Positions 1-64,000 of a stretch of DNA of 64,000 nucleotides are shown piece by piece. The notes under the pieces were generated by a model. The model had not been told where the DNA came from and did no database searches. It worked only from the letters and a program-made list of their open reading frames with translations. The stretch's first letter is position 1. Each line of letters opens with the position of its first letter. Origin of the DNA: Notolepis coatsorum. Its lineage: Eukaryota; Chordata; Actinopteri; Aulopiformes; Paralepididae. The stretch is taken from the NCBI GenBank assembly GCA_963971535.1, contig OZ020598.1, forward strand, positions 88,302,985 to 88,366,984, given 5' to 3'. A program made the translations under genes and the position numbers.

Positions 1-515
<515 letters not shown>

Positions 516-1109
516 CATACTGGAATCAAACCTGGGAGACAATTATGGACAGAGAAAAGAAAGACACCGCCCAGCACTCTGATACCCAGGCGCAGGGTTG
601 CGGGACAATGTTTCAAGCCTAATGGTTCTTCATCCAGCCAAACCTTGATGGTGGAACCTGATGAAAAGCCATTAGGCCTGAAGAGTGTGGATTCTTTCTT
701 TTCTATTCCCAGCGCTGTATTTTCAATCCAGTACCAGACAAGGGATGTACACACACAGACGTATCTCTTATGATGAGACCAACATTCGGAACCCCTGTAC
801 CATCTTCTCTTAGTGTAGTGCAGGGTACGACATTTATTTTATGTCTTGTTTTATTGTGTTTTTATTGTGTTTGTTTTAATTGTGTTTTGTTTTTATTGTG
901 TTTTTATGTTTTCCATCAAGGACCACTTTGGAAATAAGTGTTTTAAGTGCAATCCTCTGGAGTGCAGGGTCATGGTACTTCAATGTTATGTAGATACTTG
1001 TACTTTTCCTAATAAAATAAAATCAAATCGCACATGTGCACCAACAACTCTCGGTCAAAAGCCCCAAAAAGAATTTGACGTAGTCAGATGTTACATACAT
1101 AGAGTCCAT
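516..1109. other. No gene seen; short TTTATTGTGT tandem run
   Basis: Nothing codes convincingly here. At about 846-912 imperfect TTTATTGTGTTT units are repeated in tandem. The stretch 530-750 has the look of a dispersed repeat, but no ends or TSD were found. Confidence 0.4.
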
Positions 1110-1180
1110 TACTGCTGATGATCTCTGACACCTCTATAGAGTGCACTAAACCCTCACTGCTCCTGCTGATGATATCCGAC
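1110..1180. repeat. Satellite unit, copy 1
   Basis: A roughly 55 bp unit containing CCTCTATAGAGTGCACTAAA and GATGATCTCTGACA. The same unit recurs at 13062-13121 and 14095-14190, so the intervening elements inserted into one short tandem array. Confidence 0.8.
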
Positions 1181-1625
1181 TAGGGCTGGGCGATTCTTGC
1201 TCAAATGTGAATCACGATTTTCCTCCCTAAGAATTGAGATCACGATTCTCTTCTTTTAATTTTTTTTTATTTTATAAAAACATTTATTGCACTTTCTTAA
1301 ACGGACAACATAACATATAGCAAAGTGCTTGACTTAACATAACTTATATCTTAACTTATAACAAAGTGCTTGACTTAAACTTAAAAGTCTCTTGTAACAT
1401 ACAAAATAACTAGTCTCTTTTCCTCTCTTATTTTAGAACACTTAATCAAAGTGATTCACTTAAATGCTGCTGAACATAAAAAAAACTAGAATGTAAAATG
1501 TATGAATAAACTTAGGTGTGATTGCTTCATCAGTAATTAATGTTCGGTTATGGCTTTAGAATGTTCAATTATGGTTTTAACATGAAATAGAATGTTCAGT
1601 TACAGCTTTAGAATAAATAATATTA

Positions 1626-2125
1626 GGCGGTTAGGTGGCCGAGCGGAGATTGCGTTCGTCACCAGCCCCGGAGCTGAGCTGGATTTGCCTGTTCGAATCC
1701 AGCTCACAGCTCCGGGGTTGTCACCAGCTTGGCTGGCCGTCTGCACTGATACAATTGGCTGTATCAGAGGGTGGGAGAAGCTGGCGGGGTGGGTCCGGGT
1801 CGTTGTAAACAGCGACTCCTACAGTTCGGTCGGGGCGCCTGCTAAGCGCGGATTGGACGTGAGGGGGATAGTGTGGTCCTCCCACACGCTACGCCCTCTC
1901 AATGAGAATCCGCGCTGCCAGGTGAAAAGAAGCGGTGATTGGCTGGACGTGTGTCGGAGGAAGCACGTGGTAGCCTCCACTCTCCCAGATGATCTGACTG
2001 TGGGGGGTAAGTGCGCAGCGACCAGGAAGGGACTGGGAATTGGCATACGACTAACATTGGGATGGGAGAAAATCGGAGGAAAATGGAGGGGGAAAAAGAC
2101 CAATAAAAAAAAAAATAATAATAAT
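1626..2125 (+). mobile_element. tRNA-derived SINE, copy 1
   Basis: It begins with a tRNA-like head containing a Pol III A-box-like TGGCCGAGCGG near 1636 and a B-box-like GTTCGAATCC at 1691-1700. A conserved body of about 400 bp follows (TCCCACACGCTACGCC, GGTGAAAAGAAG, ATTGGGATGGGAGAAA), and it ends in an A-rich (AAT)n tail. Related copies are at 13122-13577 (minus) and 26862-39061 (plus, split). Confidence 0.85.
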
Positions 2126-2243
2126 AATAGAAATAAAATCTCATCACATCATCACGCAGTTCTGTCTCGACTGTCGTTCGACACTGGGTGTACAGAGCAG
2201 ACAATGCAACATTTGAAAAGTATTTGCGAGAGGGCATAGAGTA

Positions 2244-2636
2244 GTCAAGTCAAGAGTTTTATTTGTCACGGCATACAAGTATACAATGAAATGCGGGTGG
2301 TCTTGCCCGCAACGATGTGCAATACAGTAGTACAACATATAATAGAATCCAATAGACAACATTGTGCAATAAACAGGTAACATAGTGGGACATTTGTACA
2401 TAGTTATTTACAGAGCATGAAGGACATGCTAGGTCCCTTGGTAGTGCAATACACTGTTACTATACTATTTTTAAAGTGACCTTTCTTTGTGGCCATAAGT
2501 GTGGGCGTGTGCAGCATGAGTGAGTGCTTTCTCATGTTAAAGTGGCTGCTAGTGTGCGAGCGTGCACAGCGTGTGTGTCGTGTGTGTGCTAATGTGTGCT
2601 TGTGTGTGTAGGGTTCAGTGTTCTGTGACCCTCAGT
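2244..2636 (-). mobile_element. L2-like LINE, 3' tail portion
   Basis: The segment reads from a (TCAAG)-type terminus through TTTTATTTGTCACGGCATACAA, typical of the 3' end of fish L2-like LINEs lying in reverse. It is cut at 2636 by the 8.9 kb element and resumes at 11553 with the end of the reverse-transcriptase ORF. The L2 copy at 55538-58101 has the same arrangement. Confidence 0.75.
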
Positions 2637-3479
2637 CAGTGGGGGCCGGTGGGTACTTCGCCACTAGGGGCGCTATACCAAACATTTTGCAAACATGTAC
2701 AGTACAGTACCACGCAACAGACTCATGGCAAGACGTGAGCGATTCGACTCACGCTCACGGCAATGAATCGGCTCTTATGAACGAGTCGCTCAGCTGTTAC
2801 TACAACAACACACAACCAGTCAAATAAAGTATAGTCTAGACTCTAATTCACAACTTGAAACACAATATATAAATAGAAAAGTTAGAAACAAAACTCGCCC
2901 CGTCTCCAAACACAGGCAGATCTCTCCCTCTCTCCTTCTCTCTCTCACACACAGCGCGACGTGGAATCGATTCGTTACACAATCAGACCTATTATATACC
3001 AAGAATAACTTCAGTATGAGTACAGGGCTGTACACATATTTTGCATATTGTTAAACGAGCCAAGGCTAGCTATTAAACTATCGATATGAATCGAAAATCT
3101 GGGACCCTGATGTAAACAAGACAAACGTCTTTCTCTGGTCTGCATCCCCTTAACAATTGTGTGTATTGAGCCATACTGTATTGTACCCATTCTGCAATCT
3201 GTTAATAAAGTTCTCATTCATTCATTCATTCAAACATAGACGATATTGAACAAGCCATAATCCACGTATTTTCAATCCGAGAGAGCTGCAGTAGGTGTCA
3301 TGCAGTGCTATTCCTAGCACTATTTGGGCAACTTTACACACTTCCTGTGAGTCTATGTAACACATGTGTAATTTTTATTCCAAAAATAATCATTGTTTTA
3401 TATTTCTAATCTTGTACTCAAAACCAGCATTTTTCAGCCTCATGAAATCAGGCTATTATTTGGCTTGGCTCCACCCACA

Positions 3480-3616
3480 CTTTGAGTGACAGCCACCCAC
3501 CAAATAGCTCCGCCCATCTCCCCGTCATTCCATCCAGGTAGAGGTCTGAGGTCTTAGGTTTCAGGTTTTTATTTCGACACGCAAAAACATATACCGATTT
3601 TACTAACTAATACAAC
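3480..3616 (+). promoter_or_regulatory. Probable promoter of the P2X7-domain gene
   Basis: The 140 bp upstream of the start codon holds two GC/CACCC-type boxes, GGCTCCACCCACA and AGCTCCGCCCAT (about 3508-3517), with no clear TATA box. This is inference from position and box content only. Confidence 0.35.
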
Positions 3617-5211
3617 ATGGCTGTACATTATGTTTGGGATCCAGAGAGCGACCCACAGTTTGATCCCGAAGAAGAAGAAGAAGGCGATTTGCTACAGCGA
3701 GGCTTACATTACATCGTTTCCGATTGGTAAGTTGATTAATTGCACTATTAGTTACTTACTGTTATATAATAGTTGTGTACTTCTGTCGCGCGCGGCCCGT
3801 CGAAAACACACACTCACTAACGTTAGATTGTACTGACACTAACCCCCAAACAACAGCGATCGAGGCTTACGTTACATCGTTTCCGATTGGTAAGTTGATT
3901 AATTGCACTATTAGTTACTTACTGTTATATAATAGTTGTGTACTTCTGTCGCGCGCGGCCCGTCGAAAACACACACTCTGTCCCGATGAGAGTCTCTGCT
4001 CGGAGACTGTTGCTTCTGTGAACAGTGTGACTGAAAGATAAAGATGATTGACTGTTGCTTCTGTGAACAGTGTGACTGAAAGATAAAGATGACTGACTGT
4101 TGCTTCTGTGAACAGTGTGACTGAAAGATAAAGATGATCGACTGTTGCTTCTGTGAACAGTGTGACTGAAAGATAAAGATGACTGACTGTTGCTTCTGTG
4201 AACAGTGTGACTGAAAGATAAAGATGATTGACTGTTGCTTCTGTGAACAGTGTGACTGAAAGATAAAGATGATTGACTGTTGCTTCTGTGAACAGTGTGA
4301 CTGAAAGATAAAGATGACTGACTGTTGCTTCTGTGAACAGTGTGACTGAAAGATAAAGATGATTGACTGTTGCTTCTGTGAACAGTGTGACTGATTGTAC
4401 TGACTGACACTAACTGTACTTGACGATTGAAATTGGGGGACCCTGATGTAAACAAGACGAAAGTCTTTCTCTGGCCTCCATTGATTGATAATTTCATTCA
4501 CCCTCAAATCTACTAGGTGCACGTGCGGAAATTGTGAACGGATGCCAACAGAGACTGAGAATGTATGCTGCATGGAAGTTCCACAGGTAAAGTAGTAACA
4601 CAAACTTGCATCTTGGTAGCACTGAAAACCATGCATATGGCTAACGATTTAATTTTCTATATATATAGGTCAGACGTCGAATTAACCAGGAACCAACTGG
4701 ACTACTGTGCATGGTTGATCATCCGGGATTGGATCCAGTGTGCTTCAACCCCTATACCATCCAAATGGCAACTAATATCTACAAGGCAGATTTTGGCCGG
4801 ATACCAGAAAGCGGAATCAATAAGTAAATAATATTTATTACAGATTTATATATTTTTTTACAGGTGTTTCTCCATCTTGCATCTCTCAGACTATACTAAT
4901 CTTTCTTGCAAACACAATCTAATCCTTATTGCACATCACATATAATCAATGCTTGCTACTGTCCAATGACATGACATGACAAATGGTTATTTCCCAGCTT
5001 TTTTTTTTATTTTATTTGTGCATAAATATAATACTTGATTTTCTTCAGCCGTTTCAGATATATCGCGTACAGATGCTTTGTCGCGTGGTGCTTCGGCTAC
5101 TTAGGCCGCAGAGTGAGGGTAGTAATCCCATCCTGTGTCGTGGTTCGAATCCGCACAGAATTTCCGGATGTTGATGGTGTCTATACTGGCTTCAGACCGG
5201 TACAGGATTGA
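3617..5211 (+). CDS. P2X7 receptor cytoplasmic (ballast) domain-like protein, 4 exons
   Basis: Exons 3617-3726, 4517-4586, 4669-4823 and 5058-5211 splice with GT-AG borders and sum to 489 nt, giving a 162 aa protein with no stop or frameshift. The N-terminus is acidic (a run of five Glu near residue 20). The rest is cysteine-rich: WCTCGNC and ENVCCMEVP, then DHPGLDPVC, AYRCFVAWCFGYLG, VIPSCVVVRIRTEFP and VYTGF. These blocks match in order the intracellular C-terminal domain of P2X7 receptors, which binds zinc through its cysteines and also binds guanine nucleotides. No membrane segment or P2X ectodomain is present, so this is a free-standing soluble version. It converges on the THAP transposase gene; the coding ends overlap by 20 bp. 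A plus-strand AATAAA lies at 5491-5496. Exon borders are inferred from frame and splice consensus; the function in this setting is unknown. Confidence 0.82.
3689..3980 (+). repeat. Tandem duplication of exon 1 end and intron 1 start
   Basis: About 120 bp (GCGAGGCTTACATTACATCG through GCGCGCGGCCCGTCGAAAAC) occurs at about 3689-3810 and again at about 3861-3978. Both copies carry the end of exon 1 and a GTAAGT donor. Only the first copy is joined to the start codon, so the second is an alternative or decoy donor. Confidence 0.85.
4004..4394. repeat. 45-bp minisatellite in intron 1
   Basis: About 8.7 nearly identical 45-bp units beginning GACTGTTGCTTCTGTGAACA. Because 45 is a multiple of three, long open frames with a 15-residue repeat appear on the minus strand. 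They are by-products of the repeat. Confidence 0.95.
5011..5016 (-). promoter_or_regulatory. Candidate poly(A) signal of the THAP gene
   Basis: AATAAA on the minus strand about 180 nt beyond the transposase stop codon. It lies in the last intron of the opposing gene, so the two transcripts would overlap for several hundred bases. Confidence 0.4.
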
Positions 5212-8200
5212 ATCGTGACACATAGCCGGCAACCGCTTCTTCCATGGAAGGCCTGTCGAACTGTGCGCACAAAGGTTCTGGGATGGCAATCGCCTCTACC
5301 ACCTGGATATATTGTTGGGGGTCACGAAGGACGGAGTCAAACAGGAGCGCCATCAGCTGGTTGACATAGTCTGTAAATGAGAAATTGTTATTTGTTTTGT
5401 CATGTTAAAAAGGTTATTATTTATTCAATTTATTGTATTCCACTGTAAGTGGAAATATTTTTCTATTTATATAGGTCATGTGTGTGCAATAATAAATGTT
5501 GATATTTTTACTTACTGAATGTCGCTGGGATTTTCCTTGGTTTTATTGTGTGTCCACCTTTTTTGGCCTTTGGAAAACTCATCTTGTACGCCGGCTCTCC
5601 AGAAGCGTTTATGGCTTGCTGGCGATTTGAGTTTTCATTGAAATGCATGGCAGCTAGGTATAGTCTGAAAGGAAAATTTCAATAAGCACAAGCAATATAT
5701 TTGTAGTTGATCTGAGGTTATCTAATGCAACATAATGAGTTATTTGACAAATCAGGAGTCCATAATTAGTCATTTGTACACAATATAAAATACCTGCAAA
5801 GCATTCCTATGTACGAAAAAACCACGTTTTTTGGGGCAAAACGTAAAATCACACTGTGATAGGACTCCAATGAAGACGTTTGATGGTGTGGACTCAATTT
5901 GGCGACATCTTTGATGATCCTTGTGTTTAGCAAAACCTTCTCGAGCTGGTGGGCCGGTTTTGAGTCTAAAGTAAAAAAGAAATTGCATTCAGATATTTCA
6001 TTAGAGTATATTACAGTAGATTAGAATTATTCAAGCAAGTATACATTTGTAAATCACACCAATCTAGAATGAGGACATAAATAAATATTTTGAGTATATA
6101 TTCATGATGAAAGACAGACAGACATACCAGGTTTAACCCACTTGCTACTATCTCTTGATACACGGTCAGCATGAAGACAACGCGGATAGAGTGGTTCTTC
6201 GTCGTGTTCATGTACATTCATCATGTGATTGAGACATGACTTCCACCTAGCAACCCTCTCATCGGCAGACTTCGACGTGGCAGCTGTCCAGTAGAGGTGG
6301 TTTGAAATGTGCAGGCGCCACTTTTTTATGACCTTGCAGTCTTTCGCCTGTGCAATTTTGTCAAGCTTCTTAGACAGACCTTGAATTACATAACATAACA
6401 TAACATTACATAACAGTCGTATGACATACATGACATACAGATAGACAGTACTGCTACATCTACATTTTTTGACATACCAGATTTGCAATTACAGTACTGG
6501 TTGGGTGGGTGGGGGGGGGGGGGGGGGGGGGTTGGTAGGAGGGGTGGAATTGAATGTGGGATGCCTTTCGACATACCTTTGGCCACGTGCCACACATCGT
6601 AGAAGTGTTTGATGTCGTGATCTCTCAGGTACTTTTGGATCTGCGGGTGACGGTCTGTGACAATACAGTCCAAGGTCACGGATTTGGCGTCCAGAAGAGC
6701 GAGGCTTCTCCTCAAGCCCTCCAGTTCCATATGGTAGCTGCCTCCCACCTCATTGCTCTGGAACAAGGAAGGGAATAGCCTTTTCAAAATTCCACAATTA
6801 ACATTTCCTAACCCCCGCTCACACACACAGCCAGCCAGACCACTTCACACCCCGCTCACACACACAGCCAGCCAGACCACTTCACACCTACAGCGATTCA
6901 AGATTCAAGACCGAGAGCTTTGTGTTCGTTTGAGCACAATGAAGGGTGCAGTGTCTCTTCAGACTTGTTAATTACCTGAATTAGTTGGACGTCTATGACA
7001 TGATTGGTGGCGAGTTCCATCACAGAGTAACTTCCGTACTTAGCACTGTGGCCTGTTGAAAATAATAATAACAATTTCAATCAATGTAGTGCAATATTAA
7101 AAATGTATTCATAAAGTAGGAATTTGTCATTGGGGAGCTTTTTCTAACCTGGACTATCGGCTCGCATGTCACCGCCGATTATCACGCTTTCTTTCTCGCT
7201 TAATCTGGCGAGGGTAACGTCTTGGTCCTTGGTCCACAAACTTAGAACAGCAGGTTCCAAGAACTTCTTGGCGTGTTCCCGAAACGCTCTGTACTTTATT
7301 GTGGAGACGTGTAACGCATTTAGGACCTAAAAGAATAAATGAATAACGCTTTGTTAATATGCACGTGTGAATCACAAACAAAAACATAATGTATATCTGA
7401 CTTGTCAATCAAATCAATCAAATCAAATACCTTCTCCATTTGGGTGAAAGATGAGCCAGTGAAAAATACTGCTGCAGAAAGCTGAATATTTCCAGCTGGT
7501 GTGATGCCGATGAGAGGCTGACTCGCCCATTTACGGCTGTATTTACAACCGGGGCAAACTTGGGAGACAGCCAAGAAGGTCCCTCGCGTAGTTTTGGTGA
7601 TATGACATTGAGCATTGCACACCGGACACTGTTGAAATAATTCCAGTAGACTGTCTTCGTAAACGATGTATTTCTGGACCTCATAGATTGGTTTTGACGG
7701 TTCCCTGCTCGAGAAAAACACAAATAAATAACACGGCACAACTATATAGCTTTTGTATTTTTACGGGCCATGGAGATGTTTGTAACAACTAACTTACGCT
7801 AGAATCGAGGGCTCGCTAATCAAAGAGTCAATGTTGAAAGTGGAATCCTGCGGCGGCTCTGGAACATCGATCGAGCTGTCGGTCACTCCATCGTCATCGT
7901 CATCAGACTCCAGTCGTGGTCTTTTACTGGGTCTAAACCCCTTCACAGGTGTTGACGTGGATGGTCCCTGTTGATTAGACCAGTATCCAGTATTTTGTGT
8001 CCCCACCGAGACCGACATGACTTTCGCCTGAACACCTATTTACAAAACATAGTTTAGTCAAACAAGGGATTTATTGATAACTTTGCTCACTCACTCACTC
8101 ACTCACTCACACACTCACACATTGTGACCTGCTCTGGCGTAACGCCAACATGGGTCACCACACTAGAGCTAAATTTGATTTGCAAATACAGTACTGTTTG

Positions 8201-9086
8201 TGATACTGAAGGAGTCAAGAAAAGGGAGTATATACATTTGACTGTATATACTGTATATATACTGTATATTGACAACCATACTGGGTAATTTACATTGGAG
8301 GTGGGGGGGGGGGGGGGGACACTATACAAACAATCCACATTCCTTTACAGCTTTGGGTGAAAGCGGTGGGTGAAGGGGGCCAATCTAAACAATTCTGGGT
8401 CACATTATTACACATTATTACATTACATCACACTGAGTTACAAACCTACCTTGACTCTTGACATGCGAACGAAGTGTTTTCATAGAAAGCTGTGTACCAA
8501 CAGAACGAATCTTTGGGTTGTCTGTCTGGCAACTGAAGTCCCTTGAAGCAGGAGAAAGGCGTACATTGCCGCTGGAACTTGTGGTGGCCTAAGAGTTACC
8601 AAATCGTAAATCAATTACAATATAATACAAGCCACTAAATATAACGTTACCTTGTTTACCTCTCACTAGTTGTGTTCTTTTATTTAGAAGTTATGACTAG
8701 CTTGCTTCAATAGTTTTCTATAACGTTACTTTATAAAGAGCAGCAGTTACTAATAAAACGTTAGATGGTATTTATGATAACATATCTCACACGACATATC
8801 TACTTACTATTTCTTGTGTCGGGTCGCGTATTGAAGGCACAGCTCTTTTGGTTAGCACCAACATGGAGACCACTCCAGCATCAAAAATACCTTGATTGGT
8901 GACGTCGTCGGCGGAGAAATGTGCAGTACAAACCCGAGTATTAGACGTTGCAACGGAACTTGGAGGGTCACCAAAAAGGAACTTGTTCCATTGTTGGCGA
9001 AGTTCGGCATCAACGGGGAAACTGTGCAAAGACTTCTCGGTAGCTCTACAACCAGGAACATTACATCTGCGGGGTTTGCTGCTCAT
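5192..9086 (-). CDS. THAP-domain DDE transposase-like protein, 11 exons, apparently intact
   Basis: Minus-strand exons 9086-8808, 8588-8450, 8035-7798, 7704-7431, 7326-7149, 7052-6976, 6757-6577, 6379-6128, 5965-5794, 5664-5516 and 5370-5192 all have GT-AG introns and join in frame: 2118 nt, 705 aa plus stop. Residues 1-86 are a THAP finger (C8, C13, W33, C53, H56, ending in AVPSI). Then come an acidic linker with an RPSKR-like basic patch, a CxxC pair region (C245/C248 and C269/C272), and an RNase H-like core. In the core, D363 or D367 (GGDMRADSPG), D430 (CIVTDRH), DVWHVAKG and E607 (HFNEN) are candidate catalytic residues. Expected role: nuclear DNA binding and transposition. The family is common in fish genomes. 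It is not a P-element transposase; Kolobok-type is a candidate but unproven. The last 20 coding bases overlap the opposing gene. Confidence 0.85.
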
Positions 9087-9270
9087 CGTGAAATTGAGGC
9101 GAGTGACGGCAATTTCTGTTTCCAGGTTGTATCGGCTCCAGGTACCAAGAATGGAGGCGGGCATTAGGTAAAACCACACAGCCAATCACATCACCTTGCG
9201 CTATAAACAGCGCCCTGTGACGTTGCCCAGCTCGTCAAATCAACATGACCTGATTTACTAGAGGCAAACA
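9087..9270 (-). promoter_or_regulatory. Probable promoter of the THAP gene
   Basis: Upstream of the minus-strand start codon there are a CCAAT box in inverted orientation at 9182-9186 and a CRE-like GTGACGTT near 9216. No TATA box is obvious. Assignment is by position only. Confidence 0.35.
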
Positions 9271-9604
9271 GGGGATGGGCTGTAGCTGAGGAATTCGTCA
9301 ATATAGTATTTAGGCCCAAAAACACATTGATACGAACTCCTATTACTATAATACAATGCTAGAGACTGAAAAATGACATTTATAACGCATAGCCCCTTTA
9401 AATCAATGAGCCATCGACACAGTCAGTGTGCGGTAACGTTATTATTGCATCCAAGATTGATACACGGCTGGCTAGGCAGTTGGTAGTCATAGTCTTGTGT
9501 TATAAAATAAATAAACAATCAGCAATGTCTCGCTTCATGAATGGCCAGCAGTAGCCTAACAGTACTGCTCCTAAAAAAAACTATTTACAAACGTTAACGT
9601 TAAC

Positions 9605-9678
<74 letters not shown>

Positions 9679-10440
9679 CACTGTTTAGTTGAAACGTCCA
9701 GGGCAGGAGAGCTTGATAAACGTGTATAATCCACTGATGATGTATTCCAGACCACTGTCCACTGTAGTCTGTCTCCAGACTGCATCAGCCATATAGCTTG
9801 TTAGCCAAGTGTTAGCTCGTTAGCACAACACAAGTACATTCCTTTGTCCATTTCCGCTCGAACAGACTGCAAACTACCTGGCGTTCTATCGCCATGCTCT
9901 AAGACAAACTCTAACCTTAACCAACTTTGAAAGAGTGCCTAAGCTTAACAGTCTAAAGAACTTGCAGTCACGGTACGCTCGTCTAAGACAAACAGCTGCC
10001 TGCATCATTCTCACAACAACACAACTATCTCCACCGACCAACCTAGGAATAACCTAGAATTGGAACATTAGAAATTGGATTCGGCCAATCAGAGATCGTC
10101 TCTGTGAAATTCTGCTACGGAAAAAAATACTGGCGTCGGCCAATCAGAGAGTGTCTCCGCGAAATGCGGCTACAGATATTCTTGACGCTACTGGCTAGAC
10201 CGCTTCAAATCGCGCCCGGATTCCAACATAATAGTCATATTTCAACGCACAACGCGTTATGCACTGATTGGCTGTGACGGATACAGCGATCAAACTGTGA
10301 CGCGCACTCAGAGCGCTATCGCGTATAGCCCGGGCCGAGAAATACAAAAAAAAAAAAAACGTGATGTCACTGCTCTGGAAAACGAGTGTTTTTTAATTGC
10401 GATAATAACGTTATATTGTGCATTGGAAATACAAACATAC
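9271..10440. other. Non-coding part of the 8.9 kb element, with (GA)n
   Basis: There is no coding region. A (GA)n run occupies 9607-9676. The sequence GGCCAATCAGAGA is duplicated (about 10083 and 10138). At about 9390 the string GCATAGCCCCTTTAA, inverted TTAAAGGGGCTATGC, could be one end of an inner TTAA-type transposon, but no matching left end was found. Confidence 0.5.
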
Positions 10441-10444
10441 TTAA

Positions 10445-11381
10445 CTCTTTCAGTGCCACTCACGAGATTTCTCGTGTTTTTTTATAGGTGGTTGCTAGCC
10501 ACTCACGAGATTTCTCGGAATTTTTTTTTTTTTTTTTTTTTGCGATCTGAAAAATTATTGCATCACCCGAGCCTACCCGAGTATTGCCGAGCTGCGCCGG
10601 TGATCACTGTGGAAAAAAGCGCCCCCTGTCGTCTCCCAGATGACATAAGTAATTTTGGAATGGACTCAATGAAAATGAATGGGGAAAAAAATCCGGTACT
10701 CCACATTTTCCAGTTCACTGATCCAGCCGGGGTTACTAGAGTTCATTCTGGAGCCTCAGATCTCCGCGGATCATGGAGAACCACTGTGTCGCGTTGGATC
10801 CATACACGTATCGATTTTTTCGAATGGTGATCAGGAATTGGAATATACCAGTTGGATACCATCTGATGTCAGGTAAGGACTCTATGTTATCAGTGGTAGG
10901 ATAATCAGAGTAATTTTGATGAAGTTATAAGCTGTTTTGTGAAATCTCTTCTTTCGTTTTCACTGTAAAAGTCAGAGAGGAAATCAACAAGGCGATTGTC
11001 CGCGCGCGGCCGTAATGTGCGTGCGTGCACGTATAATATTGATCATCTAGCGTTTATTTGAAAACGATTAATAAAAAGGCCGACGAATATCAACGTTGTG
11101 GAATATTCCACTAAAAGACGATTTTCATAGAATGCTCCAGAATGAGTTGTTTTTTATATCAAAACGGGGGCTTTTCTAACTGCTCTGAAACGGCAACGAC
11201 GCGATAAAAAAACAATCTGCCTTCACAGCACTGTCTGGAACATAGTCTTTGATAATGCGATGGGCAGATTAGACACATAGCCATAATTTAAAACATAGAT
11301 TAGGCGATATTAACGTTAACATTGGCGCGGATGGTGGCATTCAAGCGGTAAAATGGAAAACCAGGCATGGCATTTAAAGAG
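10445..11381. mobile_element. TTAA-flanked MITE, copy 1 (piggyBac- or Kolobok-like)
   Basis: It is bounded by TTAA at 10441-10444 and 11382-11385. The ends are inverted: CTCTTTCAGTGCC at the left and, read inverted, CTCTTTAAATGCC at the right. A diverged copy lies in the opposite orientation at 24600-25515. The short hAT at 13719-14094 preserves the unoccupied target (ACATACTTAAAATGAGTAA near 13933), which proves that TTAA was duplicated. Short open frames inside are not convincing genes. Confidence 0.88.
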
Positions 11382-11552
11382 TTAAAATGAGTAAATATTA
11401 TTCATTTTAAACATGTTTATATTATTTATAGGGCTATAAAACAAAAAACAAAAAGATACTTTTTCTTGTTCTACTCTCATATAACCAGGCAGGGCCTGAA
11501 GGGGGGGCGGCGCCCTTGCGCCCCTAGTGGCAGAGCCGCCACTGCCCTCAGT

Positions 11553-12133
11553 GTTCATTGTTCAGGGCCCTGGGGGAAGAAGCTGAGCCGAAGCCTCTCT
11601 GTCCTAGTAGCTGGTGTTCGCAGGCGTCTGCCTGACCTCAGCAGCTGGAACAGGCTGTTATTGGGGTGGTGAGGGTCTTTCATTATTCTGCAGGCTCTGG
11701 ATTTGCACCTCTTGTTGTATAGAACCTCCAGGGGAGGTAGTGCAATACCCGTGGTACGCTCGGCAGAGCGCACCACTCTCTGTAGGGCCTTCTTGTCCTG
11801 TGCCGTGCTGTTACCATACCAGGCAGTGATGTTTCCAGTCAAGATGCTCTCTACAGCTCCGGAGTAGAAGGACTGGAGTATCTTCCCCGATACTCTGAAC
11901 TTCCTTAACTGTCTCAGGTGGTAGAGGCGCTGCTTCGCCTTTTTTACAACTGTGTCTATGTGTGTTGACCATGTCAGATCCTCTGAGATGTGGACCCCCA
12001 GGTACTTAAAGCTGCTCACCCTGTCCACGGTGGCCCCGTTTATCCTCAGTGGTGTGTGTGTCTCCTGCTGTCCTCTCCTATAATCCACGATCAGCTCCTT
12101 GGTTTTACCAATGTTCAGGAGCAGGCTGTTGTC
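11553..12133 (-). pseudogene. L2-like LINE reverse transcriptase, C-terminal fragment
   Basis: The minus-strand frame encodes the region after the RT active site (NSLLLNIGKTKELIVDYRRG, SSFKYLGVHISEDLTWSTHI, and [14 protein letters not shown] up to the C-terminus ending FFPQG). It is closely similar to the longer L2 copy at 56049-57443. The copy is 5'-truncated at about 12133, where it meets an (ATA)n tract. Its 3' UTR is the segment 2244-2636 on the far side of the 8.9 kb insertion. Confidence 0.85.
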
Positions 12134-12499
12134 ATAATAATAATAATGCAGGACCTCTTTTAGGGGGTCTTTAATCGGCATGCAACGAACTGGACATGCA
12201 ATTGGCGCGGCACACACACAATGCATTGTCTTTTTCTCAGTCGCCGATGCGATAGAGTCTCTGCGCCTAACCCATCCCGTCGTCCTTCCCCCCATGGGCA
12301 GCCGGGAGCAGGTAGGGCGTCAACGTGAGCCGCGCCCCGGGGACCAATCCAAGTGCTCCTGTCCGTCTTCGTCAAGGACGCACAGTGTTAGCGATCTGTT
12401 GTTGTGCATGTTTTTCCATTGGGTTTATCTTATCGGGGGGGAACCCTTGCGAGCACGGGGATAACATGCAAACTCCACACAGAAAGGCCTGGGAGATAC

Positions 12500-12742
12500 C
12501 CAGTTGCCTTGTTTGTCCTTCATTGCTAAATCATATTCGACTTTATGGTGACGTTTGAGGTGGTTGTAGAGGTTGGTCGTTACCTTGCGTTGCTGCGAAG
12601 GTGCCAAAGCATTGCTTGCAAAGTATGACTCCTCCTTGTACATCATCGTCGGATTTAAACCCGAAAAAGTTCCATACACTGGAATGTGCTTTTTTTTTCG
12701 GTATAAGCACAGTAGTGGATACATAACTTTCTCCCTCACCAC
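12500..12742 (-). pseudogene. Remnant of BED-finger hAT transposase N-terminus
   Basis: The minus-strand frame contains TTNLYNHLKRHHKVEYDLA, the second half of a BED zinc finger (the HxxxxH-type end), preceded by a KKK-rich stretch. The first cysteine pair seems lost. It fits the N-terminal part of the transposase of the surrounding hAT. Nothing downstream of it survives. Confidence 0.65.
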
Positions 12743-13061
12743 CGGGATTTTCTTCAGTGTCGCTAATTTCTTTCTTTTTTCTTTAGCTTGAAAATGTTCT
12801 GTCGTGCTCGTTCAACACGTGCCGTGTTGTGTATGAGCTCAGCTGAGTAGCCTGAGGGGGGAGGGGCATTTGTGGGGAGGGCAGCGGCAGTGAGCGCTGT
12901 GAGTGAGGAAGAGAGAATAATAGGAGCGAGTGTTTTTAATGCAATTGATCTCCATTTTGACGCAAATGCAAATACATCAGAATCGCCGTCATTTAGAAAT
13001 GAGATCGCATAGGTCTATGAATCGAGATCGTGGTCTTTTTACGATGAATCGTGCAGCCCTG

Positions 13062-13121
13062 TCTCTGACACCTCTATAGAGTGCACTAAACCCTCACCAC
13101 GCCTGGTGATGATCTCTGACA
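13062..13121. repeat. Satellite unit, copy 2
   Basis: Same unit as at 1110-1180, resuming directly after the right end of the hAT. Confidence 0.8.
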
Positions 13122-13577
13122 CCCTTTTTTTTATCTACTTTTTCTCCCCCTTTTTTCTATTTTTCTCCCATCCCAATTTCATATTATCCAATTCTTCCCT
13201 CCCCTGTCTCGAACATTGTTAGACCATGCCTCCCACTGGTCGGCTGCAATGTGGACGAAGCCTTGCATCACGTGTCCCCTCCGGTACACGAGGAGGCAGC
13301 CGTCGCATCTTTTCACCTGCACAGCGCGATCTCTCAGTGGCGAGGAGTAGCGCGTGGGAAGCTCACGCTGCCCCCGATACTTCCTGATTCTGCTGTACAG
13401 GCGCACCAACCGACCTGTAGGAGTCGCTGTCCACAACGTCTGATCCCCACCCACCGGCTTTCCCACCCCCTAATACTGCGAATTGTATGAGTATGAACGA
13501 CCAGCCAAGCCGGAAGAACCCAGCATCTCCTGCGTTAGTGGCGAGCGCCTTGCCCACTGCGCCGGTCTGAATGTTTC
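13122..13577 (-). mobile_element. tRNA-derived SINE, copy 2 (reverse)
   Basis: It begins on the plus strand with T-rich sequence (CTCCCATCCCAATTTC, the inverted tail) and ends with the inverted tRNA head CACTGCGCCGGTCTGAATG. The body matches the SINE at 1626. It is more diverged and no clear TSD was found. Confidence 0.75.
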
Positions 13578-13691
13578 TTGTGATTATTATCAATTTCCAA
13601 CGACAACTAAACAACTTAAATCTTGTCTCGTCGTGAGTCGCTGCGACAATCATTGATGTCGTCATCAGTCCGCGCAACGCCTAACACACCA

Positions 13692-13718
13692 GTGCATAGA
13701 TATATTATATCTATGCAC
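13692..13718. repeat. Perfect 27-nt palindrome beside a hAT end
   Basis: GTGCATAGATATA, a central T, then TATATCTATGCAC. It directly abuts the left end of the short hAT at 13719 and is itself preceded by CACCA, so CACCAGTG appears on both sides. Confidence 0.9.
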
Positions 13719-14094
13719 CAGTGACTCTGCTTGGGGCGCTAGAGAAAGCACTCTTCATCCATCATATTTTAAGATGCTGATTGGCAAAATTTTGTTGATA
13801 TGTTGCCCTGTGAAACTTTCAATTGGCTGCGTTGTGCACTGACGCCCAGAAGAGAGAGGGGGGATGAACAGGACACACAAACAATGATTTATATTTGATA
13901 TTTTATATGTTATTGTGCATTTTAAACACAAACATACTTAAAATGAGTAATTATTATTTATTTAAATTTATAAAAAAAATTGCGGCCGAAATCTACTATT
14001 ATAGAAAAATCCAAAACCACTTCTTTCTTCTTTCTTCTTCTTTCCACCAGGGGGGGGCGGCGCCCTAGCGCCCTCTATGGACCAGCCGCCACTG
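13719..14094. mobile_element. Short non-autonomous hAT related to the 8.9 kb element
   Basis: Its left end is CAGTGACTCTGC and its inverted right end is CAGTGGCGGCTGG, both leading to GGGCGCTAG. Its right half (TTATTGTGCATTTTAAACAC, ACATACTTAAAATGAGTAA) matches 10410-11400 without the MITE, so it is a deletion derivative or cousin of the 8.9 kb element. Flanking 8-mers do not match (CTATGCAC and CCGACACC). Confidence 0.75.
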
Positions 14095-14190
14095 CCGACA
14101 CCTCTATAGAGTGCACTAAACCCTCACCATGCCTGCTGATGATCTCCGACACCTCTATAGAGTGCACTAAGTTAAACCCTCACCGCGCCT
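14095..14190. repeat. Satellite units, copy 3
   Basis: Nearly two units of the same satellite as at 1110 and 13062. Confidence 0.8.
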
Positions 14191-15117
14191 GGAGAAATAA
14201 GAGTGTTTTTCCATCTGCAGGTCCACAGCTTTGGGCTCAGCGTTCAATCCGGGGGGGCTCGGCTGTCAAATAAATTGCCTCGGCGTCTCGCCGTCTCTTA
14301 TTGTCGCTGGCAGCTGGACTGGAGGTCTTTCAGAAGTGGTGCCCGCTGAGCTAAATTGCTTTAAAAACCAAAGGTGTGGAAGAGCGGGTCGGGAGACGGG
14401 GTCACGGCGAGGCAGAGCGATCGATAAGGAGTTGTTAAGATCAGGGAATCAATGAGGGTGGAGGCGGAGGGGGCTGATGCCTTCGCCTTGATGTCTTTAC
14501 TCCAGAGAGAGGCAGGAGCCCGAGGAGGGCCGACACCGGCGAGATTATTACGCCGGAGTCCGAAAGAAAATGGCTGCCTTCTTTTCGGTGGGAAAAGGAG
14601 CGTCTCTTCGCTCTCAGGAAGCTATGGCCTTGTGGTCTCTGATGAGAGCGGGTGCGAACGCATCTCGCCCACTCCTTGAGGTGAATTAAGGGTTTGCAGC
14701 GATGCAGTTCATTCATCTGAGCCGTATCTGGTTTGCAAAAAGAAAAAGTTTGGTTGCCTTGATGTTGCTGCATAACAACAGGATTCCATTCATCTGTATT
14801 GTTTCCCAGCGAGCCTCGTACAAGAACGCTGTGCTTCTGTGTAACGCAGCCAGGCAGACTGAAAGCAAGGCGGTAATTACAGTTAACAGGCCCCATTTAT
14901 CTAGTTTATTTTAACCTCAGGAGGGATGTCAGTGGAGAGAGACCTACTGGAGAGAGACCTACAGATAGCTTTGAATTAATGGTATGTAAGAAATTCATAA
15001 CGGGGGGTATTGCGTGTGTGTGTTAAAATAGTGTCTGTGTTTGCACGCATATGTCTACATGCACATGTGCGTACATGTGTGCATAAATTATGTGTATATG
15101 CATTTTTTATATACATA
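14191..15117. other. Unique-looking sequence without a gene
   Basis: No coding region was recognised. The composition is even and free of simple repeats, unlike its neighbours, so it could be ancestral intergenic DNA or a conserved non-coding element. This is an impression only. Confidence 0.35.
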
Positions 15118-16547
15118 CATGTATGCAGGGCCGCCTCAGGGGGTGTGCGAGCAGTGCGGTCGCACAGGGCCTCGCGGGAAGGGGGGCCTCGCACAAAAAG
15201 AAATAAAAACAAAAAAAACAAAAATATTTTTTATTTATTATTTTTTTTATTATTTTTTTTTATTTTATTTTTGCGAGGCCCCCCTTCCCGCGAGGCCCTT
15301 TTTCATCACAGACCTAAAATCTAGTTTTGCTTATATGCTTATATATTTCACATTAGACACGTTTGTAGAATGTGTCTGACTTGTTCCTGTCTCTGCGGCT
15401 CTGCAGATACACTATTGGAGGCAGCTCTGAGGCTCTGCAGCAGAATTGGTTTCAATGAGGGGAGGGGTTACAGGTAAGGTAGCGTCTGACTATTTCGCAC
15501 GTGCAGCATTGGAGGTTATGCCAGCCAAGATGAAGAGGACATCGTTCGGCAGATGGACTGAAGATGAAAGTTGTTGCATGTTAGACAGTTCAGTCAGGCT
15601 AGCCATCCCGGCTAAAGGCAGGGACAGCTAGTTAGCTTTAGCTACGTTATAATATTGAGTGCTAACGTGTGGTTCAGTCGGGATAGCCATGATGATGTCG
15701 GCTAGTAGCTAGCTTAGCTAAAGGCTAACTAGCGTTAGCTAACCTAGAGAGAGCGCGTGCAGCATTGTTATGCCAAGATGAAGAGGACGGTCGTTCGGCA
15801 GATGAACTTCGTCAACTCCACGCGGTTGTCTCCATCCTCTTGGACGTTTGGTGAGTTTTTAATGCACTCTATTCTATTCCCGCCGTGGATATCTCTCTCT
15901 CTCTCTCTCTCTCTCGGGAGCCAAACGGGCCGGCTAGCTGTTGTAGTAGCTAACGGTGTGTGGCCTGGTGTCAGCACCTGGTGCGAGGGAGGTGAGCTTG
16001 GTGTTTCATTATGAGAATATCTCCATGCTCAAGTCGGCTATAGTCCGCGAGGGACTTGTTGCCGGCACCGCTATGGTAAACACCACTCTGTAGTGGGACG
16101 TGTATTGCCTTCTTTTTCCCTTCTCTCTTCGTATGAGAAGAGGAAAACACAGCGGCTGTCTGAAGTGTTGGCCTGTATTGCTTTTCTCACGTTGTACAGT
16201 TTTTCAGTGGTAGCCGCATAGCTTGCTTCTGCGTTAGCTAGTGGTTAGCGATAGCCGGGTTGAGCTAACTGTTAGCCAGTTAGCTGTTTAGCTACGATGT
16301 TAGCTGCTCGTTTTCGCTCGGCTGGGAACGTTAGCTTGATGCTATCAGTTAGCCTAGAGTTAGCTGTTAGCTTGTGCTACGACCATTGACATTAGCCGTG
16401 AGAATAGCAGGCCCTGGCACTCTGACTACGACATCATCTTTGACAGAAGATGTAGTCGGGCCTGCACCATGACAAGGCTCCGGCCATAGCTTCTTTTTGT
16501 CCCGCCAGCGAGAGGCCTTTCGTCAACGTGGAGACCTGTGTTGCGGC

Positions 16548-17652
16548 CAGGGAGCGAAATTAACTTTTTGACTCACCGGCCAGTGGTGGGTAGATGGGAA
16601 GAATCTACCCGCCAAGCATATTTCTTACCTGCCAAATTTTTTTTGATTAAAAAAAATATATATATATTTTATATAAAAAAAAAATTAAATAAAATATATA
16701 TTATATAATCATACTTGTAGTTGTATTATCTGCGAGACATCGCCACCACGCAATAAGTCAAAATGCTCGCTATCTGCAAACAGCTCCACTGTCTGTGTGT
16801 ATACTTGAGTAGCCTCCAGCTCCAGCAAGGATTCTCCGGCTCTGCAGCTATACCCTATATTCAGCTAGACCCTACATTCAGCATGCAAGGATTCTCCGGC
16901 GATGCAGCTGGACCCTATTGGTATTAACGTTACGGTTCTTTTGTCAAATCACATTCAACATGCCCTCAGCTAGAATATGCATTCAATCAATGTTATAAGA
17001 CATTGATATCAGGAGCTATCTGTAGCTACTGCTAGCCCGGTAGATAACGTTAAGACAATTTAGTTTACTGGGACAGATAGATCTAATGTGAGCTAGCTAA
17101 CGCGAGCTAGCTAACGAGGGAACGGAGGTATTATGCACTCGAGTCGACTATTGCTGGAGCATTTGTTGATATCAGCAGCTATCAGTAGCTAGCCAGCTAG
17201 ATACCGTTAGACAATGCCTCGTCATGTATTAAACTAAAAGTGAATAGTTGACTGGGTCATTGTTTAAACAGTAACGGTAGCTCATGGAGGTCCGATATAG
17301 ACTAGAGCAGACTGCCCGCATATCGCAATGGTGGCGTTTCAGGAAGTAAACAAGCCAAATGAGAGCTTCCGATTGGTCATTTGCTTTCTTTCTCATGAAA
17401 CCAGTCACGTCACTCTACTGTGATTGGACCGTTGACTTGAGTGCAATGTGGGACTTGTAGTTTTTTAACGATCTCGTGGCGGAGAAAAAAAAGACGAGAG
17501 AGGCTATAATCTGTACTCGCACAATCAAAATAAGAGTATCGTTATGAACTACACGTCTACACGCCACACGGCGGGCAGCCCTCTAAGTGTCAAGCGCCAA
17601 AGGTAAAAACTGAGCGCCCCTGGCGGGCGGCGGGCTTTAGTTTCGGTCCCTG
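16548..17652. mobile_element. Non-autonomous hAT nested in the previous one
   Basis: The ends are CAGGGAGCGAAATTAAC and, inverted, CAGGGACCGAAACTAAAG. A perfect 8-bp TSD GTTGCGGC flanks it (16540-16547 and 17653-17660). It contains no transposase. Confidence 0.88.
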
Positions 17653-18116
17653 GTTGCGGCCTTTCGCCCTGCGTTCCTTGGTGCAGGTAAGATGTCCATT
17701 GGACATTACCCCACTCTTCCTTCCTTCCCCTCCCGAATGTTTTGTTAATAACAATGTTTTTTTCCAGGCAAAACATGTTACTTCACAACATTTGGAGATA
17801 CGACATGTGCTGTGTGTGAATTGTCTTGGTCATTTGTGTAGCTTGGGTAGCGTTGGCCAAAGCTGTGTGTGGCCTGGTGTCAGTACCTGGCTACTCTATT
17901 TGCAGTTAGCCTATTTAGCTGATGTCGGCCATTGGCTCCTTGCTACTTTGTTTTCCCTGGTATAGACCCTCTTCTCTTTGGATTTAAGTGTTGATCTTTG
18001 TCCTTTTGGATCTATGTATATTCATGTTGCCTTTGTGAAGTTATCTTTTCCTTCTGTTCTTCCATTAAAAGTTGAATATCCTTTAGGGGCTCATCTTTGC
18101 TTATCTCTCTCATACA

Positions 18117-18179
18117 TGCTCTCTCTCTAACACACACACACACAGACATGCTCTCTCTTTCTAACACACAAACACACAT

Positions 18180-18223
<44 letters not shown>

Positions 18224-18400
18224 ACACACACAGATATGCTCTATATCTCTCTCTAACACACAAAATGACATGCTCTCTCTCTCTATATTTCTCTCTCTTT
18301 CTAACACACATATACATGCTCTCTCTCTAACACACACACACAAACAGACATGCTCTCTCTCTATCTCTCTCTTTCTAACACACACAACTGTGCAGCGATA
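18117..18400. repeat. (CT)n-rich minisatellite
   Basis: Units of the form CATGCTCTCTCTCTAACACACAC are repeated with variable CT and CA runs. It lies inside the 15126-18588 hAT. Confidence 0.9.
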
Positions 18401-18904
18401 ACACTATATTGACTGTAGAACGGGAGCTCTCTCTCGCTCTCTCTCTTGCTATATGTTGACTGTATCATGCCCAGCCTCGGGCAGCGCTATTATTTAAGAA
18501 TATGTTGACTGTATGAAGGTAAAAATGAGGTAAAAAAAATAAATAAATAAAAAAAGGGGGGGCCTCGCATTTCTCCCAGGCCGCCCTGCATGTATGTGTG
18601 TAAGTGTGTGTGTGTGTGTCTATGTGTGTGTGTTAGTGTGTGTAGTTTTGCAAGGCCCTCTGAATGTCACAGTCACCTACCCTACTATCCATCCTCTCCT
18701 CCGCTTGCTGTGTGAGGTACTGTACATACCATCAAGCTCTCAGGGGAGGAGAAAAACCTCATACCCCTCTTCCCTCCTCCTCACCAGTCGTATTAACGGC
18801 AGGGAGGAACCTGAGTGTAGGGGTGTAGTGTCATCTCAAGGGACTTTGTAAATGTGCTGTTTACACAGAGACCCCTCAGTGACGCTCCTAATTGGTACTA
18901 CAGA

Positions 18905-19047
18905 GGTAAATGGCCTGCTCATCAGGAACGGTTAAGTGTTTTGCTCAAGGACACTTTGACACACTGCCGGGAGGAGCCGGGAATCGAACCAGGAACCTTC
19001 TGATTACCAGACGACCGCTCTACCTCCTGAACCACTGTCGCCCCATA
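18905..19047 (-). mobile_element. tRNA-derived SINE (second family), partial
   Basis: Read on the minus strand it starts GGGGCGACAGTGGTTCAGG, with A-box-like GGTAGAGCGG and B-box GGTTCGATTCC, and continues to TGTCCTTGAGCAAAACACTT. Fuller copies of the same family are at 20177-20416 and 59055-59305, all in the same orientation. Confidence 0.85.
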
Positions 19048-19180
19048 GGTGTGTGTGTGTGTGTGTGTATGTATGTGCGTTATCTACCTGCATGTGTGTG
19101 TGTGTCTGTGTGTGGTACATGAGTATGGTTTGTGTGTACGCTTGTGTGTGCATCTGCATTCATGTGTGTGTTTGCATGTG
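19048..19180. repeat. (TG)n-rich tract
   Basis: GTGTGT runs with interruptions. Confidence 0.9.
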
Positions 19181-20176
19181 ACTTGGAGTAGGACCTGTGA
19201 CTGTCATGGTTTTTGCTTTATTTCGTCTTTCTGTGAGGGACAGCTGTCAATCACTGGCCTCTGTGGTTAATTGCCTCATGGGTCGGCAGGTGTGTGGGCT
19301 TGATTGCACCTGATTCAGTGCAGCTGTGCCTATGGTAGCTGAGTCGATTTAAGTTTGAGTCTTGCAGTGTTAGCTGCTTTCGCATGTCCTTTTGTGTTGG
19401 CTATCCTTCTGGTCAGGCTTGTTATATTAAAGTGCTGATCTCTGCCCTATTCAGCATTTAGCCACTTCTTTCCCCTTCAGAAGCACAGGGTCACTTTCTC
19501 TTCCCAGCTCTTGGTTGATGACTTATTGACCTTTCCTTCTCCAGTGGCCCAAAGAGACAGCAGTGCCAAACCCACAAAACACCAACGTTAAAAGTAAAGG
19601 AAGACAAATAAATAAAAAAATTTGATTTTGCAACTGAAATGGAAGTGAGAGACCCAACAAACAATAATGTTTTAGTGTGTGTAGAGAGGATATGCAACAC
19701 TTATCTCTAAAAAATATATATAAATTTGGCCAGTCGATGGAAGCATGTATACCACTGCAAATAAGCTATAATGGTAAAACTAGGAGAATTACAACGATCA
19801 AACTAATTGCATTGACATAATCAAGTTCAACCACTCTGGTTAAATGTTGTAGTGGGAGGTATACACTCTCTAAGTATACACAGTATACATATTCAGTGAT
19901 AGTAGACTATAAACGTTGATATTAATACACATAGTGGCTAATTTTACTCTCTATCAGGGGTTCCTAAACTTGTTCATAGCGGGAGCCCCAACCAGAGACC
20001 CACCACCTGTTGCCATGTTGTGACAACCAAGCCGTTTCCCCTCACGTTTTATCTGTTATTTTACTTGTGGTGCACCATGTGTGCAGTAACAAAAATAAAT
20101 TGTAATGTGCACGCACACACACACACCATGCATGCACTGCATTTAGAGGAGAGTGGAGCAGATGGTAGAGGACAAA
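19181..20176. other. No gene seen
   Basis: No coding region. At 19958 the string CAGGGGTTCCTAAACTTG resembles one end of a hAT (Charlie-like), but no partner end or TSD was found. Confidence 0.4.
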
Positions 20177-20416
20177 CTGGTAAATGGTGCATTTATATAG
20201 CTCTTTTATCCAAAGCGCTTCACAATTTTCTGTTCCTCACATTCACTCACCGCCAGTGGAGGCAACCATGCAAGGTGCCAACCTGCTCATCGGGAGCAGT
20301 TAGGGGTTAAGTGTCTTGCTCAAGGACACTTCCACACACACACACTGCCCGTGGGAATCGAACCGGGAACCTTCCAATTAGCAGACGACCGCTCTACCTC
20401 CTGATCCACTGTCGCC
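20177..20416 (-). mobile_element. tRNA-derived SINE (second family)
   Basis: A near full-length copy. On the minus strand it has the tRNA head GGGGCGACAGTGGATCAGG, B-box GGTTCGATTCC, a body with TGTCCTTGAGCAAGACACTT, and a tail rich in AAGCGCTTTGGATAAAAGAG and TTTACCA. Confidence 0.88.
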
Positions 20417-20509
20417 CCTTGGACGACAAATGAGGAGAAAGGAAGGTGGGTTTATGTAAAAAAAAAAAAAATTTACTGAAACACTTTGCCAACAAGCAAT
20501 CATGTCCTA

Positions 20510-20850
<341 letters not shown>

Positions 20851-21517
20851 TCAACTCCAACACAGACCAAAACAAAATACATAAAACAAGTGCAATACCA
20901 AGTGGGGCTCTTTTGCCTAGAGGTCGCTGTTTGACTACAAAACAGATTCCACCTTTAAATATGCAAATATGTAAGATTTCTTATCATTTGAAATGAGAAC
21001 CATGTGGGCTCAGCAGTGATGCAGTGGTGGTACCACTCGGTACCACGCCGTCCTAGCAGTTCGCTGAGCAGAAGTGCGCGCACGGATGTGCATGCGCGCG
21101 CAGACAAAAATGTGTTCACAACTTTCACTCTACTGTCGCTCCATGCGCCAAGTACCCGGCACTTATCACCTAGTCTTGGCATAGCATAACAAAGAAAGAG
21201 AAGTGCAAGACCAAAATACAAGCCCTGTGGGGGATTTGCTTGAGCTGGTCTGTGCACACGCGAGGGAACATGTATGTCCAGGCAGTTCTGATATTACGAC
21301 TGCACCCCTGGGGCTCAGCGATGTACGAAAAGTGAAATAAGCATGTCATTTAGTGGCTGAATGGTCCGCGGTCCTCATTATTGCCGACCTGATGGAATTT
21401 AGGTTATAGACAGTCAAACACGAAATGACCTGCTTATTGAATGTGGTCGACTGGTCGTATGTGGTCGAGTCTACATGGTCCTCATCGTACACCATGGTTC
21501 TTCGAAGCATCATTAAC
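20851..21517. other. No gene seen
   Basis: No coding region or repeat was recognised. Confidence 0.4.
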
Positions 21518-21525
21518 TGATACAC

Positions 21526-22698
21526 CAGGGCTATTCAACTGGCGGCCCGCGGGCCAGATCCGGCCCGCGGGATGATTCTGACCGGCCCGCCAAAGATTAC
21601 ATGATAAAAAAAAAAAAAAAAAAAAAAATCTTCTTTTTTTTTTACTTTTTTCTTTTCATGTCAACGTTAACACGCACAATTGAGCCAAAAGTCACTCAAT
21701 TAATGACAGATTTAATTGATAAATTGAGGGAAAACTTTGCAAGTCGATTTGATGAATTTGACATGTCCAGAGAATTGATGCATTTTGTGAGCAACCCATT
21801 TGCCAATGTAGCTGCTATTTCCACAAAAGGACAAGAGTTCCTTGCATCACTTCACATTGATGAAGGTCTCCTGCAACTTGAAATAATTGACATGCAAGCA
21901 TCATCTGCTCTGAAGCAGGCACTTGAGAATGAATCCACCACAACATTTTGGATAAAGTGTATTCATGTCAACACATTCCCCAAAATAAAAACGCTGGCAA
22001 TATCTGTGCTAACAATGTTTGGCTCAACATACACCTGTGAATCCAGTTTCTCTCACATGAATGCCATTAAAACAAGCAACCGTGCCTCCTTGACAAATGA
22101 GCATTTGCATCACTGTTTGCGGGTAGCCCTCACTTCCTATGAACCCTCTTTCTCTGCCATTGCCCAGTCAAAGAAGTGCAATCGCTCTCATTAGATGTGT
22201 GTATGTAGGCTAGGCCTGTCTGCCCCCCACCCCCCTGATGTTTGAGAGTTAAGAGTGGACAATAAGTGATAATAAGATGATGTGATTTGCTGTTGTTGCA
22301 CAGACATGAAGCACTTTTTCATAAGCTCAGCTGCACTATAAATGTGTTTTTTTGTTCAAGTGTTGATGTTAGAATGTTCAGATGCACATCATGCACTTGT
22401 TTGTTTTTTATTTTATTTTTATATTGAAATGTTGAAGAGGAGATGTTGCAGTTGTTGCACAGTCATAAATGAAGCACTTTTTGCAGGAGATGTTGCAGAT
22501 GTGGCATGAATGAAGCACTTTTTTTGAAAAGTATACTACTTTTGCAATGTAGTTAAATAAAAGTTGTGAAAATGTGGTTGCGTGTTGTGTCAAGTGTACA
22601 TATATTCATAGCACGGGGAGGCGCCGTGGCAGTCCGGCCCCTGGCCCCTTGGGTTTCTGACAATGTGGCCCCCTGAACAATTTAGTTGAATAGCCCTG
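21526..22698 (+). mobile_element. hAT transposon with perfect TSD TGATACAC
   Basis: The ends are CAGGGCTATTCAACTGGC and, inverted, CAGGGCTATTCAACTAAA. TGATACAC flanks it at 21518-21525 and 22699-22706. At 1173 bp it is an internally deleted derivative that keeps the 3' end of the transposase. Confidence 0.93.
21658..22194 (+). pseudogene. hAT transposase, C-terminal part
   Basis: 178 codons are open to a TAG. The sequence matches the end of the RNase H-like core and the hAT dimerisation region: residues LTMFGSTYTCESSFSHMN, then NRASLTNEHLHHCLRVALTS. The BED finger and the first catalytic residues are missing because of the internal deletion, so it cannot be an active transposase. It could still make a dimerising fragment, although nothing shows that it is expressed. 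Confidence 0.88.
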
Positions 22699-22706
22699 TG
22701 ATACAC

Positions 22707-23129
22707 CCTGTCCAACATCAGACAGGAGACTCTTCACAAAGGAGATTTTCTACAGTAGAAGAGAAAAGGATACTCTTGTCAAAATCAATGGTGTATATAT
22801 ATATATATAATATAAAGTAGCACAGGGCTGGCCGTGCTGTCACTCCACACCCATGGCGCTCTCGCACATCAAGAGAACCGCGGCCATGAGCTCGGAAATA
22901 AGTCACGACATCACCCCCTCCCCCTCTCTTCCCCTCTCCCCTGTCACTTTCACAGTCATATGTTTCAACTTGCCTCTCTCCAGCACAGCTCTGTGACAAC
23001 TCTCAGACCTCCTGTCCAGAGGGACACACAGGGCGAGGACATGTCTCAGCACAGGAGCCACAGGGGCCTCGGTGTCCTACTGTACGTGTCCCCGGCATAA
23101 GACAGGCATCCTGAAGGAGGTCGTCTTTA
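22707..23129. other. No gene seen
   Basis: Contains a (TA)n run near 22793 and otherwise no recognisable feature. Confidence 0.4.
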
Positions 23130-23280
23130 GCCCTTTCACTACCAAAGGGTTAACCCCTTTCACTGCGCCAATACAGAAGGTTTACCCTTTCACTGCCACA
23201 TGACAAAGGGTTAACCCTTTCACAACCACACTACTACAGAAGGTTAACCCTTTCACTACCACACTACAGACGGTTAACCT
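23130..23280. repeat. Minisatellite with GGTTAACCCTTTCAC
   Basis: About four imperfect units of roughly 35-45 bp, each with a GGTTAACCCTTTCAC core followed by ACCACA. It abuts the LINE fragment that follows. Confidence 0.85.
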
Positions 23281-24138
23281 GGGAGGAGCATTTTGCATGT
23301 ATCTAATGACGTTGTTCTGTGCAACATGTACTGTAATTTGTTGTTAAGCTTTTGAGAAAGGCCACTATACCACGCGGAACAAGAGTAGTCAAAGTGACAT
23401 TGGATTAGTGATGCTAAACGTTTTTTGACCTTGAAATTAAGAAAGTGTGTGTATCGATATAGTAATTTCAGCTTCTTTGAGATTTTGGATAGAGCCATGG
23501 CTGCTATTTCCTCCCCAACAACAGCTTAGTCCAGGGAAACGCCAAGATATTTGACATTTGATTTGCTTTCAATTATGTTTCCTTCACACTGTACCTTGAT
23601 CTTATCACTTTTCTTGAGCCTCTTATTTGTGACAAATAGGATGGATTCTGTCTTTCCTAGATGTAGTGACAGCTTCTTGTCGATCATCCAGTCTCTAACT
23701 AAAGAGAGTTGAGAGTTTCCTCAATAATGTTTGTGTCTTTTCCTGATACGAGTAAAGTGGAGTCGTCTGCATAAATCATAGTTCTACATGACATGCTGGC
23801 ATGTCATTGATGTAGATTAAAAACAATAAAGGCCCTAATATAGAGCCTTGTGGTACTCCACATGTGACCTCTCTAACTGAGGACAGGGCCTCTCCTACTT
23901 TACACACCTGTTCTATGTATGTGAGGTTGGATCTAAACCAGTTTACTGCAACATCTTTTAGGCCTATACATTATAGTTTCATGAGTAGAATTTGATGGTC
24001 AACTGTATCAATCTCAATTTTTTCTGTGATCCAAAAGATCAATCAGCTACGTGTCCATGGAGTGAGCGGTTCTGAATCCTGACTGATACTTAAACAGTAT
24101 TTTGTGTTTGAGTAGGTATTCCTCTAACTGATTATGTA

Positions 24139-24171
24139 CCAGTGTCTTTGGGTTCCTGAAAAGCGCTTTAT

Positions 24172-24202
<31 letters not shown>

Positions 24203-24203
24203 C
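24139..24203. mobile_element. Short SINE-like tail insertion
   Basis: AAAAGCGCTTTATAAATAAA followed by (ATT)n interrupts the LINE; ACCAGT stands on both sides. It looks like a heavily 5'-truncated SINE or LINE tail. Confidence 0.55.
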
Positions 24204-24599
24204 CAGTCTCTCAAAGACTTTGGATATACTATTTAAGATTGACACAGGCTTTACTGCCCTTTTTATACAGGGGAACCACTCTAGCTGCTTTAAGATCCTT
24301 TGGGAACTTTCCAGTCTCTATCGAGAGGTTCACGATATGTGTCAGGATCTTAGCTGTTACACTGACGCTGTCCTTTATAAATCTTGCTGGCATATTGTCT
24401 AGTCCTGTCGCTTTAGCCGTATTAATTTTATTAAGAACATTTAGAACATCACTTTCAGTTACCTTGCTGAGCTGGAAACTATGTTTAGCTATGTTCAGGC
24501 GTTGAAAAAATTTGTCTACAAAAGAAGAACCATATAGTGTCCCTTACTTGATTCTAACTTCTCTACCAAGGAGTAGACTACAGTGGTGAAAGTCATTAA

Positions 24600-25515
24600 C
24601 ACTTTGAGTGCCACGCCGGGTTTTCCTTTTTACCCCCTTGATGCCACCATCCACTTCAATGTTAACGTTAATATCGCCTAATCTATGTTTTAAATTATGG
24701 CTATGTGTCTAATCTGCCCGTCGCTTATCAAATACTATTTTCCAGTCAGTGCTGTCAAGGCAGATTGGTTTTTTATCGCGTCATTTCCGTTTTAGAAAAG
24801 CACCCGTTTTGAGATAAAAAACAGTTCATTCTGGACCATTCTATGAAAATCGTCTTTTACTGGCATATTCCACAACGTTGATATTCGTCGGCCTATTTAT
24901 GAATCGTTTTCAAATAAACGCTAGATGATCAATATTATACGTGCACGCAAGCACATTCGGGCCGCGCACGGATAATCGCCGCGTTGATTTCCTCTTGGAC
25001 TTTTACAGTGAAACCGAAAGAGCCCATTTCACAAAACAGTTTATAACTTCATCAAAATTAGTCTGATTATCCTAACACTGATAACATAGATTCCTTACCT
25101 GACATCAGATGGTATCCAACTGGTATATTCCAATTCCTGATCACCATTCGAAAAAATCAATAAGTGTATAGATCCACCGTGTGTACAGTGCAGTACATGA
25201 TTCCGCGCGTCTCAGAGGCTCCAGAATGAACTGTGGTAACCCCGGCTGGATCAGTGGACTGGAAAATGTGGAGTACCGGATTTTTTTCCCCATCCATTTT
25301 CATTGAGTCCATTCCAAAATCCCTTATGTCATCTGGGAGACGATAGGGGGCGCTTTTTTCCACATATGATCACCGGTGGTGCTCGTGTATACTCGGGCAA
25401 TATGATTTCAAATCGCTAAAAAAAAAGAAGAAAAAAAAAATCAGAGAAATCTCGTGAGTGGCTTTCAACCACATATTAATAAACCCGAGATATCTCGTGT
25501 GTGGCAGTTAAAGTG
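24600..25515 (-). mobile_element. TTAA-flanked MITE, copy 2 (reverse)
   Basis: TTAA stands at 24596-24599 and 25516-25519. The ends are CACTTTGAGTGCC and, inverted, CACTTTAACTGCC. The body is the inverse of 10445-11381 with scattered differences (for example GATTGGTTTTTTATCGCGTC and GTGATCACCGG-type blocks). Confidence 0.88.
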
Positions 25516-26008
25516 TTAAGGTGATTTGCAACTTGTGTTTTGTCCTGACATATACCTGATTGATACGTGATTTCTAGACTAATGTTTTGAGCCTTTCCTT
25601 TATTAGAACATGAGGATCCAATATCTTTAAGAACAGACCATAGTTGTTTAGGCTGTTTCAGATTTTCGTTTACAGCGGTTAGTAATTTGACTTTGCTTTG
25701 TTTATTTTGTATTTTACTTGGTTCCTTACTCTGACATAATCATCATAGTCTTGTTGCTGATTTGTTCTTTTGAACCTGATAAGGGTTCTGTCTCTACTCC
25801 TGATGGACTCCAATATCTCCTGACTAATCCATTTGGCAGTGTTCTGCTTTACCCTAATGTGTTTAATTGGGGCCAGTAAATCCAGCACTGATAGAAATGT
25901 CTCTTTAAAGAGATTCCATGCCTCATCTATGTCTTTACTGCTCAGCATGTCCATCCAACTTATCTCACTCAGAGATTCGATAAAGTGGTCTTTGGAATAG
26001 TGTTTCAT

Positions 26009-26351
26009 TGTTCTGTCTCAACACCACGGTATGAAAGCTCCTGGTAGAGAATCATTACCAGGGCCGTTTCTAGCTTTTTGGGGGCCCTATCTAAATGTTG
26101 TTTGGGGGCCCCTATTTTGTGAAACTATGGTGGGGGAATTCCAAACCCTTTAAGGTGGGCATGTATTTAACATTTAAATGCATTTAAATGTTTGTTTTAT
26201 GTTAGGACTACGGGTGGAAATTAGCCCTGTGCTATTCCCGGCATATTTACGTCCTTATCATGCTGTGATGTTATGCATACACTCATGTAAATGATGTTCA
26301 TTAATTTGCATTGTCCTTAATAAACTAATCTTAATCTTAATCTGGTGCACT
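26009..26351. other. Repeat-derived sequence without a gene
   Basis: TATGAAAGCTCCTGGTAGAG (about 26030) recurs at about 54970, so this is a dispersed repeat. CAGGGCCGTTTCTAGC at about 26079 looks like one end of a hAT inserted in it, with no partner found. ATTAGCCCTGTGCTATTCCC followed by (AATCTT)n near 26320 looks like a retroposon tail. Confidence 0.5.
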
Positions 26352-27077
26352 TTAACACATTGAGCGCCATAATCTTCCCCCATCCTTCACTGTCTATCGC
26401 CAGCTTTTCATGACCATTTTTGCGATATTTCACGATCTTTGCAGACACTATTGTATATTCTATATTATAGCTATGGAGACAATAGTATGGCTCATTTGAC
26501 AGACACTATTTCTAGTCCAACATGTAAAAAAGAGTTTGTTTCTACACACTGTAGTTTGTAGTAGTAGTTTATTACACGCTAAACATCGTCCATTTCCAAG
26601 ATAATCCAGTCTTTTTCCATAGATCGAGAGATAAAACACGTTATATGCAATAAGCCCAAACCGTTCTGGTTGATCCCCTGAAACCCCAAATACTCCCAAA
26701 TCAAAGGTATATACCATGTACATATGTGCATTCACAGAATCATCAAGGGGGGGGGGGGGGGGGGGGGGGTCGTTTTAACTCAAAACTGTGATCGTGTTTG
26801 TCAAGCATGTTTTACGTCCGGTAAAACACAAAACTGTGATCGTTACAGAAACATGTTTCAGGGGGGTGGCGCAGCGGACACTGCACTCTTCACCAACGCA
26901 AGAGACACCGGTCTCGAATCCGGCTGTCAGCGTTGCCTCCGGCTTGGACCGGCCGTCATACTGACTCGATTGGCAGAGTCAACGGGAGGGAAGTCGATGG
27001 GTGGTAATCTGGCGTTGTGAGCAGCTCCTACAGGTCAGTCAGGGCGCCTGCACAGTAAAGACAGGAAATGGCGAGGG

Positions 27078-27931
27078 TGTGAGGATTGGTTCTTTCCCCG
27101 CCACACGCTTCTTGGGGTGCTGTGATGATTGGTCCGTTGCCTAACGCACACTTCTAGGTTAAGTATCAATTACCATCACGCACCTGATGTGTGTGCTAAT
27201 CAGCGCCCCAGAGGGCTTTATATACCTGGACCTTCTTTCTATCGATGTCGGGTCGTTCTGGAATACAACTGTATTTGCCTGCTTTTCCCCGTTGCTGTTC
27301 CTGGTCTACTTTCTCTCCAGGACCTTTCTGTGGAGAACCGCTGTGGAGAACCTTGTTCCCCGTTTGGAGCTGCGCCTCGTTTTGCCCGCTTTACGCGTTG
27401 CGCTTGGGTGAGTGGAACCAAACCCCTCTGGATTATTCTGATTGTGTGTCTTAGAAGAGACACTGAAGACTTCGTTTTGTTGCACTAACTCGGCTAAATT
27501 GTGTGTTGTGGGAAACACTGAGGACTGTCACTGTCAATTGGTTCTGGACCCAGCTAGGGAGGAGGGAACCACACTGCCTCTGTGTTTCGTTGGACTGTTT
27601 CTGATATCTCTCTCTCTCTCTCCGTTTTCCACCTTGAGTGAAAGCTGGGAGTATCTGCAGAGCCGCTACAACGTCACATGCCAATTCCCCACCACTATCT
27701 GCTGGGAGTATCTGCAGAGCCGCTACAACGTCACATGCCAATTCCCCACAACTATCACCAGGAGGATTCTGCAGAGCGGCATATGACTCTGCCGAAGGCA
27801 GTCTCCCCGTTTGTTTGATTATTGTACTTTATCCTTCTTTTGCCTCTGTAAATAAATACGCCCTAGCATTTGGCTAACTCTGAACTCCCTGTCTGTGCCG
27901 TTGCATTTGAGGTCGGTTACAAGCCATAACA
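27078..27931 (+). repeat. Gypsy LTR1
   Basis: 854 bp, TG to CA. It contains an internal 60-bp direct duplication (AGCTGGGAGTATCTGCAGAG and TGCTGGGAGTATCTGCAGAG) and AATAAA near 27851. A TATA-like TTTATATACC lies near 27219. Confidence 0.9.
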
Positions 27932-27944
27932 TTACGACCCGACC

Positions 27945-29909
27945 ATGACGACCTCAGCCGACACAGACAGGGTCAGGGCAGCGTTGGCGGTCCAGATCGA
28001 GTTGGTCAACGACCACACCCAACAGTTGGGTGCGGCTGCGGCTGCTTTACAGGACCTCCGGGCCGAGGTCCAGCTTATTCTGGATGCCATTGACACTCTG
28101 GCCACCCAGCAGACTACCCAGGGGTATCAGCAGACTAATATTCTCCACCAATTACAAGCGCTGAGTGAAGCCGTTAACACCTTGCTTGTAACCCCACCTA
28201 CTTCAGGAGCCTCGGCCAGAGCATCACCCGCAGCCGTGGCAGGCCCCGCGCCTCCCGATCCCGCACCTCGGGAGCCCCGTCTCTCCGAACCACGGTTGTT
28301 CAATGGTAACTTCGAGGATTGTGCCACATTCATCATGCAATGTGAGTTGGTTTTTCGTCATCAACCCAGCCGATTCACTTCAAGGGGAGCCCGAGTAGCC
28401 TACATGACTAACCTGCTCACGGGCCGAGCAGCACAGTGGGTTACTGCCTCCTGGGCAATGGGGGCTGATTTCTGTTTTTCCTACCCAGACTTCGTGGCAG
28501 AGCTCCGCAGGGTTTTCCACCACCCAGCCCGTGGCCAGGACCCAGGAGCTCGGTTGGGCACCTTCCGGCAGGACAGTGGCAGTGTCAGAGACTACACGCT
28601 GGAGTTCAGACTGGCCGCAACGGAGAGTGGTTGGAACGATCAAGCGCTTCGTCTCACCTTCCTGAGGGGGCTCAACGACGCAGTAAGGGACCAGCTCGCG
28701 ACCCAACAGGAGCCCGATTCTCTCTAGGGCCTGATCAGCCTCGCTATCCGCATCGACGGACGCCTCCGGGAGAGAAGGCGTGAGCGAGCACGACTGGGAC
28801 CCCCAGGCGTACCCCCCGAGTACCACGACCTCGAGGAGATTTTCAGTGAGTCCCGGGCTCAGGTCCTTCCGCCTCACCGGCCTTACGACTGTGCCATCGA
28901 CCTCCGCTCAGGGGCTTCCCTTCCCGGCAGCCGCCTCTACAGTGCTGACCGTCCTGCCCCCTCCGTGACTGGTGGGGTTTTTCCCTCCCGAGCTGTGACC
29001 GAGGAGGAACCCATGCAGCTGGGACGCACCCGCCTTAGCCCGGCCGAACGGGAGTCCAGGCTCAGGTCCGGCCTTTGCCTCTACTGCGGCCGGGATGGAC
29101 ACCGTGTCTCCAATTGCCCTACCCGGCCAAGAAGACCAGGCTCGCCGGGACCCCGGGAGATCCTGGTGAGCCGTTTTTCCTGTTCCCCCACCCGTGCACC
29201 ACCTAACCGTCTGACGAACGTCACCCTAGCCTGGGCGGACCAGCGGGCGACGGTGGGTGCACTCATTGACTCTGGTGCTGATGGGAGTTTCCTGGACGTT
29301 GAGTTTGCCACCCGGGCCAACATTCCACTTGAGGACCTCGAGAGGCCCTTGGAGGTCTTCGCGCTGGATCATCGCCGCCTGGCTGACATCACTCAACGCA
29401 CCTGTCCAGTCCTTCTCACCATTGCTGGTAACCACGTTGAGAGACTCCAGTTTTTCATCACCAGCTCTCCTCTTGTCCCTGTAGTCCTGGGCAGGCCTTG
29501 GCTCGTGCTGCATGAGCCCCACATCGCCTGGTCCTCCGGCACCATCAGGGGGTGGAGCCCCTCCTGTCATGCCCAGTGTCTTCAGGCGGCGTCCAGTCCT
29601 TCGCCCCGGGGTTCCCCTGGTGTCCCTGTCTCTAGCCCCCTCTCCGGGCCTCTGTCTCCGTCTCCGGCCTCCCTCGCCGGTTCCCTGTCCCTTTCTCCGG
29701 CCCCCCTCACCGGGTCCCTGTCCCCGTCTCCAGCCTCCCTCACCGGTCCTCTGTCCCCGTCTCCGTTCCCCCTCTCCGGGCCTCTGTCTCTGTCCCCCTC
29801 TCCAGTGCCCCTGATCGCCGGCTTCCTTCGGTCCCATCCGGGCAGGCCGGGGCCGAGTGGGTCGCCGGGTGGCTCCGTGGAGGGGGGGGGGGGGGTACTG
29901 TGGGGGTAC
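27945..29909 (+). pseudogene. Gypsy gag-protease with in-frame stop and displaced pol segment
   Basis: ATG at 27945; 260 codons of capsid-type gag, then TAG at 28725-28727. The same frame stays open to the LTR. After the stop come more gag ([20 protein letters not shown]), then about 50 residues (28803-28950, including [12 protein letters not shown]) that in this family belong at the start of the RT region after protease. Then gag resumes with the zinc knuckle ([14 protein letters not shown]) and the aspartic protease ([16 protein letters not shown]). A Pro/Ser-rich tail of near-repeats ([11 protein letters not shown]) runs to the 3' LTR. RT, RNase H and integrase are absent. The displaced segment is in frame. 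Confidence 0.85.
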
Positions 29910-29915
29910 TGTGAG
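29910..29915 (+). repeat. First 6 bp of Gypsy LTR2
   Basis: TGTGAG, the start of LTR2, cut off from the rest by the BEL insertion. The GTGAG part is the BEL target duplication. Confidence 0.88.
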
Positions 29916-31344
29916 TGTTGTGAAGGGCCAGATTAAACCGAATATATATATTTATTTATATATATTTAATTGTATTTGTATATTCTCTAATATTCCCTGA
30001 TATCCCTTGTATATTCCTTGTACAATATGCATTGAATATCCATTCTAGCCTACTGAACATCCCATAATAGTCTCCATTCTACTATTGGTCGAGACCTTGG
30101 TGCCAGGCTGCCATACCCCTCAGACCCAGTTCAAACGTACCGCTCAACATGTACGAACAAGTCCTAGTTCCGCGTAGGAATCTGGCTACCGCACCACTAA
30201 TGGGACTATTTGTTCATAGTGCGTATATATACTGCGCTACTAAAGTAGGACTTCTTTTCAGTCCAGTTTCTTACCCTCCAATAGAGTCACAGACGTAAAG
30301 CCTCCCCGCGACGCCACGTGTGGGAGTAAGGCCAAGTTCGGCTTACCGTCGGTATTGAGACATCGTGTGTATTGGTATTTGGATAGTCATATTTGGCACT
30401 GTATCGTCGAGTTGGACGTGGTCTATTAAGCTAATAATAGTCTGTTAATATATAGTGCTTCGTGCGGTGAGAATACTACCGTAGTCAGCACCCCATCGTT
30501 TTGGGCAGAAAACTGGCTGCTTATCCAGGGTGGTTGACCCCACGTGAAGCTGCACCCGAGGAGCCCCAGAGCCGACGAGCGAGTGGACCTGTATACCGGA
30601 TTATTCTACCGACGACAGCCCGCCTTCCCAGGCACGGATTATGCTTTGTATACGTTGATTATTCCATGGATAAAGACCCCCGACACTGCCGTGTGTTGGA
30701 ACCCCCCCCCCTGGAGAGGACGCAAGGTGAGGAGACGCTCTGCAAGACGAGGTCGCTTCACGTCTCTCCTCCGTGGACCGGAGGACGCCGGCCCACAAAG
30801 AGTCCACCTGCTTTCATCTGTGGTCCAAGGATCGCCGGCGCATTGAACGGCACTACAGTGGGTTCACCTGGGATACCCTTGGCCGGATGAGGCGGCCGGA
30901 CTCTACCCCCCCCCCCTTCCTACTCCTGTCGGCTTACAAGCGACCGGATTAACCCCCCCTAGTGTATCCAGTATATAATCATTAAAGTATCATTGCTGTT
31001 CTTCCTTAACTATTCCAGGTCGTATATGTACCACCTGCGCCTTCAGAGATTGGACATTCTCTATTGATATACCGACGAATACTCTTGCCATAAAAGTGCA
31101 TACTAATTCCCATTCATAAATGTGATTGATTTGATTAAGTGCTTGCTCTACACACCATCGCTGTGTAGAAATAAAGACCTATTTCTAATTCGTACATTTG
31201 TGTTGGATCCGTTTCATCTACGTGACAGTGTTCATCATAATATATTTATGCCGAGTACTGGGTGGCCGAATATTAAGTACAAAGGTAGTGGTAGTAAGTA
31301 TCATATCTAGTAATACAGTCAGGGAATTGTACCCCTCAGTTACA
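29916..31344 (+). repeat. BEL LTR A
   Basis: 1429 bp. TATATATA at 30224-30231 is a candidate promoter and AATAAA at 31170-31175 a candidate poly(A) signal. A 129-codon frame at 30501-30890 is identical in both LTRs only because the LTRs are identical; it is not considered a gene. Confidence 0.92.
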
Positions 31345-31346
31345 AT

Positions 31347-31362
31347 TGGTCCTTCGAGCCGG
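31347..31362 (+). promoter_or_regulatory. BEL primer-binding site
   Basis: TGGTCCTTCGAGCCGG lies two bases after LTR A, the expected place and form for a tRNA 3'-end primer site. Confidence 0.75.
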
Positions 31363-31412
31363 AGGGTAATTAGTGTAATATTAATATAGTGTTATTAATA
31401 TTGAAATGGCCT

Positions 31413-34400
31413 ATGATGAACACTCCACGAAACGATCCTCCTAACCAACGCCCGCAGCGCGAACGACGGCTCCCTCAGTACTTAGAGGCTTACGCTGTCA
31501 GTCAACAACCTAGTCTTCTACTAACAGTAAACGCGGTAAAACTAGAAAGTAAAAGTATGTCTAACCCCAACGCCCAGACTACCCCGACCATAGAGGCCCC
31601 TACGGGTTCTAATGTAACTGACCAAGTTCACGGTGGGGACCAGTGGGAACCAGACATGACTTCACACCCCGCCAGTACTGAAGAAGTAGTCCCCGATGAG
31701 TCCCGGGAGGAATACAACGCTACCGAGAGAGAACTCGGCACGGAAGAAGACGGGGAGAGCACCGTGGAGATAGAGCTCCAAGGCTCCGCAAGGAGTACCC
31801 CGAGGGAAGGCTCCCCTATACAACCGCCTTCTCCCAGCGAGGCAGAGAGGACCCTACAGCAGGCCTTCCTCATCAGCCTGAACGCCGCTGCTGAACGCGA
31901 CCGACTGCAGATCCAGCAGCGGAGCGAAGAAGAGCATATACGTCTAGAAATAAGACGCATTCAGAGGGAAGAGAATGTGGCCCGAGACCGAGCAGACAGC
32001 CAGCGAGCAGCTGCTGGTGCTCTACGGGACGCAGAGCGCGACAGACAGCAAGCGCAACTAATAGAACAGCTGATCAGACGGACAACACCCTCTCCCTCCG
32101 CCAGAGGCTCCAGGAACTCGTCTAGACACACCTCCAGGGCGGCATCCCCTAGCCGAGTAAACAACCCTGAACTTGACCAACAGACGAGGTCTATACCCCC
32201 CACAGACCACCTCCCCCCACCGGTCCAAGCGAGACCTAGCAACCGGGAAGGAGCAGCATATCCTGTGGAGAGGCTAAACCAGAGACTACAAGCACTGGAT
32301 GACCTAACTGAAGACGAAGAGGAAGAGGAGGAGAACCACGCCCGACGACAGCACAGTACTCTACCGGACCAGGAGATCCGGTACAGCCCAGGCTATACTC
32401 CCGTGGAGCTGCGCTACAGACCCCCGACTCTATACACGGGTGAGCACGACGCACGACCCGCACCGAGGAACAGCACCTGGACAAGCGGGCCATGGTACAC
32501 TGCCGGTACCAGCCCATACCAAGGAGCGGGAGGAGACTCGCCTAGGAGGCCTCTCCCCCAACGCTCGCCGATGCATCCACAGTCAGCGTCATACATTGGC
32601 ACGCCTATGGTACCCGACTTCACCCAAGAGAACCGGGCCCAGTATACAGAACTCTGCATGTGTCTGGAGACCATGTTGGTGGATGTATTGGATGAACGCC
32701 ACAAATACGCCATCCTACTGAAGCACTTAAAGGTACCCCGCGCACATAATATAGCGCTCGCCTACGCGACTTCCACCACCCCATACACAGCAGCGCTGGT
32801 AGCATTGGACCAGAGGTATGGGCGCATATGGGATTACGTGATCCAGGAGATCCGACACATCGACCGCTTACCCCCAGCAATAGACAATCGAGCACTGGAC
32901 GACCTGTCCATCAGAGTGCAGTCCCTGGTAGGGATGTTGGGAGCGCAGAGAGAGAAGGGGAGGCATGAACTTTACGCCAACTCAAATGTGGAAAGGATCT
33001 TGGAGAAGCTGCCGCCCGCTCGACAGGAGCGTTTTAGGCGACAGAGAGACCACCGAGACCCGAATGGCCCCGAACCGAACCTCCTCGATCTAGCAGACTT
33101 CCTGGCGAGAGAAGTCAGCAGCCTACGGCTAGATACATTCGGACGGAGCACCCCTGGCTCCAGAGAAGGAACCAGACGACTAAATGATGGAAGAAGATCG
33201 GTGACTGTGATGCACCAATCGGAGTCAGTACCGAGCAGCAGGAGCCACAGTACCCCCTCCAGAACGGAGAAGTGGAAGATAGTGTGCCCCTACTGTGAGA
33301 AAGAACACTGGCTAGCGCAATGTGACTCCTTCCCCAAGCTGAACGCGGAGGAAGCAAGTCAATGGATAAAGTCCAACAAGCGCTGTTCTCGCTGTGCGCG
33401 CTCACACATGGCAGCCGAATGCCGCTTAAAGAAAAAGTGCACCAAGTGCGATGGAGCCCATCTGGACATACTTCACGACAGTAACAGACGGCGCCCTTCA
33501 CCCGCACCATCCAGCAGCAAAGCGAGCGCCATGTACATCGATCCCGCCAGCAGCAGTGGAGCCCGAGTACTCCTAAAAGTAGTGCGTGTGACACTAAGCT
33601 ACCAGAATAAAGTCCTGGACACTTACGCCGTCCTCGATGACGGGTCAGAGAAGACCCTGCTGCTCGCCTCCGCTGCGGCCCAGCTAGGGCTGCGGGGAAG
33701 CGAAACCCAAATGACAATTCGGACAATAAGACGAGATTTGAAGACGATAAAGGGCGAGAATGTCTCATTCTCTATCGCAGCAAGCGGCCAGCCTGAGCGA
33801 TGGTACCAGATTACAGACGCTTTCACCAGCCAAGAAATAGGACTGTCGCGGTACACATACCCCGTCGCCAAGCTGATGGAGAAATATGCACATCTGCGCA
33901 AGTTACCGATCCCGCTCATAGACAATGCTATGCCGACCCTGTTGATAGGCTCCGACCATGCAGACCTCATTGTCCCGATAGACCGGGTTCATACCGGACC
34001 CCGAGGCTGTCCTGCAGCAGTCGAGACCCGTTTGGGATGGACTCTCCAAGGCCCGCTCGCCAAATCTCTCAACCGAAGTACAGCCACTAGATGTCTCCAC
34101 TCCCGAGTCACAGAGGGAGAAACCGCACTCCTGCAACACGTAGAGCGGTTATGGACCTTGGAACAAATGCCCTTTAAGAACGGAAAGAAAGACATTCGCT
34201 CTAAAGATGACATTTACGCCATTCACCTCCTCGAGACAGGGACCAAGAGAGTCCCGGTCAACGGCGTGTTGAGATACGCCACGCCACTCCTGCGGCGAGA
34301 AGGAATGCCTACTTTCCACGCCAAGACAGACGCCACAGAACGGTACCTGCTGAACACGGAGCGGCGCTTAGCCAAGAACCCCGCCCAAGAGAGTGTATAC

Positions 34401-36434
34401 CGCGCTGAGATTGAGAAGCTCATCACAGCGGGACACGTCACAAAGATGGACATTAAAGAGGCTGACCAGACCACTGAATCGTGGTACGTGCCTCACCACA
34501 AGGTCCATCACAACGGTAAAGACCGCATAGTATTTAACTGCAGCTACCAGATCGGATCCCAAAATCTGAATAAAGAGTTACTGCCCGGTCCCACACTCGG
34601 CCCCTCCCTACTCGGCGTTCTACTCCGCTTCCGCCAGGAAAAGGTGGCCATCAGCGGGGACATTAAAGGAATGTTCCTGCAGGTGAGATTAGTAGAGGAG
34701 GACAAGCCCCTGTTACGGTTCCTATGGAGAGAGAAGCCAGGAGATGAGCACCCAGCCATCTACCAATGGGAAGTCCTCCCCTTCGGAACGACGTGCAGCC
34801 CCTGCTGTGCTACATTTGCACTACAGAAACATGTAGCAGAGGACCCAGCAGCGGACGAAGAGGTCCGACACAGCGTAAAGAACAGCTTCTACGTAGACAA
34901 CTGTCTACAAAGCCTTTCAACCCAGGAAGAAGCCGAGGCTCTCCTGATTAAACTCCGCGCCTCATTGATCAAAGGCGGCTTTGATCTCAGGCAGTGGGCC
35001 AGCAGCGATCCGCAAGTACTGCGCAGCCTCTCCTCCGAGGACAAGGCAGCCAGCAGCAAGACCTGGATGGCTACAATCCCGGGAGAAGCCCAGGAGATGA
35101 CCCTGGGATTGGTGTGGCGATTCAAAACAGATTCGCTTCACTACAGACACAAGCCCCTGACTACGGACCAGGGAAGGCCGGCGGCGGCGCCGACCACCAG
35201 ACGGAGTGTGTACACAACACTCGCCCGACAATATGACCCGCTAGGATGTATTCTACCGTACACCACCAGGGCAAAAATGATTGTGCGAGCATTGTGGGAC
35301 AAGGACCAGGGCTGGGACGACCCCATTCCCGCACATCTTGCATCCACCTGGAGAGAGTGGGAGATGGAGCTCCACTCACTCCCAGGCGTTAATATGCGCC
35401 GAAGCTACTTCCCACCCACGGTGAGGCCAGAGACATGTAAAATGGACTTACACGTCTTCAGTGACGCCTCAGAGGTCACATACGGATCAGTAGCCTACTT
35501 GCGGGCCCAAGAAAGGGGGGGAGAGATCTACACAGCATTTGTCCTCGCCCGCTCGAGAATAGCCCCACGCAAGCAACAATCTATCCCACGCCTAGAGCTC
35601 TGCGCAGCCCTAGCCGGAGCGCACCTAGCCACGCTCATCCAACGTGAGCTCACCATACCGGTGTCTAGAACAATCCTGTGGTCAGATTCCACGACAGTAC
35701 TCGCCTGGATCAAATCGGACTCATGCAAGTACAAAGTCTTCGTGGGAGTCAGAGTCACCGAGATTCAAGACTTAACCGAAGAGTTAACCGGAGAAACAGA
35801 GTGGCGCTACGTTGATACAAAACAGAACCCAGCTGACGTCATCACCCGGGGGATGCCCCTGGATGACCTCACCCGTCACAATGCTTACAGTGACGGCCCC
35901 GCATTCCTAAGACTCCCGGAAGGACAGTGGCCCATGCCTATCCCGAGGGAAGCAAGTCCAGAGGAGGTGGAAAATAAGAAGCCTGTGTTCTGTGGATTGA
36001 GCACTGTTATCGACCCAGTTACCCCCAACACACTCCTGATGGGGCGGCTAGATCCTGCATTACCCCAGACAATGTACCGGCCTGAAGAAGCGAACGGCCG
36101 ACGAATGTGGAGGTACAGCCAAGTATTAGCCGACAAGTTTTGGAGCAGTTTCCTACTGCACTACCTACCGTCTCTACAGACCCGCCAGAAGTGGGTAAAG
36201 GAGAGAGACAATTTGACAGAAGGAACAGTCGTCATGATTATTGATCAATCACTGCCCAGAGCTATGTGGCCGGCCGGCCGCGTAAGCAAAGTGATCACCG
36301 GTGCCGACGGCAAGGTCCGAGTAGCTGAAGTGCTCGTCCAGGGTCGCACTTACACCCGTCCCGTGGCGAGGCTCATAGAACTGCCCCGACTCCCAGACAC
36401 AATCGATGATGACCATGACCCTATAACCCTATGA
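31413..36434 (+). CDS. BEL/Pao Gag-Pol polyprotein, integrase core deleted
   Basis: The first ATG in the open frame is at 31413 (the frame opens 24 nt earlier), giving 1673 aa without a stop. In order: a charged coiled-coil-rich gag region (Gln/Glu/Arg, about 100-240), the capsid part, and Cys/His knuckles (about 620-690; CPYCEKEHW, CSRCARSHMAAEC). Next are an aspartic protease (DDGSEKT, about 740), RT (about 1000-1200; FYVDN at the active site, Asn where Asp is usual in most RTs) and RNase H (from about 1345; FSDAS and WSDST). At about 1527 (near nt 35995) the sequence passes from VFCGLSTV straight to TPNTLLMG and the BEL C-terminal domain (WRYSQVLADKFW). The zinc-binding and DDE integrase regions that normally lie between are absent, without loss of frame. 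The protein could still package and copy RNA; integration would need help in trans. Confidence 0.9.
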   Translation: MMNTPRNDPPNQRPQRERRLPQYLEAYAVSQQPSLLLTVNAVKLESKSMSNPNAQTTPTIEAPTGSNVTDQVHGGDQWEPDMTSHPASTEEVVPDESREEYNATERELGTEEDGESTVEIELQGSARSTPREGSPIQPPSPSEAERTLQQAFLISLNAAAERDRLQIQQRSEEEHIRLEIRRIQREENVARDRADSQRAAAGALRDAERDRQQAQLIEQLIRRTTPSPSARGSRNSSRHTSRAASPSRVNNPELDQQTRSIPPTDHLPPPVQARPSNREGAAYPVERLNQRLQALDDLTEDEEEEEENHARRQHSTLPDQEIRYSPGYTPVELRYRPPTLYTGEHDARPAPRNSTWTSGPWYTAGTSPYQGAGGDSPRRPLPQRSPMHPQSASYIGTPMVPDFTQENRAQYTELCMCLETMLVDVLDERHKYAILLKHLKVPRAHNIALAYATSTTPYTAALVALDQRYGRIWDYVIQEIRHIDRLPPAIDNRALDDLSIRVQSLVGMLGAQREKGRHELYANSNVERILEKLPPARQERFRRQRDHRDPNGPEPNLLDLADFLAREVSSLRLDTFGRSTPGSREGTRRLNDGRRSVTVMHQSESVPSSRSHSTPSRTEKWKIVCPYCEKEHWLAQCDSFPKLNAEEASQWIKSNKRCSRCARSHMAAECRLKKKCTKCDGAHLDILHDSNRRRPSPAPSSSKASAMYIDPASSSGARVLLKVVRVTLSYQNKVLDTYAVLDDGSEKTLLLASAAAQLGLRGSETQMTIRTIRRDLKTIKGENVSFSIAASGQPERWYQITDAFTSQEIGLSRYTYPVAKLMEKYAHLRKLPIPLIDNAMPTLLIGSDHADLIVPIDRVHTGPRGCPAAVETRLGWTLQGPLAKSLNRSTATRCLHSRVTEGETALLQHVERLWTLEQMPFKNGKKDIRSKDDIYAIHLLETGTKRVPVNGVLRYATPLLRREGMPTFHAKTDATERYLLNTERRLAKNPAQESVYRAEIEKLITAGHVTKMDIKEADQTTESWYVPHHKVHHNGKDRIVFNCSYQIGSQNLNKELLPGPTLGPSLLGVLLRFRQEKVAISGDIKGMFLQVRLVEEDKPLLRFLWREKPGDEHPAIYQWEVLPFGTTCSPCCATFALQKHVAEDPAADEEVRHSVKNSFYVDNCLQSLSTQEEAEALLIKLRASLIKGGFDLRQWASSDPQVLRSLSSEDKAASSKTWMATIPGEAQEMTLGLVWRFKTDSLHYRHKPLTTDQGRPAAAPTTRRSVYTTLARQYDPLGCILPYTTRAKMIVRALWDKDQGWDDPIPAHLASTWREWEMELHSLPGVNMRRSYFPPTVRPETCKMDLHVFSDASEVTYGSVAYLRAQERGGEIYTAFVLARSRIAPRKQQSIPRLELCAALAGAHLATLIQRELTIPVSRTILWSDSTTVLAWIKSDSCKYKVFVGVRVTEIQDLTEELTGETEWRYVDTKQNPADVITRGMPLDDLTRHNAYSDGPAFLRLPEGQWPMPIPREASPEEVENKKPVFCGLSTVIDPVTPNTLLMGRLDPALPQTMYRPEEANGRRMWRYSQVLADKFWSSFLLHYLPSLQTRQKWVKERDNLTEGTVVMIIDQSLPRAMWPAGRVSKVITGADGKVRVAEVLVQGRTYTRPVARLIELPRLPDTIDDDHDPITL

Positions 36435-36499
36435 CTTTGTGAAGTTGACTGACCCCTACAGCAAACCCTTATGTGTAAATAGACAACGCGATTAATCTG

Positions 36500-36542
36500 T
36501 CTCTGTTTAACTGATTAGGTCTGGGACCAATCAGGGGGTGGC
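36500..36542 (+). promoter_or_regulatory. BEL 3' untranslated end and purine tract
   Basis: CAATCAGGGGGTGGC directly before LTR B is the likely polypurine primer for plus-strand synthesis. Confidence 0.55.
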
Positions 36543-37979
36543 TGTTGTGAAGGGCCAGATTAAACCGAATATATATATTTATTTATATATATATATTTAA
36601 TTGTATTTGTATATTCTCTAATATTCCCTGATATCCCTTGTATATTCCTTGTACAATATGCATTGAATATCCATTCTAGCCTACTGAACATCCCATAATA
36701 GTCTCCATTCTACTATTGGTCGAGACCTTGGTGCCAGGCTGCCATACCCCTCAGACCCAGTTCAAACGTACCGCTCAACATGTACGAACAAGTCCTAGTT
36801 CCGCGTAGGAATCTGGCTACCGCACCACTAATGGGACTATTTGTTCATAGTGCGTATATATACTGCGCTACTAAAGTAGGACTTCTTTTCAGTCCAGTTT
36901 CTTACCCTCCAATAGAGTCACAGACGTAAAGCCTCCCCGCGACGCCACGTGTGGGAGTAAGGCCAAGTTCGGCTTACCGTCGGTATTGAGACATCGTGTG
37001 TATTGGTATTTGGATAGTCATATTTGGCACTGTATCGTCGAGTTGGACGTGGTCTATTAAGCTAATAATAGTCTGTTAATATATAGTGCTTCGTGCGGTG
37101 AGAATACTACCGTAGTCAGCACCCCATCGTTTTGGGCAGAAAACTGGCTGCTTATCCAGGGTGGTTGACCCCACGTGAAGCTGCACCCGAGGAGCCCCAG
37201 AGCCGACGAGCGAGTGGACCTGTATACCGGATTATTCTACCGACGACAGCCCGCCTTCCCAGGCACGGATTATGCTTTGTATACGTTGATTATTCCATGG
37301 ATAAAGACCCCCGACACTGCCGTGTGTTGGAACCCCCCCCCCTGGAGAGGACGCAAGGTGAGGAGACGCTCTGCAAGACGAGGTCGCTTCACGTCTCTCC
37401 TCCGTGGACCGGAGGACGCCGGCCCACAAAGAGTCCACCTGCTTTCATCTGTGGTCCAAGGATCGCCGGCGCATTGAACGGCACTACAGTGGGTTCACCT
37501 GGGATACCCTTGGCCGGATGAGGCGGCCGGACTCTACCCCCCCCCCCCCCCTTCCTACTCCTGTCGGCTTACAAGCGACCGGATTAACCCCCCCTAGTGT
37601 ATCCAGTATATAATCATTAAAGTATCATTGCTGTTCTTCCTTAACTATTCCAGGTCGTATATGTACCACCTGCGCCTTCAGAGATTGGACATTCTCTATT
37701 GATATACCGACGAATACTCTTGCCATAAAAGTGCATACTAATTCCCATTCATAAATGTGATTGATTTGATTAAGTGCTTGCTCTACACACCATCGCTGTG
37801 TAGAAATAAAGACCTATTTCTAATTCGTACATTTGTGTTGGATCCGTTTCATCTACGTGACAGTGTTCATCATAATATATTTATGCCGAGTACTGGGTGG
37901 CCGAATATTAAGTACAAAGGTAGTGGTAGTAAGTATCATATCTAGTAATACAGTCAGGGAATTGTACCCCTCAGTTACA
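36543..37979 (+). repeat. BEL LTR B
   Basis: 1437 bp, equal to LTR A apart from longer TA and C runs. Confidence 0.92.
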
Positions 37980-37984
37980 GTGAG

Positions 37985-38832
37985 GATTGGTTCTTTCCCC
38001 GCCACACGCTTCTTGGGGTGCTGTGTTGATTGGTCCGTTGCCTAACGCACACTTCTAGGTTAAGTATCAATTACCATCACGCACCTGATGTGTGTGCTAA
38101 TCAGCGCCCCAGAGGGCTTTATATACCTGGACCTTCTTTCTATCAATGTCGGGTCGTTCTGGAATACAACTGTATTTGCCTGCTTTTCCCCGTTGCTGTT
38201 CCTGGTCTACTTTCTCTCCAGGACCTTTCTGTGGAGAACCGCTGTGGAGAACCTTGTTCCCCGTTTGGAGCTGCGCCTCGTTTTGCCCGCTTTACGCGTT
38301 GCGCTTGGGTGAGTGGAACCAAACCCCTCTGGATTATTCTGATTGTGTGTCTTAGAAGAGACACTGAAGACTTCGTTTTGTTGCACTAACTCGGCTAAAT
38401 TGTGTGTTGTGGGAAACACTGAGGACTGTCACTGTCAATTGGTTCTGGACCCAGCTAGGGAGGAGGGAACCACACTGCCTCTGTGTTTCGTTGGACTGTT
38501 TCTGATATCTCTCTCTCTCTCTCCGTTTTCCACCTTGAGTGAAAGCTGGGAGTATCTGCAGAGCCGCTACAACGTCACATGCCAATTCCCCACCACTATC
38601 TGCTGGGAGTATCTGCAGAGCCGCTACAACGTCACATGCCAATTCCCCACAACTATCACCAGGAGGATTCTGCAGAGTGGCAGATGACTCTGCCGAAGGC
38701 AGTCTCCCTGTTTGTTTGATTATTGTACTTTATCCTTCTTTTGCCTCTGTAAATAAATACGCCCTAGCATTTGGCTAACTCTGAACTTCCTGTCTGTGCC
38801 GTTGCGTTTGAGGTCGGTTACAAACCATAACA
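37985..38832 (+). repeat. Gypsy LTR2, main part
   Basis: Continuation of the 854-bp LTR2 after the BEL insertion. It differs from LTR1 at about eight positions (for example TGTTGATTGG against TGATGATTGG). Confidence 0.9.
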
Positions 38833-39543
38833 GAGGGCAGTGTGAGCCTCCCACACGTTACACCTCGCCAATGAGAGTCCGCGCTGGCAGGTGAAAAGAA
38901 GTAGCTGGCTGCCTCCACATGTATCGGAGGGGACCTACGACCGGCCAGTGGGGGGCACATGCGAGCAACGATCAGGACAGGGGAGAGAGAATTGGCACGA
39001 GAGGAAATTGGGATGGGAGAAAAATCACAGAAAAAGGAGGAGAAAAAGTAGATACAAAAAAAGAAACATGTTTCAGGTTCTGTAAAATAGACATAGGGGG
39101 TCCTTACCGTAGCCAGAAGGTAATACAAAAAGAATAATTCCAATGATCCCATCAGCGATCGCGATTACTCGCTTATATGTAATTACACATGTTTATGGGA
39201 CACTATAGGTTTTGAGGCAAGCAGATCTTCTAGCGATTGCTTTGGAAGAGCTCCTCCCCCTCAGAGCGAGTCTCGATAGTCCGGTTCATTCATTGCCTCT
39301 CCTGACCCATTTCTTTCTGAGTAAATTTTTTTGGCGATACTGCCACCTGGTGAGATTCGATTGGCATTGCAATTCCAACATAGGCAAACGAGCCAGGGAC
39401 ACATAGAATGATCCAGATGATGGTTTAGAACGAGGATCAGAGGAAACAGATCAAAGGATCTAAAAACGTATTATTACGTGTTTGGCGCTCAAACGTTGGC
39501 GGTGAAACACGTAATATTACGTGTTTGGCGCCAAATGAGTTAA

Positions 39544-39708
39544 GAGGAAAAGAGTCTGAAAAACGTAGGGCTCCCCTACATCAAGAAACTCCTGAAAACT
39601 TACAGGATTTACCGACTCTGCATTATAACATCTCCAAAATGCACATAAATGAGTCAGATACTGCATTTTCTTACTTACTTACAATATTGACATTTAAATC
39701 GAACTATA
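39544..39708. other. No gene seen
   Basis: Short stretch between the TTAA MITE and a LINE tail. Nothing recognised. Confidence 0.4.
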
Positions 39709-39723
39709 AGATAAAGTTAAAGT

Positions 39724-40164
39724 ATCTCTTACATATCTCGATGTGATTTATCAAGAAATATCTACAGCAAGAATTCTGGGTCTCAACGAATCCAAAATGT
39801 CAATGTGGTTAGAAGTGGTGGAGAGAATAAAAGCTAGCTTATAATGGTAGTGTCTGGTTAGGAGTGAGGGATAATGGAGGTACTATCCAAGGAGGGGTCC
39901 GGGAGGGGGGGGTTCGAGCTGGAGCATATGTGTGTAGGGTTTTAGATAATAGGTATTAGGGGTATATCCTGTATAAGACATTGGTATAATTGGTCATTTC
40001 GTTGGATATACACTGTATACGGTAAAATATTATTATATACCTTTTTTTTGTTTTCTGTTTCTGTACTTGCATGTCATTTTAGCCACCTTAATTGTTAGTT
40101 TCATTATGCATTGTGTGTTGAGTACTGACTTTTAATAATTTTGTTTTGCAATAATAAAAAAAAA
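39724..40164 (+). mobile_element. 5'-truncated LINE tail with poly(A)
   Basis: A 15-bp duplication AGATAAAGTTAAAGT flanks it (39709-39723 and 40165-40179) and it ends in an A-run. Open frames are short. An L1-like source is plausible from the poly(A) tail and TSD length, but too little coding sequence remains to be sure. Confidence 0.75.
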
Positions 40165-40640
40165 AGATAAAGTTAAAGTTAAATAAAGTTTGAAAATGCA
40201 ACTACATGTTTGTCAGTAAGCTGACAAGCAGTAAGTACTTTTTTTTTAATATATATGTGACCTCTCCTATTCTGTCCTGCCTGCTGTCTCATCCAGAATC
40301 GACACGGAATCAGGTGCTGGAGCAGTAGAGTGTGGTTCTGCATCATAGTTGCTCTCGCTCGGCGTCACTCATGCACTGTCCTCGCACACGTGCACTCGCA
40401 CTGAATAAAATTCCACAATGTACCTTTATCCCAGTATTCGTCTGACCACACCCCTCGTTAGCTTACCTTCATAAGCAGGTGTGTGGTCATCTGCTCTCCT
40501 CCTTCTCGCTTTCACCACAAGGAAGTGCCTGGTAGATCCCCACTTGACGTGTTGTTAGTTGAAAAGAGTTGAGACGTGTTTACATTGTGCTTAGTTTTTT
40601 CTTCTCTCATAACTATTCAAAAAGAAAAAGCTAAGTCATA

Positions 40641-42399
40641 ATGTCTACTTCGGAGAGTAGACCCACTCTTCACCAGCGGTTCTCCATTCCCGCCTCTGTC
40701 GTGCGTGCTGGTGCGGGGCTGCTGCCACTTTCGTGGTTGCCGACCCAGCCCAGGAGACAGCCGATGGATAGTTTGCCTCTCCGAGGAGCCGATGCATCGG
40801 TGCCGTCGCCCCGGCGGTGGCCTGATCTCGACTCTGGTTCCAGGGAATCGTCCGTTGTTGAGCGGCCGGTTCTTTTGGTTCGCGTCTGCTCGTTCACGTC
40901 GCAAGATGGTGGCCTGCAGACGCGAACGGCCTGGGTTTGGGGAATTGCTGGAGACCAGCGAGGATGCGTCGGTCTCTGCATGTCCGATGGAAACTGAGGA
41001 TTTCATGGAAGAGTCGGACGGATTCTTGTTTGAAGGCCCTGTGGAGGCGAGTATCCCTCCCGTCCAGGAAACACCGGAGGGGGGAGAAATGTCTCCTTGG
41101 GGCGCCTTGTTCGAGGATGTCGGGGAACCACCTCGGCCTCTTCGGCAGGATGCCCTGCTATCAGCCACATCAGACTGTGGCTCCTCAACCGGTCGAAGCC
41201 TGCTGCATGTGAGGGATGCGGGTTCGGTGGAGGAAAGTCAACAGGGGGAACTGCAGGCTTTGTTTCCCGAGCTCATGGCGGTAGCTGCAGCTGCAAACGG
41301 CGTGCCGCTGCCGCAGCCATTGCCTGCTCCTGCCCCCGATGATCTCATAGGTCATCTCTGGCAGCGTCGCCCGGTGAGAGGGGTGGACGTTGTCTACCCA
41401 TTTTTCCCCTCAATGGGGGCCTATGTTTGTCGGGGCCAGGCGGTGTCTCACATCATGGGACTTACTCCCGCCTACGTACCAGTTACGCGGGTGTCGGGGT
41501 TGGTCAAAGGTATGAGAGAAGGCGTGCCACGGCTTGATAGGCCGATGGCCGCTCTCCTCTGTCCGGATGTGGTGTGGGAGCCATTATGCAAGCCGGTTCT
41601 CCATGGAAGATCGGCTAGGCGATTGCCATATTGGGGTGACCAGTCATTTATCGCTGGTACACAGTCGCTGGCTGCGGCTTCTAACATCGCGCAGCTGGCT
41701 AGATTTGTATCGGGGATAATGACGGGCGGCACGGGTCTGACTGAGGTAAAATGCGATCAGATCACCCAGGCGGCAGGAGCTGTCCTGCATCTTACCCAGG
41801 TGCAGGCCATAGCCTCGGGGAAGATGCGCGCCCTGGCCACCCTGACCCAGCGCCACCTTTGGCTGGAGCAGGCTCGAGTGCCAGAGAAGAAGAGAGCCCC
41901 TCTTCTGACGGCCGACCTCTCCGATGCTGGATTATTCGGGAAGGCCCTGCAGCTGATGACCTCAACGTTCTTGCCGGTGGAGTCAGAAGGCTTCCACGAC
42001 GTCGAGCTCCCTCCGCCGTGCCTACCACTGCCTCCGCCGCCACTGCTGGCTCCTCCAAGAAGGCCAGGAGGAGAGACGGCGATTCTGCTGCCGCCGGCCC
42101 ATCCACGACCGGAGGAGACGGTAGGGAACGACGTGACCAGCAGCCGATCCACTACCGTCCCTCCGGGGCTTCTCGGGGTGGCAAAACTCGAGCGGCTCGA
42201 GGCGGCAGATGCCGCTAAAGTGACTTTTCCCCCTGTGGTCCCCTCTACACCCTCCCCGGCCCCCTCACGATTTTGTGCCGTAAAAATAAATAAAAAGTTC
42301 CCTAAAAAGGGGACTATATTATTGGCCAAACAAACTGTGTGTTTCTTCACCAATACATATGATGGGGTTGCGAAATGTGAATCTGCATTATTACATTGA
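40641..42399 (+). pseudogene. DIRS gag-like ORF
   Basis: A frame from ATG 40641 (MSTSESRPTLHQRF) runs to 40997. An overlapping frame, open from 40705 to 42399, carries the more gag-like part (GDQSFIAGTQSLAAASNIAQ, RHLWLEQARVPEKKRAPLL, SDAGLFGKALQLM). A frameshift near 40900 probably joins them, although the start could instead be an internal ATG near 40904. The blocks around HLWL and GLFG are those I associate with fish DIRS gag proteins. The C-terminus is Pro-rich. I would not exclude a different retroelement gag. Confidence 0.6.
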
Positions 42400-42783
42400 G
42401 AGATGAGTCGTGTTGTGTTACGAGATTAAGCAAGGTCTGCAAGCATACACTCAGTCATAGAAAGGTTCTATTAGCCTGACGCTCCACATGCAGGTAGAAG
42501 CTGGTGGTATGTTCCGTTGCTTGAGCAAAGTAATGTTGATCCACAACGCTGTTGTGTTAGTTGCAGTAATACTCGTACACACGCGTTCCACGGCCTGGCC
42601 GTTACTCTCTCTCAGTGTTTTTGCTATGTACGAACATAGAAAGCGGGTGTAGGATTCACACACACACGACTTGTTTTGTTATAAATCCTGTTCACAGTCT
42701 GTGGGTAGCGGGCATTGTATTAGCTTATGCTATACATTGGCATTCTACTGAAGGTCTCAAAATGCTACAGTTGTTTTTGGTGT
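42400..42783. other. DIRS interior, no gene
   Basis: No coding region recognised between the gag-like ORF and the solo LTR. Confidence 0.4.
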
Positions 42784-42788
42784 GTAGG

Positions 42789-43529
42789 TGTTACGACCCC
42801 TGTGAGTCTAAGGGTAAAGGGCTGTAACATAACAGTTGGTTGACAGAAAAGATGGACCACGTTTGTAAACAACAATGATATTTATTGAAAGATGCAAAGG
42901 AAGCACATGTAGCTCAAGGGTGAGCCCAGGCCAAAACAACAAACAAACACCACTATACTCCAAATAAACCCAAATCTAATCTATGGTAAAAGAGATTACA
43001 TTACCTAAACTACTCTTACCTAACCAAAACAGGAGAAAACAATATCCAAAGGAAATGGCAGCTCACCCCATCTGTGCTTCCTGAGAAAGAGAGAAAAACA
43101 CATTAATGATTACATAAAACAAAGGCAGAATATATACAAAAACAAACTATAACTAACAATGCTCTCTCTGTGGCCATACACACACAAGGACATTTCCACT
43201 AAGCACCAAAGGCCAATAAACGAAATGCAATATTGTCAAAGTTACAGGTTAGAAAATCACACTAGGCCTAGCCTCATGCCAGAGAGAGAGAAAGACTGAA
43301 GTGAGAAGCCATGTTTTAACAGGTGTGGGGTGATCCATGATTGGGTGGTGTTGATTGAGTGTTGGAGTCTGGAAAACCATCCACCAATCGGTGCTGTGTT
43401 GCTATAATGGAAGGGCAGGCCTGGCAGGGACCAATGGTGAAGGGAACAATGGCTGGAGGGAGGAAACAAAATGGAGAACACACACACATGGAGACACACA
43501 CTGGGGAATATATACATTGGGATGTAACA
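42789..43529 (-). mobile_element. Solo LTR inside the DIRS element
   Basis: 741 bp from TGTTACGACCCC to GGGATGTAACA, with the 5-bp TSD GTAGG on both sides (42784-42788 and 43530-43534). AATAAA near 42880 and TATATATTCCCC near 43512 both read properly on the minus strand, so the LTR lies in reverse. No internal region is present, so it is the product of LTR-LTR recombination. Confidence 0.88.
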
Positions 43530-43534
43530 GTAGG

Positions 43535-44557
43535 GAAGAAGGGTTTGTGTGAGGGGGTGTCGAATAAACCCCTCCTTCCCACTTGATTGGTTTAGGGGAT
43601 TTGTGGGATACGTTGCTATGGCGACGGCTTCCGTGAGTTAAGATCTTTACGTAAGGTTTGTGGTGTTAAAGTGTCGGGTTAGAGCGTAGGGCTTACGGGT
43701 CTGCTACGCTCGATTTTATGTGTAAACTTGAGTCAGTTGGTCACGTGACTCACAGTTGACATGTCTTTTTCATAACTACGACTCATGTGGGAAGGCTTCT
43801 GGGAAGTTCGGTCTATACTCTTTGACAAAAGGAGTGACTGGATGTAAAAATGTAAACAGTTTTTACTCCCAGTTGTGCAGTTTGGGTTTATACTGTTGAT
43901 GCTTCTTCTTTATTATTATGAAGAGTTGGAGTTGGTTGCATCTCACCCCTCTTGTCGTTCCCCTGGGCGCCTTGGGGATTCAATGAAAGGTCTAAATAGC
44001 CTATTTATTGATGTGGATATACCCGACGCACACATAGTGCTAGTTCGGGATGTTCTGTTGGACATTAAGCAACTGACTGGCGCGCCTTGGTTGCTTGGGG
44101 TTAAAACGGCGTTTTTATAAGGCAACTGGGAAGGGTTTTTTTTTCTCTGCCGACGACCTGTGTGGTTGTCGACGGATTCTCGTTCATATCGGGGGATGAT
44201 GACGGAATGGATCTGAACATACGTAGAAGGGTTTCACGCCCTGGGGGTGGGCCGCCGGGCGCAGTTCGCACCGAACGTCTGGGTGGCGCCTTCTTTTCAT
44301 GTTTAAGATCAACACGCATGTCTGCCCCTTCTCCTGGAGTTGGCAGGTCGGCGTGGTTAGGGCACGGGACTGGTTCTGGTCACGCTGGTCCGGATCAGTT
44401 GCACCCGTTGTCCGCCGGGGATGCAGATCTGCTGTTCTGGTACCCTGAGGGACTTGGGCTTTTTTCAGGGGGAAAAATGCCTGGTCGGTCCGGGTGTCAC
44501 AGGGTTAAGCGCTATGGAGCCCTTGTTGGGTACATTGTATTCTACACTGTCGTAATG
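43535..44557. other. DIRS interior, no recognised gene
   Basis: Open frames exist (for example 44162-44797), but no RT, methylase or recombinase motif was recognised, and the longest frame runs through the 5S-like segment. Confidence 0.4.
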
Positions 44558-44678
44558 GCTTACGGCCGTGCCAACCTGTACACGCCCGATCTAGTCAGAT
44601 CTCGGCCGCCACGCAGGTTGGTCTTGGTTAGTACTTGGTTGGGTGACCGCCTGGGAATACCAAGTACGGGGTGCTTGG
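44558..44678 (+). pseudogene. 5S rRNA-like segment inside the DIRS element
   Basis: 121 bp aligns end to end with vertebrate 5S rRNA: it starts GCTTACGGCC, has CACGCCCGATCT in the first third, and keeps GGTTAGTACTTGG and GACCGCCTGGGAATACCA in the internal promoter. I judge identity at about three quarters by eye. The 3' end (TACGGGGTGCTTGG) is diverged, with no TTTT terminator directly after it. It could be a captured 5S gene or the head of a 5S-derived SINE. Confidence 0.8.
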
Positions 44679-45665
44679 GGTTGGTTCTCCATTTCTTTCG
44701 CTCTTCTCTTACGCGTGGCGAAGAGGGGCCTGTTGGGGTGGTCTTTGACCTCCTCGGGATAACCCTGTTGGAAACTGAAACACGGGTACTGCGGTAGTGC
44801 CGCAGGTACGTTTTGGATTTTTTTTCCTGAGGGGTTATGGGACCAACCACCGCATAGGGTAACGACTGGGTGGTTGGTTCTCTGGTGTGTCGGTGCAGTG
44901 TCAACTCCCGGGTTGCCCGGTTGAGTGTGCCCCTGCACGTTCATGACGTCTGCCAATTGTGTCAGCCTTCGCTTTGAGGGAGGTTTGTCATGGTGACGAC
45001 AACGCCAGCATACGCCCCTTCCGCCGGGGCGGCTGTGTTCAGCTGACCCCTCTGGCGCCTGTCTCGTCCGCAGTCTCCAGGCTCGGGTTAACAGCCTGTT
45101 GCCTGGTTTTTTCCCCGGTGCGCTGCCTGCTTCCGTGGTAAGCCTTGTTATTACGGCCGTGCTGACTGCCTGTACTACAGGGTCAGTATGCCAGGCGGTG
45201 TACTATTGGGGGGACAGGGCCCGCTCGGCTGAGGGGCCTTTGTCCGAATACGCTGGCGATGTGGGGGGCGGGGTCACTAGGTCCCCACCTGGTGGGGTCT
45301 TGATGCTGGCATCATGGACTTCTCCGGGCCCCCGTTCCAGGGGGTCCAGTCCCTTTGGTGGGTCTGGGCCTTCCTTTCGCGCTCCGCTGCTACGGCCTTG
45401 CCACGGGGTTGGGTTTGCCCTTGACCCCGTGATTCTGGGGGCAGTAACGAGGTTGTTCCCTCCGTTCGTTCCCGGGTGGCATGCGGGTTGTGCGTGTGTG
45501 TAGTCGTGGGGTCAGGCCACGGTCTGCTCACCCTGTGCGTTGAGTTGCTTGAGTGCCTCTTCGCACGGTCGGGTCCGTCGCCCTCCCGGGAACCTCCAAT
45601 AGGGGGGGTGCCCTCCCTGTTCTGATGGTTGTGGGGGGCCTTCAGCTGGGTGTATTTGTCGGCCG
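44679..45665. other. DIRS interior, GC-rich, no recognised gene
   Basis: Frames such as 45099-45503 show no known motif. Confidence 0.4.
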
Positions 45666-45776
45666 GTGGCTCTCGCTCGGCCTCCCTTGTGCATGAGTGA
45701 CGCCGAGCGAGAGCCACTATGATGCAGAACGTTAGGTTATGAATATAACCAAGTTCTGTTAATAGTGGTGACGCTC
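45666..45776. repeat. DIRS internal complementary region with hairpin
   Basis: 45689-45727 is the inverse of the left end (GAGCGAGAGCCACTATGATGCAG) and 45728-45776 the inverse of the right end (AACGTTAGGTTATGAATA). In DIRS elements this segment guides completion of the circular intermediate. GTGGCTCTCGCTCGGC (45666-45681) and GCCGAGCGAGAGCCAC (45702-45717) form a perfect 16-bp stem. Confidence 0.88.
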
Positions 45777-46021
45777 GGCGTCCGACGCCGCTGCAGCCCT
45801 TGATCTCACCTTGTGGTGAAAGCTTGGGAAGGAGGAGAGCAGATGACCACACACCTGCTTATGAAGGTAAGCTAACGAGGGGTGTGGTCAGACGAATACT
45901 GGGATAAAGGTACATTGTGGAATTTTATTCAGTGCGCGTGCACGTGTGCGAGGACAGTGCATGAGTGACGCAGAGCGTCACCACTATTAACAGAACTTGG
46001 TTATATTCATAACCTAACGTT

Positions 46022-46821
46022 TTATTCTGTATACAATTTGGAACACACAACCACAGCATTGGATCATATAGTGGAATTAGTTTAACAAAGTCTGATAGAA
46101 ATACAAATAATAACAATAAAACATTTACTTATCAAATACATGTAACTTCAAATAAGAAAATACAGTACACAACATTACAAAATATCATAATAACCTCTTC
46201 CCTCTAAAGCCCCATTTTTCATAACAAAAGGCAGCAGGAACATCACTGTCGCCCTGCTGGAATAAATGCTGAATTGCAGGTAGGCCTGAATAAGTATTTA
46301 CTGTGCAAAATAATAACCAAAACCAGATAAACAATATTACACAGAAGACATACCTGTATACAATTTGGAACACACAACCACAGCTTGTAAGGTACAAAAC
46401 AGCATTGGGTCATCTCCTGTTCAGACACAGCATGTTCCATGTTAGTGAGCTGTTATTTAACACAACAGCTAGCTTAGCATGCTAATCGTTTTTTGTAACC
46501 ATGAACCAAGCAATTCCATGAACCAAAATATAAAACGAGTGTTACTAGACAATAAATATGAAACACAAGTGCATATTTGGCCACTAACAGGGTTTTTGAT
46601 GAAGCACAGATAATGTTAATTAAGTATTCTAAGTCTGAGAAGACAGAAAACCATCTTACCATCAGCAAGGTATTCATGTGTGCTGAGGACCCACAATGCA
46701 ACACAACAATTTCAAAGTAAAATGCATCACATACTAAACGAAATAAAATATAAATAGCCATGGCTGTGTACCAAGTTTAACATAATTGAACTATAATAAA
46801 GTATTTGTTAACACTGTTACA
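46022..46821 (-). repeat. Left LTR of the reverse Gypsy, main part
   Basis: Continues from 40256-40337 after the DIRS insertion and ends ACTGTTACA. It matches 53768-54640 except for a deletion after CACAACCACAGC. Confidence 0.88.
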
Positions 46822-47249
46822 TACACCCACCTTAAATTATGGTAAACTCTTGTACAAATCTCAAGAGTCATCAAACCAAACAAAAAACAATATCTTAACC
46901 ACTCAAAAAAATGAATGAAACCAGAGCGCTGACATATTACACAGTCAATACAAAATTCTCCCATAGGGAGTGCAAAAGAATAGGGTGGTACCAAACCCCA
47001 CACTTCTCACAGACCAATAGAAGATGTTTACACCTCCTGAACATCTCTTCTCACCTAGCTCTCATTGCACACTTAACAAAAATGACAAACCACTCCCTCA
47101 ATCAAGGCTTATCAGAAACTTAGACTTCAAAGAAAAACTGAAAAAAAAACTCTTGGTCATTTAGATCACAAACATGCTCCTGAGGAGATTCAAAACAGAA
47201 CCAGAAACAGGTGAGGTATCCTCAACCTCTTGTGTCAACATCTCACAAA
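46822..47249 (-). other. Gypsy 3' untranslated region
   Basis: Lies between the pol stop and the LTR. A purine-rich AAGGTGGGTGTA on the minus strand abuts the LTR and may be the polypurine tract. Confidence 0.55.
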
Positions 47250-50200
47250 TCAATCTGTTAGGAGGTCTGACATGTCTCCCAAACCTGGAGTGACCGCACC
47301 AGTTTGACCTGCACTTAAACTCTGAGGCTGTTTAGAAACAACAGTATCCTGGTTAACATCATCTGACAGATCTAAGTGAGACACACTGACTGAGTCTGGA
47401 TCAGGTGAGCGAGCTAAAATGACAGGGGAAGGGGCTGTCTCAGGAGCTGCACTGACAGGGGCTGAATCAGGGATAGGGACTGCACCGGCGAGGACAGGGT
47501 CAGAGGAAGGGACTGCATTTGTAAGGACAGGTTCGGGGGAGGGGACTGCATTTATAAGGACAGGTTCGGGGGAGGGGACTGCATTGGTAGGGACAGGTTC
47601 GGGGGAGGGGACTGCATTTGTAAGGACAGGTTCGGGGGAGGGGACTGCATTGGTAGGGATAGGTTCAGGGGAAGGGACTGCATTTGTAAGGACAGGTTCG
47701 GGGGAGGGGACTGCATTGGTAGGGACAGGTTCAGGGGAAGGGACTGCATTTGTAAGGACAGGTTCGGGGGAGGGGACTGCATTGGTAGGGACAGGTTCAG
47801 ATCCATCAGGTGTATCGGCCAAGTCACCAGGTAGGGAATCACTTCCTGCAGCTGGGTCCTCAATCTCAGGAGTATTCATGAGCCAGTCCATAGTCTGGAC
47901 ATTACGATCCACACCGCCAACTGCCACTGACTCCTGGCCACTTCCATCAGCCACAACACTGAGATCCGATCCCACAAGGGAGACTGGAGTCTCATCCTCA
48001 TCCAAGTTAAGGAAGTCGACTGGGAGAAGAAGGTTCCTGTGCACAACTTTCTCCTTGCCAGTTTGGGTGTCTTTTATCCTGTACACGTTGATGTCAGGCC
48101 TCACTGACACAACATCATAAGGAGCTGAGTCCCATCTGTCAGAGAGCTTCCTCTTGCCTTTCTCACCACGAGTGGCCAGCAACACACGATCGCCCACAGC
48201 CAACGAAGAGCCTTTGACTCGACGGTTGTAGAGTCTGGCATGACGTGCTTGTTCTTGGAGGCTGTGTCTTCGGGCAATCTCTGCGGCTGCACACAAGTCT
48301 TGCTTCAAGCGAGTAACAAACTCATTACGGCTGACTACCTTGTCATCCCGGCGGACATGTTGGAACATGATGTCAATGGGGAGGCGCGGGACTCGCCCGA
48401 ACATCAGGAAGAAGGGGGCAAAGCCAGTGGTCTCGTGCACGGTACAGTTGTAGCAGAAGGTCAATGTCTGCAGCATCTGTGGCCATCTGGCTTTTGCAGT
48501 AGGGGGCAGGACTCTCACCATGTTCCCCAGTGTCCTGTTGAAACGTTCTACAACACCATTACCCATTGGGTGGTATGGGGTGGTGCGTGACTTGTGAACT
48601 CCCGCCATCTCTAGAAGTTCTTTCATAAGCTTGCTCCCGAAGTTGGCACCCTGGTCTGAGTGTATTCTTTGGGGAAAGCCATAAATACAAAAGAAGTCAT
48701 CCCACAACCGCCGGGCAACTTGTTTCGCAGACTGATTTCGGCAGGGAAAGGCATGTGCCATTTTGTCTTCTGTCTTCTTGTCAGTCAGTTCGGCAGACCA
48801 GAAATCGATACACACTAATTCCATTGGTGCAGATGTCTGAATGTTCTCAAGGGGTGCACGGGCCTCAGGCTCAGGTGTTTTGCCAACAACACATCTCTCA
48901 CATCGGCGTACATGGCTGGCCATGTCGTTTTCCATTCCAATCCAGAAGAACCGTTCCCTGGCAAGGGAGAGGGTTCGTGCACGGCCCTGATGACCAGCAT
49001 TATCGTGGACGCCGAGGAGAACTTGATGCTTGAGGCTATCTGGCACAACAAACTGAAAGAGCTTCTTGTCAAGTCTGAAGTCTTTTTTCACCCTGTACAG
49101 GATCCCATCTTGTACCCGCAGCTTCTTCCAGTGTCTGAGGAGCTTGTTGACACAGCCAGGTTCAGACGCTGTTTCCCGCCTGGTAGCTCTCCTATGCCGC
49201 TGCATATAGAACATGACTCGGCTTATTGTGGCATCCTGCTCCTGAAGACTCAAGATACGGCTCTGGGGAATAACAGTGGAAGCGTCTTCTCCAGGTAACT
49301 GGGGCAACGGTGGACTAGCACCGAGCAGACTGGTCATTCCACTGTCACTATGGGCAATCAGCACCGCTGACACCTCTTCAGGGCTGATGGAGCCCTCCAC
49401 AGATTGAGAGACAGCTTCAGCATTTGAATCAGATGATCCTGGTTCCACTTCTAGAACAGCCTGACAGTTGTTTGTCAGCCGGAAGGCGTCCTGTACTGTA
49501 CCTCTGACAACACCATTGACTTCATCCAACAGTGCAATGTAAGGCTCTTTCATCAGACGGTGACTGATACATGACTGAACGAATGGCTCACGGCTGAGCG
49601 CATCGGCGACAATGTTCTTAACACCTGGGACATACTTCAGATCAAAGTCGAAAGCTGCAAGCTTAGCCACCCATCTTTGTTCACATGCATCCAAGCGAGG
49701 CTTCGTTAGGATGTAGGACAGCGGGTTATTATCTGTCCAGGCAGTAAAGTGTCTCCCCTTCAGCCAGTGGCCAAACTTTTCACAAATGGCCCACTTCAAT
49801 GCCAGGAATTCCAGCCTGTGCGCTGGGTAGTTCATCTGTGACCGGGACAGTGTCTTGCTAGCGAAGGCGACAGGTCGAGCGATCGTTTCACCTGGTGGCA
49901 CTTGAGACAGGACGGCGCCAATGCCATCGAATGACGCATCGACAGCAAGAATGAAGGGCTCACTGAAGTCAGGGTGGGTTAAGGTGACACCATAGGCTAG
50001 TTCACTCTTCAGAGTCTGGAATGAGTCTTTGCATGCGTCAGTCCAGTCGCTCGCCGTAAGCACTGGTGGAGCAGATAATTGTTTCTTGCCCATCCTGCTC
50101 TTCATGGTCTTACGCTGCACCTGCCTTCCAGAGAGGAGCCTGAACAAGGGCTTAGCTTTTGCAGAGCAATCAGCAATGAAGTGCTGATAATAGAAAATTA

Positions 50201-51063
50201 GGCCCAGGAAGGACCTTATCTTCTTCCAGGAAGGAGTGACGCCATCGCTCTCCATCAGGTCAGCCTCTCCCACATCCGTGATGGCCCTCATCTTGTCAGG
50301 ATCCTTCATCACCCCATCTCCACAGATGACATGTCCCAGAAACTTTACTGACCTCCGCAAGAGATGACACTTCTTGGGGGCTAGCTTGAGCTTATGATTC
50401 CTCAGGCGGGAGAACACCATCTCCAGACGCTCAAGAGCCAGCTGCTCGGTGGGGGCAAAGACCATCAGGTCATCAAGATAACAGAGCAGACTGGTGAAGT
50501 TCTGATCCCCGAAGATTGACATCATCATTCGCATGAATGTTGCAGGACTGTTGGACAGACCTTGCGGCATCCTGTTGTACTCGTGGAGGCCGAAGGGTGA
50601 AGAGAAGGCTGTGTACTTCTTGTGCTCCTCATAGAGGGGTACATTATAGAAGCCAGACGTTAAGTCCATGGTGGAGAAGAAGACATTTCCTCCAAGCGCA
50701 GCGAGAGTATCTGCCTGGTGAGGCAGTGGGTGCGCGTCTTTCACAGTCTTTGCATTGAGGCTCCTGAAGTCAGTACAGATGCGGAGACTGCCATCTTTTT
50801 TCCACACTAAGACCAGAGGCGATGCATACTCACTGTGTGATTTTCGGATAATTCCCCTCTCCTACATGTCATTGAGAGCAGTCCTTAGCGTCTCATACTG
50901 GCTGGGCGGTCCCCGACGATAGGGTAGGCGAAACGGCCTCTCATCCACAAGGCTTATCTTGTGGACAAAGTCTGTAGCCTCCCCACAGTCCATCTTGTCT
51001 CTTGAGAAGACACACTCGTAGCTCTCAACAAGTCGCAGCAGTCTGTCTTTCCACAGGTCTGAC
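47250..51063 (-). pseudogene. Gypsy pol: RT, RNase H, integrase
   Basis: The minus-strand frame is broken once, by TAG at 50862-50864. Before it are the pre-RT residues (FRLPYRRGPPSQYETL). After it come RT (TDFRSLNAKTV, MPQGLSNSP, CYLDDLMVF near 50475), RNase H (LAVDASFDGIGAVLS, AWTDNNPLSYIL), the integrase HHCC finger (near 48870-48990) and the integrase core. D to D spacing in the core is 50 residues, shorter than the usual 55-60, because the stretch after the first Asp looks shortened. D to E spacing is the expected 35 (HSDQG, GNGVVERFN). The C-terminal tail carries an 11-residue repeat (EPVPTNAVPSP and variants, nt 47480-47800). No chromodomain was seen. The stop and shortened core make it inactive. 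Confidence 0.9.
47480..47800. repeat. 33-bp coding minisatellite in Gypsy pol tail
   Basis: About nine to ten 33-bp units, mostly alternating between two variants (TNAVPSPEPVP and TNAVPSPEPVL), which suggests growth by a 66-bp double unit. Confidence 0.9.
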
Positions 51064-51066
51064 ACC

Positions 51067-53020
51067 TCAGGCATTCAGGTCCAGCTTGTTCAGAGCATCT
51101 TCCACCTGTTCAGGAGACCTTGTTGCCACTGGATGCTGTGAGACACTCTGCATATTGATAGAGATCTTATCAGGTGGGGACAACTCCTCGACTGCAACAC
51201 ACAGGGAGACATCCGCAATCTTGCTGTTCCTCTTCAGGGTCATTGTCTTAGTGCTAGGATTTATCAACTTCACGGGCACCCACCTGTTCCCCCACAGGGG
51301 TGATATGACACGGCCCACCAACACATTCCTGGGCCTAGATCTTGACTGGGTTGCCTCAACAATTACTGTGCTTCCCACTGATATGGGTGCAGAAGCAGGC
51401 AGCTTGCCCCAAACAAGGTGTTCACACAACGGCTCAAGTGTGACACTCTGTCTCAGCTTTACAGTGCCGATCTTGTCTGGCATGGGACCTCCCTTCCACT
51501 TCTCAGAGTTGGATAGCAGGGACAAGAACTGGTAGCACTCACCACCTGCAACTAGAGCTGCCGCGGTATTGATGTTTTCCTTACCGCACACATTTGCAAA
51601 ATATTTCCTACCGCCGCGGTTATTACCGCACGCACAAAAAAAAAAAAATTTGAATGCATTTTTTTTTTTTAGTAGTAGTCTACTCTTTATAGCATATAGC
51701 CTGCCTCTAGTCTAAATGTCTATCTTTAGAGGATGACTTTGCAGCATGAATATTGTTTGGGATTCGGCAAGCACGCATTAGTTATTGAAAGTGAAACACG
51801 GATTCGAAGTTTCCCCTCTGGTCGTGCGCAGTTCACTCGGTGTCGCGGGCAGGGGTGGTTACCCCCCCGACCCTTTCTTATTATTATTACTATAAAGTTA
51901 CTACTTTATAATAAAGGCATTCGTTTTGTGGCATTAACATTATATAGTTATACGTTCAATAACATCAGCGTATTTACCGGACCATTAGCAAGGCAAGCAA
52001 TACTCTATTCATATCTCAGTTCCTTTCTTTGCTCAGAGCGTGCTGAGTTGTCCCATTCTGCGGTCTGTTAATAAAGTTTTCAATCAGACAAGTGTATAGA
52101 ACGAAGGGCTTTTATTATAACATTCGTTGCAGACAGTAAAATCATCATGTCTCGTTTAGTACTCCTGAAGAGCGATGGTAGTCCACTCCGGCGGAGAGTT
52201 AAAGCTAACGTTATTAGCCGTGTTGTGATGAGCTGACATTCAGGACGTAAAAAACGTGTGACGCGTCTCTCTTCTGACCAATCAGTGGTCTGCAATGTTT
52301 CACGTGACTTTTCTGGTACCCAATAGGGTCGCTTGGAACCTCGATAGAGAAGTAGGGTATATCTGCAGAGCCGCAAGCCCAACGAGAGGAGGGTAATTTA
52401 TTATTATTATTATAAAAAACAGCGGTGACGCGGTATTCAGCCTACTCTGCGGTGGCCGTGATGTAACAGCGATACCGCGGTAATGCGGTAATCGCGGCAG
52501 CTCTACCTGCAACATCAACTGGTGAAGCTAAAAGACTCCAGTAGTTATCAGAACTCTTCATCTGACGTATAAGCACCTTAATGGCATTGCTGCCAACAAT
52601 CATGTCGTCTGTTTGCCCAGGGATGACCAACATTGGGATAAGCAGCTTGAAACCGTAGATGGTCACTTCCAAATCATAGACTGCTGTTGGAGTGACACGG
52701 TGACCCCCAGCACCAATTACAACAATGTCATCAGCAGGACTTCTCTTAGTGTCAGGGCATCGTTGCATAAGGCGCGCTGCAGCAGCCTCGCTCAATGAGC
52801 ATGCCATGGAGCCGCTGTCAATCATGGCTTTCAGATCGACTTTACCAGCAGCACGGACATCAGTATAGAACAAGCTGTCAGCTCTCTGAAGCCTGTGTGT
52901 CAACTGGAATATGACAGTCTTCCCAGAGGGTGTGACAGGACCGAGAGAGTCATACAAGGATTCTAAATCATCGTCATCACAGTAGGGAGGGTCACTATCA
53001 TGATCCACACTGTCCCCCAT
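51067..53020 (-). pseudogene. Gypsy protease and pre-RT region, split by a hAT
   Basis: The upstream part (53020-52514) holds the aspartic protease (AMIDSGSMACSLSE, near 52803-52830). The downstream part (51544-51067) continues with GGECYQFLSLLSNSEKW and ends at a TGA overlapping the pol frame. Removing the 953-bp hAT and one 8-bp TSD copy gives a distance divisible by three, so the reading frame was open when the hAT arrived. At 51067-51074 the frame shifts by one relative to pol, either a natural frameshift site or a mutation. Confidence 0.85.
51553..52505. mobile_element. Non-autonomous hAT in the Gypsy protease region
   Basis: The ends are TAGAGCTGCCGCGGTA and, inverted, TAGAGCTGCCGCGATTA. 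A perfect TSD CCTGCAAC flanks it (51545-51552 and 52506-52513). It contains no transposase. TCTGTTAATAAAGTT near 52067 also occurs near 3197. Confidence 0.93.
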
Positions 53021-53033
53021 TAAGTGTGGATCT

Positions 53034-53676
53034 TTCAGTTTCCCGGCTGCTGACTGTAGTTTGGCGCCGTGCTATTAGGGCAATCACGTCTGGAATGGTC
53101 TGGTGAGTGGCATTGGAAGCAGAGCCTACGGTCACGGCAGTGGGTGAATGCAGAATGTGCAGCGTCTTGACAAACAGAACAAGGCATGTTATTCAAACCT
53201 TCAACCCTGGGGAACTGTGGGCCAGACTGTCTGGTTGAACATGCTGATAAGGCGGTTCAGGGCATCAGGGTCCGTGGCCTGCGGCTGCAGTGGGCTCGGT
53301 CCCTCAGCATGGAGCGCAGTGGCAGGGACAGCAGCAAGAGCATTTACTGACACTCTTTCCTTGGGAGCTCTGCTTGTCGTCGACGATATCCCAGAATGGT
53401 ACTCATTCAGAATATCTTGAACTTCATGAGCTGACCACCTGTCCATTGTTTTTGACCTGAAGGTCATAGCAAGCTCAGTGGAGGGGCAGTTCTTTACAAA
53501 CATACGTGTCACTTCAGTGCCAGGGCTGTCTAGTGTCTTGCCTTGTTCCTTCAGACGCTCAGTGGCTAGGTCAACAGCACGGTTCAGCCTGAGCCAGTAG
53601 TCAAATGCATCTTCACCCTTCTCAGGAAGAGTGGTGTAGAAGTCTGCTAACGGGAGCGATGAGCATGTGGCAGAAT
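53034..53676 (-). pseudogene. Gypsy gag, N-terminally truncated
   Basis: Directly after the primer site the frame enters in the middle of gag (LPEKGEDAFDYWLRLNRAVD) and continues to 53201. The zinc knuckle (CFQCHSPDHSRRDC, near 53095) is in another frame and ends with TGA at about 53033, so at least one frameshift lies between. The matrix and front half of capsid are missing. Confidence 0.8.
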
Positions 53677-53693
53677 CCGGGTCACGGCACCAA
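53677..53693 (-). promoter_or_regulatory. Gypsy primer-binding site
   Basis: On the minus strand TTGGTGCCGTGACCCGG abuts the LTR end TCACA, as expected for tRNA-primed minus-strand synthesis. Confidence 0.75.
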
Positions 53694-54873
53694 TGTGACC
53701 TCTCCTATTCTGTCCTGCCTGCTGTCTCATCCAGAATCGACACGGAATCAGGTGCTGGAGCAGTAGAGTGTGGTTTTATTCTGTATACAATTTGGAACAC
53801 ACAACCACAGCTTGTAAGGTACAAAACAGCATTGGGTCATCTCCATCAGCAAGGTATTCATGTGTGCTTACAGACTTGGATCAAACATGGATCATATAGT
53901 GGAATTAGTTTAACAAAGTCTGATAGAAATACAAATAATAACAATAAAACATTTACTTATAAAATACATGTAACTTCAAATAAGAAAATACAGTACACAA
54001 CATTACAAAATATCATAATAACCTCTTCCCTCTAAAGCCCCATTTTTCATAACAAAAGGCAGCAGGAACATCACTGTCGCCCTGCTGGAATAAATGCTGA
54101 ATTGCAGGTAGGCCTGAATAAGTATTTACTGTGCAAAATAATAACCAAAACCAGATAAACAATATTACACAGAAGACATACCTGTATACAATTTGGAACA
54201 CACAACCACAGCTTGTAAGGTACAAAACAGCATTGGGTCATCTCCTGTTCAGACACAGCATGTTCCATGTTAGTGAGCTGTTATTTAACACAACAGCTAG
54301 CTTAGCATGCTAATCGTTTTTTGTAACCATGAACCAAGCAATTCCATGAACCAAAATATAAAACGAGTGTTACTAGACAATAAATATGAAACACAAGTGC
54401 ATATTTGGCCACTAACAGGGTTTTTGATGAAGCACAGATAATGTTAATTAAGTATTCTAAGTCTGAGCAGATAGAAAACCATCTTACCATCAGCAAGGTA
54501 TTCATGTGTGCTGAGGACCCACAATGCAACACAACAATTTCAAAGTAAAATGCATCACATACAAAACGAAATAAAATATAAATAGCCATGGCTGTGTCCC
54601 AAGTTTAACATAATTGAACTATAATAAAGTATTTGTTAACACTGTATGTAACGGATGGTATCGTGAAGCGTATAGTCAAGAAGGGCTGGGGTGAGTAGCG
54701 GTGCTATGGGTTAAACTCACTCTCACATCCTCAAAGACAGATAGACACGTTGCGAAGTAGTGAATTCACCTCTTGGTATAGCGGTCTGTGTTGCTGCCCG
54801 CGGTGTGGGAGACCGGGGTTCAACTCCCACTCTGGGCATTGAAGTTTGAGGTGATGTTGTCACAACTGTTACA
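53694..54873 (-). repeat. Right LTR of the reverse Gypsy
   Basis: Carries the uninterrupted version of the DIRS target site. Its own last nine bases are displaced by the insertion at 54646-54864. Confidence 0.88.
54646..54864 (+). mobile_element. tRNA-like 219-bp insertion in the LTR
   Basis: ACTGT stands on both sides (54641-54645 and 54865-54869), and the left LTR shows the joined sequence. It contains a Pol III A-box-like TGGTATAGCGG and B-box-like GGTTCAACTCC 30-35 bases apart, so it is tRNA-related. There is no tail of simple repeats, and it reads ATGTAAC at the start with GTTACAT straddling the other junction. The insertion class is uncertain. Confidence 0.6.
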
Positions 54874-54879
54874 TATATA

Positions 54880-55334
54880 TAAAGAAATGCCCACTTGCGG
54901 TCATAAGCAGTAGGCTATCGGTAATTTTTTTTAAGCTGATTTAAGAAACAGGCCTGCTCAACAGCACAGTATGAAAGCTCCTCGTAGAGAATCATTACAT
55001 TCAGTAGAACACATTTTACTGAAATTCTGAGCAGTGGTTTATATTCATAGCTTAGTAATAAAGCAGCGCTGACACGGCTCTGTCGAAGACCAAACACACA
55101 CACAACACAAAAGACACGGACAGTTGCAAAAATAGACCAGCTTTATTTGTTCGATGTGAGTTCATAGGATAGTAGAGATCCAGGGATGAATCACATACTT
55201 GACCCGCCATTAAGTAAAACCACTACAATTCAGGTGATGCAACACAGCACTTGGGATTAAACAACGGCACTCGTGTATCAAATCCAGCACTGCACTCAAT
55301 ACACACTCAGCGCATGCACAGCAAGCCCCGGAAA
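54880..55334. other. No gene seen; dispersed repeat fragment
   Basis: TATGAAAGCTCCTCGTAGAG near 54970 matches 26030. No coding region. Confidence 0.4.
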
Positions 55335-55537
55335 CTCACACTAGTAATAATAATAATAAATTGTATTTGTAGTGCACTTTTCGTTCACTAGGATACCAAA
55401 GTGCTACAGGGTTAAAACATAGTTAAAAAATAATTATTAATAATAAAATAAAATACAAATAAAACAGTTAAAAACATAGTATAAACAGAAAATTTCAAAC
55501 AACAGCACAAGAACAAATTTAATCACAAGAAATAGCT

Positions 55538-58101
55538 AGTTCAAGTTCAAGTTCAAGTTCTTTAATAGTTGTCATACAGAAGTACAGAATACTTTCATAC
55601 AAAATGCTTCTTACTGTTACGCTCCAGAGACTGTGCTAGACAAGATAGTATCAAATAACATAATAACATAATATAGCATGAATTTAGAAGAAGAAAATGA
55701 GGTCACAGTGTTCGGTATAGACATATGTACAATGTTCTGAGTTACCATATAATATACAATACACAATACTATGCAGTGTACTAATGTACAGTACTATCTA
55801 GTGCAAAGCAGAAATGGGATGAGGTACAATTTTAGGTACAATTTACAGTAAGGTGTACGAGTTGTAGTGCAATCCTTCATCCATAAATATAAAGTGTGGG
55901 GAGTGGGTGCTACAGTGTGTTTGTTTAAAGTGGGTGTGTGCTATAAAGTGTGTGGAGTGGGTGCTACAGTGTGTTTGTTTAAAGTGAGTGTGTGCGTGTG
56001 GATGTGTGTGCTATGTGCGTTTGGTGGTTGTTGTTGTGTAGTGTTCATTCATTGTTCGTTTAGCAGCCTGATGGCCTGGGGATAGAAGCTACTTCTGAGT
56101 CTTTCTGTGCTCGCCTTGAGACTCCGGTATCGCTTGCCTGACCGCAGCAGTTCAAAGAGGCAGTTGTTCGGGTGACTGGAGTCTTTAATGATTCTCTTAG
56201 CCTTGCCCTTGCAACGCTTGTAGTAAATGTTCTGGAGGGTGGGGAGCCCCCCTCCAATTGTGCGTTCGGCTGCACGTGTCACTCTTTGTAGTCTGCTTCG
56301 GTCTTTTGCAGTGCTATTCCCAAACCAGGAGGTGATGTTGCCGGTCAAGATGCTCTCTATTGTACATGAGTAGAAGTTCTTAAGGATCTTCTGGCTGACT
56401 TGGAACTTCCTTAGGCGCCTGAGGAAGTAGAGGCGTTGTCGTGCCTTCTTCACCACACTGTTAATGTGTGTGGTCCATGTCAAGTCCTCGGATATGTAGG
56501 CTCCGAGGTACTTGAAGCTGTTGACTCTCTCAACCGGTGCCCCGTCGATGCTGAGGGGGCTGTAGTCCTTGACCCCCGACCTCCTGAAGTCCACAATCAT
56601 CTCCTTTGTTTTGCTGACGTTCAGGGAGAGGCTGTTTTCCTGGCACCATCCCGCCAGGACCTTGACCTCTTCCAGGTAGGCCCTCTCGTCGTTGGCAGAG
56701 ATCAGGCCCACCACCACTGTGTCGTCAGCAAATTTGACGATTGTATTGCTACTCCGCTGAGCCACACAGTCGTGTGTGTACAGGGAGTAGAGGAGGGGAC
56801 TCAGAACACAGCCCTGGGGGGCCCCTATGTTGAGGGTGATGGATGAGGAGGTGCAGTTGCCTGCTCTCACCACCTGGGGTCTGCCAGTCAGGAAGTCCAA
56901 GACCCACTGGCAGAGGTCATAGCCCAAGCCCAGGTCCCTGAGCTTGGCTATGAGTATGGAGGGGACTATGGTATTGAATGCCGAGCTGTAGTCGATGAAT
57001 AGCATTCTCACATAGTTCCCCTGCCTCTTGTCCAGGTGTGATGCTGCTGTGTGCAGCACATGGGATATGGCGTCCTCCGTGGACCTGTTGGGGCGGTATG
57101 CAAATTGCAGGGGGTCCATGTTGATGGGGAGGGAGGAGCAGATGTAGCCCTTTACTAGCTTCTCAAAGCACTTCATGGCTATGGAGGTGAGAGCTACAGG
57201 GCGGTAGTCGTTGAGGCAAGCAGGCTTGGATTTTTTGGGTACAGGGATAATAGTGGACTTCTTCAGGCAGGTGGGGATGACAGCCTGTTCTAAGGACAGG
57301 TTAAATATGTCAGTGAATACTGGGGCCAGTTGGTCGGCACAGACTTTTAGGACGCGGCCGGGGATGCCGTCCGGACCTGCTGCCTTCCTGATATTCACTT
57401 TTTTAAAGGTCCGCCTCACCTCATGCTCTGTTACCCTGAACACTGCGCCTCCATCAGCAGCCGACCCCCCCCCCCCATTGCCGAGGCTTGTGAGCTGGTG
57501 TTGTTATTACCAGCATCAAACCTCGCATAGAAGGTATTGAGGTCGTTTGCTAAGGAGATGTCACTGTTCAGTTTGAGGGAGGCGCCTTTGTAGTCTGTCA
57601 TCGTTTTGAGCCCCTGCCACATAGCTCTAGAGTCAGCTTGTTCAAACTGGAGTTCAATTTTATCCCTGTAGCGCCGTTTGGCCTCTGACACTGTCCTCCT
57701 TACGTTGTGTCGCGCCACCTTGTGGTCATTCATGTTGCCTGCCACTAGGCCGTCATTGTATGCTTTGGTGCGCTCTCTCAGAGCTTCACGGACGGATTTG
57801 TCTACCCAGGGTTTTTGATTTGGGTAAACTTTCATTTTGGTAGTGGGGATTGTTTCTTTCACCCTAGTACAAACATAGTCCAGCACTGTCTCCGTGTAGG
57901 CATTAATGTTATCTGTGTCGCGGAACACAATCCAGTCTGTGTGGTGAAACACTGACCGGATCGTCTCTTCTGACGTCAGATCCCATTTCTGCACCTCTCG
58001 CGAGACTACGGGAGTACTTTTAATTCTCTGTTTGTACTTTGGTGAAAGAAAAATTGACGCGTGATCTGATTTACCAAAGCCACTATCAGAATGCCACTAT
58101 C
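55538..58101 (-). mobile_element. L2-like LINE, 5'-truncated
   Basis: The 3' end consists of TTCAAG tandem units at about 55538-55560, followed inward by TTTAATAGTTGTCATACAG. The body holds a long 3' UTR and most of the RT ORF. The insertion is bounded by AGCTAG. The 5' endonuclease part is missing. Confidence 0.88.
56049..57994 (-). pseudogene. L2-like LINE reverse transcriptase with one frameshift
   Basis: Frame 57994-57431 covers the linker before RT (KPWVDKSVREALRERTKAYN). Frame 57443-56049 covers [61 protein letters not shown] and the active site [10 protein letters not shown], then the thumb and C-terminal domains to LLNEQ. The two frames meet at a run of about ten C on the plus strand (57465-57474), so a length change of one base explains the break. 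Apart from that the RT is complete. Confidence 0.92.
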
Positions 58102-58360
58102 AGCTAGCAATCAAAGGCCTTTTGAAATAAGAATGTTTTCAGGCCTGCTTTAAAAGAGTCCATGCTCTGTGGTGCCCTCAGCTGGATGGGGAGGCTGTTC
58201 CACAGGCGTGGTGCAGCCGAGCAGAAGGCTCGGTCCCCCATGGTGCAGAGCCGGGTACTGGGGACCCGAAGGAGCAGGCTACCTGCAGACCTGAGGGTAC
58301 AGGTGGAGGATTGTAGAGTGATGAGGGTGCGTGTCCGTTTTATGGAGTTATGGGTGAGCT

Positions 58361-59054
58361 AGGGGGTAGCCAGGCACCCGTATTACACTTGAAAAAGGAG
58401 CAGTGAAATGAAAGCATGTACAGTATGTCCACCCACACCAACCTTCCCATGTGCCTCCTGGACCGGGCACCACAGCAGGAGGCAGCAGCTCCCACTCTTC
58501 CTTCTCTACTATTTCTTGTTTCTCTTGCAACTTTCTTTTATGTTCCATGTTCTATTATTATTATTATCTCTTCTGCCGGTACCAACTTACTTTTGGCCCT
58601 GTCTTTTAAGCCCAGCGCCTTGGGCAGTCTCACAGCCAAGACGGTGTGTCGGCCCATGATTGCACACCTACAGATGAATCTTTTCAGAATCGGGTCCCTT
58701 CTGCCACTCCAATGTCACACATGCTACTGCCCTCAGACCCCCAAGATAATTTTTATATGGGCAGTCTGACTTGGGCTACTGTACCATATATTAGTGTTGC
58801 AATGCATGATAAATAAACAGTGAAAAAAGCTAAGAAATTGGATGGGGCTGGGACATTTGGGCCGAATAAAAATGTAAGATGAAAATCTTTCCAGCCTGTG
58901 GCAGGCAGTGGAGGTGTGAAATCCAGAACAATAGAAGTCACAAAGTGGAGTGGTGGAGTAGTGGTAGAGTAGCAGTAAAAGCTGGACTTCTAAGGGCTTC
59001 TACTGTATGTGCACACTATGTGTCCTCGATGATCCACTACTGTTACCCTGCAAA
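58361..59054. other. No gene seen
   Basis: No coding region or repeat recognised. Confidence 0.4.
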
Positions 59055-59305
59055 TGGTAAATGGCTGCATTTATATGGCAGCTTCTATCCAAAGCGCTTT
59101 ACACTTTTTGTTCCTCACATTTTACCCATTCACTCACACATTCACACACCGACGGTGGAGGCGACCATGCAAGGTGCCAACCTGCTCATCAGGAGCAATT
59201 AGGGGTTAAGTGTCTTGCTCAAGGACACTTCGACACGCTGCCACGGGAGGAGCGGGGAACTTTGGATTACCAGACGACTGCTCTACCTCCCGAGCCACTG
59301 CAGTT
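59055..59305 (-). mobile_element. tRNA-derived SINE (second family)
   Basis: Same family and orientation as 20177-20416: tail TGGTAAATGGCTGCATTTAT, body TTAAGTGTCTTGCTCAAGGA, inverted tRNA head ending GCTCTACCTCCCGAGCC. The B-box region is partly deleted (GGGGAACTTTGG). Confidence 0.85.
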
Positions 59306-59901
59306 AGTAGTCAGTCTGGTAAATGTTGAAGTCCAAAATAGGAAAGAAAAACTGCACTTGCTGATATACCACATGCTGTACATACACTACATATACTATA
59401 CATACACTACTAGGCTACATGCTGCAGTACATAGAACTGAGGCATCAACAGAAAAGTATAATATAATGTAGGCCTATGGTTTGTTTTGTTAACGTAGCGT
59501 AGCAAACAACTACCCATTGTGTTGTATCACAGTATTTGATTAATGTTAGCTACTTTTCTATACACATCCATGGAGCGGGTGGGTGGGTACACATATGGGG
59601 CTTTAGGTGCCTTTGCTAAAAGGCACATTTGCATTATTGGCACAGTTGATACTGGGGATAGAACCAGCAACCCTTCAACTACTAGACAGCCTTGCTGACC
59701 AACCTGCCGGCCAATAAGGATTTTGTTATAATGAATAATACAAGGAAGAATTCTCTGCAGGGACCACTATACCTCTAATGCAGGATATAGACCTTTTTAA
59801 AACATAAACGATCAAACGGGCCCAAGTGTATTTACTGTTATCTACTGCAGTGTGTGCCTATCAATAGTTGACAGGAAATATTCGTGGGCCTAAGCTGTTC
59901 C
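59306..59901. other. No gene seen
   Basis: Short tandem ACATACACTACATATACTAT near 59390; otherwise nothing. Confidence 0.4.
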
Positions 59902-59909
59902 CTAGCAAC

Positions 59910-60247
59910 TACGGGTGTAACGGTACACAAAAACCATGGTTCGGTACGTACCTCGGTTTTGAAGTCTCGGTATGGGTTTTCGGTACATTGGGGGAAAGTT
60001 TGGCTTGTTCCACTCAGGGGTGATGTAGTGTGCAGTAACTAATTGTACTTGTAGAGCCGTCAACGAATATTCTATATTGAAATTAATAATCGATTTGTTA
60101 AATAAAAAAAATAAAGAAATGATATTAGATTTGAAAAAAACAGATACAACGGTATGTTAACCACTAACAACCGCCCACCGTTGTATTCGTTCGGTACACA
60201 GCCGTACTGAACAGTTCGGTACGGATACGTGTACCTTTACACCCCTA
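59910..60247. mobile_element. hAT MITE with perfect TSD CTAGCAAC
   Basis: 338 bp. The ends are TACGGGTGTAACGGTACAC and, inverted, TAGGGGTGTAAAGGTACAC. CTAGCAAC stands at 59902-59909 and 60248-60255. GGTTCGGTACG-type sequence lies near both ends. Confidence 0.95.
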
Positions 60248-60309
60248 CTAGCAACGCATTTCCACCGAAAAGCTCTTTACAATAGGATAGATGCAAGATG
60301 GGATAGATG

Positions 60310-60400
60310 CACTAGCCATCAATATCTTGTGCAAATGATTAGGGCCTATTACAAAAAAAATCAATATCTTGTGCAAATGATTAGGGCCTATTAGCAAAAA
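60310..60400. repeat. Two-copy tandem duplication
   Basis: ATCAATATCTTGTGCAAATG with its following GATTAGGGCCTATTA occurs twice, about 45 bp apart. Confidence 0.9.
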
Positions 60401-63400
60401 ATTATCTCGTCTGCACCTTCAGAGTCTGAATGCAGTCAATGCTCGAGTCCTGAAAACTTGAGTACTACAACACTGGTACAACCATGCTACTATCCTAGTC
60501 TTTATCACTGAACAATTTACCAAAAGCAGGTGAGATCAGGAGATCTACAAATCCGTCCCATCAGGAATCCATTCGTTTTGTCAGAAAATAGTCTTGAAGA
60601 GTTGCGGTGTTGCGGAAAACACAAGGGAACATCCGTCTTCCCTGTGTGAACTTGGTTAATGAGCCAATAATGTTGTGACCGGTCTGAGCGGTCTCACTTC
60701 ACACATCTGACCATTTCACTAAAATATTGCTAGAGCAGCTGCGATCTAACGGCCCAGAGAAAACAAACATTCCCACTGCTTTTTTCTCCTGAACTGGCAG
60801 CTAGTACCCTTTGCTCTGCTTCTACAGGTAGGATCACTAACACAAAACCAATTTCTGGTCGAATTTTTTGAACAGTTTTTCAAATTAAACATAAGGAATG
60901 AATGGGAAAAGGAGGGAATTATTAAATAATATAAATATGCTATATTCATTGATATTTAATTATAGCATGGTTTCCATAAATGGGTCAGAAACTGCTACTT
61001 TAAATTATTTATGATAGAGGAGGGACCCGATATCCTGTGAGTAAGTGGCCTGGGAATATCTTGCCAACATCAGATGATCAGTCCAGACACCGAAGCCTAA
61101 TGCGCCAAATATCACAGATTAGTATTATATTGATAGCAATCTCCATCCCCAAACTAAACTAAACAGTATGGTTGAAGGCAGCACCTGTGTTCACCTCTCT
61201 CTGCATTGCCATGCACATTATTACCTACCTCTGACACAAAAATAGATTCTGTTCCTTTGAGGTTTTCTACCAATGGCTTTTATCAAGGATGACCACTGGC
61301 ACCCCTGGACATCGACACAGTTATCGTCATCAACTCAGTGTATTTGTAAATCTAGGGTGGGCGGATTTAGGCCTTGCAACGGATTGTCTGACAAATTAAC
61401 ATCTGCTACAACGATGGGATGAGGCTGTGGTTTGCTAATGGCAAGGTTGTTGATTTTGATGCTATACGGGCCATACAGTAATTAGAAAAAAGTACATTGT
61501 TTGATTTGATTGAAGGCAAGTTAAACTTTATATATAAATGTGTAAAAGTGTGACACATTTTCTTGAAGGAAAGAAAACATCAGAGTAGTCTACCTAGCAA
61601 CAGGGTTTAGCAAGGGGATGACACCGCATCAGACACTTTTAAAAGGCATTTATTGATGAAATACACACTTAGGTTTTGACAAAAGCTTCCGTAGTATTGT
61701 ACGTAAGAAATTCCAGCCCCGTTCTAGACCCAAAACTCCTTTTAATTAAATGTGGCAATGGAAACCATTTTATTACATGTGCAATAAATAACAATAGAAA
61801 AGGAGGCAAGGAAAAAGGACACCTGAATAAGTGCCTACGTCAACCAAAAGAAAACAATATCTGACAAACATCCGTCACAGAGAACAAAACAAAGGAGAGA
61901 GAAGAGAAGACCAAAATAAAAATCCAGTCATTTCATATTTCGGGTGCATTAGTGTGTTCTGAGATTTCCTGGTCACCCTCAGGACCAGGAAGGCATTTAG
62001 TGACCTGAGGAACTGACTGGAAATAAAATAAAATAAAAAGAAATAAAAAATTAAAGATTGGAGTTCTACGCTGATACCTGGAACCATCTGAGATACGTAT
62101 ATTGCACATTTTCCTTGCAAATACAATTAACCACATTGCCAAATTTACATAATTTTGCCAGACCTTGACCCAAAGATGATCATACTTTCTTTGTGTTTGT
62201 TATACATAGAGAGCATTGCGCAGACATGATCACACTTACAATAATAAAAAAAGGAGCTCCGTTACAAATTCATAATTTAAGCCACATGACATTTTACAAA
62301 TCCATGAGCACAAAGGAGAGGAAATCTCTTTTTCAAAAAATTCAAACAATTAAGCTACTGCAGAAGTCTTTTTTTTTTCTTGTATTCATTTTTTTGTCTT
62401 TTTTTAATTTTTTTAACAGTATAAATAAATAACAATAATACAAAATTTGACAGATATTGATGACATCTGTTGCTATGGCTCATACCACTGTGGGGGCTGG
62501 TCACTGTTGGCCAATTTTACGAGAATTACCGAAACCAGCAGTCTCAAAATAATCATAAATAAATGTTATGGAGTCATTTTCAAACAATTCCCTCCCTCCA
62601 AAAGGCCTTTCCTTATCTAAAACCGTCTGCTCCTAGTGGTCAGCGACAGAAGATCATCTCTGAAAGCATAATTTATAATGGAAATGTGATTAAAAAAAAG
62701 AAAAAAACAGTCCACAAATTAAAGGTGAATGTCACCTATTTTAAGAATTCACATTATGTTCCTGATTCTTTGCCCCGAGACAGTTCCCACAGTATTTGTG
62801 AACATGCACTGCTCTCTCCTAAAGCCAGGAAACAGAGACCCCTCTGTGATGTCCCCTGGATGTCAAATGTGGGCCTCCTCTCATAGACAATGAATGGGGC
62901 ACTGATCAAATGTTTGTGTGAGCTCTTAAAGCTTTTACACTCAAATCAAGCTTCAATTCTGGTTTGCACGTTATAAATCCTGGAAGATAAAACGCATTTG
63001 GCTCCACAAAGTCAACCCTGTGGCCATTGTTCAATTCCAGGCTTCTCTTCAGGGTCATTTCTGGCTTCAGGGGGAGAATGGTGCGTGTTGTTCACACATT
63101 ATTCACTGACCTGCCCCGGGGCAAAAGGAATAATGTGCATTTAAAAAAATGGACGGCATTACCCTTTAACCAGACAGCTGCTCCTAAAAGCGGCCCCACC
63201 TATTGGGATGTGATTCAGTGCACTTCAGCGTGGCGCTTTTGAGAGCGAGAGAGCCAAGACGCCTTCTTTAGAGCGGGAGCGATGACACCCCAGGCCTAGA
63301 CAATCCCTACTTTTGGAGTGTGTTTTTAGCTAGCTGTCTGAATGCCCCCCGCAGCCTCTCTCTCTCTCTAACCTTTCACTCGCACATTTACTTTCTCACA

Positions 63401-64000
63401 CGCACACATCGAGCCTGGCTGTGAGATCACTGAGCCTTCCAGAAGACTTCAAAACTGGGGAGTGTGAGGGAGCCGAGCAACAACTACAACAAAACAAACA
63501 AAAAAAGCCATCACACTCCCAGCGTGGAGACGTATTACAATGGAGTAAACACGGAGAGCCGCTTCAAGAACCCCGGGAACGCTTCCGCTACCCTCCTGAA
63601 TGAACACTAAATGAATCTCTGGCTGCCTTTAGAGAATATCCTTGGGAGGACATTGCAGAGTTCATGAAGTACACAGTAGAGAGCAAGTTAACCCAGACAT
63701 ACCGTTCGCCCTCCTCTCGCCACACACTCCGAAACTGGCAGGACGGTTAAAAGCTGCGAGGCCGTCGCAAATCAAAACCTCACAGCGGCGCTCGCACCCT
63801 TCGCCCCATGAGACGGATGCTGGCGGGAGATAGCAAATGGGCTGACAGGTCTTCAAGGTTAAATTAGAGAGAACCGGGGGAGTGTGTGGGTGAGCTGAAG
63901 CCTTGACAGGCCGTGACCTTCATCTGCGGGAGAAACCCTTCGGAGTCGGCACTGACCGCCGTCTGCAGCCGGGCAGTCAGTCAGGCACTCTGTAAGCCTC
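60401..64000. other. Unique-looking sequence, no gene recognised
   Basis: No open frame here resembles a known protein and no mobile element end was seen. The stretch 62990-64000 is the least repetitive and most GC-balanced of the window and might hold part of an untranslated region or conserved non-coding DNA. That is only an impression. Confidence 0.35.

Follow-up and report, generated by a model that had tools for sequence, protein, structure and literature searches.

The stretch of Notolepis coatsorum DNA analysed here (the window; 64,000 nt, OZ020598.1:88302985-88366984, G000:C43:88302985-88366984, forward strand; genome 3.42 Gb) contains a transposon that carries, in convergent orientation, a THAP-bearing transposase gene and a gene for a protein (KolX) related to the ballast domain of the P2X7 receptor (Table 1). 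On the basis of its ends, motifs, KolX gene, and the published definition, we assign it with a probability of about 95% to the Kolobok transposons of the Kol0 type, as an autonomous and recently active element. An earlier note on this DNA had described the interval 3617 to 9086 as a transposon-borne gene pair. This interval runs from start codon to start codon, whereas the full unit spans 3293-9397; that the two convergent genes travel together was borne out, since they lie in one unit with defined ends, TTAA, and hundreds of copies.

Table 1 Features of the transposon in the window.
Feature	Position	Strand	Remark
Complete Kolobok (Kol0-type) DNA transposon, 6105 bp	3293..9397	.	Ends common to fetched copies; TTAA outside ends
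Left terminus AGGTGTCATGC	3293..3303	+	Degenerate inverted repeat, 8/11 vs right end, counted by eye
KolX exon 1, acidic N-terminus, least certain exon	3617..3726	+	
45-bp tandem repeat, KolX intron 1	4005..4394	.	Unit number varies between copies
KolX exon 2 (CTCGNC, CC)	4517..4586	+	
KolX exon 3	4669..4823	+	
KolX exon 4, stop 5209-5211	5049..5211	+	
Transposase exon 11, stop	5192..5370	-	20-bp overlap with KolX tail
Transposase exon 10	5516..5664	-	
Transposase exon 9, third acidic residue (putative) in LESYH	5794..5965	-	
Transposase exon 8, H2CH-type zinc motif	6128..6379	-	
Transposase exon 7, second acidic motif (putative) DCIVTD and DVWH	6577..6757	-	
Transposase exon 6	6976..7052	-	
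Transposase exon 5, first acidic motif (putative) GGDMRAD	7149..7326	-	
Transposase exon 4 (CPVC...CPGC)	7431..7704	-	
Transposase exon 3	7798..8035	-	
Transposase exon 2	8450..8588	-	
Transposase exon 1, THAP finger	8808..9086	-	
Right terminus, AGGGGCTATGC reading inwards	9387..9397	-	
Right target-site duplicate TTAA	9398..9401	.	Left duplicate missing in window copy

A 1-kb probe gave 372 candidate places in the genome, and the 40 of these that were scored were all 100% identical over 1 kb. The copy set consisted of 20 of the first 22 of these places (L011 is the window; two places in a rearranged C32 cluster were omitted). The left end was present in 19 of the 20 loci, always starting at the position of window 3293 (L020 has no left end), and the right end was seen in 19 loci, always stopping at 9397 (the sequence of L014 stops before it). 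TTAA followed each right end and preceded each left end except that of the window, where CAGT (GCAGT) stands just before 3293. Genome-wide, the 28-nt left end had 289 exact matches, 286 of them directly after TTAA, while the reversed control had 0. These matches and the ends of the fetched loci display the TTAA target-site duplication of Koloboks, and the termini AG...CT agree with the Kolobok end rule 5'-RR...YY-3'. The flank of L028 holds a related repeat without the element, with the empty site GCTGCAGTAG TTAA ATCAATGAGCCATCGA; the left part of this repeat is 96.8% identical, and its right-hand match resumes past a gap. Since this related repeat has an empty TTAA, the window element appears to have entered that TTAA. 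Judging from this one paralogous empty site, its left side may later have lost six bases (AGTTAA, between two AG).

Several structural variants of the element were observed. In L046 (subfamily D), TTAA and a left end AGGGGCTATGCA were read by eye upstream of KolX exon 1, and this left end, again by eye, resembles the right end more than the window's left end does. L016 contains a head-to-tail junction of two copies with a single TTAA in common, and four left ends and four KolX exons stand in a row on one strand at G000:C7:102167820-102183105, apparently as a tandem array of the element. In ten of the 20 copies (L015, L017, L019, L021, L022, L023, and L025-L028), the transposase intron 8036-8449 is enlarged at point 8139-8171 by an insert of at least several hundred bp; with half of the copies affected, an insert appears to have been spread along with the element. 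Beyond the element, the window has a 254-codon open frame at 11555-12319, which by eye resembles the end of a LINE reverse transcriptase.

The transposase was predicted on the minus strand from 11 exons (9086 to 5192; 2118 nt, 705 aa) with consistent phases, and KolX on the plus strand from four exons (3617 to 5211; 498 nt, 165 aa). Introns in both genes are GT-AG throughout, and the two coding sequences have their last 20 bp (5192-5211) in common, tail to tail. Both genes assemble as spliced, in-frame genes, as had been proposed, with fitting Pfam domains and open frames in most copies (see below); the proposed 705 codons of the transposase were recovered, whereas the second gene, put at 162 codons, came to 165 aa. 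The transposase matched Pfam THAP (E=5.7e-11) and Mutator-like transposase (E=5e-8), and its PDB matches were two THAP domains only, both weak (E=0.04-0.08). Together with the D/D/E motifs, these matches agree with the THAP finger and DDE-type motifs that had been read from the letters. The putative catalytic residues, in the pattern DDD/E plus C/DxxH, are D363/D367, D425/D430, and E573, with DVWH at 449-452; a zinc motif (CLNHMMNVHEHDEEPLYPRCLH at 504) lies between DxxH and E, in addition to the THAP finger. piggyBac, which also uses TTAA, was considered and rejected, THAP and Mutator-like being the only Pfam matches of the transposase over the cut-off. Neither protein had a Pfam match to the KolobokP, KolobokE, KolobokD, or KolobokH gene products (His-Me nuclease, lambda exonuclease, DEDDh exonuclease, and RecQ helicase).

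KolX matched Pfam P2RX7_C over residues 35-161 (E=3.3e-18), and its nearest solved structures in PDB were full-length P2X7 receptors (best E=9.8e-12). At the sequence level, KolX thus appears to be a ballast-type protein, in line with the stand-alone P2X7 cytoplasmic domain recognised earlier. Eight cysteines aligned between KolX and P2X7. Of the GDP-site residues named in Rump 2020 (PMC7016195), i.e., R546, H547, R574, R578, and K583, only R546 and R578 are kept (2/5, our own count along the P2X7 alignment). Because so few of these residues are kept while the eight cysteines align, P2X7-type nucleotide binding is an unlikely role for KolX. The gene model is least secure in exon 1, where other splicing may occur; in L046, the stretch matching exon 1 reaches a stop codon (by eye). 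At 3698-3978, the end of exon 1 and the start of intron 1 are tandemly duplicated (by eye), with a copy-dependent unit number, and this duplication might permit an alternative splice.

The KolX frame was open in 19 and the transposase frame in 17 of the 20 loci, and both were open in 16, the window included; this share is biased upwards because the loci were drawn from the best matches of the 1-kb probe. The broken copies are L009, L010, L018, and L028, and L014 and L018 have an in-frame 3-nt change in KolX exon 1. A search of the genome with Pfam P2RX7_C gave 614 candidates. Among the 150 of these that were scored, 149 were of the KolX exon-4 type (profile 143-192), and the remaining one was a long host-like P2RX7 in a single open frame (profile 37-191). 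We fetched 16 of the 149 places, mostly top- and bottom-scoring ones, and all 16 had adjoining transposase exons in convergent orientation and were 90-99.6% identical to the window. In this genome, then, the P2X7-like gene is neither single-copy nor found alone in the further copies fetched. On contig C1, 24 of the 26 exact matches of a transposase-intron probe were accompanied by one of the KolX exon 4 matches listed, at most 800 bp away and in the same strand, and the other two were absent among the KolX matches listed. A 29-nt intron probe used for dating copies gave 174 exact matches and 263 with up to 3 mismatches (controls, 0), and left old and young copies unseparated.

We also considered that a domesticated THAP transposase and a ballast gene resembling zebrafish nanor, both of them host genes, lie side by side by accident. 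Kojima and Bao 2022 (PMC9587614) suggested nanor to be a domesticated KolX, which lends this idea some sense; however, there are hundreds of copies with transposon ends and TTAA, some of them broken, and an empty site in a related repeat. Because of the 289 exact left ends, nearly all after TTAA, and the 16 copies open in both frames, the locus is not a host locus. Copy number and ends refute this explanation, whose probability is practically nil.

To evaluate selection, Ka/Ks was calculated for 18 loci against the window, in which L033 and L046 are stretches of one copy and L031 and L047 of another. Ka/Ks was 0.04-0.19 for KolX and 0.12-0.30 for the transposase, apart from L032, L043, L044, and L035, in which changes are few (KolX 0.30-0.61; transposase 0.14-0.99), L047 (KolX 0.41, exon 1 unaligned), and L038 (transposase 0.54, part of exon 8 and the next intron absent). 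From these ranges, KolX is constrained about as strictly as the transposase. Purifying selection between subfamilies keeps both genes, and chance frames are excluded because 16 of the 20 copies are open in both and Ka/Ks against diverged subfamilies is well below 1.

Exons and introns diverged to different extents. Between the window and all but its closest subfamily, fourfold sites differed by 11-31% and alignable introns by 1-4%. In the four fuller pairs (4517-9086), the window differed at 33/288 fourfold and 13/1090 intron sites from L029+L048, at 82/360 and 56/1416 from L039+L050, at 93/376 and 50/1380 from L046, and at 111/358 and 49/1147 from L036+L049. The ratio between subfamilies was about 6 to 10 with both genes included (Fisher P of 6e-14 to 5e-39 for pairs that are not independent). 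The intron class excludes, by our own judgement, the repeat-rich or hard-to-align stretches 3700-4516, 4992-5014, 6380-6576, 6800-6904, 8060-8199, and 8280-8349, which differed by 2-14% where aligned in the four pairs; the repeat-rich introns 3727-4516, 6380-6576, and 8036-8449 align poorly. Other diverged copies differed from the window by 13-25% at fourfold sites and 0.9-3.1% in introns, and subfamily B, the closest, at 4-5/150 and 1/661. The contrast was also found between other subfamilies (L034 vs L029, 13/150 fourfold and 2/661 introns); it was weaker in L046 vs L036 (33/353 and 27/1138) and weak or absent in the closest pairs, where changes are few. Several introns were almost substitution-free right to the splice sites, but transposase intron 1 (8589-8807) was not quiet (21/219 in L046). 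Exceptions among exons were transposase exon 6 (1/11 fourfold sites changed in L046) and KolX exon 3 (0/22 between the window and L029). The right end (9087-9397) differed by 17-20% in the three fuller pairs covering it and by 24% in L047, and the left end by 6% (L046 only).

Simple mutational causes were considered. CpG decay does not lie behind the exon excess, since the contrast persisted in the four pairs after removal of CpG sites (8.5-26% fourfold vs 1.0-3.7% introns). Codon-usage or GC drift was unsupported, the fourfold composition being nearly the same. Private mutations in the 20 loci numbered 25 in 50,571 exon cells and 6 in 37,514 intron cells; leaving out L028, which diverges most, gave 16/48,051 and 4/35,638 (P=0.04), with 9 and 3 of these outside CpG (P=0.25). 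A higher mutation rate of exons is thus a possible part of the cause, but hardly all of it. Transitions were low among the fourfold changes of L036 (31/111, compared with 23/36 among private mutations), but its introns showed the same (15/49; P=0.85 against its fourfold sites, with P=0.02 for L046 and 0.04 for L039), and we therefore draw no conclusion from the low transition share.

It is possible, though doubtful, that fourfold sites and the right end of the old subfamilies are neutral and most introns are under strong constraint. The noncoding right end is indeed almost as diverged as the fourfold sites, and the poorly aligning repeat-rich introns and the changes in transposase intron 1 would fit as well. 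However, introns would have to evolve more slowly than amino-acid-changing sites (3.6%/4.3% in introns vs 5.7%/7.1% at 0-fold sites, L046/L036), the conserved introns have few indels although they are AT-rich, and copies within subfamilies C, D, and E differ by less than 1% in introns. Rather unlikely is selection that favoured change in the spliced mRNA itself, for example as an escape from small RNAs, so that synonymous sites outran introns. The contrast within the same copies, which holds without CpG sites and recurs in pairs of other subfamilies, is what such selection would produce; the changes are spread over both genes, neither clustered significantly nor showing a clear base-composition trend, and the introns that stay nearly unchanged up to the splice sites point the same way. 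It is opposed by the divergence of the right end, which is probably partly untranscribed and yet 17-24% different where covered. In addition, mismatches are tolerated in PIWI slicing (Gainetdinov 2023, PMC10338343), and escape from small RNAs would therefore be hard.

That gene conversion patched the exons, with a distant Kolobok family whose introns cannot be aligned as donor, is quite improbable. One clear mosaic, L030, which has an E/D/F-type exon 10, speaks for it; however, this mosaic includes intron site 5681 too, and apart from at least this one recombinant the exon variants mostly fit a single ladder-like tree. Adjacent changes were slightly above shuffles in 4/4 pairs, but this excess was reached by 9-27% of the shuffles, and clustered conversion tracts were rejected as not significant; no donor family was among the best matches listed. 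That synonymous diversification, with most introns near-fixed, is the trace left by an arms race against a defence reading spliced mRNA seems unlikely on present evidence. If it were true, a comparison between fourfold sites and introns would offer an easy test, needing only the genome, for RNA-level silencing pressure on any intron-bearing transposon. Our search for literature on intron conservation or synonymous escape in transposons turned up only work on horizontal transfer and PIWI (PMC10338343). If the combination of fast exons and slow introns holds in other families, it demands a new explanation, and it is the part of this analysis most worth following up.

As for the function of the two proteins, the transposase would bind the ends, excise the element, and join it into TTAA. 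KolX may be an accessory protein, stabilised by zinc, without which mobility or expression would be inefficient. It would somewhat more probably act directly with the transposase or the element DNA; action on the host instead, e.g., on silencing, is a less probable but serious option. Because the family is young and high in copy number with both genes open, the role of KolX is testable in cells.

The earlier note regarded the pairing of a transposase with a P2X7-type domain as undescribed, but Kojima and Bao 2022 (PMC9587614) had already described Kol0 Koloboks as coding for KolX besides the transposase, assigned KolX to the ballast fold of P2X7, and proposed a fusion with KolX as the origin of P2X7. 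Literature searches for KolX with Kolobok found nothing beyond that paper, and those for Kolobok with P2X7 found it and a review only; the main text of Rump 2020 (PMC7016195), an earlier paper on the origin of the ballast, has no words starting with 'transpos' or 'THAP'. The suggestion that the second protein bears on the origin of the P2X7 C-terminal domain holds, this protein being KolX, a relative of the ballast. The link between KolX and P2X7 is real and already in print, and the present element is a recently active member of that kind. It contributes a family that is young, high in copy number, and open in both genes, as well as purifying selection on KolX similar to that on the transposase, and the exon/intron contrast.

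The P2X7 ballast shares with KolX the eight aligned cysteines and the FRYIAYRC and RIRxEFP blocks; the P2X7 receptor is a channel, whereas KolX has no channel and keeps two of the five GDP-site residues. In the P2RX7-like gene of the genome itself (L045; G000:C1:154217025-154217489), the ballast is one open exon, whereas in KolX two introns interrupt the ballast part and a third lies where it begins. Because of this difference, the source that was captured probably had no introns in this part, or lost them. Xenopus XKol (PMC6004289) shares THAP C2CH, H2CH, DDE, AG ends, and TTAA with the present element, but its end sequences are unlike, and 'intron', 'accessory', and 'second ORF' do not occur in the main text of that paper. 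The closest correspondence is with the Kol0 lineage (type Kolobok-1_XT) as defined by Kojima and Bao 2022, which likewise has a TTAA target, 5'-RR...YY-3' ends, a DDE transposase with DxxH and a zinc motif, and, as a second protein, KolX with the P2X7 ballast fold (here predicted from sequence). To that description, the present element supplies convergent overlapping genes, an intron map, and a subfamily history.
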